35,739 nucleotides of DNA, from assembly GCA_017470525.1 (NCBI GenBank), contig JAFUYM010000042.1, positions 1 to 35,739 of the forward strand, given 5' to 3'. The stretch is from Bacteroidaceae bacterium. GTDB taxonomy: Bacteria; Bacteroidota; Bacteroidia; Bacteroidales; Bacteroidaceae. Both the position numbers and the translations under genes were made by a program. The first letter of the stretch is position 1; every line of letters begins with the position of its first letter. The notes under the pieces are model-generated. The model had not been told where the DNA came from, ran no database searches, and was given only the letters and a program-made list of their open reading frames with translations. Shown piece after piece: positions 1 through 35,739 of the stretch.

Positions 1-140
1 ACCTCAAGTCGCATCGTGGGGTAAGGGGATGGTGGCTACATATTGATGTTGTGCTGTTGCTTTTTACTGAAAGCTGCTACTAACGACTCATAAATCTACC
101 CTTAATCGTGTATTGGATGATAGTTGCGGATTTTAGGTTT
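1..140. repeat. Left copy of terminal inverted repeat
   Basis: Bases 1-140 are an exact reverse complement of 35599-35738; similarity stops abruptly at 140/141. The repeat contains no complete gene. A contig whose two tips share the same ~140 bases usually ends inside a multicopy element such as an insertion sequence, with the shared length set by the assembler word size. Open frames running in from the left edge stop at 22-24, 43-45 and 94-96, which would suit the tail of a transposase followed by a short element end, but I do not recognise the family. Confidence 0.85.
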
Positions 141-249
141 TATAAAAAAAGAAAGCATTTCAAGAAAAATCATGCCTTTCTTCTCAAATATCGAAATATT
201 TTCTTTTATACTTTTTTGTTTTTTTAACCCCAATTACACACAATAACTC

Positions 250-286
250 AAAAAAGGAGATAGAATTTGTTTTCTATCTCTTTTTG
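250..286 (+). terminator. Hairpin with T-tract upstream of the DUF3667 gene
   Basis: AAAAAGGAGATAGAA pairs with TTCTATCTCTTTTT around a short loop and is followed by a T-run, the form of an intrinsic terminator. It would shield the DUF3667 gene from transcription entering from the left repeat. It overlaps the -33 region of that gene's promoter. The rest of 141-300 is AT-rich with no gene visible. Confidence 0.5.
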
Positions 287-297
287 TCGTAACTTTG
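266..297 (+). promoter_or_regulatory. Promoter of the DUF3667 gene, apparently leaderless
   Basis: TTTG at 266-269, a 20-bp spacer, and TAACTTTG at 290-297 fit the Bacteroidetes housekeeping consensus. Only four bases separate the -7 box from the ATG at 302, so the transcript should begin at or within a base or two of the start codon. Confidence 0.6.
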
Positions 298-301
298 TGC
301 C

Positions 302-1150
302 ATGATTCAGAAAAGTTGGAAAGAAAGGTACCGAGAGTTTCGGGAATGGCAGATGCGGCCGTATGAGGTGGCGGCGATGTCGGAAGAGGAGCATGATTGC
401 CCCACATGCCACACCCATTACAAAGGGAATTTCTGCCCCCGCTGCGGACAGTCGGCACGAATCGGAAGGTATTCGTTCACGACGGCACTGCTGAACTTTC
501 TCGACGTGTGGGGCATCGGAAACCGCAGCATGTTCCGCACGTTGCGTGACCTCATCTTGCGTCCCGGATACATGATACGCGACTACCTGAGCGGTATGCA
601 GATGGCGTACTTTCCTCCGTTCCAAATGCTGTTTCTGCTGACCACGCTGTCGTTCATCATCCTTTATGGCGTGAACATTCGCGGCATCACCTACGAGGAC
701 ATACGCCAAGAGGCACTCACACAGATGGAGCAAGCAGGAAGCGAAGACCCCAACAGTGCGGAAGCAGGAATTACGGCATTCAACTGGATTATGGACATAT
801 CCGAACAATACCCCAACCTCGTCTCATTAATTTACATCGGCATCTTCTCATTTTTCCTGTTCCCTTTCTATCGGCACAACAAAGTCATTCCCCACATGCG
901 ATACTCCGAGTTCATGGTGGCCATCATCTACATAGCTAACATGACCTCCCTTTACGAACTGGTTATGATGTTCTTCTGCTGTCCCCTCACTCTCACCAGC
1001 ACCCTCGCCAGCCTGACCGCCATCATCCCCCTCAAACAACTCTCTGGCTTCTCTTGGTTCCGCACCATCTTCACCATTCTCGGTGCCTTCCTCGCCCTGA
1101 TGATTACAGCCACCATTATCATCTCCTGCATTTTCATCATTTTCCTCTAA
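302..1150 (+). CDS. DUF3667 family membrane protein with N-terminal zinc ribbon
   Basis: 282 residues. Near residue 33 it has CPTCH, followed ten residues later by FCPRCGQ, the zinc-ribbon signature of DUF3667 proteins. This is followed by a juxtamembrane segment containing FRTLRDLILRPGYMIRDYL, also typical of the family, and then about four hydrophobic segments (roughly residues 99-123, 173-190, 205-245 and 253-282). The family is common in Bacteroidetes and has no established biochemical role, so the protein is best described as a predicted inner-membrane protein with a cytoplasmic zinc finger. The start is supported by the promoter immediately upstream. It is monocistronic, with a new promoter before the next gene. 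Confidence 0.85.
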   Translation: MIQKSWKERYREFREWQMRPYEVAAMSEEEHDCPTCHTHYKGNFCPRCGQSARIGRYSFTTALLNFLDVWGIGNRSMFRTLRDLILRPGYMIRDYLSGMQMAYFPPFQMLFLLTTLSFIILYGVNIRGITYEDIRQEALTQMEQAGSEDPNSAEAGITAFNWIMDISEQYPNLVSLIYIGIFSFFLFPFYRHNKVIPHMRYSEFMVAIIYIANMTSLYELVMMFFCCPLTLTSTLASLTAIIPLKQLSGFSWFRTIFTILGAFLALMITATIIISCIFIIFL

Positions 1151-1204
1151 ATTTGCAACAAATTTGCAGCATCTTCTTTATTCCTCAAAATTTGTAGCAT
1201 AAAA

Positions 1205-1235
1205 TTTGTAAACCTATTTTTATTTACTACCTTTG
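1205..1235 (+). promoter_or_regulatory. Promoter of the GH10 xylanase gene
   Basis: TTTG at 1205-1208 and TACCTTTG at 1228-1235 are separated by 19 bp, a textbook Bacteroidetes sigma-ABfr promoter. It gives a leader of about 18 nt before the ATG at 1259. Confidence 0.7.
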
Positions 1236-1258
1236 TAACGTTTTTTCAAATAAATAGC

Positions 1259-3829
1259 ATGAAAAAGAAATCATTATTGGCTTTTGTGTTGTCGCTACTG
1301 TTGGCACCTGTGGTGGCACAGAACAACACGATTGATATTAGTGGAGACAACACCGACAAGGGGTACACCTCTTACGACAAGACTTTTTCGATTCCTACAG
1401 GCAGTGTGACAGATGTGAAGATGGCTCGATATTGCTATTTTTCCCCCACTATTACAGGAAGCGGAACGCTGAACCTCTATGCAGGAGGCGAGCGTTGCTA
1501 TCTCGGCACAGCAAAGGGTGCCAGTTGGCCCAATTGGACGAACTTCAAGGGCGACATCCATATCCATCCATTTAAGGAGAACTCGTCGAAGGCTGGTTTT
1601 TATGGGATAGTGATGGCGCATGGCGGAAAATCGTTCTCACCTGAGAATGTGGAGGATGCTGTGAGGTCTGGTAAAGTGAACAACTCGATGGAAAACAGCC
1701 ATGTCACCCTACATGCAGGGGCAGTGCTTTGCTGTGAGGCAAACACAAACGGTGCAGGTTTCCGCATTGGCGAACTGAATACAGAGGCGGGCAGCACAAT
1801 CCAAGGTTATATGAAGAAAAACACGCGAGCCGCTTATTTTCTGGTGGGTGCATTGGGCACAGATGCAACAATAGCAGGAACAATCGCCCCTCCCAGCAAT
1901 AGTGACACCCATCCTGTGGGAATCATCAAAGAGGGAAAGGGCACCTACCGACTGACAGGCAACGAGAACTATCTGACGGGGGCATTGCGTGTGATGGAAG
2001 GCCGTGTACTGGTAAAGAACGACCGTGAGGAGGCTGAAAAGAAGAAACGGAGCGGTGCCTTGGGAGCCAAGACCGACGAAAACGAAGCCATTGCTTTTGT
2101 ATTTGAAGAAGGTGTACTGGGCGGCACAGGGAACATCGGCGGTACGGTGGATAACTATGGAACCATTGAACCTGGTGACGATGCCATCGGCACACTCACC
2201 CTAAAGAATTTTGCCAATGCAGAAAAAAGCACTCATCTCTATGTACGTCCCGCTTCGGTGTTGCGATTCAAGATTGAGTCGGCATCGAACCATGACCAAC
2301 TCGTGGTGAATGGTGCAGTGAAATACCTCAACATGAAGCAAGATTTCTCAACCAGTGACAAGATGCCTCTCATTCAGATTGTACTGGAAAAAGATGCGGG
2401 CGTGAAGGTGGGCGATGAACTTCTGTTGTTGACGGCAAAGAAAAAAGTAGTTCAAACGAGCGACTGGAAATTTGAACTGAAAAAGCCAGAACGATACACT
2501 TGGGAGATTGTGGAACATGAGGAAAATGGTGAATACAATGTGGGCGTTCGCCTTGTGTCGATGAATAATATGGACGACTCCGACCATCCTGATGAGCCAG
2601 ATGACCCCGATGAGGAAGAACGCATGGGCGCTTTCTACGATGACGGCATCGCCGATGCCACAGACCATACAACCCTACGCACTTATGCTGAGCAAAATGG
2701 CAAATTCATCGGAACAGCCATCTCGACATGGAAAAACGACATCACGAACGAAAACCTTGCTGAGACCAAGGAAATCGGTCAGCAGTTCAATATGTTGGTG
2801 GCTGAGAACGAGATGAAGTTTGATGCACTGGAACCATCGCGCGGTACATTCAACTATTGGGGTGCTGACAATCTGGTGAACTATGCCCAACGCAACAACA
2901 TGGCTGTGAGAGGACATTGTCTGGCATGGCATTCGCAGTTGCCCACATGGGTGTCGAGCGACGGCAAGAAGAATGACAAGAACTGGAGCCGTGCAGAAGC
3001 CTTGAAAATTTTGGAAACCCATATCACGAACGTAGTGAAGCACTTTAAGGGAAAGGTGATTGAATGGGATGTGGTAAACGAGTGTTTGAGCGACGACCAA
3101 ACCACAGTGCGCTCGAACCCTGACGGCTATGACCTGCGTGAAAGCGTGTGGACACGTGCCATCGGTGAAGATTTCATCGACTCTGCTTTTGTGTATGCTC
3201 ATCGTGCCGACCCGAATGTTCTGCTCTATCTGAATGACTATGATGTGGAAATGCAAGGAAAGGCGAAGTCGATGGCTTTCTACAATCTCGCCATACGACT
3301 GAAGAACAGTGGCATCCCGATTGATGGCGTAGGACTGCAATGCCACTTCTCGGTGGGCGATGTGGATTCCGTGAAATTGGAAAACACCATCAAGCGTTTT
3401 GCTGACATTGGCTTGAAATGCATCATTACCGAACTGGACATGGGCATTCCTTCCACTTCCACCAGCGACTTGGAGGAACAGGCTCGCAACTACCGTGTCA
3501 TCACCGACATTGTGTTGAACAACGAGAATTGCCCGAACCTCGTTATTTGGGGACTGAAAGACAACAACAGTTGGAGGGAATCTTCTAATCCACTGCTCTA
3601 CAATGCAGGACTCTCTAAAAAACCAGCATGGTATGCAGTACGTTCAGCCTTGCGTCATCGAAAGATAATCAAAGAACAGACAGGCATTCAGCAACGGACA
3701 ACTGAAAACAGGCAACAGACAATGGAACTATATGACTTGGGTGGGCATCGGATTGAAGGTGTTGTGCATCCTGGCATTTACATATTGAATGGGAAGAAAA
3801 TTATCGTTAGCACCAACATGACTTTTTAA
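1259..3829 (+). CDS. Secreted GH10 endo-1,4-beta-xylanase with N-terminal beta-rich domain
   Basis: 856 residues. Residues 1-20 form a signal peptide ending in VVAQ. Residues ~25-430 are beta-rich and contain GNIGGTVDNYGTIEPGD, which resembles autotransporter-type beta-helix strand repeats. An acidic Asp/Glu/Pro linker follows (~436-453). The glycoside hydrolase family 10 domain (~470-805) shows AENEMKFDALEP, GHCLAWHSQLP, the acid/base Glu608 in WDVVNE and the nucleophile Glu725 in ITELDMG, so both catalytic residues are present. The last ~40 residues (YDLGGHR...GIYILNGKK) match the C-terminal tail of many secreted Prevotella/Bacteroides enzymes and probably aid sorting or anchoring. Expected role: cleaving internal xylan bonds outside the cell. 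No susCD pair or other carbohydrate genes adjoin it. Confidence 0.93.
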   Translation: MKKKSLLAFVLSLLLAPVVAQNNTIDISGDNTDKGYTSYDKTFSIPTGSVTDVKMARYCYFSPTITGSGTLNLYAGGERCYLGTAKGASWPNWTNFKGDIHIHPFKENSSKAGFYGIVMAHGGKSFSPENVEDAVRSGKVNNSMENSHVTLHAGAVLCCEANTNGAGFRIGELNTEAGSTIQGYMKKNTRAAYFLVGALGTDATIAGTIAPPSNSDTHPVGIIKEGKGTYRLTGNENYLTGALRVMEGRVLVKNDREEAEKKKRSGALGAKTDENEAIAFVFEEGVLGGTGNIGGTVDNYGTIEPGDDAIGTLTLKNFANAEKSTHLYVRPASVLRFKIESASNHDQLVVNGAVKYLNMKQDFSTSDKMPLIQIVLEKDAGVKVGDELLLLTAKKKVVQTSDWKFELKKPERYTWEIVEHEENGEYNVGVRLVSMNNMDDSDHPDEPDDPDEEERMGAFYDDGIADATDHTTLRTYAEQNGKFIGTAISTWKNDITNENLAETKEIGQQFNMLVAENEMKFDALEPSRGTFNYWGADNLVNYAQRNNMAVRGHCLAWHSQLPTWVSSDGKKNDKNWSRAEALKILETHITNVVKHFKGKVIEWDVVNECLSDDQTTVRSNPDGYDLRESVWTRAIGEDFIDSAFVYAHRADPNVLLYLNDYDVEMQGKAKSMAFYNLAIRLKNSGIPIDGVGLQCHFSVGDVDSVKLENTIKRFADIGLKCIITELDMGIPSTSTSDLEEQARNYRVITDIVLNNENCPNLVIWGLKDNNSWRESSNPLLYNAGLSKKPAWYAVRSALRHRKIIKEQTGIQQRTTENRQQTMELYDLGGHRIEGVVHPGIYILNGKKIIVSTNMTF

Positions 3830-3832
3830 CTC

Positions 3833-4501
3833 ATGACAGAAAAAGATTTTCAAGACTGCCTGACAGAACAGACAGCAACCATTGAACAAATCAGGGTTGC
3901 TGCACACCAACTGCACGAAAGTGTGAATCAGACTTACGGTAAAGTACATCCTTACGGGTTTCACCTTGACATGGTAGCGGCATCAGTTTTCAAGTATGGA
4001 CATTTGGTGTGTGTGGAAGAGCGGGACGTTTTGCCACTGTTATTTGGTTCCTTCTTCCACGACAGCATCGAGGATGCACGACAAACCTACAACGATGTGA
4101 ACAAAATAGCACACCAGTGGATGGGGGACCACCAGGCATACATTGCGACAGAAATCGTATATGCCCTCACCAACGACAAAGGGCGTACACGGGCTGAACG
4201 CGCGGGCGAGAAATATTATCAGGGCATCCGCGAAACACCATACGCTCCTTTCGTAAAACTTGCCGACCGACTTGCCAACCTCACCTACTCGTGCTCCAAC
4301 ACCGACACTGACAACGGACGCATGAAAGCGATTTACCAACGAGAGTTGCCACATTTCCTCGATGCTATCAGCCAAGTGACAAACGACCCTCGTTTCATTC
4401 TGCCCGACGTGATGGTCGATGCCATCCTCGACCTCGTTATCGAAGACAAAGACCGAGAGGAGTACCTTGTCCAAAGAAGGAGATGGCTCAAAAATGGATG
4501 A
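3833..4501 (+). CDS. HD-domain hydrolase related to SpoT/MESH1 alarmone hydrolases
   Basis: 222 residues. Metal-site motifs of RelA/SpoT-type HD hydrolases are visible: FHDSIEDA (HD pair), the following YALTNDKGRTRAER, and FVKLADRLANL, which matches the KLADRLxN motif of SpoT and MESH1. The synthetase and TGS/ACT domains of full-length SpoT are absent, so it resembles a stand-alone small alarmone hydrolase, or a related pyrophosphohydrolase acting on another nucleotide. It starts three bases after the xylanase stop codon and is probably translated from the same message, an unexpected partner for a secreted glycosidase. The substrate cannot be told from sequence. Confidence 0.75.
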   Translation: MTEKDFQDCLTEQTATIEQIRVAAHQLHESVNQTYGKVHPYGFHLDMVAASVFKYGHLVCVEERDVLPLLFGSFFHDSIEDARQTYNDVNKIAHQWMGDHQAYIATEIVYALTNDKGRTRAERAGEKYYQGIRETPYAPFVKLADRLANLTYSCSNTDTDNGRMKAIYQRELPHFLDAISQVTNDPRFILPDVMVDAILDLVIEDKDREEYLVQRRRWLKNG

Positions 4502-4649
4502 CGGGCATAAGATTGTGTCTGAGACTGTCGCTCAATCTCAATCACTAAAATTGTAGCAAGAAGGGCGTCAAAACTAAAGAAATGTGACTTTTTTATGCTA
4601 CAAGGTGGATTTTTTTCATCATAATGTTGGTTGTTTCAAAGAAAGTGCG

Positions 4650-4657
4650 TACTTTTG
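4650..4657 (+). promoter_or_regulatory. Promoter of the aromatic amino acid operon
   Basis: TACTTTTG matches the -7 box; a TTG/TTGG lies at 4627-4630, about 19 bp upstream. Transcription would start near 4663, giving a leader of about 185 nt before pheA that carries the leader peptide and attenuator. The upstream stretch 4502-4640 holds no gene; it has a weak TTGTAGC/GCTACAA inverted repeat (4551-4557, 4597-4603) followed by a T-run. Confidence 0.65.
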
Positions 4658-4680
4658 CAGCGAAAATAAAAAATGAGGCA

Positions 4681-4737
4681 ATGAAATCATTTTACGGCAC
4701 ATACTTTTATTTTTACTTTTACTTTAGCAAAGAGTAA
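4681..4737 (+). CDS. Phe/Tyr-rich leader peptide of the pheA operon
   Basis: An 18-codon open frame encodes MKSFYGTYFYFYFYFSKE, with five Phe and five Tyr codons, eight of them in an unbroken Y-F-Y-F-Y-F-Y-F run (residues 8-15). It lies between the operon promoter and a terminator hairpin, and the operon makes exactly these two amino acids. This is the design of a ribosome-mediated attenuation leader. Its stop codon (4735-4737) is the first triplet of the antiterminator strand, so a ribosome completing the peptide would cover that strand, whereas one stalled in the Phe/Tyr run would leave it free. Confidence 0.88.
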   Translation: MKSFYGTYFYFYFYFSKE

Positions 4738-4819
4738 GAGCGGGAAGTTATGTGTTCAAATTGACAAACGGACAACAAACAAAAGACAACAAGTTTGAAA
4801 CAATATAGCCCCGCTCTTA
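4735..4819 (+). promoter_or_regulatory. Antiterminator stem of the pheA attenuator
   Basis: Bases 4735-4744 (TAAGAGCGGG) are perfectly complementary to 4810-4819 (CCCGCTCTTA). The helix resumes with TTCAAA (4755-4760) against TTTGAA (4794-4799), so two 26-nt arms close over a ~33-nt loop. The 3' arm consumes most of the 5' half of the terminator, making the two structures mutually exclusive. Confidence 0.8.
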
Positions 4820-4834
4820 GGAGTGGGGCTTTTA
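4807..4834 (+). terminator. Intrinsic terminator of the pheA attenuator
   Basis: AGCCCCGCTC (4807-4816) pairs with GAGTGGGGCT (4821-4830) across a four-base loop: ten pairs including one G-T. TTTT follows at 4830-4833. It lies 14 bp before the pheA start and would stop transcription when the antiterminator is not formed. Confidence 0.88.
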
Positions 4835-4847
4835 CATTATATAATAT

Positions 4848-5696
4848 ATGAGAAAGATAGCGATACAAGGAGAGGTGGGCAGTTACCACGATGTGGCAAG
4901 CCACTATTACTTCGAGGGTGAGGACATCGAACTGGTGTGCTGCGACACGTTCGAGGATGTGTTTGAGGAGATGAAGAAGGACTCGAACGTGATTGGCATG
5001 ATGGCGATAGAGAACACGATTGCAGGTTCGCTGCTGCACAACTACGAACTGCTGCGTGACAGCGGCATGCAGATTGTGGGTGAACACAAACTGAGAATCT
5101 CGCACAGCATCATGTGTCTGCCCGACGAGGATTGGGAGGACATCACGGAGGTGAACTCTCACCCTGTGGCGCTGATGCAGTGCCGCAACTTCCTGAAGAA
5201 GCATCCAAACCTGAAGATTGTGGAGACGGACGACACGGCTGGTTCGGCTAAGAACATCAGCGAGAAGGGTCTGAAGGGGCATGCTGCCATCTGCTCGAAG
5301 TTTGCCGCTCCGCTGTATGGCATGAAGATTCTGGAGGAGGGCATCGAGACGAACAAGCACAACTTCACGAGGTTCTTGGTGTTGGCTGACCCTTGGCAAG
5401 CGGAGGAACTGAGTGTGCCAAGCAAGTCGAACAAGGCAAGCATCGTGTTCAGTTTGCCTCACAGCGAGGGTTCGCTCTCTCAGGTGTTGAGCATCTTCTC
5501 GTTCTACAAAATCAACCTGACGAAGATTCAGTCGCTGCCGATTATCGGACGGGAGTGGGAGTATATGTTCTACATCGACGTGATGTATGAGGACTATACA
5601 CGTTACCGCCAAAGCATCGATGCGGTGAGACCGCTGACGAAGCAACTGAAAATATTAGGAGAATATCAAGAAGGAAAAAGCACGATAGAACAATGA
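4848..5696 (+). CDS. pheA: Prephenate dehydratase
   Basis: 282 residues, a monofunctional prephenate dehydratase: it decarboxylates and dehydrates prephenate to phenylpyruvate in Phe synthesis. The two-lobed catalytic domain (~1-185) shows GSYHDVASHYYF, NTIAGSLLHNY, TDDTAGSAKNI and the catalytic Thr motif HNFTRF. A C-terminal ACT domain (~200-275) carries SLPHSEGSLSQVLSIF and KIQSLPI, the Phe-binding regulatory module, so allosteric feedback is expected besides attenuation. No chorismate mutase domain is present here; that activity is fused to the DAHP synthase downstream. The stop overlaps the next start (ATGA). Confidence 0.95.
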   Translation: MRKIAIQGEVGSYHDVASHYYFEGEDIELVCCDTFEDVFEEMKKDSNVIGMMAIENTIAGSLLHNYELLRDSGMQIVGEHKLRISHSIMCLPDEDWEDITEVNSHPVALMQCRNFLKKHPNLKIVETDDTAGSAKNISEKGLKGHAAICSKFAAPLYGMKILEEGIETNKHNFTRFLVLADPWQAEELSVPSKSNKASIVFSLPHSEGSLSQVLSIFSFYKINLTKIQSLPIIGREWEYMFYIDVMYEDYTRYRQSIDAVRPLTKQLKILGEYQEGKSTIEQ

Positions 5697-6856
5697 TACA
5701 GCCAGCAGACAGACTCTCTCTTGTGAGTGAGTATTACTTTTCGAGAAAATTAAAGGAAGTGGCAAAGTTGAACGCGGAGGGCAAGGACATCATCTCGCTT
5801 GCCATCGGTTCGCCCGACATGCCGCCCAGTGCAGAAACCATCGACGTGCTCTGCGAGAACGCCAAACGTGCCGATGCACACGGGTATCAGCCCACGGTGG
5901 GAATCCCCGAACTGAGAAAGGCGATGGCAGGATTCTACCAGCGTTGGTACGGTGTGGAACTCGACCCTGCCACGGAGATTCAGCCGCTCATCGGCAGCAA
6001 GGAGGGCATTCTGCATGTGACCTTGGCTCTGTGCAACCCTGGCGACAAGGTGCTAGTGCCCAATCCGGGCTATCCCACCTACACGTCGCTGAGCAAGATT
6101 CTGGGTCAGGAGGTTGTGAACTACGACCTCTTGGAGAGCAACGGCTGGCAACCTGACTTCGATCAGTTGGAGCAGATGGACTTGACAGGCGTGAAACTGA
6201 TGTGGACGAACTATCCCAACATGCCGACGGGTGGACGTGCCACCCGTGAACTGTACGAGAAGATTGTGGCATTTGCCCAGAAGCACAACATCGTGGTGGT
6301 GAACGACAACCCCTACTCTTTCATTCTGAACAGAGACGAGCACCTGAGCATCCTGCAAGTGCCGGGAGCGAAGGAATGCTGCATCGAGTTCAACTCCATG
6401 TCGAAAAGCCACAACATGCCAGGTTGGCGTGTGGGTATGTTGGCAACCAACAGCACATTCGTACAATGGATTCTGAAAATCAAGAGCAACATCGACTCGG
6501 GCACGTTCCGACCATTACAATTAGCCGCAGCACAGGCATACGAAAACACGGAAGCATGGCACACACACGCAAACATTGAGACTTACGCCACTCGTCGCAA
6601 AATTGCCGAGGAAATCATGACTACCCTCGGCTGCACGTTCGACCCCACGCAGCAAGGCATGTTCCTCTGGGGACACATCCCCGACAGCATTGCCGATGTG
6701 GAGGACTTGACCGAAAAGGTGCTGCACGAGGCTCGTGTGTTCATCACCCCCGGCTTCATCTTTGGCTCGAACGGCAAGCGGTATATCCGCATCTCGCTTT
6801 GTGCCAAAGACGAGAAAATGGAAGAAGCACTTCGTAGAATTAAAGAAGTTTTTTAA
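5693..6856 (+). CDS. Class I/II pyridoxal-phosphate aminotransferase, probably aromatic or aspartate type
   Basis: 387 residues, fold-type I aminotransferase. The PLP-binding Lys lies in FNSMSKSHNMPGWRVGM. Other family motifs are IGSPDMPPS, GSKEGILHVTLAL, NPGYPTYTS and a C-terminal ITPGFIFGSNGKRYIRIS with the substrate-carboxylate Arg. It overlaps pheA by four bases (ATGA), implying translational coupling. In this operon it most plausibly transaminates phenylpyruvate and 4-hydroxyphenylpyruvate to Phe and Tyr. The sequence also resembles LL-diaminopimelate and aspartate aminotransferases, so substrate is inferred from context only. Confidence 0.9.
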   Translation: MIQPADRLSLVSEYYFSRKLKEVAKLNAEGKDIISLAIGSPDMPPSAETIDVLCENAKRADAHGYQPTVGIPELRKAMAGFYQRWYGVELDPATEIQPLIGSKEGILHVTLALCNPGDKVLVPNPGYPTYTSLSKILGQEVVNYDLLESNGWQPDFDQLEQMDLTGVKLMWTNYPNMPTGGRATRELYEKIVAFAQKHNIVVVNDNPYSFILNRDEHLSILQVPGAKECCIEFNSMSKSHNMPGWRVGMLATNSTFVQWILKIKSNIDSGTFRPLQLAAAQAYENTEAWHTHANIETYATRRKIAEEIMTTLGCTFDPTQQGMFLWGHIPDSIADVEDLTEKVLHEARVFITPGFIFGSNGKRYIRISLCAKDEKMEEALRRIKEVF

Positions 6857-6915
6857 CCGCAAGCGGGCGAGAAAGTGAGAGGCATCGAGCGAATTGAAAA
6901 TGAATAAGAGAATTA

Positions 6916-7027
6916 CGCTTCGCGCCTTTAGAAAAACAAGAAAAAACAAAAGAAAACAAAATAAAATATTTTTTCTTATATTTTTTTATTTTCTTTTATT
7001 TTTCTAAAGGCGCATCATCGCGAAGCG
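6916..7027. repeat. Long imperfect inverted repeat inside the aromatic operon
   Basis: CGCTTCGCG (6916-6924) is repeated inverted at 7019-7027, and GCGCCTTTAGAAAAA (6922-6936) is exactly inverted at 6999-7013; five extra bases lie between the right-hand arms. The ~60 bases between are A-rich on the left and T-rich on the right, so the fold continues imperfectly toward the middle. The element fills most of the 219-bp gap between the aminotransferase and DAHP synthase genes. No -7 box is obvious just before the latter. It could be a processing or attenuation hairpin, or an inserted foldback repeat. Confidence 0.75.
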
Positions 7028-7075
7028 CTTGCACGGCAAGAACCGTAAAACCATAGAATTAAAACAAACAACAAT

Positions 7076-8140
7076 ATGGAACTCGAATTACAACCATTAG
7101 GTCTTCCAAGTGATAATGAACGTCCGTTCGTCATCGCCGGTCCATGCTCTGCCGAGACCGAAGAGCAAGTGATGAAAACTGCACGTGAACTGGCAATGAA
7201 AGGTTGCCACAACTTCCGTGCCGGTGTATGGAAACCACGCACCAAACCTGGAGGTTTTGAAGGCAACGGCGAGAAGGCACTGCCCTGGATGAAGCAGGTG
7301 AAGGAAGAGACTCACATGCTGATTTCCACCGAAGTGGCAACGCCTGAGCATGTGGAACTGGCTCTGAAATACGACATGGACATCCTCTGGGTAGGTGCCC
7401 GAACAACAGCCAACCCCTTTGCCGTACAAGCATTGGCTGACGCCCTGAAAGGTGTGGATGTGCCGGTGTTCGTGAAGAATCCTGTCAACCCTGACATCGA
7501 ACTGTGGATTGGTGCCCTGGAGCGCATCAACCAAGCAGGTGTGAAGCGGATGGGAGCCATCCACCGAGGTTTCTCCAGTTACGAACAGAAGATTTACCGC
7601 AATGCTCCGATGTGGCAGATTCCGATTGAGTTGCATCGCCGCATTCCCAACCTGCCCATCATCTGCGACCCCTCACACATCGGCGGTCGTCGCGAACTAA
7701 TTGCCCCTCTCTGCCAGCAATCGATGGACTTGGGCTTCGACGGTCTGATTGTGGAGGCTCACTGCGACCCCGACAAGGCATGGAGCGATGCCAAGCAACA
7801 GGTCACTCCCGAGGTGCTCGACTATATCCTCTCACTGCTCATCATCCGCGACGAGCACACCACGACCGAAGGACTGGCAAGCATGCGCAAGCAGATTGAC
7901 GAACTGGACAACCAACTCATGGACATTCTGGCGAAGCGCATGAAGGTATGCCGCGAGATTGGTCACTACAAGAAGGAGCACAACATGACCGTGCTGCAGG
8001 CTGTCCGCTACAACGAGATTCTGTCAAAACGGGGTGTGCAAGGTTCACTCTGTGGCATGAGCCCCGACTTTGTAGCCAAGGTGTTCGAGAGCATCCACGA
8101 GGAGAGCGTACATCAGCAGATAGAAATCATTAACAAGTAA
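7076..8140 (+). CDS. Bifunctional DAHP synthase / chorismate mutase
   Basis: 354 residues. The N-terminal ~255 residues are a type I-beta (KDO8P-synthase-like) 3-deoxy-D-arabino-heptulosonate 7-phosphate synthase, with VIAGPCSAETEEQV, FRAGVWKPRTKPGGFEG, HRGFSSYE and CDPSHIGGRREL. The C-terminal ~90 residues are an AroQ-type chorismate mutase (MRKQIDELDNQLMDILAKRMKV as one helix, then REIGHYKKEHN). It therefore catalyses the first shikimate-pathway step and the branch from chorismate to prephenate. In this architecture the mutase domain is thought to confer prephenate or chorismate feedback control. It supplies prephenate to pheA and tyrA in the same operon. Confidence 0.95.
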   Translation: MELELQPLGLPSDNERPFVIAGPCSAETEEQVMKTARELAMKGCHNFRAGVWKPRTKPGGFEGNGEKALPWMKQVKEETHMLISTEVATPEHVELALKYDMDILWVGARTTANPFAVQALADALKGVDVPVFVKNPVNPDIELWIGALERINQAGVKRMGAIHRGFSSYEQKIYRNAPMWQIPIELHRRIPNLPIICDPSHIGGRRELIAPLCQQSMDLGFDGLIVEAHCDPDKAWSDAKQQVTPEVLDYILSLLIIRDEHTTTEGLASMRKQIDELDNQLMDILAKRMKVCREIGHYKKEHNMTVLQAVRYNEILSKRGVQGSLCGMSPDFVAKVFESIHEESVHQQIEIINK

Positions 8141-8148
8141 GACACGTT

Positions 8149-8922
8149 ATGAAGATTCTGATATTAGGAGCAGGCAAGATGGGGTCGTTCTTCACCGACC
8201 TGCTTTCGTTCGACCACGAGGTGGCTGTGTATGATATAGACCCTAAAAAACTGAGGTTCATGTACAACACCCAGCGTTTCACTTCGATGGAGGAGATTGA
8301 TGCTTTTGAGCCTGAACTGGTCATCAATGCCGTGAGCCTCAAATATACACTCAAAGTGTTCGACGAGGTGATTCCCCACTTGCCCAAGTCGTGCATCCTC
8401 TCCGACATCTCATCGGTGAAGACGGGCTTCAAAGAATACTACGAAAAGAGCGGTTTCCACTATGTGAGCACCCACCCCATGTTTGGCCCTACCTTTGCCA
8501 ACCTCGGCAAACTGAGCGACGAGAATGCCATCATCATCAACGAAGGTGACTACATGGGACGTTGCTTCTTCAAGGACCTCTACTCGCGCCTGGGACTGAA
8601 CATCTTCGAATACACCTTCGAGGAACATGACCAGACGGTGGCTTACTCCCTCTCCATCCCCTTCATCTCCACCTTTGCCTTTGCAGCGGTGATGAAGCAT
8701 CAGGATGCACCAGGCACCACCTTCAAGCGCCACATGAAAATCGCCAAAGGAGTCCTCTCCGAGGATGACACCCTCCTTCGCGAAATCCTCTTCAACCCCT
8801 ACACCAAAGGGCAGGTGGAGCAGATTCGCAAGGAGATGAAGGAAATCATCGAAATCATCGACACCAGAGACGAAGACCACATGCAGCAGTATCTGACCAA
8901 GATACGAAAGAACATCAAGTAA
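8149..8922 (+). CDS. tyrA: Prephenate dehydrogenase
   Basis: 257 residues. An N-terminal Rossmann fold opens with ILGAGKMGSFF (GxGxxG) and includes the ISSVKTGF and HPMFGPTF segments of TyrA-type enzymes; the C-terminal part is helical. It oxidatively decarboxylates prephenate to 4-hydroxyphenylpyruvate. There is no ACT domain, so Tyr control may rest on the shared attenuator and on the upstream fusion enzyme. It starts eight bases after the DAHP synthase stop and is the last gene of the operon. Confidence 0.93.
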   Translation: MKILILGAGKMGSFFTDLLSFDHEVAVYDIDPKKLRFMYNTQRFTSMEEIDAFEPELVINAVSLKYTLKVFDEVIPHLPKSCILSDISSVKTGFKEYYEKSGFHYVSTHPMFGPTFANLGKLSDENAIIINEGDYMGRCFFKDLYSRLGLNIFEYTFEEHDQTVAYSLSIPFISTFAFAAVMKHQDAPGTTFKRHMKIAKGVLSEDDTLLREILFNPYTKGQVEQIRKEMKEIIEIIDTRDEDHMQQYLTKIRKNIK

Positions 8923-8945
8923 AGGTCTTACACATTATTATATAT

Positions 8946-8981
8946 AAAGGGCATTGCCACACATTAGCAATGCCCTTTTTC
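8946..8981. terminator. Bidirectional terminator between tyrA and the TPR gene
   Basis: AAAGGGCATTGC (8946-8957) pairs perfectly with GCAATGCCCTTT (8967-8978) around a 9-base loop. T-runs occur on both strands, so it can end the aromatic operon on the plus strand and the recJ-recQ-TPR unit on the minus strand. The last codons of the TPR gene lie within it. Confidence 0.9.
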
Positions 8982-9281
8982 TGTCGACTTAAATTCACCG
9001 CTTAGTTGCTGGAGCAGTTGGGGGTTGAGGTCGAGTGCATGGCGCATGTCGTCGAGGGCACCCGTCTTGTCACCTCGGTTCATGCGGAGGGTGCCACGAA
9101 GTTGGTAGAGTTCGGCATCTTCGGTGTGGAGGGTGTCGATGAGGGTGTCGAGGTCTTTCTCGGCTTCCTCATACTGCTGCATTTGGCAGAGGGTGAGGGC
9201 GCGTGTTTTGTATGCCTCACTGTCGGATGGATTGGAGGCGATGGCTTGAGTGGTTTGAGCAATGATTTCGAAAGGAGTCAT
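8964..9281 (-). CDS. Small tetratricopeptide-repeat protein
   Basis: 105 residues starting at MTPFEII. Two to three TPR-like helical pairs are visible: a repeat over residues ~8-40 (AYKTRALTLCQMQQYEEAEKDL) and one over ~55-88 (AELYQLRGTLRMNRGDKTGALDDMRHALDLNP) with the usual Gly/Ala/Pro positions. It has no signal peptide or membrane segment, so it is probably a cytoplasmic scaffold. It follows recQ on the same strand after an 86-bp gap full of short AATTGAAGGATT-like repeats. The frame stays open upstream of this Met, but that region is low-complexity and not protein-like. Confidence 0.75.
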   Translation of the reverse strand: MTPFEIIAQTTQAIASNPSDSEAYKTRALTLCQMQQYEEAEKDLDTLIDTLHTEDAELYQLRGTLRMNRGDKTGALDDMRHALDLNPQLLQQLSGEFKSTEKGHC

Positions 9282-9367
9282 AATTGGAGATTTGAGAATT
9301 TGAAGGATTAAAGAATTGAAGGATTGGAGAACCTTTAGCTCGGCGTAGCCAATTGAAGGATTTGGAT

Positions 9368-11281
9368 TTACATTTTCAACATCACCTTGAGACCATCGAC
9401 CCACAACAGTTCTTCGGCAGTCATGTAGCGAATGGCTTCTTCCAGCACGGCTGTTTTGAGGGGTAAGGTCTTGAGGTCTGGCAATCGGCGTTCCTGTCCG
9501 TCTTGCAGGAAGTCCGTGATGACCTGAATGGCTTGCTGAACATCTACCTCCTGACGGGAAGCAGTCTTTTTCTTTTCCAAACACACATCGCATTGCCCAC
9601 AATCGTGGTCAGTCTTTTCACCGAAATAATTGAGAAGCATACGACTGCGGCATTTGTCGGTAGAAGTGACGTATTCGGAAATCTGGTCAATGCGCTGTTG
9701 GAAGTCCGCTTTGCGGTCTTCATAGACGATGGGGGGCAAGGCGATGAGTTCTGTATCGACACGAGCAACGGTGTAACCCACCGTGGGAGTTTTGCGATGA
9801 GGGATGAAGTCGATGATACGGGCATGGTGCAGTTCTTTCAGAATCTGATAGATGCGTTCAGGCGAAAGTCCCGTAAGATGCGCCAGGTTCGTCTCCTCGA
9901 TATAGACGAAATTGGCAAAGACACCTGAATAGGTACGAAGAATCGTCTGGATAACGAGGTCGGTTTCCTCGTCGGCCTCATAGATGCGATACAGTTCCTC
10001 TTTACGCAGGATGAAGTGGAGTGCCGACTTAAACTCCTGTTCCTCATGATATTCGAGATAACCCGCATTGTTCAGCAGATGCAACGCGGCATTGGTCTGC
10101 ACGGGAAACTGATGGAACGCACGGCAAAAAGTCTCTATCGGGAAATAGAACGTGCGTCCCAGCGCCTCTCCCACTCCCACTTGCAGGAAGCAGGAAACGT
10201 TTTCGTAAGTTTGACGCACATAGTCGAGGTCAGGATATGTTTCCGGCACTCTCCGATTGAGGGTCTTGAGGTCCTGCCCATTGTAGAGCAGCACAGCGTA
10301 TGAAGTCTTGCCATCACGTCCTGCACGTCCTGCCTCCTGAAAGTAAGCCTCCAAAGAATCAGGCATGTTAAAGTGGATGACCAAGCGCACATCAGGTTTG
10401 TCAATGCCCATGCCGAACGCATTGGTCGCCACCATCACACGCACACGGTTCTTCGTCCAGTTGATTTGTCGATAATCCTTTTCCGCATTCGTCAAACCTG
10501 CATGATAATTGCTGGCAGTCACACCGTTCTCTTCCAGAAAACGGGCAATATCGACCGTCTGCTGACGGGTTCGGGTATAGACAATGGCACTGCCATTGTG
10601 TACTCCCTGCAAAATCTTCAGCAACTCCCCTGCCCTGTCCTCTGTCTCGCGCACCACATAGATGAGGTTCTTGCGCTCAAAACTCATGGAGAAAACATTT
10701 TTCTCCTTAAAAGACAAACGCTCCTGAATGTCGTCCACCACCTTGGGAGTTGCCGTTGCCGTAAGTGCCAACACGGGTACAGAATCGCTTGGCAACATCT
10801 GACGAATCTTTGCAATTTGCAAATAAGACGGACGAAAATCGTAACCCCATTGTGAAATGCAATGTGCCTCGTCAACCACAATCATGCTGACCTGCCGCAT
10901 ACGTTCCAACTTTGCCATAAACAAGTCGGAAGAAAGTCGTTCGGGAGAAATGTAAAGGAGTTTGTATGCACCCAAAACTGCATTGTCAAGCACACGAACT
11001 ATGTCATCACGCATCATGCCCGAATAGACCGCTTCGGCTTTGATGCCACGTTGTTTCAGTTGCTGCACCTGGTCTTTCATCAGCGAGATGAGTGGTGTGA
11101 CCACAATACACACCCCTTCGAACATCAGCGCCGGCACCTGAAAACAGATGCTCTTACCACCTCCCGTGGGCATCAGCCCCAAGGTGTCGCGACCCTGACA
11201 AATGCTCTCAATAATCTCACTCTGGATGCCACGAAAAGAGTCATAGCCCCAGTATTCCTTCAGTATGTCAAGCGGTTTCAA
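9368..11281 (-). CDS. recQ: ATP-dependent DNA helicase RecQ (TTG start)
   Basis: 637 residues, a 3'-5' SF2 helicase of recombination and fork repair. Motifs: GLMPTGGGKSICFQVPAL (Walker A), DEAHCISQWGYDFRPSY (motif II with the RecQ aromatic loop), ALTATATPKV (III), AFGMGIDKPDVR (V) and QEAGRAGRDGK (VI). The zinc-binding RQC region ends in CRSRMLLNYFGEKTDHDCGQCDVC. A winged helix follows, but there is no clear HRDC domain. The only plausible start is TTG at 11281, inside the overlap TTGA with the recJ stop: it gives MKPLDILKEYWGYDSFR, and no other Met precedes Walker A. Expression is therefore probably coupled to recJ. Confidence 0.93.
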   Translation of the reverse strand: MKPLDILKEYWGYDSFRGIQSEIIESICQGRDTLGLMPTGGGKSICFQVPALMFEGVCIVVTPLISLMKDQVQQLKQRGIKAEAVYSGMMRDDIVRVLDNAVLGAYKLLYISPERLSSDLFMAKLERMRQVSMIVVDEAHCISQWGYDFRPSYLQIAKIRQMLPSDSVPVLALTATATPKVVDDIQERLSFKEKNVFSMSFERKNLIYVVRETEDRAGELLKILQGVHNGSAIVYTRTRQQTVDIARFLEENGVTASNYHAGLTNAEKDYRQINWTKNRVRVMVATNAFGMGIDKPDVRLVIHFNMPDSLEAYFQEAGRAGRDGKTSYAVLLYNGQDLKTLNRRVPETYPDLDYVRQTYENVSCFLQVGVGEALGRTFYFPIETFCRAFHQFPVQTNAALHLLNNAGYLEYHEEQEFKSALHFILRKEELYRIYEADEETDLVIQTILRTYSGVFANFVYIEETNLAHLTGLSPERIYQILKELHHARIIDFIPHRKTPTVGYTVARVDTELIALPPIVYEDRKADFQQRIDQISEYVTSTDKCRSRMLLNYFGEKTDHDCGQCDVCLEKKKTASRQEVDVQQAIQVITDFLQDGQERRLPDLKTLPLKTAVLEEAIRYMTAEELLWVDGLKVMLKM

Positions 11282-13011
11282 TCTTTCAAATCTTCTTCGT
11301 GGGTTCTGATATCCTCAATCAGCAATTGCACTTCGCCATGCTTGCGCGTGTTTTCCTCCACCGTATAGACAATGTCAAACGCCTGCTTGGTCTTGATGTA
11401 GCGCGCTTGCGAACTCTGCCCGAAAGCGATGCCGTTCATCACATTACTCGACTTGCTATCCACCAATTCCAATTTGATGTGCTCCTGCTGCCGACCGACC
11501 ACCTTGCTGGTGCCGTAGTCAAACACGTTCTTCGTGCAGAGCATCGGCTTCGGGTTGTCGGGACCATAGGGGCGCATGCGCTTCAGGTCGTTGAAAAATT
11601 TAGGCGTGATGTCCTTAAAGTTGACCACAGCATGAATGTCAAGATTCGGGCGTGTCTTTTCGGGGTCGATGTTCTCATGCACATACGCCTCAAAACGCTG
11701 AGAGAACTCCTGCACATGCTCCAACTTCATAGAAAGTCCAGCAGCATAAGTGTGTCCACCAAAGTTGTCGAGTAAATCTTCACAACTTTGGATGGCTTTA
11801 TACACATCGAAACCACTCACACTGCGCGCACTGCCCGTCACGATGTCACCATCAAGTGTGAGCACTACAGCAGGACGGAAGAACTCTTCTGTCAGACGTG
11901 AAGCAACAATACCGATAACTCCTTTGTGCCAGTCAGCATTGTAAATCACAATGGAACTCTTATCCTCCATTTCTGGCATGTGCGCCACCACACGACTTGC
12001 CTCCTCTGTCATGCGTTTATCCAGTTCCTTACGCTCCTCGTTGTAGTGGTTGATGGTCTTCGCCATTGCCAAAGCCCTGTCATAATCACGTTCAACGAGC
12101 AAATCGACCGATTCCTTGCCATTCTGGATGCGCCCACTGGCATTGATGCGCGGACCAATCTTGAAGATGATGTCACTCATGGTCAGGTCCTTGCCTGTCA
12201 ACCCACACACTTCAAGTACCGCCTTCACACCTACGCTGGCATTGTTGTTCAGTTGCTTCAGCCCATGATAAGCCAAGATGCGGTTCTCGCCCATGATGGG
12301 CACAATGTCGCTGGCAATGCTGATGGCACAGAGATCCAGCAACGGGATGAGCCGACTGAACGAGATGCCGTTGCTAATGGCAAACGCCTGCATGAACTTG
12401 AAGCCCACACCGCAACCAGACAAATCGAGATAAGGGTAAGTGTTATCCACCCGCTTGGCATTCAGGATTGCCACAGCAGGAGGCAGCACCTCGTCGGGCA
12501 CATGGTGGTCGCAAATGATGAAATCAATGCCTTTCTCTTTGGCATATTGGATTTCTTCGACCGCCTTGATGCCGCAATCCAACACAATCACCAGTTTCAC
12601 ATGCTGGCTTGCCGCATAATCCACTCCCTTCATCGACACACCATACCCTTCCTCGCTGCGATCGGGTATGTAGCATTCCACATTGGAGTAGAACTGCGTG
12701 ATACACCTATAAACCAATGCCACCGCTGTGCATCCATCGACATCGTAGTCACCATAAATCATGATGCGCTCACGCTGCCCCATCGCCTCGTTCAGACGTT
12801 CCACAGCCTTATCCATGTCGCGCATCAGATAGGGGTCGTGAAGTTCCAGCAACTGCGGACGAAAATATTTCCTCGCCTCGTCAGCCGTTCGGATGCCGCG
12901 CGCCACGAGCATCTGTGCAATGGCTGGGTTGACTCTCACTGCGTCAGCCAACTCTGCGGCACATGCCTGGTCCTCGGTTGTAGGTGGTTCGTAATTCCAT
13001 TTGTAATTCAT
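11278..13011 (-). CDS. recJ: Single-stranded-DNA-specific 5'-3' exonuclease RecJ
   Basis: 577 residues. DHH-family phosphoesterase motifs are complete: MIYGDYDVDGCTAVAL (motif I), VIVLDCGIK, ICDHHVPDE (the DHH motif III) and a later DLSGCGVGFK. The DHHA1 domain shows GPRINASGRI, DWHKGVIGIVASRL and the GGHTYAAGLS loop. A C-terminal OB-like part completes the usual length. It degrades single-stranded DNA in recombination and mismatch repair and is co-transcribed with recQ, with which it cooperates in end resection in other bacteria. No clear -7 box lies immediately upstream; the preceding 200 bp are pyrimidine-rich on the plus strand. Confidence 0.95.
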   Translation of the reverse strand: MNYKWNYEPPTTEDQACAAELADAVRVNPAIAQMLVARGIRTADEARKYFRPQLLELHDPYLMRDMDKAVERLNEAMGQRERIMIYGDYDVDGCTAVALVYRCITQFYSNVECYIPDRSEEGYGVSMKGVDYAASQHVKLVIVLDCGIKAVEEIQYAKEKGIDFIICDHHVPDEVLPPAVAILNAKRVDNTYPYLDLSGCGVGFKFMQAFAISNGISFSRLIPLLDLCAISIASDIVPIMGENRILAYHGLKQLNNNASVGVKAVLEVCGLTGKDLTMSDIIFKIGPRINASGRIQNGKESVDLLVERDYDRALAMAKTINHYNEERKELDKRMTEEASRVVAHMPEMEDKSSIVIYNADWHKGVIGIVASRLTEEFFRPAVVLTLDGDIVTGSARSVSGFDVYKAIQSCEDLLDNFGGHTYAAGLSMKLEHVQEFSQRFEAYVHENIDPEKTRPNLDIHAVVNFKDITPKFFNDLKRMRPYGPDNPKPMLCTKNVFDYGTSKVVGRQQEHIKLELVDSKSSNVMNGIAFGQSSQARYIKTKQAFDIVYTVEENTRKHGEVQLLIEDIRTHEEDLKD

Positions 13012-13302
13012 TTATGTTGTCATTTTTGTATCTCGTCTCGCATCAACAGCACGGCATCCCCTTCACTCACATCAACAACACCCTTCTTTTCTCTTCAAAA
13101 AACACCCCTCTTCTATGCCATTCTTTCCTCCAAAATCTTCCCGTCGGCACATTCTTTTCCAATATAGGTTGTAAAATTAAGAAAAAAAAATGACATACAA
13201 ACAAATTCTTCTCAAAGTTTTTTATTTTTTATGCTTTTTCGCTGTTTTCTCTTGACATAAATCATTAAATTGCGTTTTTTTGTACGTTTGATTGCACTTT
13301 TC

Positions 13303-13333
13303 TTGACAAAGAGAAAAAAAGTGCTTAACTTTG
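13303..13333 (+). promoter_or_regulatory. Intergenic promoter facing right
   Basis: TTG at 13303-13305 and TAACTTTG at 13326-13333 form a good Bacteroidetes promoter. No gene on the plus strand follows; the only downstream structure is a terminator about 45 bp away. Confidence 0.6.
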
Positions 13334-13402
13334 CAACGTGTTTTTCATAGTATTAGATTTAAGGTTAACAAAGGTTCGGGTTGCAGCGGCAACCCATTTT
13401 TT
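13334..13402 (+). ncRNA. Candidate small RNA (~65 nt) with its own promoter and terminator
   Basis: A short transcript is predicted to start near 13339 and end at the hairpin GGGTTGC-agcg-GCAACCC (13378-13395) followed by ATTTTTTGTTTT. The body is AT-rich and contains ATTAGATTTAAGGTTAAC with no open frame. The T-tract lies only on the plus-strand side, so the hairpin is not built to terminate the helicase gene arriving from the right. The remaining part of this recJ/helicase gap (13012-13300) shows only AT-rich sequence. Confidence 0.5.
13378..13402 (+). terminator. Intrinsic terminator of the candidate small RNA
   Basis: Perfect 7-bp GC-rich stem with tetraloop at 13378-13395, then TTTTTT. 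It ends three bases before the 3' end of the opposing helicase gene. Confidence 0.7.
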
Positions 13403-13405
13403 GTT

Positions 13406-15967
13406 TTAAAGGGTCTCTTTCATGGGAAACAGCACGCTCCTGTCCATTGCCGTGTCCCAACCGCCAATCATCGTTCCTTTTCTTGTGTCGATGCCTGTAT
13501 AGCCAAGGCTGCTGTCTTCGTACCGTTTGAACTTATACACGGCATCGTTCATCAGTTCGCTGTTGAACACATTGAGACTCACCAACAACTCGAAGTCGTT
13601 GATACTCAACCCTGTCACCTTGCGGAACAAGTTGGGTTCCAAGTTGACAATCACATCCTTCAGCGAATATTCCCTAAAATCTGTCAAATACATGAACACA
13701 GGGATGCGTGTGGCAAACTTGATGAGTTTCTGCTGAATCTCCTTGCGTTTGCTCTTATACTCCTTCTCCGCCTCCGTCAGTTCCTTCTTCTGTTTCGGGG
13801 TCAGATTTTCTTCCTGTTCACGTTTCGTCTTCTTCACCTGTTCGCTCTTGTTGATGATGGTCTCAATATCCTGATTGAGCGAACGGAAACCCTCAATGTC
13901 CATCAGCGCCCGCATGGCTTCGGGCGAGTTCATCAAGCGGCTTAAGGTGGCATTATCCACGTTGACCAGCACCGCACTCTCCCATCGTCTTGCCAACAGC
14001 GTCGCCGTTGTGCCGCTCATTGCCATATCGAGAATGCCAGCCGCATCTATCTCCTTCATCGAACTGCCGTCGTATGCCAGCACCGGCAGGAAACGGATAA
14101 ACTCCTCCACTTTCTTCTCGGGGTTCGACTCATGCAGGTTCAGTTGACAACTGTACTCCTCCACCTGCCGCAACGCACGGTTAGGGGCGAAGTCGAACAC
14201 ATAGCAATAAGGCTTCAGAATCACCTCCTTGCCCCATTCGTCACGAGTCGTCCAAGGCGACTGCACACGAAACGCCGCCTGAAAGTAGGTCTCTGGCGAA
14301 CGGGCATTGCGAAGCATCAGAATGCCCGTCCAAGGTCGCACCGTCACACCCGTCGAGAGTTTGCCACACGAGAGCGTGATGGTCTTGCTCTGTCGCGGGT
14401 CACCTTCGGCGTTCATGGCTTGATACACTGGCAATACTGCCTCTGCACCCATACCTGCCTCATTGCCGGCAGCCACCACAATCTGATAGTCGTGATAAAA
14501 GCGGTTGATGGGCTTCTTCATCAGTCGTTCCATTGCCTTGCAAGCCGCCACCGATGGCAGAAACCAGTAGGTGTGTTGCAGATAACCATGCAGACGCACG
14601 TCGCTGAACGGCATGGGTGGTCGCTCCGTCCCCTGCTTCAGTTCGGTGATGATGTTCTCCTTGTAAGAACCCCGAATCAGGTCGATCCACTTCTGCACGT
14701 GCTCCTCATGCACAAAACCACGTTCGTCGGCACGGAAAAACTCATTCAGGTCGAACTCGTCAAACTCCCCTTGGTCAGCCACTTCCTTGATGCTGTCGGG
14801 CAGTTGATAAGTCATCATCACCATCTTGGGCAGCGACAGATAGGGGTTGTTCTCGCCTTTCCATGCCGCCTTCGCACTTTGCTCGTCCGAGTAGGTCCAG
14901 TTGTAGATTTGTTCTTCGATAAACTCGCCTGTGCTGATGGCACGGAACGGAGTGCCCGACAGGTAGAGATAGGCATGGGTGGTGAGCGGCATCAGTTCCT
15001 CGTCATACAGTTCGCGGCTGTCCATTTCCTTGCGGCTGTCGGCATCTTCCGCCATCAGTTCGCCCACCTCCACCGCACGAGCCAACTGCTCCACATCCTG
15101 CTTGCTGTAGAAGTCCTTGGCATGCTTGCCCCATGCCCCATAATGGTATTCGTCCAGCACGATGCAATCCCACTCCACCTCTTGAATCCACTCGTTCGTC
15201 GCCTTGATACCACCTGCCGCATTCCGTCCCAACACATCTTGGAAGGAGGCGAAGCACACAAAGGGTTTCCGCTCATTCACATAGTTAAATTGCGCATCCT
15301 CTTGTTTTTCACAGAACTGCCATCCCTCAAAGTCACGATGCGTGAGCAAATCCTCTCTCCATGCCGTCTTCACCGCAGGCTTGAACGTCAGCACCAGCAG
15401 CCGCTTCCACCCCATGCGGAGTGCCAACTGATAGGTGGTGAACGTCTTGCCGAAACGCATCTTGGCGTTCCACAGAAAATGAGGCACCAACTGAGGCGAC
15501 CCAGCCTTTCCCGTCCGCCCCGCCGCCAGTTCCTCTTGATAGAAGGACTCGAAATAGGCGGCAGTCTTTTCCACCGCCCGTTTCTGCTCGGGTCGCATGG
15601 CGAACGTCTCTGTACGTTCAACCATCGTTTCCCGTCCAGCCTTCACCGTCGCGATGGCTCGTTCCACATCCTTTACAGAGCAGCGAAACCATTCTCCTTC
15701 AGGGTTATAGAAACCTGCCCCACGCAGCACCTTATGCACCGCGTGGTCATCAAACGAAGTGCCATCCGCCTTCATGGCAGAACGCACCAGTTGAATCTTG
15801 TACTTCAGATGAGCAGTCTTGCATTGCTCCGCCACACGCTCCTCTGCGGTTCTCACCGTATAACCCACCTTCAGCAATCCTCTGTGCGAAGGCACCCCGG
15901 GCAGTTCGTAAGCATAAATGACAGGTTTGCCCTCAACCCTGCCCTGCAATAGTTCTGTTGTTGCCAT
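13406..15967 (-). CDS. GIY-YIG (T5orf172-like) nuclease fused to SF2 helicase, putative restriction/defence effector
   Basis: 853 residues. Residues ~14-110 resemble the T5orf172/MUG113 branch of GIY-YIG nucleases: VIYAYELP and LLKVGYT stand for the GIY and YIG elements, with an Arg in EERVAEQ and an EWFRC ending. A superfamily 2 helicase core follows: AKMRFGKTFTTYQLAL (Walker A), DCIVLDEYHYGAWG (DEYH box), YLYLSGTPFRAI (motif III) and ETYFQAAFRVQSP (motif VI), much as in type III Res subunits. The C-terminal ~250 residues include a charged segment (KKTKREQEENLTPKQKKEL) and are otherwise unassigned. It lies at the end of a minus-strand island with DNA methyltransferase genes, 49 bp after higA, so it is probably the DNA-cleaving, translocating subunit. 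Target and cofactor are unknown. Confidence 0.8.
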   Translation of the reverse strand: MATTELLQGRVEGKPVIYAYELPGVPSHRGLLKVGYTVRTAEERVAEQCKTAHLKYKIQLVRSAMKADGTSFDDHAVHKVLRGAGFYNPEGEWFRCSVKDVERAIATVKAGRETMVERTETFAMRPEQKRAVEKTAAYFESFYQEELAAGRTGKAGSPQLVPHFLWNAKMRFGKTFTTYQLALRMGWKRLLVLTFKPAVKTAWREDLLTHRDFEGWQFCEKQEDAQFNYVNERKPFVCFASFQDVLGRNAAGGIKATNEWIQEVEWDCIVLDEYHYGAWGKHAKDFYSKQDVEQLARAVEVGELMAEDADSRKEMDSRELYDEELMPLTTHAYLYLSGTPFRAISTGEFIEEQIYNWTYSDEQSAKAAWKGENNPYLSLPKMVMMTYQLPDSIKEVADQGEFDEFDLNEFFRADERGFVHEEHVQKWIDLIRGSYKENIITELKQGTERPPMPFSDVRLHGYLQHTYWFLPSVAACKAMERLMKKPINRFYHDYQIVVAAGNEAGMGAEAVLPVYQAMNAEGDPRQSKTITLSCGKLSTGVTVRPWTGILMLRNARSPETYFQAAFRVQSPWTTRDEWGKEVILKPYCYVFDFAPNRALRQVEEYSCQLNLHESNPEKKVEEFIRFLPVLAYDGSSMKEIDAAGILDMAMSGTTATLLARRWESAVLVNVDNATLSRLMNSPEAMRALMDIEGFRSLNQDIETIINKSEQVKKTKREQEENLTPKQKKELTEAEKEYKSKRKEIQQKLIKFATRIPVFMYLTDFREYSLKDVIVNLEPNLFRKVTGLSINDFELLVSLNVFNSELMNDAVYKFKRYEDSSLGYTGIDTRKGTMIGGWDTAMDRSVLFPMKETL

Positions 15968-16016
15968 AAGCAGTTTTGTTTATGGCACGAACTCTGAAAA
16001 AAATGGGGAAACTACT

Positions 16017-16325
16017 TCAGAAGATGGCAGCACACACCTTTCGGATGTTGAGCAACCGAGAATGTAAGACAGGCTTTTGTCTTGCAACAGCCATGTTGTA
16101 GCGATTCTGCATGTTGATGAGCAGTTCTGGTGTAATGCCCAATGCCGCTTCCACCATCAACGCAAAGTCAGTTGATACGGGGCGTTTCCCATTCAGAATC
16201 TCATTCATCTGTGTGTAAGGAACACCTAACAGTTCGGCGAACTTCTTCTGCGAGATGCCTCTGCTTTCAATTTCTTCTTTCAACACATCACCCGGATGTG
16301 TAGGTAATCTCTTGATTGTTTCCAT
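16017..16325 (-). CDS. higA: HigA-type antitoxin, XRE-family repressor
   Basis: 102 residues. The helix-turn-helix is clear: LPTHPGDVLKEEIESRGISQ, KKFAELLGVPYTQMNEILNGKRPVS and ALMVEAALGI, the canonical HigA/VapI arrangement. It neutralises the toxin encoded just upstream (11-bp gap) and should repress the shared promoter. In this toxin-first order the antitoxin follows, as in most HigBA loci. It is inserted between the methyltransferase and the helicase, all on the same strand. Confidence 0.88.
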   Translation of the reverse strand: METIKRLPTHPGDVLKEEIESRGISQKKFAELLGVPYTQMNEILNGKRPVSTDFALMVEAALGITPELLINMQNRYNMAVARQKPVLHSRLLNIRKVCAAIF

Positions 16326-16336
16326 TGCTGTGCTCC

Positions 16337-16645
16337 TTATTGATAATGATTGGTAATGTCCGTAATGGTGCAGATGCTCACAAGTGTTTCGCTGCCCTCT
16401 ATCCTAATCTTAAACTCAAGCCGATAGTGGATATCTATACGTATAGAGTAATAGCCGTTGTCAAGTGCCTCGAAGTTCAACGAATTGAAGACAAACAAAT
16501 CCTCCATGCGTGTCGCACCCATCAGCGTATCAATTCGCTTCTGGTATTTCTGCACCACTTGTTTTTGGAACCGATACTTTTTGTTTTTGCATTTTCCAGA
16601 TTCATAGAGTTCTTGTAAATAGTCCTTTTCGTATTCTATGACCAT
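16337..16645 (-). CDS. higB: HigB-type toxin, RelE/ParE superfamily mRNA interferase
   Basis: 102 residues from MVIEYEKDYL. Typical Bacteroidetes HigB features are KYRFQKQVVQKYQKRIDTL, FNSLNFEALDNGYYSIRI and YRLEFKI, with the terminal SICTITDITNHY. The enzyme family cleaves translated mRNA on the ribosome. The frame is open for seven more codons to a TTG at 16666, but that codon lies inside the -7 box of the promoter, so ATG at 16645 is the real start. Confidence 0.85.
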   Translation of the reverse strand: MVIEYEKDYLQELYESGKCKNKKYRFQKQVVQKYQKRIDTLMGATRMEDLFVFNSLNFEALDNGYYSIRIDIHYRLEFKIRIEGSETLVSICTITDITNHYQ

Positions 16646-16663
16646 TGCACGTTGTTTTGGCTG

Positions 16664-16695
16664 CAAAGATACGAAACATTTTCAATATTCACAAA
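16664..16695 (-). promoter_or_regulatory. Promoter of the higBA pair
   Basis: On the minus strand TATCTTTG occupies 16671-16664, with TTTG (CAAA on plus) at 16695-16692, a 20-bp spacer. It lies just upstream of higB and gives a leader of about 10 nt. Confidence 0.65.
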
Positions 16696-16705
16696 AAAAG
16701 TGAAT
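16687..16705. promoter_or_regulatory. Probable HigA operator
   Basis: ATTCAC and GTGAAT are perfect inverted half-sites separated by seven A bases. The palindrome overlaps the -33 element of the higBA promoter, the expected place for autorepression by the HigA helix-turn-helix. Confidence 0.6.
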
Positions 16706-16741
16706 TTTTTTTGGTGTTTCCCAATTATTTCAAAGAACGTG

Positions 16742-16866
16742 CTGAGCCAGATGAGGCTCATGTTATTATCTCTCTAATCGTGTTCTCTCTCCACTCCCCG
16801 AAGCCCGCCAGGGCTTGCTTTCATCCCCACCTACACATCTTCTCTCATGCGGTGCTTCCAGCACCT
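16742..16866. repeat. Cluster of short perfect hairpins downstream of the methyltransferase gene
   Basis: GAGCC/GGCTC (16744-16759), AAGCCC/GGGCTT (16801-16816) and GGTGCT/AGCACC (16851-16865) follow one another. CACTCCCC (16792-16799) is complementary to GGGGAGTG (16872-16879), so an outer stem can enclose the last two hairpins. No open frame of note is present. It looks like an intergenic foldback repeat adjoining the 23-bp array. Confidence 0.65.
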
Positions 16867-16871
16867 CTATA

Positions 16872-16940
16872 GGGGAGTGAGTCTTACCCTTTTAGGGGAG
16901 AGAGTCTCACCCTTCCAAGGGTAAGAGTCTCTCCCCTTCA
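16872..16940. repeat. Array A: three 23-bp near-palindromic units
   Basis: Units occupy 16872-16894, 16895-16917 and 16918-16940, each centred on GAGTC. Half-sites pair better between units than within them: GGGGAGAGA (unit 2 left) with TCTCTCCCC (unit 3 right), 9/9, and AGGGTAAGA (unit 3 left) with TCTTACCCT (unit 1 right), 9/9. The array begins 15 bp after the stop codon of the minus-strand methyltransferase gene. Confidence 0.85.
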
Positions 16941-16955
16941 GCGATTCTTTCGTCA

Positions 16956-18464
16956 TCACTCCATAGGTCGTATCATACTCTCAATAAAAGCAATTTCATC
17001 ATCTGTTAAGCCATACTTCTTGTAAAGCATTTCATCTGTCCAGGGATGAGAAAAGTCTTGAAGAGGAACAACCCAAAACACAAACTTTGATAGGTTGATG
17101 GAACTCATCGTTACCAATAAAAGGAAGCGAACAAACTTGGTATAGAGATAACCAAGAAGATTGTCTGCACATTCTTTGTGTTTATAATTGCCAATAATGA
17201 AATAAGAATGTGTACAGACCTCTTTGGGACCAATTACACGTGTTGATGCTGTTAAAACACGATACATTCCATCTTTTCCAGGCTCGCCAGCATGTTCTGC
17301 ACTAACTTTCCCTATAATGATTTTATATGTATCTATGCAATCCATCCCTTTCAGAATCTCCTTACGATGAATATATGACTCCCCTTCACTAGAATGGAGA
17401 ATTAAAGCACCATCAAATGATCTTTCTTTTCCACGATAGTTGGTTGGCAAGCCGTATGGACATAAAGAAGAAACTATTTTCGACAGGCTTTCTTCATTCA
17501 GAGTCTTTGTTTTGTGTAGAATGCTAACAGCATTATTGTATCGAACAAGTACAGGAAACTCATTCAATGGTCTATTTAACACCTCTTCTTTCCCTGCTTT
17601 GATGTTAGTAAAACGGCAATCTCCCTTATGGTCTCTATCCCATAAAAAATAACAAACTCCACCACTAATACTATTTTGAGGAAAACACTCTTTTGCATTA
17701 GCATAATCTACAAGTACGCGAATTCGCCCATCATTCATCATCTTTTCTCTAAAGTCTTCAAGTTGCTTCATTCCTCCAGAGAACCATCGTGATGGAACAA
17801 TCATTGTTAAGAATCGAGGATTTAACTTCATTGCTTGACTAACGAATAGGTCATAAATAGGTTTTGCTTGTTTTCCTGCTCCACCTGTTTCCAACTGATA
17901 CGGAGGGTTTCCAATAATTACGTCAAATTTCATATTATTAAATAATGTGTGTGGGTTGTCTGTGTGAATAAACTGATAGGCATATTGTTCGGCTTGGTCA
18001 CCTCGGTCATAGACCTCTTGGGAGGCACCACAGTAGCGGCACTTGCCATTCGCCCATGTGTGGTGAAGCGGACGATAGAGGATGTTGCCGCTTTCACTCT
18101 TGAAACGGGTGACGCTATACTCGCTGCTGGCATCTTTGGAACAATAGACAGAACGGCGAGAAAGATGGGCGGTCAGTTCCGTGATGGCTATGCCGAACAC
18201 CTGACGGTGCAGGATGTGGTCGATGCGTTGGCGGCGGTCAGGCATCTGAGGTTCCAGCCCTCTGTCGAGCCGCTTCACAATCTCTCGCAGAAAGACACCC
18301 GACTTGGAGACAGGGTCGAGGAAGGTGGTGGTGGACGACGTGAACAGTTCCTGCGGCAGCATGTCAAGCACTTGGTTGGCAAGGGCAGGAGGCGTGAACA
18401 CCTCATCGTTGCTCAGATTGGCAAGGCAATTGAGCACATCTGGATTGTACGTGTCAGTTCTCAT
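16956..18464 (-). CDS. Eco57I-type N6-adenine DNA methyltransferase
   Basis: 502 residues. N-terminal EVFTPPALANQVLDMLP leads to SAM-binding motif I in the variant form FLDPVSKSGVFLREI, then VFGIAITELTAHLSRRSVYCS. A zinc-knuckle-like HTWANGKCRYCGAS follows, and then catalytic motif IV, DVIIGNPPYQ, near residue 182. FLTMIVPSRWFSGG continues the family pattern, and the C-terminal ~280 residues should contain the target-recognition domain. It adds a methyl group to adenine in a specific sequence. Base composition changes abruptly near 17945: sample rows are 28-38 % GC in the C-terminal half and 52-58 % in the N-terminal half, suggesting the recognition half was exchanged by recombination. It follows the small SAM-binding protein across a 208-bp foldback. 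Confidence 0.88.
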   Translation of the reverse strand: MRTDTYNPDVLNCLANLSNDEVFTPPALANQVLDMLPQELFTSSTTTFLDPVSKSGVFLREIVKRLDRGLEPQMPDRRQRIDHILHRQVFGIAITELTAHLSRRSVYCSKDASSEYSVTRFKSESGNILYRPLHHTWANGKCRYCGASQEVYDRGDQAEQYAYQFIHTDNPHTLFNNMKFDVIIGNPPYQLETGGAGKQAKPIYDLFVSQAMKLNPRFLTMIVPSRWFSGGMKQLEDFREKMMNDGRIRVLVDYANAKECFPQNSISGGVCYFLWDRDHKGDCRFTNIKAGKEEVLNRPLNEFPVLVRYNNAVSILHKTKTLNEESLSKIVSSLCPYGLPTNYRGKERSFDGALILHSSEGESYIHRKEILKGMDCIDTYKIIIGKVSAEHAGEPGKDGMYRVLTASTRVIGPKEVCTHSYFIIGNYKHKECADNLLGYLYTKFVRFLLLVTMSSINLSKFVFWVVPLQDFSHPWTDEMLYKKYGLTDDEIAFIESMIRPME

Positions 18465-18480
18465 ACAGGATAAACAATAT

Positions 18481-18661
18481 TTTTAACAACGAATAGAACG
18501 AATTGGACGAATATTCTGAGGCAATGCACCTTCTGTGCAACGAATGAAAACGAATGTAGGGTGTTGTCATTGGTTGCCCCTGCAGAAAATTCGTTTCTAT
18601 TCGTTGCCGCTTGCGGCATTGAACAAAAAATTCGTCCAATTCGTTCCATTCGTTGTTAAAA
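18481..18661. repeat. Nested foldback repeat built on ACGAAT units
   Basis: Outer arms 18481-18512 and 18630-18661 are 32-bp inverted copies with one mismatch. Inner arms 18537-18555 and 18589-18607 are 19-bp inverted copies with two mismatches. The arms consist of 9-bp steps containing ACGAAT. The element fills the gap between the two methyltransferase-type genes and has no credible gene. Confidence 0.9.
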
Positions 18662-18672
18662 TAATTCATGGG

Positions 18673-19365
18673 TTAAGATTCGTGTTGTCCGAGGTTCAAG
18701 AAATACACAGGTGGGAAGGTGTCGCAGGGGGTGTCGCTGAAGAGGTCGCCACCTTGTCCCGTCGCCACTAAGTAAGAGAAACTGTAGTCGCGGCGCACCA
18801 CTTTGCCATCGCCGATGAATGACCATTCGCTCACGACAATCCACTCGTCGGGGTTATCGACACGGCGGTAGGTCAAGGCATCGCCCATGATGATGTTGCG
18901 CTCCAGCAAATACGCCACTGCCTTGCGACAAGCAGGTTTGCACTCGCTGCCAAACAGCCGTTCGTACTGCTCACAGAAATAGGCATAGAGCCGCTGCCGA
19001 CAAGCCTCAGCATTGTCGGGCAAGAGTTCGATGCCGTAGATGCTGCTGACAGCCCAAACGGCATGCTTCTCGTATTGCAACTGGGTGAACTGCTTCTTCT
19101 GTACACGCTCCTCGCATACAGAGAGTTTGCGGCGCAGAATCTCAATGAGAAAGTTGCCGTCGCCACAAGCAGGTTCCAAGAAACGGCTCTCGATGCGTTC
19201 CGTCTCCTGCTTCACAAGGTCGAGCATGGCGTTCACCTCACGCTCGGCGGTGAACACCTCTCCATGCTTCGACACACGCTCTTTCGACTTGATTTGCCGC
19301 TCCGCTTTGGGAGGCGGCATCAAGCCTACATCCATGTCTGCCATGTGCATTTCTTGGTTGCACAT
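18673..19365 (-). CDS. Small SAM-dependent DNA methyltransferase-like protein without NPPY motif
   Basis: About 230 residues from this start. HGEVFTAEREVNAMLDLV precedes SAM-binding motif I, FLEPACGDGNFLIEILRRKL, and motif II-like YGIELLPDNAEACRQRL. An IIMGDAL segment follows. No (N/D)PP(Y/F/W) catalytic motif is found, so it carries only the cofactor half of an N6-adenine methyltransferase. It probably works with the Eco57I-type enzyme downstream, as a partner or regulator. The frame stays open to 19431, but the extra N-terminus is Arg/Phe-rich and falls in a structured leader; starts at 19365, 19350 or 19344 are more likely. Confidence 0.75.
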   Translation of the reverse strand: MCNQEMHMADMDVGLMPPPKAERQIKSKERVSKHGEVFTAEREVNAMLDLVKQETERIESRFLEPACGDGNFLIEILRRKLSVCEERVQKKQFTQLQYEKHAVWAVSSIYGIELLPDNAEACRQRLYAYFCEQYERLFGSECKPACRKAVAYLLERNIIMGDALTYRRVDNPDEWIVVSEWSFIGDGKVVRRDYSFSYLVATGQGGDLFSDTPCDTFPPVYFLNLGQHES

Positions 19366-19382
19366 CAGCCTAAATCGGAAGA

Positions 19383-19506
19383 AATACAGGTTACGACAAA
19401 AACGGAATCTCGGGTACTTGCAGGCACACAAAAAGCGTGGAACTTCCTTATCAAGTACCCAAGGTATTTGCCGTAACCTGTATCCAGAGATAAGTCATAT
19501 CCACGC
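19383..19506 (-). promoter_or_regulatory. Two mutually exclusive stem-loops in the leader of the restriction-modification island
   Basis: Stem 1: GCGTGGA (19435-19441) with TCCACGC (19500-19506), plus CTTATC (19447-19452) with GATAAG (19489-19494). On the minus strand it is followed by TTTTT, so it looks like a terminator. Stem 2: 19383-19400 with 19467-19484 (16 of 18), plus GGGTACTTG (19412-19420) with CAAGTACCC (19452-19460). The stems share bases and cannot form together. They lie just upstream of the small methyltransferase-like gene. Confidence 0.6.
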
Positions 19507-19689
19507 TCCAACGTGAACATGAACTAAACCTTCTGAATACCTTTTCAAATCGGCAAATTTTAGGGGTACTTCGAGATAGTTGATGCTTTGTTAATATTCT
19601 ATGTTGTCTAAATTCTCTTTCTGGTTTTTGTTTTCGCTTTTAGGTTTTACATAGCGGCATCCCCACCCAAAAGATGGGGCATACCGCAT
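19495..19689 (-). pseudogene. Small open frame and possible gene remnant in the island leader
   Basis: An ATG at 19689, just after a good promoter, opens a 32-codon frame (MRYAPSFGWGCRYVKPK...) ending at TAA 19593-19591. The same frame continues for 31 sense codons, including INYLEVPLKFADLKRY, to a TGA at 19497-19495. The second part faintly resembles a strand pair of Bacteroidetes outer-membrane beta-barrels. It may be a decayed gene, a real 32-residue peptide with unrelated sequence after it, or chance. A hairpin (GCGGCATCCCCA with its inverted copy, ~19653-19686) overlaps its beginning. Confidence 0.3.
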
Positions 19690-19698
19690 TTCTTTTTG

Positions 19699-19728
19699 CA
19701 AATGTAGAGAAAATATTTGAATCGTCAA
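19699..19728 (-). promoter_or_regulatory. Promoter reading into the restriction-modification island
   Basis: On the minus strand TACATTTG is at 19706-19699 and TTG at 19728-19726, with a 19-bp spacer. A transcript from here would have a leader of about 330 nt before the small methyltransferase-like gene. Confidence 0.6.
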
Positions 19729-19781
19729 GCCATTCAAGCAAGATTTTTTCAAAAGCAAATGCCGAAGCCACCTGTCTCACC

Positions 19782-21116
19782 TCACTTTTCGAGGTCAAAG
19801 CCAATGCTCTCCACCGCCTTCTTCACGGCTTCGTCATCGATGCCTTCACCTGTGACGGTGGCGACACCTGTGGGCAAATCGACCGTCACCGATTCCACAC
19901 CTTTCACGCTACGGACGGCTTTCTCCACGTTGGTTCGGCAGTGGTTGCAGTTCATGCCTTTGACGGTGTATGTGCGGGTTGAATGGGCAATGGGGGCATC
20001 GTGAGCGGTATCTGCAGAACAGGTGCAAGCCTCGTCGTGGCAATGGCAATGGTCGCCGTGCTCATGACCACAATGGCATGCCGACTTGTGCATCAATCGC
20101 ATGCGCAGCACATTGAGCAGCAGGAGAGCGAGCACACCTGTGCAAGTCCATTCGAACCATCCTGCCACATCGTGACAGCATGCATGGGTGGACATCAGAT
20201 GGTCGGTGAACCACTCGCGCGGCAAGAGGTAGTCGATGCCCACACCGAAGAGGATGGAACCTCCGATGATGGCAGCGAGATAGAGCGCCAAGGTCTGCTT
20301 GCCCAACACCTTGTTCACCACAAGGATGGAGGCAACATTGCAAGCAGGTCCTGCCATCAGCATGACCAGCGCGGCACCAGATGTCAAGCCTTTCATCATC
20401 AGTGCCACAGCAATGGGGATGCTGCCCGTAGCACAGATGTACATGGGCACACTCACACAGAGCACCAACAGCATGCTCAACAGGGTGTTGTCCTTGAAGA
20501 TGGCGAAGAACGAGTCGGGCACCAGAGCCGTGATGAGACCTGCCACAATGAGACCCACCACCAACCACTTGCCAATGTCTTCCATCATCTCCACAAAGCC
20601 AAACTTGAGGGCTTCAAGACAACGCTGACCGAAAGAGAGGTGCTTCTGTTCCGACCACGTGCGGCTCTCCACCTGCCGTGGCGTTTCGTCCATCGACAAA
20701 TCCCCTTTTTCACTCACATTTACAAACGTGCCACCAATTATCGCCGTAAATAAAGCGGCAATTGGACGAACCACCGCAAAGGGCAATCCCATCAGCGAAT
20801 AAGTGGCAAAGATGCTATCGACACCCGTCTGCGGAGTGGCAATCAGGAACGAAACGACCGCTCCTTTGCTTGCTCCCTCACGGCGTAACGACATAGCTGT
20901 GGGAATCACACCACACGAACACAGCGGCAGCGGCACACCGAAAATGGCGGCGTTCAACACAGAACGAAACGTGTTGCCACTCAGATACTTCGCATACCAC
21001 CCGTCGGGGATAAACGCATGCATCACTCCTGCCAAGAGGAAACCTAACAACAGATAGGGCGACATCTCATTGATGATGCCCAACACAGCCGATACGACAT
21101 TCAAAAGATACTCCAT
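19782..21116 (-). CDS. SO_0444-family Cu/Zn efflux permease with C-terminal HMA domain
   Basis: 444 residues from MEYLLNVVSAVLGI. The permease (~1-340) has about eight membrane segments in two halves, with the family motifs VPLPLCSCGVIPTA and ATGSIPIAVAL...GPACNVASI. A His/Cys-rich cytoplasmic stretch (CHCGHEHGDHCHCHDEACTC) follows, then a heavy-metal-associated domain with the metal site GMNCNHC (~380-444). The chain therefore appears to capture a soft metal such as copper or zinc and pass it to its own export channel. The frame remains open far upstream, but that is the antisense of the divergent gene; the promoter at 21144-21151 fixes the start. Confidence 0.88.
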   Translation of the reverse strand: MEYLLNVVSAVLGIINEMSPYLLLGFLLAGVMHAFIPDGWYAKYLSGNTFRSVLNAAIFGVPLPLCSCGVIPTAMSLRREGASKGAVVSFLIATPQTGVDSIFATYSLMGLPFAVVRPIAALFTAIIGGTFVNVSEKGDLSMDETPRQVESRTWSEQKHLSFGQRCLEALKFGFVEMMEDIGKWLVVGLIVAGLITALVPDSFFAIFKDNTLLSMLLVLCVSVPMYICATGSIPIAVALMMKGLTSGAALVMLMAGPACNVASILVVNKVLGKQTLALYLAAIIGGSILFGVGIDYLLPREWFTDHLMSTHACCHDVAGWFEWTCTGVLALLLLNVLRMRLMHKSACHCGHEHGDHCHCHDEACTCSADTAHDAPIAHSTRTYTVKGMNCNHCRTNVEKAVRSVKGVESVTVDLPTGVATVTGEGIDDEAVKKAVESIGFDLEK

Positions 21117-21143
21117 AATTTGTCCTTTTTTCAATTTACGCTG

Positions 21144-21151
21144 CAAAGTTA
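21144..21151 (-). promoter_or_regulatory. -7 box of the metal efflux gene
   Basis: TAACTTTG on the minus strand, 27 bp before the start codon. No clear -33 element; TTGCAA occurs at 21164-21169 and 21174-21179. Confidence 0.55.
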
Positions 21152-21196
21152 CTGAGAAAGTTTTGCAATCGGGTTGCAAAAATAAATATTCTATCG

Positions 21197-21228
21197 TTTG
21201 GTGGTGTGAAAGAAAGTCTTTAACTTTG
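21197..21228 (+). promoter_or_regulatory. Promoter of the HhH/beta-barrel gene
   Basis: TTTG at 21197-21200, 20-bp spacer, TAACTTTG at 21221-21228, then 21 bp to the ATG at 21250. It is divergent from the metal efflux promoter. Confidence 0.65.
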
Positions 21229-21249
21229 TCTCCGATACCTAAAACTGTC

Positions 21250-23331
21250 ATGAAAAGACTTTTATACACATTATTATATATAGGGCTGTTCATTCCTTCT
21301 GCTTTCTGCCAGACAGAGCAGGAGGAAGCGAAGGTGTCGTGGGAAGATTTTGTGGAGTGGATGACAGAAGAAAACGGAGAGGACGGAACGGTGGACGAAA
21401 CGTTGATGGAGCAGTTGTATGAGTTGCATGGAAATCCATTGGACATCAATGAGGTGAGGAAGGAGGACTTGGAGGTGCTACCGTTTTTGAATGAGGAGCA
21501 GATTGAGGGGATTGTGAGGTATGTGGAGAAAAATAGACCTGTGCAGTCGTTGGGAGAGTTGATGTTTGTGAAAGAGTTGGGAAAGCGAGGAAGGGAACTG
21601 TTGCGGCTGTTTGTGGAGGTGAAGGAGGGGGCGTCATGGCATGACGACATACGGAACATGGGAAAGTTGCTAAAGTATGGGAGAAATGAGGCGGTTTGGA
21701 GGACGGATGTGCCGTTTTACAGGAAGGCAGGATATGAGGATGTGGCAGCGAAGGTGTTGGAGAAATCGCCAAACAAGGTGTACCGGGGAGACAGGTTCCA
21801 TCATGCGTTTCGGTATGCTTTTTCGAGCAAGAACCATTTGTTGGCAGGGCTAAACATGGAGAAGGATGCTGGAGAGAGAGGGGTGGATTATGTGTCGGGA
21901 TATGTGCAAGTGAAAGACATGGGCGTGGTGAAGAACGCCATTGTGGGCAACTATCGGTTGAGTTTCGGAAAGGGATTGGCGGTGAACACTTCGGCAAAGT
22001 TTGGCAAGATGATGATGTTCAGTTCGATGGACAGAATGGACGTGGGCATCAGGAAGCATTCATCGACGAGCGAATACGGCTATTTCACAGGAGGGGCAGC
22101 CACGCTCCGATTCGGACAAGTGGAGGTGTCGGCATTCGGTTCTTATCGGAAAAATGATGGAACCTACAACAATGATTCCACGGGCATGTCTTCTCTCAAA
22201 ACCGACGGCTTGCACCGCACCCAACTGGAGCACAGCAAGAAAGGCAATCTCGGCACTACGGATTTCGGAGGCAATATCCACTGGGAAAATCACGACTTGC
22301 GGCTCTCTGCCACTGCTGTTGCCACACATCTGTCTGTACCGCTTGCTCCGAAGCATGACACAACCTCCAGCATATACCGCCTTTACAATGCACATGGGCA
22401 GGATTTCTTCGTCGGTAGCCTTGCATACGCATACCGTTACAGATCACTTTCCTTCAGTGGAGAAACAGCCATGAGCAACAACGAGCATCAGAACGGCACT
22501 GCCACCCTCAACTCCCTGCGTTGGCGAGTGAATGGCGACAATGTGCTGACCCTCGTGGGGCGGTACTACGGTGCCAAGTTTGTGAGCCTCAACGGAAAGG
22601 CTTTTGGCGAGAACTCTGCGGTGCAGAATGAAGAGGGCGTGTTCCTCAGTTGGACGACCAAATCTATGAGGAACACGGTGGTGGAAGCATACGTGGATGC
22701 GATGTACTTTCCCTGGTTGAAGTACCAAGTATCGGGAAGTTCTTACGGGTATGAGGGGATGTTGCAAACCACCTATTCCCCCAACCGACGTTGGAGTTTG
22801 CTTGCCCGCTACCGCATCAAATCGAAGCAACAGGACTTTGCATACAGCACAGGGGAGGAAACGTACAAGACCTTAAGATACAGAAACCATCAAAACCTGA
22901 AACTGCAACTGAACTGCACCCTTTCTTCATTCGTTTCTCTCCGCACTTCTGTCACGGGCACCTTGATCAGTTTTGGCGACAATCCCAATGAAAAAGGTTT
23001 CGCCATCGGAGAGAACCTCCGCTGGCAAAACCTCAAAAACAAATGCCGCATCGACTTGGGCATCACCTATTTCAACACGGACAGTTATGATGCCCGTGTC
23101 TATCAATATGAACCGTCCCTTCTCTACTCCTTTGCCTCCACATCTTATTATTATCAAGGCATCCGCGCCACCCTCCTTGCCTCCATCCCCATCGTGAAGC
23201 AATCCCTCTTCATCAATGCCAAACTCGGCATGACGAAATACTTCGACAGGGAGAGCATCGGCACAGGATTAGAGATGATAAATGCCGACCATCGGGAAGA
23301 CTTGCAGGTGCAAGTGCGTTGGAAGTTCTAA
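21250..23331 (+). CDS. Secreted helix-hairpin-helix protein with C-terminal beta-barrel
   Basis: 693 residues. A signal peptide (MKRLLYTLLYIGLFIPSAFCQ) is followed by two helix-hairpin-helix units (~45-125: NPLDINEVRKEDLEVLPFL and VQSLGELMFVKELG), as in ComEA-like proteins. From ~150 onward it is rich in amphipathic strands with aromatic ends and finishes in VQVRWKF, a terminal Phe typical of outer-membrane barrels. The family is widespread and uncharacterised in Bacteroidetes; binding DNA or another ligand at the outer membrane would be a guess. The stop overlaps the converging nadD gene by four bases. Confidence 0.8.
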   Translation: MKRLLYTLLYIGLFIPSAFCQTEQEEAKVSWEDFVEWMTEENGEDGTVDETLMEQLYELHGNPLDINEVRKEDLEVLPFLNEEQIEGIVRYVEKNRPVQSLGELMFVKELGKRGRELLRLFVEVKEGASWHDDIRNMGKLLKYGRNEAVWRTDVPFYRKAGYEDVAAKVLEKSPNKVYRGDRFHHAFRYAFSSKNHLLAGLNMEKDAGERGVDYVSGYVQVKDMGVVKNAIVGNYRLSFGKGLAVNTSAKFGKMMMFSSMDRMDVGIRKHSSTSEYGYFTGGAATLRFGQVEVSAFGSYRKNDGTYNNDSTGMSSLKTDGLHRTQLEHSKKGNLGTTDFGGNIHWENHDLRLSATAVATHLSVPLAPKHDTTSSIYRLYNAHGQDFFVGSLAYAYRYRSLSFSGETAMSNNEHQNGTATLNSLRWRVNGDNVLTLVGRYYGAKFVSLNGKAFGENSAVQNEEGVFLSWTTKSMRNTVVEAYVDAMYFPWLKYQVSGSSYGYEGMLQTTYSPNRRWSLLARYRIKSKQQDFAYSTGEETYKTLRYRNHQNLKLQLNCTLSSFVSLRTSVTGTLISFGDNPNEKGFAIGENLRWQNLKNKCRIDLGITYFNTDSYDARVYQYEPSLLYSFASTSYYYQGIRATLLASIPIVKQSLFINAKLGMTKYFDRESIGTGLEMINADHREDLQVQVRWKF

Positions 23332-23906
23332 ACATACAAATGGTGTTCTCTGATGTAAGCAGCCACCTTTCTGTTCACCCACTTCAACGGCATCCTTCCC
23401 TTTTCCACAGCCTCCCTGATTTGCGTGGATGAAATGTCATACAACGGTGTCTCCACCACCTTCACCGATGCCGGCAAATGGCTTTCGTCCATCTCACATC
23501 CTGGTCGGCGATAGACAAGAATTGAATATTGGTCGATGATCTCCTGTGCATGATACCATCTCGGGAACCGTTCCCAATTATCCGCCCCAATCACCAGCAC
23601 AAATTCAGACTCAGGATATGCCTTACGGAGTTCGCCCAACGTGGTGATGGTGTAAGAAGGCACAGGCAGATGCCGCTCGAAGTCCGACACCTTCACACCA
23701 TCAATCCCCTCTGTCGCCAACCGCGCCATGTTCAGCCGATGCTCATACTCCGCAATGTCACTCTCTGCCCCCTGCTTCAAAGGGTTCAGCGGCGAAACCA
23801 ACAACCACAACTCATCCACCAGCCCCTGCTTCACAATCGATGCCGCCAGTTCCACGTGTCCCCGATGAACTGGGTTGAAACTTCCTCCGTAAATGCCTAT
23901 TTTCAT
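23328..23906 (-). CDS. nadD: Nicotinate-nucleotide adenylyltransferase
   Basis: 192 residues. IGIYGGSFNPVHRGHVELA contains the nucleotidyltransferase GxFxPxHxGH motif, VLVIGADNWERFPRW is the NadD substrate loop, and ISSTQIREAV is the ISSTxIR phosphate-binding motif. It converts nicotinate mononucleotide and ATP to deamido-NAD in NAD synthesis. The length is standard. It converges on and overlaps the preceding gene, with no terminator between them. Confidence 0.95.
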   Translation of the reverse strand: MKIGIYGGSFNPVHRGHVELAASIVKQGLVDELWLLVSPLNPLKQGAESDIAEYEHRLNMARLATEGIDGVKVSDFERHLPVPSYTITTLGELRKAYPESEFVLVIGADNWERFPRWYHAQEIIDQYSILVYRRPGCEMDESHLPASVKVVETPLYDISSTQIREAVEKGRMPLKWVNRKVAAYIREHHLYV

Positions 23907-23930
23907 GATGCGCTTCTGTTTTTATGGTTG

Positions 23931-23938
23931 CAAAGATA
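23931..23938 (-). promoter_or_regulatory. -7 box of nadD
   Basis: TATCTTTG on the minus strand, 24 bp before the nadD ATG; no convincing -33 element. Confidence 0.5.
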
Positions 23939-23970
23939 ATGATAATTCTTGATTCTTCCATCTTGAGCAA

Positions 23971-24000
23971 TTGTTTTTTCAGAAAAAAGTGATACCTTTG
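23971..24000 (+). promoter_or_regulatory. Promoter of the acetyltransferase gene
   Basis: TTG at 23971-23973, 19-bp spacer, TACCTTTG at 23993-24000. Divergent from the nadD promoter. Confidence 0.6.
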
Positions 24001-24023
24001 CATAACAGAATGGAAGAACTAAC

Positions 24024-24641
24024 ATGGAAATATTAAGTGAAAAAGAGAAAATGCTGCATCAGTTGATGTACGATGCCAACTACGACCCCGAACTGCTCGA
24101 GGAACGCAAACGGGCGAAAGACCTGTGCTATGAGTATAACCAGTTGAAGCCGTCGGACGAGGCTGGGCAACGGACGTTGATGCAACAGTTGTTGGGACGC
24201 ACCAAGGAGGCTTTCTGCATCATTGCACCGTTCTGGTGCGATTATGGCTATAACATCGAAGTGGGCGAAAACTTCTTTGCCAACCACAATACCGTGATTC
24301 TCGATGCCGCCAAGGTCACCTTTGGCGATAACGTCTTCATTGCTCCCAACTGCGGCTTCTACACGGCAGGGCATCCCATCGATGCCGAACGCCGAAACGC
24401 AGGGCTGGAATATGCCTGCCCCATCACGGTGGGCGACAATGTGTGGATTGGCGGTGGTGTGCAGGTCATGCCGGGTGTGACCATCGGCAGCAACGTCGTC
24501 ATCGGTGGCGGCAGCGTGGTGGTGAAGGACATCCCCGGCAACTCTGTCGCCGTAGGTAATCCGTGCCGAGTCATCCGTCCGATTACAGAAGCCGACAAAG
24601 AGAAGTGTTGGGACAGAGTGGTTGACGGAAAGAGCATCTAA
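24024..24641 (+). CDS. Maltose O-acetyltransferase-like hexapeptide acetyltransferase
   Basis: 205 residues. The N-terminal Mac domain (EKEKMLHQLMYDANYDPELLEERKRAKDLC) is followed by left-handed beta-helix hexapeptide repeats: VILDAAKVTFGDNVFIAPNC, a GFYTAGHP catalytic-His loop, ITVGDNVWIGGGVQVMPGVT and IGSNVVIGGGSVVVKDIP. It belongs to the LacA/Maa/NodL group of acetyl-CoA-dependent sugar acetyltransferases; the natural acceptor is not evident. The next gene follows 13 bp later and is probably co-transcribed. Confidence 0.9.
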   Translation: MEILSEKEKMLHQLMYDANYDPELLEERKRAKDLCYEYNQLKPSDEAGQRTLMQQLLGRTKEAFCIIAPFWCDYGYNIEVGENFFANHNTVILDAAKVTFGDNVFIAPNCGFYTAGHPIDAERRNAGLEYACPITVGDNVWIGGGVQVMPGVTIGSNVVIGGGSVVVKDIPGNSVAVGNPCRVIRPITEADKEKCWDRVVDGKSI

Positions 24642-24654
24642 CAAACATCATTGT

Positions 24655-25449
24655 ATGAACACAAAAACAACAGCAAAGGACATTATCGAATACATGGAGT
24701 CGCTGTACGATGAGGAGCAGCGACGGGGATTGATGCGGTTTTTCAAGACCGCAAAGGGAGAGTATGGGTATGGCGATGAGTTCTTGGGCATCAAGGTGCC
24801 GCAGACACGAGAGGTGGTGAAGGCGGCAAAGGACACACCACTCAGCGAGATTCCCGAACTGCTGATGAACCGCTGGCACGAAGTGAGACTCTGCGGTTGG
24901 CTGTTGCTGGTTGACAAATTCGAGCGACTGGCAACGAAACGGCTGACGAACGAGCCTGATGCCATCCGCAAACGAGATGAAATCGTGACGCTCTACCTGA
25001 AGTACGCCAAACAAGCCAACAACTGGGACTTGGTGGACATGTCTGTGCCTAAAGTCATCGGGCATTGGCTGCTCCTGCCCACCTTCCTTGGCGGCAAGGA
25101 GGCAGGGCTTCATCATGCCTACAAACAGAGAGTCCTCGATTCCCTCGCCCACAGCCCCAACCTCTGGAAGCAACGCATGAGCATTGTCTGCACATGGAAG
25201 ACCTCGCAGCAGGGCGACCCTTCGTGGTGCCTCCGCTATGCTGAGATGCACCTTCACCATCCCCACGACCTCATGCACAAAGCCGTCGGTTGGATGCTCC
25301 GCGAGATGGGCAAGCGTGTTTCTCTCGACCTTCTCCGCGACTTCCTCGACCTACACGCCCACGAAATGCCCCGCACGGCTCTCCGATATGCAATTGAGAA
25401 GATGTCGGAGGGAGAACGGAAGATGTGGATGGACAAGAAAGTTTCTTAA
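24655..25449 (+). CDS. DNA alkylation repair protein, AlkD-like HEAT-repeat family
   Basis: 264 residues from MNTKTTAKDIIEYM. The helical repeat pattern and signature segments FLGIKVPQTREVVKAAK, HEVRLCGWLLLVDKFERL, NNWDLVDMSVPKVIGHWL, WKQRMSIVCTW and HKAVGWMLREMGKRV match AlkD-type DNA glycosylases, which excise N3- and N7-alkylpurines without base flipping. The upstream TTG at 24622 would also extend the frame, but it lies inside the acetyltransferase gene; ATG at 24655 is preferred. Confidence 0.87.
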   Translation: MNTKTTAKDIIEYMESLYDEEQRRGLMRFFKTAKGEYGYGDEFLGIKVPQTREVVKAAKDTPLSEIPELLMNRWHEVRLCGWLLLVDKFERLATKRLTNEPDAIRKRDEIVTLYLKYAKQANNWDLVDMSVPKVIGHWLLLPTFLGGKEAGLHHAYKQRVLDSLAHSPNLWKQRMSIVCTWKTSQQGDPSWCLRYAEMHLHHPHDLMHKAVGWMLREMGKRVSLDLLRDFLDLHAHEMPRTALRYAIEKMSEGERKMWMDKKVS

Positions 25450-25548
25450 GCAAAAAGTGAAGAGTGAAAAGTGAAAAACAGAAGTTACCAACCATCAGGA
25501 CAAAGGAAACTTCAATTTTTCACTTTTCACTCTTCACTTTTCGCTTAA
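25446..25548. repeat. 39-bp inverted repeat between the AlkD-like gene and trpS
   Basis: 25446-25484 and 25510-25548 are inverted copies with three mismatches, built from AGTGAA/GAGTGAA steps (TTCACT on the other arm). The left arm begins inside the stop codon of the AlkD-like gene. It can form a very stable hairpin ending in TTAAAA, and may act as terminator or transcript stabiliser. The words are simple-repeat-like, so it may be one copy of an interspersed family. Confidence 0.9.
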
Positions 25549-25554
25549 AATCAC

Positions 25555-25562
25555 TACCTTTG
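25555..25562 (+). promoter_or_regulatory. -7 box of trpS
   Basis: TACCTTTG immediately after the inverted repeat, 23 bp before the trpS ATG; -33 element unclear because the region is taken up by the hairpin arm. Confidence 0.55.
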
Positions 25563-25585
25563 CACAAAATTTAAGCAAATAAAAC

Positions 25586-26578
25586 ATGAAAGAAATCGTT
25601 TTGAGTGGCATTCGCCCTACGGGAAACCTCCACCTCGGAAACTATTATGGAGCAGTGCAGAACTTTGTGAAGATGCAGGAAGACTATAACTGCTACTACT
25701 TCATCGCCGACTGGCACTCGCTCACCACCCACCCCAAGCCCGAAGACATCCAGCAGTCGGCTCGCACCATCTTGGCGGAGTATCTGGCTTGCGGCATCGA
25801 CCCCGAAAAATCAACCATCTACATACAGAGTGACGTGCCCGAGACCATCGAGTTGTACCTCTATCTGAACATGAACTGCTATCTCGGCGAACTGGAGCGT
25901 GTGACGACCTTCAAGGAGAAGGCACGTAAGCAGCCCAACAACGTGAACGCCGGTTTGCTCACCTACCCCACGCTGATGGCAGCCGACATCTTGCAACACC
26001 GTGCCGCCAAGGTGCCCGTGGGCAAAGACCAGGAGCAGAACATGGAGATGGCACGCAAATGTGCCCGCCGCTTCAACAACATCTACGGCGTTGAGTTCTT
26101 CCCCGAGCCTCAGAACTTCTACTTTGGCGACCATGCCATCAAGATTCCGGGCCTCGACGGCAGTGGCAAAATGGGTAAGTCGGAAGGCAACTGCATCTAC
26201 CTCTACGAGGACGCCAAGAGCATCGAGAAGAAGGTGAAGAAGGCGGTGACCGATTCAGGCCCTACGGAGCCGAATCAGGAGAAGCCCGAAGTGATTCAGA
26301 ACCTTTTCACGCTGATGGAAATAGCCTCCAGCAAGGAGACCTACGACTACTTCAATGAGAAATGGAACGACATGACCATCCGCTACGGCGACCTGAAGAA
26401 GCAACTGGCTGAGGACATCGTGAACACGCTCGCCCCCATCCGCGAACGCATTCTTGAATATCAGAACAACCAGGAACTGCTCGACAAGGTAGCGAGACTC
26501 GGTGCAGAAAAGGCACGCGAGAGTGCGGCAGCCACGCTGAGGGAGGTCAGAAAGATAATCGGCTTCAGAGTGTACTAA
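25586..26578 (+). CDS. trpS: Tryptophan--tRNA ligase
   Basis: 330 residues, class I aminoacyl-tRNA synthetase. GIRPTGNLHLGNYYGAV carries the HIGH-type signature as HLGN, and GSGKMGKSEGNCIYL carries the KMSKS-type loop. ADWHSLTT and TLMAADILQHRA match the TrpRS tryptophan pocket. It charges tRNA-Trp with tryptophan. The length is standard, and it is followed by a strong terminator. No tryptophan-biosynthesis gene is nearby. Confidence 0.96.
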   Translation: MKEIVLSGIRPTGNLHLGNYYGAVQNFVKMQEDYNCYYFIADWHSLTTHPKPEDIQQSARTILAEYLACGIDPEKSTIYIQSDVPETIELYLYLNMNCYLGELERVTTFKEKARKQPNNVNAGLLTYPTLMAADILQHRAAKVPVGKDQEQNMEMARKCARRFNNIYGVEFFPEPQNFYFGDHAIKIPGLDGSGKMGKSEGNCIYLYEDAKSIEKKVKKAVTDSGPTEPNQEKPEVIQNLFTLMEIASSKETYDYFNEKWNDMTIRYGDLKKQLAEDIVNTLAPIRERILEYQNNQELLDKVARLGAEKARESAAATLREVRKIIGFRVY

Positions 26579-26595
26579 TCTCTAAGAAGAGCCAA

Positions 26596-26646
26596 AAAGG
26601 AGAGAGAGGAAGTGCCCCAATCGGCATTTCCTCTCTCTTCTTTTTT
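26596..26646 (+). terminator. Intrinsic terminator of trpS
   Basis: GGAGAGAGAGGAAGTGCC (26599-26616) pairs with GGCATTTCCTCTCTCTTC (26623-26640), with G-T and minor mismatches, around a short loop, followed by TTTTTT. Confidence 0.88.
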
Positions 26647-26667
26647 AGGCATACGCTACACCCCAAA

Positions 26668-26736
26668 AGTGGTGTGAGTCACACCGCTTTGGTGGTCTGA
26701 GTCACACCACTTAAGCGGTCTGACTCAGACCACTTT
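26668..26736. repeat. Array B: three 23-bp near-palindromic units
   Basis: Units 26668-26690, 26691-26713 and 26714-26736, centred on GAGTC, GAGTC and GACTC. Each unit has one mismatch between its own 9-bp halves, but GTGGTGTGA (unit 1 left) matches TCACACCAC (unit 2 right) 9/9 and GTGGTCTGA (unit 2 left) matches TCAGACCAC (unit 3 right) 9/9. The array starts 24 bp after the stop codon of the minus-strand response-regulator gene. Confidence 0.88.
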
Positions 26737-26760
26737 TGAGGCTTCTGGCGAAGGGTGTTC

Positions 26761-27486
26761 TTAGTCCTTGCTGATGAGTTTGTAACCGATGCCGCGCACG
26801 TTGATGATGCGGATGTCGGGGTCACGGGAGAGTTTGTGGCGAAGTTTGGTGATGAAGACGTGGAGGCTGCGAGTGTTGAAGAAAGAGTCGTCGCCCCAAA
26901 GTTCGAGGAGGATGTCGCGGATGGGCACCACGTCACCTCGGTGCAGACAGAGGCGTTTCAGGATTTCAGCCTCTCGATGGGAAAGCGAGAAGACCTGCGG
27001 GGTGAAGTCAGCATCGGAGAAGAGCAGTTGTTGGGTGAGGGTGTTGAGTTGGTAGTTGCCGACGACAAACAGGTGCTGAGCATCTTTGGGGACAGGGGAT
27101 TGTGTGATGCAAGCACGTCCGACGAGGGCTTTGAGGCGAATCATCAGTTCCTGCATGCCAAAGGGTTTGCGAAGGTAGTCGTTGGCTCCGAGTTCAAAAC
27201 CATGCACCACGTCTTCGGTGGCAGTACGTGCGGTGAGGAAGAGGACGGGAATGTGTGGGTCGTTCTGACGAAGACGTTTCACCATGTCGAAACCATCCAT
27301 GCGGGGCATCATCACGTCGGCGACAAGGATGTCGGGATGGAGTGTGTGGTACATCCGCAAGCCCTCTTCGCCGTCGTGAGCAATGTAGATGGTGAAGCCT
27401 TGTTGGTCGAGCGTGTCTTTGATGATGAAGGCGAGGGTGGCTTCATCCTCAACCAAGAGTACCGTTATGTTTTCGTTAGGAGTCAT
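26761..27486 (-). CDS. OmpR/PhoB-family response regulator
   Basis: 241 residues from MTPNENITVLLVEDE. The receiver domain has the acidic pair Glu13/Asp14, the phospho-acceptor Asp57 in ILVADVMMPRMDG, and LTARTATED and LRKPFG with the conserved Thr and Lys. The C-terminal winged helix (~145-238) shows LSHREAEILKRL, VVPIRDILLELWG, RSLHVFITKLRHKL and IINVRGIGYKL. It lies five bases after the histidine kinase gene and should be its partner. Likely targets include the divergent receptor gene, whose upstream region has direct repeats. Confidence 0.93.
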   Translation of the reverse strand: MTPNENITVLLVEDEATLAFIIKDTLDQQGFTIYIAHDGEEGLRMYHTLHPDILVADVMMPRMDGFDMVKRLRQNDPHIPVLFLTARTATEDVVHGFELGANDYLRKPFGMQELMIRLKALVGRACITQSPVPKDAQHLFVVGNYQLNTLTQQLLFSDADFTPQVFSLSHREAEILKRLCLHRGDVVPIRDILLELWGDDSFFNTRSLHVFITKLRHKLSRDPDIRIINVRGIGYKLISKD

Positions 27487-27491
27487 AGGAA

Positions 27492-29147
27492 TTATAGGAA
27501 AGAGATGAGCATGCCGCCCATGAGCCATGCCAGTAGGTTGAGCGTGTGGGCATTAGGTTTGGGGAAATGAAGGATGAACGTGCTGCCCTCCCCTGGCTTA
27601 CTATCGACAGAAACAGAGCCTCGGTGCAACCGCATCATGGTCGCCACGTAATAGAGCCCGAGTCCATGCCCCTTCACGTTGTGGAGGTTGCCGTTGGGCA
27701 CACGGTAGAACTTCTCAAAGATGTGGCGTTGCTGTTCGGAGGTGATGCCGATGCCACGGTCGCTGACAGAGATGAACGTCGTCCCGTCGCGGGTGATGCC
27801 GCCACAGACGTTGATGTCCGCCTCCGCCGCCGAATATTTCACCGCATTATCCAGCAAATTGCCCAGCATCTGCAAGAGCAAGGTGCGGTCGGCTGTCAGC
27901 GTCAGGTCGTCGGGCTGAATGGCGGTGGCGATGTGGAGAGGTTTTCCGTTCTTCATCTTCTGAGTCTCCACAGCAGCAGCCACAACCTCTTTCACATTCA
28001 GTACTTCCAGTTTCAGCACAAAGTTTTTCTGCCGTTCAGCACTCACCGACAGAATCTGCTCCACCATGTCGCCCAGGCGTTGCAGTTGCTCCTGAGAGAC
28101 GCGAAGGTACTTTTCCCGCGTCGCCGCATCCTCTCCCTGATGGAAGTGAAGCAGGGCATCATTGGCAGCGTATGCCACAGCGATGGGGGTCTTCAGTTCG
28201 TGGGTGATGTTGTGGGTGAAGTCGCTCTTCATCTCGTCGAGTGTCTTCTGTTTCAGCAGCGTGTGGATGAGATACCAGAACGTGAAAGCGAGAACAATCA
28301 ACGTGAGGAGGGAGGTGGCAATGATGCCTTTCAGCGACTTCAACACACTCACTCTGACAGGCTCCATCCACAGGCGATAGAGGTCGTGCTGCGACGAAGT
28401 GTAGTGGTAATCGTAATGCACGGCTTTCTCGGTCGGCTGATAGTGAGGCGTGGTAATCATGTTAAGCGTATCTATCCCAAGTGTGTCCGTCTCATCGACC
28501 GCATTCACATGGAAATGAAATTGCTCCAGCCGATGTGATGTGTCGATGTGATGCTCTTGCAGCCTCAACGTCAGGAGGCTGTCGAACACCGCCACATCAG
28601 GTTCGCTCAACAGGTCGATGCCGTTGTGGATGCCCTGCTGCATCATCTGCGTCAAGTCGCGGACAGACTTCTGGTCGTCCACCACGGCGGAGAAAAGCCC
28701 ATTTCCACCACTGACCAATGCCTTGTTTTTCTCGGTTTCTTCGGTGTCGTATGAATGCACGTCCACCCGCATGTGCCGCTTGCCAGCCACGCTGTCACGC
28801 CGAATGGTGATGGTGTCCGTCAGTTCCTCGTCCTTCATGATGATGGCATCGTAACCCTTCTGCCGGACGGTGGTGACAGAGCCAGCATACACCATCTGGT
28901 TGTTCACGTCCATCTTGTAGCCCGTGGCATAACTGACCTCGCCATGCGTTTGTGTCTTTTGCGAGAGTTTGGCGATACGAAGCACCATCTCGTTATAATC
29001 CGAGATGCGAAGTGCCTCCGCAATGCTCTCCTCCATCTCCTGCTTGCGGGTCTCGTAGAGATTGTGGAGGCAGTAAAGTTGGAAGAGGAAGATGGCTGCA
29101 AGGGCGGTGCAGACAAGAATGGTGATGGTTTTGAGTGGCAGTTTCAT
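27492..29147 (-). CDS. Membrane sensor histidine kinase
   Basis: 551 residues from MKLPLKTITILV. TM1 (~8-28) and TM2 (~285-310, GIIATSLLTLIVLAFTFWYL) bracket a periplasmic sensor domain of about 250 residues without a recognised fold. The kinase core has the H box FTHNITHELKTPIAVAYA, N box MLGNLLDNAVKYS, G1 VSDRGIGIT, F box IFEKFYR and G2 GHGLGLYYV. After the usual end of the ATPase domain there is an extra hydrophobic tail, LNLLAWLMGGMLISFL, which is unusual. It is transcribed divergently from an outer-membrane receptor gene it may regulate. Confidence 0.93.
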   Translation of the reverse strand: MKLPLKTITILVCTALAAIFLFQLYCLHNLYETRKQEMEESIAEALRISDYNEMVLRIAKLSQKTQTHGEVSYATGYKMDVNNQMVYAGSVTTVRQKGYDAIIMKDEELTDTITIRRDSVAGKRHMRVDVHSYDTEETEKNKALVSGGNGLFSAVVDDQKSVRDLTQMMQQGIHNGIDLLSEPDVAVFDSLLTLRLQEHHIDTSHRLEQFHFHVNAVDETDTLGIDTLNMITTPHYQPTEKAVHYDYHYTSSQHDLYRLWMEPVRVSVLKSLKGIIATSLLTLIVLAFTFWYLIHTLLKQKTLDEMKSDFTHNITHELKTPIAVAYAANDALLHFHQGEDAATREKYLRVSQEQLQRLGDMVEQILSVSAERQKNFVLKLEVLNVKEVVAAAVETQKMKNGKPLHIATAIQPDDLTLTADRTLLLQMLGNLLDNAVKYSAAEADINVCGGITRDGTTFISVSDRGIGITSEQQRHIFEKFYRVPNGNLHNVKGHGLGLYYVATMMRLHRGSVSVDSKPGEGSTFILHFPKPNAHTLNLLAWLMGGMLISFL

Positions 29148-29151
29148 GCTG

Positions 29152-29159
29152 CAAAAATA
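29152..29159 (-). promoter_or_regulatory. -7 box of the histidine kinase gene, apparently leaderless
   Basis: TATTTTTG on the minus strand ends four bases before the ATG at 29147, the same spacing seen at 290-302 and 34518-34513. Confidence 0.5.
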
Positions 29160-29189
29160 CATGTTTTCAGGGAGATTCCATGTTTTTGA

Positions 29190-29235
29190 TAAGACTAAAT
29201 AACACTTTTCTGTCTCGTTGGTAAGACTACGTAAC
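29190..29235. promoter_or_regulatory. Direct repeats between the two-component system and the receptor gene
   Basis: TAAGACTAAATAAC (29190-29203) and TAAGACTACGTAAC (29222-29235) are direct repeats, 12 of 14 identical, with starts 32 bp apart (three helical turns). An inverted AGTCTT follows at 29240-29245. They lie upstream of the receptor -7 box and are good candidates for response-regulator binding. Confidence 0.55.
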
Positions 29236-29268
29236 CAAAAGTCTTCTTCATGAACGAAAAAGGCTCCG

Positions 29269-29276
29269 TAACTTTG
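29269..29276 (+). promoter_or_regulatory. -7 box of the receptor gene
   Basis: TAACTTTG 20 bp before the ATG. No good -33 element, consistent with a promoter needing an activator at the direct repeats upstream. Confidence 0.55.
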
Positions 29277-29296
29277 CACTCAAAAAAAACAACAGC

Positions 29297-31396
29297 ATGA
29301 AACAGACGATTCTCCTTTTGGCAGTGATGAGCATGCCCTCCTGCCTCTGTGCCCAAAGCGACACACTCTCCACCCACCAAATCCAAATAGCCACCACCGA
29401 CAGCCTCCAACTCACCCTGCCCGAAGTGATGGTGAAGGGCGAACACCCCATCGTGAAGATTGATGGCAGCAAACTTCTTTTCGACATGCCCCAACTCCTG
29501 AAGGACAAACCCGCCGACAATGCTTTTGATGCCATGCGCGAAGTACCGGGAATCACCGCCGACGGCGACGATGTGAAACTGGGTGGCACTCCCATCGCCC
29601 TCATCCTGAATGGCAAACCAACCACCATGTCGCGCGAACAGATACTGAGCCTGCTGAAAAGTACACCTGCCAACCGATTGGAAAAGGTGGAACTGATGAT
29701 GGCAGCCCCAGCAAAGTATCAGGTCAGAGGGGCATTACTCAATATTCTCATAAGAAAGACAGGAGAGGACACCGCCCTGCAAGGCGAACTCTATGCCAAA
29801 GCGGAAACGGAGCACGAAGCGAGTTTCAACGAACGTGCCACCCTGCTCTATCACCAAGGCAAACTCTCGCTCGATGCCCTCTACAGCATCAGCCACGGCA
29901 AGGGCTATCACACAACGCACCAGACGGGCATCCACACCCTGAACGACGGCACCCAACACCCCATCGACACTCGCAACGTGACCCAATCCGATGCCCGCCC
30001 CACCCACGACTACCGCATCGGGCTCGACTACGACTTCTCCGACCAACACCAACTGAGCCTCGCCTACACCGGCAACAACAGCGGCGGCAACTACCAGAGC
30101 CACATGACGGGTGTGCAGCAATCGTCCATCGCCAACACCAAGAAGGACATCCTCCACAACGGGCACATCGATTACACGCTTCCCTTCGGGTTGAACATTG
30201 GGGCTGACCTCACCTACTACGAAAGCAATCACTCGCAAGACCTCGTCAGCAACCTCAACGGCAATCAACTGGATTTCTTCACACAAAACCAGCAACGCAT
30301 CAACCGCACCAAATACTTCCTCCGTCAGGAGCACACATTAAAGAAAAACTGGAATCTCAACTACGGAGCCACCTACACCTACGTGATTGACCACAGCCGT
30401 CAGCACTATCAACCGACAGGCAACACCCTGCAAAGCGAACTGCCCGACGACCTCCTGTCTCGCAACACAGAAAAGACCCTCAATCTCTATGCAGGGGCTT
30501 CCCACACATTCAATACACACCTCTCTGCGGAAGCCTCTCTCGCTGCCGAACACTATCGCACACCCGTGTGGAACGACTGGGACTTCTTCCCCACCCTCAG
30601 CCTATCCTTCACTCCCCAAGCCCAACGCATCTGGCAACTCTCCCTCAGCAGCGACAAACGCTATCCCGACTATTGGGCTGTGCAGAACGCCACCACCTAC
30701 TATGGCGGTGCGTATGAAGAAATTCTTGGCAATCCGCTGCTGAAACCCTCTAAGACCTACAGCACCAGCATCAGCCACATCCTGAAGGGCAAATACATCT
30801 TCCGCACTTGGTTCACCTATCAGAAAGACTATTTCATGCAAACCATGTACCAATCTCCCGAACGCTTCAACGAGATTGCCCAGTTCAACAACTTCGACTT
30901 CCATCAGCAAGCAGGACTGCTCACTTCCCTGCCCCTCAACCTCTCTTGGTGGTTCACCACTCGCCTCAACCTCATCGGCGTGTGGATGCGAGAGAAGGAC
31001 AGCGACTACTACACCTGCCCCTTCGACCGCCACATCGCCTACGGCATGGCAACCTCCAGCACCACCCTCCGCTTCTCCCGTCGCCACGACCTCTCCCTCA
31101 CCATCTATGGTCTCATCCACAGCAAAGCCATCCAAGGCACGATGGACCTCCCTGCCTCGGGCAACCTCGACCTCACCCTCCGCTACGCCTTCGCCCACTC
31201 CCGTGCCATCCTCACCGCCTACTGCCAAGACCTCTTCCAAACTCGCTCCATCTCCCCCACCATCACATGGGCACACCAATGCTTCCGTACCGACTTCTCC
31301 TGCTACCGCATCGCCGGCATCACCTTCACCTACAAGTTCGGCGGCTACAAGGAAAAGAAGCGCGAGGAAGTGGACACATCGAGAATGAGGAAATAA
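29297..31396 (+). CDS. Outer-membrane beta-barrel receptor, TonB-dependent-receptor-like
   Basis: 699 residues. A signal peptide (MKQTILLLAVMSMPSCLCAQ) is followed by a plug-like domain: LPEVMVKGEHPIVKIDGSKLLFDM, FDAMREVPGIT, ALILNGKPTTMSREQILSLLKSTPANRLEKVELM and ALLNILIRKT. A long beta-barrel rich in Tyr/Trp/Asn strands follows. It matches the Bacteroidetes outer-membrane-protein beta-barrel family related to TonB-dependent receptors but lacks the N-terminal carboxypeptidase-like repeat seen in many of them, and no SusD partner is adjacent. The ligand is unknown. Placement opposite a kinase/regulator pair suggests that system controls it. Confidence 0.88.
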   Translation: MKQTILLLAVMSMPSCLCAQSDTLSTHQIQIATTDSLQLTLPEVMVKGEHPIVKIDGSKLLFDMPQLLKDKPADNAFDAMREVPGITADGDDVKLGGTPIALILNGKPTTMSREQILSLLKSTPANRLEKVELMMAAPAKYQVRGALLNILIRKTGEDTALQGELYAKAETEHEASFNERATLLYHQGKLSLDALYSISHGKGYHTTHQTGIHTLNDGTQHPIDTRNVTQSDARPTHDYRIGLDYDFSDQHQLSLAYTGNNSGGNYQSHMTGVQQSSIANTKKDILHNGHIDYTLPFGLNIGADLTYYESNHSQDLVSNLNGNQLDFFTQNQQRINRTKYFLRQEHTLKKNWNLNYGATYTYVIDHSRQHYQPTGNTLQSELPDDLLSRNTEKTLNLYAGASHTFNTHLSAEASLAAEHYRTPVWNDWDFFPTLSLSFTPQAQRIWQLSLSSDKRYPDYWAVQNATTYYGGAYEEILGNPLLKPSKTYSTSISHILKGKYIFRTWFTYQKDYFMQTMYQSPERFNEIAQFNNFDFHQQAGLLTSLPLNLSWWFTTRLNLIGVWMREKDSDYYTCPFDRHIAYGMATSSTTLRFSRRHDLSLTIYGLIHSKAIQGTMDLPASGNLDLTLRYAFAHSRAILTAYCQDLFQTRSISPTITWAHQCFRTDFSCYRIAGITFTYKFGGYKEKKREEVDTSRMRK

Positions 31397-31440
31397 AATT
31401 CTTCTCTCCTGCAAAGGGTTTGTGTTTCTCGTATTCTTCT

Positions 31441-32346
31441 TTATTCATAAGTGATGTAGGGTCTTAGTTTTTTCAGTTCCTCTGTGGTGAAGATACCTGT
31501 GGAGATGAGCGTTTCTTCATCTTCCACTTTTCCGTAGAGGCGGATGTATTGCAACAGAGCCTTGGTTTGTTCGTAGGTGATGTAGGGGTGGCTGTTCAAT
31601 TGTTGGAATGAGGCTTGGTTGAGGTTGATTTGTTGGATAGAAGGAGAAGGAGAGATGGTGAACCACTCCAGCAGTTCGGGAGAAACGATTTTTATTTCAG
31701 TCAGTTGCCCTACAGCATAGAAACCACCCAAGCGAGTGCGATAACGAACAATCGCCTCGCTTATTTTTTCTCCTATGCCGGGGACGCGTCGCAACAGAGC
31801 CGTGTCTGCCTCGTTCACATCCACCTTTGTCAACGATTGAAACTTTTTGGGCTCATTATCATGGGGCACATCCTTCCGTTCCATCCGCTTCTCTTTCTGC
31901 ACATAGCGAGGTCTATCCACTCGCTGATAACCTTTCACCACCTGCACGTATGGAGCCACCCTCTCCACATCCTCCTCTGTCCATCCATACGTCTTCCCCA
32001 TGTCCTCCGCCGAGCGAAACACCTTTCCTGCCGCACGGTAATGCAGAAAATTCTTCACCTTCCATGCCTTGATGCCAAAGCCGACAAGTGTGAGAGAATC
32101 CACCGTATTGGGGTCGAAAGACCCTCTCTGTCCTTCGGACATCTTCCCCGTAAAGGGGAGACCATCTGGCTTGCTTCCAACACCCTGCATAGCCTCCTTC
32201 CCCAGAGAGTGGGAAGGCTGGAGAGGGAGTCTATCCACCACCAACAGCACCCCCACACAAAACACAGCGATACACCCCAACGCCACAATCGCACGTCGGT
32301 CGCTCTTCTGAAAATAGAAAAAGTCCTTGAACGGATTGGGTATCAT
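31441..32346 (-). CDS. Membrane-anchored ComEA-like helix-hairpin-helix protein
   Basis: 301 residues from MIPNPFKDFFYF; this ATG overlaps the glycerate kinase stop (ATGA), which decides the start. One membrane segment (~20-38, AIVALGCIAVFCVGVLLVV) is followed by a linker (~40-77), then FDPNTVDSLTLVGFG, and HhH units including VDVNEADTALLRRVPGIGEKISEAIVRYR, LTEIKIVSPELL and INLNQASFQQLNSHPYITYEQTKALLQYI. These resemble competence DNA-binding protein ComEA, extended with additional hairpins as is usual in Bacteroidetes. It may bind DNA in the periplasm. The linker is encoded by a cloverleaf-like cluster of inverted repeats. Confidence 0.85.
   Translation of the reverse strand: MIPNPFKDFFYFQKSDRRAIVALGCIAVFCVGVLLVVDRLPLQPSHSLGKEAMQGVGSKPDGLPFTGKMSEGQRGSFDPNTVDSLTLVGFGIKAWKVKNFLHYRAAGKVFRSAEDMGKTYGWTEEDVERVAPYVQVVKGYQRVDRPRYVQKEKRMERKDVPHDNEPKKFQSLTKVDVNEADTALLRRVPGIGEKISEAIVRYRTRLGGFYAVGQLTEIKIVSPELLEWFTISPSPSIQQINLNQASFQQLNSHPYITYEQTKALLQYIRLYGKVEDEETLISTGIFTTEELKKLRPYITYE
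32120..32231. repeat. Cloverleaf-like palindrome cluster inside the HhH gene
   Basis: An outer stem CCCTCTC (32122-32128) / GAGAGGG (32221-32227) encloses three hairpins: TGTCC/GGACA (32129-32141), TCCCC/GGGGA (32145-32159) and CCTTCCC/GGGAAGG (32196-32217). It encodes the linker after the membrane segment. Such words look like intergenic repeats rather than protein code. Confidence 0.6.
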
Positions 32347-33491
32347 CGCAGTTCCTCCATCAAATGTTGGCAAGTTTTCTTGATGTTCTCGGCAGCCACA
32401 GCGGGTTGCATCAGCGTGGAAACAGGTCGGTCGTCGCCCTCATTGATGCAGCAGAGACGGTCAAAGCCGCATGTCCGCAATGCCGCTTCATCCTTGATTT
32501 GTCCCGACATGAGAAAGGTCTTCACCCCCTCTTTCTTAGCCCGTTTCAGCACACCAAAAGGAACCTTCCCGTGAGTCGTCTGCTCGTCCGAACACCCTTC
32601 GCCCGTGATGACGACATCAGCCCCTTGCAGCACCTCGTCGAACCTGCAAGCATCCAACACCACATCGATGCCCGACTTCAGTTCCGCTCCCAGATAGGTC
32701 AACAGCGCATAGCCCAATCCTCCTGCGGCTCCTGTGCCGGGACGGAAAGCATCCTCTCTCGTGGCAATGCCCATCTCCTCCGTCGCCATCGCGAAAGCCC
32801 TCAACCGCCTGTCCAGCATCTCCACCTGCTCGGGTGTGGCTCCCTTCTGAGGGGCAAACACGTATGCCGCTCCCGACTCTCCGAAGAGAGGGTTGTTGAC
32901 ATCACACGCAACGGTCAAAACCGACGTCGTCGACATCGGTTGACCGACATCGTCGACATCGGTCGACCGACATCGACGACGTCGGTCAAGAGGTTGTGGA
33001 AGCGCCTTTTTAGGGGCTTCGTCTGTGAGCCACGAGTGACCACGCAATGCCTCCAGCATTCCCATGCCCGCATCGCACGTTGCCGACCCTCCGATGCCGA
33101 GCACGATATGCCGCACACCCCTCTCCATCGCATCCGCCATCATCTCGCCCAACCCACGGGTGGTCGTCTCCATCGGGTTCCGCTTCTCCACGGGCACCAG
33201 CGTCAAGCCACAGGCACTTGCCATTTCCATATATGCCGTTTCACCATCGTGACTGATGGCATACTCAGCCTCCACCTCCTCCATCAGCGGACCATGCACA
33301 CGCACACTGACAGGGCTTGCCTTCCCCATCGCCACAAAGCACTCCACCAGTCCCTCGCCGCCATCACTCAATGGCACACTGACCACCTCGGCATCGGGGC
33401 ACACCGACAGCACCCCCTCGGCAGCCGCTGCACAAGCATCTGCTGCCGATAGGCTACCTTTGAAAGAATCAAATGCAAGAATGATTTTCAT
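32343..33491 (-). CDS. Glycerate kinase (GlxK/GarK family) carrying a 69-bp palindrome array
   Basis: 382 residues. Family motifs are clear: MKIILAFDSFKGSLSA, VPLSDGGEGL, GLGEMMADAM, VACDVNNPLFGESGAAYVFAPQKGAT, PGTGAAGGLGYAL and VITGEGCSDEQTTHGKVPFGV. It phosphorylates glycerate, feeding glycolysis. Two oddities: the usual GGSATND loop reads GGSATCDAG, and the ~23 residues before LTVACDV (DRRRRCR...MSTTSV) are encoded by three 23-bp palindromic units in place of the usual IDxSxLDPRL-type stretch. The frame is intact and the total length normal, so it is probably translated; activity needs testing. It overlaps both neighbours by four bases (ATGA). Confidence 0.88.
   Translation of the reverse strand: MKIILAFDSFKGSLSAADACAAAAEGVLSVCPDAEVVSVPLSDGGEGLVECFVAMGKASPVSVRVHGPLMEEVEAEYAISHDGETAYMEMASACGLTLVPVEKRNPMETTTRGLGEMMADAMERGVRHIVLGIGGSATCDAGMGMLEALRGHSWLTDEAPKKALPQPLDRRRRCRSTDVDDVGQPMSTTSVLTVACDVNNPLFGESGAAYVFAPQKGATPEQVEMLDRRLRAFAMATEEMGIATREDAFRPGTGAAGGLGYALLTYLGAELKSGIDVVLDACRFDEVLQGADVVITGEGCSDEQTTHGKVPFGVLKRAKKEGVKTFLMSGQIKDEAALRTCGFDRLCCINEGDDRPVSTLMQPAVAAENIKKTCQHLMEELR
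32920..32988. repeat. Array C: three 23-bp near-palindromic units within the glycerate kinase gene
   Basis: Units 32920-32942, 32943-32965 and 32966-32988. Left halves are ACCGACGTCG, ACCGACATCG and ACCGACATCG; right halves are CGACATCGGT, CGACATCGGT and CGACGTCGGT. Unit 1 left pairs with unit 3 right 10/10; own-unit pairing is 9, 8 and 9 of 10. Because 23 is not a multiple of three, each unit is read in a different frame, but the 69-bp whole keeps the gene in frame. Confidence 0.9.
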
Positions 33492-34513
33492 TTTACCGAA
33501 TCTTTGAGTTGAGCAGAAGCCTTTTGCCCGTCAATTATTCGTTCTCCACGTTGCAACCGCAACGTATCGTTAATCACGCAGATGTATGGCTTGGTAAAAT
33601 CAGGATCTCTCTCAAGTCGGACACTTTTCACATCGACATCACACACCACCTTGCTCTTATAATCAGAGCCAAAAAGGATGTTGCGACCATTACGAAGGTA
33701 TTGACTGGCATGGTAAACGGTGTCCTGAATCTGCTTATCGTCCGTGAAGATAGGAATCACCTCTAAAGGCTCACGGAGAGTGTCCACACACACCAAATAG
33801 AAGGGAGGTCTACGATCCCGATGCGAATTGTAATTCTCGGTGCGGCGACGGGTATAAACAAAATTCTTATCAACATACCATTCACCTTGCTCGCCAAACC
33901 ATGCAGTCCCCGCCAACCAACGGAAAGTTGCCCTATCCACATCCATACGCTGCTCATGAAAATATACATGGCGGCTATCGCGCATCCATTCATCTGCCCA
34001 AACTAATTTGGCTTTTTCCGTGATATCATCAAAATCGATTGGCATCTGTACAAAATACTCCGCCGTAGTAGGGTCGATGCCGCATCGAGAGGGATAGTAA
34101 TACCACCAATCATTCACAAACACATGGTACTTGTCCTTTGGAATGCCATTCTTGCCCAACTCAAAGGTCGCGGCATCCACACCTTTGACTGGCTCATACT
34201 CAAACCAAACATGACTCTTGTCCTTCGCCCAGTCGTCATCCAACACCTTGAAACTCCAGAAGTCTGCCCCCTTCAGATAACCTGCAGTCGCATTCCCCGT
34301 GAAGGGAAAAGCCAGCATGGCAATAGGATTAGACGTATAGAAAATACCCTTATGATTGACCCTATAAGTGGTGTAGCGCCAATTGACACGCACACCAAAC
34401 GGGAAAGGGAACTCAGCGGAAACCAACAACAGGAAAATCGCCACGCAGAGTCCAACAATGTGCTTAGGCTTAATGCCCATCACCCATTTCCAGAACTTCT
34501 CTTTTGCTTTCAT
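33488..34513 (-). CDS. DKNYY-family protein with N-terminal membrane anchor
   Basis: 341 residues. A hydrophobic segment (~18-36, HIVGLCVAIFLLLVSAEF) is followed by DKNYY-type repeats: KDKSHVWFEYEPVKGVDAATFELG, KDKYHVFVNDWWYY, RDSRHVYFHEQRMDVDRATFRWL and VDKNFVYTRR. These D-K/S-x-x-V-Y/F modules form a beta-rich extracytoplasmic domain of unknown role. The -7 box is only four bases from this ATG, so the message is leaderless or translation begins at Met12 (34480). It overlaps glycerate kinase by four bases. Confidence 0.8.
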   Translation of the reverse strand: MKAKEKFWKWVMGIKPKHIVGLCVAIFLLLVSAEFPFPFGVRVNWRYTTYRVNHKGIFYTSNPIAMLAFPFTGNATAGYLKGADFWSFKVLDDDWAKDKSHVWFEYEPVKGVDAATFELGKNGIPKDKYHVFVNDWWYYYPSRCGIDPTTAEYFVQMPIDFDDITEKAKLVWADEWMRDSRHVYFHEQRMDVDRATFRWLAGTAWFGEQGEWYVDKNFVYTRRRTENYNSHRDRRPPFYLVCVDTLREPLEVIPIFTDDKQIQDTVYHASQYLRNGRNILFGSDYKSKVVCDVDVKSVRLERDPDFTKPYICVINDTLRLQRGERIIDGQKASAQLKDSVK

Positions 34514-34517
34514 GCCA

Positions 34518-34525
34518 CAAAGGTA
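34518..34525 (-). promoter_or_regulatory. -7 box of the DKNYY-glycerate kinase-HhH operon
   Basis: TACCTTTG on the minus strand, four bases from the ATG at 34513. Confidence 0.55.
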
Positions 34526-34621
34526 CAGAAAAAGTCTTTGACAACACCTTTACTTTCTACAAAAGTCATGGCATCGCATGGATTTTTCCATAAGACCAAA
34601 CGCTTTTTGATAAAAAAAGAG

Positions 34622-34629
34622 TAACTTTG
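34622..34629 (+). promoter_or_regulatory. -7 box of the glycosylase-like gene
   Basis: TAACTTTG, 25 bp before the ATG at 34655, divergent from the DKNYY operon promoter. Confidence 0.55.
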
Positions 34630-34654
34630 TAGGCAACAAAGAACAACAACACCC

Positions 34655-35293
34655 ATGACATACCTGAACACCGACAATATCACTCGCAGCACGGCGGAGG
34701 TGGAGTATCATCCGCTCATCCCCTTCCTGCCCGAGAACGCCAAAGTGCTTTTCCTCGGCAGTTTTCCACCACAGCGGAAACGCTGGTGCATCGACTTTTT
34801 CTATCCCAACTTTATCAATGACCATTGGCGTCTGGAGGGACAAATCTTTTTCGGAGACAGGAACCACTTCGTGGATATGGAGAACAAACGCTTCAAACTG
34901 GAAGAGATTGTAGAACACTGCAAGGCACAGGGCATCGCCTTCTTCGACACGTCCACAGCCATCCGACGGCTGAAGGACAACGCTTCGGACAAGTTTCTCG
35001 AAGTGGTCGTGCCCACCGATATTCCTGCTCTCCTGGAGCAACTGCCTCATTGCCTGGCAATTGTCACCACAGGCGAGAAAGCCACCGAAACCATCTGTGC
35101 CTCGCTGAACATTCCCGACATGCCCAAAGTGAACACCTACACCCCCATCCCCCACACCTACAACAAAGACGGAAAGCAACTTGTTCTGTATCGCCTTCCG
35201 TCTTCGTCTCGCGCCTACCCTCTCGCCTTCGACAAGAAGGTAGAAGCATATAGAAAAATGTTTGAACAGATGCTTTCAATCAGTTTATTTTGA
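34655..35293 (+). CDS. Uracil-DNA glycosylase-superfamily protein
   Basis: 212 residues. AKVLFLGSFPPQRKRWCIDFFYPN resembles the first catalytic motif of UDG-superfamily enzymes (G-x-x-P-x-x...F-Y-P-N), and VLYRLPSSSRAYP resembles the second motif (LPSxSxA). The nearest named group would be mismatch-specific Mug-like glycosylases, which remove uracil or thymine from mismatches. The classical UDG water-activating Asp is not obvious, so specificity is open. It is monocistronic, with AT-rich sequence after it. Confidence 0.78.
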   Translation: MTYLNTDNITRSTAEVEYHPLIPFLPENAKVLFLGSFPPQRKRWCIDFFYPNFINDHWRLEGQIFFGDRNHFVDMENKRFKLEEIVEHCKAQGIAFFDTSTAIRRLKDNASDKFLEVVVPTDIPALLEQLPHCLAIVTTGEKATETICASLNIPDMPKVNTYTPIPHTYNKDGKQLVLYRLPSSSRAYPLAFDKKVEAYRKMFEQMLSISLF

Positions 35294-35319
35294 TTTTTTC
35301 AAAATAAATTGAGTTTTTT

Positions 35320-35348
35320 TGTAACACATACATCAAAAGTCTCGTTTG
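35320..35348 (+). promoter_or_regulatory. Possible ECF-sigma promoter
   Basis: TGTAAC (35320-35325), a 17-bp gap and CGTTTG (35343-35348) resemble the TGTAAC-N15-17-CGTCT pattern upstream of many Bacteroidetes ECF-sigma-controlled genes. No TAnnTTTG box was found before the next gene. Confidence 0.4.
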
Positions 35349-35403
35349 TACAAATAGAAGGGATCTTGAAACAAAAACATTAAAAACAAAATTAAACAGA
35401 AAT

Positions 35404-35637
35404 ATGAAAAGAACAATTCTATCTATCGCAATGGCACTCTGCGTGAGTTGCATGCCGGGACAAAGTAACGAGGTTTACAAACTGTCGAAGATTAAAGGTG
35501 TGCAGTCCATTCATTTCGACAAGAACATGATTACCAATATGATTGACAAAGAAATGGAATGGGAAGAGGGACCTTTAATTTTGGATTTTGATTTTCTCAA
35601 ACCTAAAATCCGCAACTATCATCCAATACACGATTAA
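35404..35637 (+). CDS. Small secreted protein, possibly DUF4252-like and truncated by the terminal repeat
   Basis: 77 residues. A signal peptide (MKRTILSIAMALCVSC) with a Cys suggests a possible lipoprotein, although the lipobox is imperfect. SNEVYKLSKIKGVQSIHFDKNMI is reminiscent of DUF4252 proteins, which commonly sit beside ECF sigma and anti-sigma genes in Bacteroidetes and are about twice as long. The last 12 codons (KPKIRNYHPIHD) and the stop lie at and within the terminal repeat that begins at 35599, so the original gene was probably longer and is interrupted there, or it ends in shared sequence by chance. Confidence 0.55.
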   Translation: MKRTILSIAMALCVSCMPGQSNEVYKLSKIKGVQSIHFDKNMITNMIDKEMEWEEGPLILDFDFLKPKIRNYHPIHD

Positions 35638-35738
35638 GGGTAGATTTATGAGTCGTTAGTAGCAGCTTTCAGTAAAAAGCAACAGCACAACATCAATATG
35701 TAGCCACCATCCCCTTACCCCACGATGCGACTTGAGGT
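35599..35738. repeat. Right copy of terminal inverted repeat
   Basis: Exact reverse complement of 1-140. It starts within the 3' part of the small secreted-protein gene and runs to one base short of the window end. Its boundary inside a coding sequence fits the edge of an inserted element. Confidence 0.85.
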
Positions 35739-35739
35739 A

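Follow-up and report, generated by a model that had tools for sequence, protein, structure and literature searches.

Array B of a Prevotella-like genome as a probable member of a clade-specific family of dispersed triple palindromes whose cores differ at shared addresses

Porphyromonas gingivalis belongs to the same order as the organism whose DNA is analyzed here. REP-like palindromes are an old puzzle, both in how they spread and in whether they are functional. The passages of PMC3733652 and PMC3686654 drawn on here describe REP, BIME, and REPIN sequences as short imperfect palindromes whose copies number from tens to hundreds, located mostly between unidirectional and convergent genes and sometimes in genes, with units of opposite orientation combined into larger hairpins and in some cases placed within longer palindromes. 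In these same passages CGTC repeats, reported in Bacteroidetes, are given as having no known dedicated transposase (PMC3733652, PMC3686654), and RPE repeats are mentioned as well (PMC3733652). A second close system is the BrickBuilt MITE of P. gingivalis, built, according to the relevant part of PMC4596501, from spacerless tandem 23-nt units. The present locus, array B, resembles both, and patterns detected around it are consistent with its being, as we consider probable, a copy of a clade-specific REP/MITE-like palindromic repeat that is tolerated and whose cores are copied in concert.

The window is the whole 35,739-nt stretch of DNA analyzed, contained in a 3.24-Mb Prevotella-like genome referred to as the source genome; relatives are labeled G0xx, CAMW, or WFMB, and stretches fetched for analysis Lxxx. 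The core of array B occupies 26669..26733 (65 bp, no strand assigned) and was delimited from the sequence, TRF, and a geometry detector as three 9-1-9 palindromic units at 23-bp spacing. Unit 1 is GTGGTGTGAGTCACACCGC (26669..26687), unit 2 GTGGTCTGAGTCACACCAC (26692..26710), and unit 3 GCGGTCTGACTCAGACCAC (26715..26733), with 4-bp linkers, TTTG then TTAA, a left arm at 26652..26668 (TACGCTACACCCCAAAA), and a right arm at 26734..26750 (TTTTGAGGCTTCTGGCG). Divided into halves, the units are GTGGTGTGA-G-TCACACCGC, GTGGTCTGA-G-TCACACCAC, and GCGGTCTGA-C-TCAGACCAC, and the change of centre base from G in units 1 and 2 to C in unit 3 may be read as opposite polarity of unit 3. TRF returned a period of 23 and 3.0 copies, confirming the three 23-bp units claimed in an earlier, sequence-only reading of this DNA, and direct reading of the halves bore out both its single internal mismatch per unit (8/9 paired in each) and its pairings between units (9/9 for L1-R2 and L2-R3, 8/9 for L3-R1). 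The array is positioned between convergent genes. Upstream is a gene at 25586..26578 (+) that we take from its protein to be trpS, used as anchor for the orthologous array B locus, followed 3′ by a terminator-like hairpin and T-run seen by eye at 26600..26646 (+), ahead of the array, with similar hairpins in G007 and G020. On the other side a response regulator (26761..27528, −) has its stop codon facing the array and starting 24 bp past 26736, again as had been claimed. The predicted fold of array B is −55.5 kcal/mol on the plus strand and −58.3 on the minus strand with shuffle means near −27, giving z-scores of −7.7 and −10.1.

Two other arrays in the window are related to array B more closely than had been supposed. 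Array A with its arms spans 16855..16953 (core 16872-16936) and array C 32904..33002 (core 32921-32985), the latter within a glycerate kinase gene. The three had been described as unrelated in sequence, which does not hold for A and B. There are two half-site frames, class I G.GG...GA in A and B and class II.CGA..T.G in C and D (the class labels and types A-D were coined in this analysis), and on the basis of the common class I frame A and B are cousins; a single two-unit pattern drawn up from both matches each exactly, with 0 matches expected by chance. Array C is of a different class yet lies in similar arms. These arms are common to the A, B, and C types, with all three window arrays between versions of one inverted arm reading outward in the source genome about TTTWGAGGTNNTGAAAGC, and 39 elements align gap-free over 99 columns. 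Nor can it be maintained that simple duplication hardly explains the arrays, since copies of each type are scattered elsewhere through the source genome and duplication therefore plays a part. The proposal of a class not defined by sequence is partly borne out, in that the geometry is common and cores at a single address may differ from one sister species to another; against it are the shared arms, the two half-site frames, and the small number of dialects per genome, with A, B, and C coexisting in the source genome. An Eco57I-type restriction-modification methylase gene (16956-18464) directly adjoins array A.

Used as queries against the source genome, the three window arrays returned 13, 28, and 59 strand-wise DNA matches, and 47 stretches were fetched around such matches. 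The covariance model R1, made from 39 elements all built on 23-bp units, located at least 76 sites at E<=1 (147 strand-matches) and at least 72 at E<=0.001 when 150 of 908 candidates were scored; sites examined were mostly intergenic and often near stop codons, and with at least 72 sites the family consists of dispersed extragenic palindromes, as REPs do. A sequence-independent geometry detector, which the sequence-only reading had suggested comparing with shuffled sequence, gave 36 period-23 hits in 513 kb fetched around known copies (32 distinct, after overlaps at L037, L042, and L046 were dropped), 0-6 hits at periods 20-22 and 24-28 over the same 513 kb, and none in a single Markov shuffle; window array A escaped it. 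A triad at 23-bp spacing was present at 41/53 source-genome sites examined, a proportion that leans toward three because the loci were picked for resembling the window arrays, all of them three-unit elements, in DNA sequence. L038 and L039, near-identical contig stretches, perhaps represent one locus counted twice. The other sites had two units (7), one unit (1), four units (1), or outer recognized units 48 bp apart (3). A unit number fixed at three is thus right for the prevailing triads but not for the elements with one, two, or four units, and a period fixed at 23 is right as a strong preference but not for copies at 24 bp, found in class I of genome G013 and in the G007 copy of array B. 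Free variation of the period was rejected, as period 23 dominates the scan, though 24 bp exists beside it. The first detector also found, at about 750 in L057, a different tandem palindrome (GTAGCGTAATTACGCTAC type), likewise of period 23.

The family appears restricted taxonomically. R1 matches, with per-genome counts that are minimum values limited to candidates scored, were present in 20/37 genomes of the genus and in 0/24 genomes of other families, and the geometry detector run over 400 kb of one non-carrier genome detected no element of this kind, its hits at periods 21-25 being AT-rich or unlike. In the carrier G013, 321 kb sampled without bias contained seven triads, three of class II with 23-bp spacing and four of class I with 24-bp spacing (L342 about 15388, L349 6479, L353 424, and L356 7578), so that the 23-bp period does not hold everywhere; the same sample had unlike AT-rich repeats of period 21. 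Among 60 distinct elements in G020 (78 raw, in a species tally that was not de-duplicated), 55 were class I. The exact two-unit class I pattern occurred in at least five named Bacteroidales MAGs among the matches listed (80 of 107), two of the five being stated as from rumen or reticulum. A viral origin was rejected, the exact two-unit pattern having no match in viral contigs. At about 18788 in L356 of G013 there is an unlike tandem palindrome (GTAACA..TGTTAC), its period also 23.

As a kind, dispersed palindromic repeats are already known. What appears new here is that three units recur at 23 or 24 bp, that a RAYT partner is apparently lacking, and that the dialect can change while the address is shared, and our search of the open-access literature, with subscription journals and preprints outside it, found no description of this element. 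Compared with REPs, the unit is a 9-1-9 palindrome, a GTAG/GTGG or CGTC foot was not recognized by eye in the arm consensus, units usually come in threes at 23-24 bp, the dialect of a core may change while its address stays, and no RAYT association was seen. It could be proposed that the elements are mobilized by a REP-associated tyrosine transposase, given that they are palindromic, dispersed, and in genome-specific classes, as REPs are in the pertinent passages of PMC3686654, and that the source genome has one distant HUH-type Y1 protein (L072 1027-2007, the sole PF01797 match found). But that protein reaches 36.6 where REP_Tyr_transpos has a cut-off of 80, no triad was found within 14 kb around its gene (L084), and PF01797 (Y1/RAYT) is present in 8/20 carriers and 8/17 non-carriers (Fisher p = 0.75), a genome profile that disfavors RAYT mobilization and leaves this explanation highly improbable.

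BrickBuilt is closer in period, 23 in both, and the likeness, so far as the relevant part of PMC4596501 describes it, extends to flanking arms, intergenic position, predicted long stem-loops, and lack of a transposase remnant. By a simple measure of palindromicity the brick scores 7/9, equal to the A and C units at 7, with B and D at 8. However, the brick consensus AGAYCATARTATCCTCTCRTRTG is by eye unlike the units here, and the same part of PMC4596501 gives 0 to at least 18 bricks and ends of the IS5-family ISPg type. Membership in BrickBuilt was rejected on sequence, since by eye neither the units nor the arms here match the brick consensus and its IS5-type ends.

Ordinary MITE transposition, in which an IS1182-type transposase would move the whole element via terminal repeats, could account for a subset of class II copies, the 13 source-genome sites with at least one GAGGGTGTGTCAAAWTA end, 11 with both ends within one mismatch (grouped by hand), particularly as an IS1182 element in G017 (L361 2583-4432; NF033551, 462.9 bits) has identical 16-bp termini. 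This explanation is nevertheless unlikely. Most elements in the arm comparison, array B among them, are without IS1182-type ends, near-identical cores sit in unlike arms, and 24/24 source-genome end matches lie in short sites, with no IS having these ends at one mismatch; moreover, the same palindrome, of GAGGGTGTGTC..CACCCTC type, also stands alone as a terminator-like hairpin in related genomes (L364, L365, L366, and L368, near 2000). Inspection by eye revealed no target-site duplication beside the terminal repeats. A class II triad is positioned about 160 bp beside the G017 IS1182 transposon (L361).

Two other readings of the arms were considered and rejected. The first was an autonomous element sharing the arms: the arm-pattern search of the source genome gave 49 matches, with 26 for the reversed control, comprising arms of known elements and scattered matches, and no gene-flanking arm pair stood out on reading. 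The second was that the arms are pre-existing host hairpins; arm-only hairpins numbered 0 in the source genome, 1 in G020, 0 in G007, 1 in CAMW, and 0 in WFMB, with 1 in the non-carrier G027 and 0-1 in shuffles, in a scan that was not very sensitive and missed a core-less candidate recognized by eye at about 10137 in L083. The G020 counterpart of that candidate has different intergenic sequence, so the L083 position cannot be taken as a demonstrated empty site.

Comparison of orthologous loci suggests that addresses can outlast the sequences they hold. At trpS, G020 has a B core 59/65 identical to that of the source genome and G007 has another core at 24-bp spacing (counted from sequence). The array A locus has an A core in the source genome and B-type cores in G020 and G007, with source and G020 cores matching at 37/65 despite gene flanks 89.4 and 90.5% identical. 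Cores differ between sister species at L034, L045, and L060 as well, L060 having two units in the source genome and three in G007; the L038 and CAMW cores match at 47/65, and the L026 core is nearly identical between orthologs (63/65). Arm identity was 20/34 and 18/34 at dialect-changed loci and 28/34 and 34/34 at same-dialect loci, and because arms differ too where the dialect has changed, exchange of the core only is not the whole story and replacement can extend into the arms. Where both flanks of a relative's element could be aligned, 13/13 rows, at 8 distinct sites, fell on a source-genome element, in an ortholog sample that is small and in which, at L192/L284 and L286, the span on one side was long; by one-flank synteny, with hits de-duplicated by 400-bp bins, 29 of 41 anchors coincided, 10 were without a source-genome element, and 2 were at edges. 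Both samples are biased in that loci were fetched for holding elements.

The same pattern is seen inside a coding sequence. Array C lies in frame in the glycerate kinase gene (32343..33491, −; PF02595, residues 3-380), and the G007 gene has a D-dialect triad at that position, with the two cores matching at 47/65 and four columns changed in all three units. The glycerate kinase of G008, a genome without R1 matches, contains no element and at this place has 33 residues fewer. A segment of comparable length is present at the array C position in solved glycerate kinases, so the short form in G008 may itself be derived. Rickettsia palindromic elements also occur in frame in genes and are longer and single-hairpin; array C is like them in being a palindromic repeat in frame inside a coding gene and differs in being a triad of 23-bp units.

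Folding was compared across 39 elements. Nested pairing (h1-h6, h2-h5, h3-h4) had a mean of 22.6/27 and was best or tied in 29/39, the cyclic L1-R2 scheme a mean of 22.2/27 and best or tied in 23/39, and self-hairpin pairing a mean of 21.0/27. The best general fold is the long nested hairpin, by a small margin over the cyclic scheme, which had been put forward as the shared pattern and proves close but not general. For the nested fold, 338 cells were changed on both sides compared with 172 in shuffles, covariation was 0.455 compared with 0.214 shuffled and 0.082-0.150 slid, and three of five measures exceeded all 500 shuffles, with scores inflated by relatedness of the elements. There was no excess in pairs with change on both sides (37 vs 39.2 in shuffles) or in further pair types (96 vs 98.2), and a structure of separate hairpins scored almost the same (0.448), so covariation does not prove the nested fold.

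In the 55 class I elements of G020, half-site variation was almost all at positions 2 and 6, and position 6 of the central unit was paired in 5% where 51% was expected, indicating that units are directional. Polarity was G-C-G in 59 and C-G-C in 57 among 165 units, and by centre base most triads began with a G unit and ended with a C unit (GGC 24 and GCC 17 of 55). In the family as a whole, as outer units usually face each other, with the middle either way, a single strand can form one long hairpin. An operator model, in which the 19-bp palindromes are sites for a putative dimeric nucleoid or regulatory protein, three sites are needed at 23-24 bp (about 2.2 helical turns), and dialect follows a change in specificity, would explain the regular spacing and number, the unit polarity, and the genome-wide dialect. 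It does not readily explain the coexistence of dialects A, B, and C in the source genome or the recurrence of whole-core haplotypes including linkers, which binding alone does not require, and the in-frame glycerate kinase copy better suits a mobile repeat. We regard this model as quite unlikely.

Selection of the elements as long RNA hairpins, acting as bidirectional terminators or 3′-end stabilizers with compensatory changes in a drifting sequence, would fit the strong folds on both strands and the covariation by three of five measures. It is further consistent with over-representation in convergent gaps (38/123 elements from all sampled genomes vs 25/163 source-stretch gaps of >=100 bp, element-holding gaps included; p = 0.002), and with the T4 runs of G020, present 16-34 nt beyond the core in 52% of arms compared with 5-14% at greater distance; these fit a role as bidirectional terminator for some copies. 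The T4 run is, however, weaker in the source genome (27% vs 12-19%) and absent in WFMB (6% vs 0-28%), and array B itself has none alongside, trpS having its own terminator-like hairpin. Independent drift would give locus-specific sequence, yet cores are common to several loci; copies between divergent genes exist (24/123), and position 6 of the central unit is mismatched in nearly all G020 elements. For these reasons an RNA function seems an unlikely overall explanation. The 3′ preference was moderate, with 41/61 tandem cases nearer the upstream stop (p = 0.0099), and 14/153 sampled elements overlapped a called gene, with 16 more of the 153 dropped for missing or distant neighbors and genes taken from a home-made ORF caller.

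The evidence bearing most directly on copying comes from G020, where the 65-bp core of 20/55 class I loci recurs unchanged at another locus. The expectation was 0.5 by column shuffle, and the strictest (nested block) shuffle averaged 8.2 over 300 draws and never exceeded 15. In 122 pairs with cores no more than one base apart, arm likeness was 0.506, compared with 0.510 in other pairs. In the reading we consider probable, of a tolerated palindromic repeat copied in concert, an element would consist of inverted arms of about 17-27 bp around usually three 19-bp imperfect palindromes, with linkers of 4 bp, or 5 bp in the 24-bp lineages, an anatomy directly visible in the copies aligned. Addresses would be able to persist across sister species while the core is overwritten by the prevailing dialect of each genome, as is seen at part of the loci, and whole 65-bp cores would recur at different loci within one genome, as they do in G020. 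The substrate for copying may be a long hairpin or cruciform formed from single-stranded DNA, and the core of one element, sometimes with arms, would be copied into another, possibly by ectopic gene conversion after hairpin cleavage or by a hairpin-specific transposase or recombinase. For the host the repeat would be mostly tolerated, with some copies possibly serving as bidirectional 3′-end hairpins or terminators. The arms probably lack the length and likeness that ordinary RecA-dependent conversion of one dialect by another would need, which counts against this reading.

A stronger form is put forward only tentatively, as rather doubtful: that these are conserved addresses with exchangeable cores, at which degenerate inverted arms bound a three-unit core that is rewritten genome-wide from time to time by a dedicated hairpin-copying activity. 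If this were true, sequence would be a lineage dialect, and address and three-unit geometry (23 or 24 bp) would be what is inherited. The idea of dialects has a precedent in the REP classes that differ at orthologous RAYT loci in pseudomonads and stenotrophomonads, as given in passages of PMC3686654. In a family with no RAYT link seen, and with concerted change that reaches into a coding gene, copying can itself be put to the test, through strain comparison and a search for a hairpin-handling enzyme.

An Rfam search of the window and three loci gave no match at gathering score at the arrays. Its only match, away from them at 13338-13407 in the window, was to FopS, a Bacteroidetes family of paralogous sRNAs, with 73.8 bits against a gathering score of 56.
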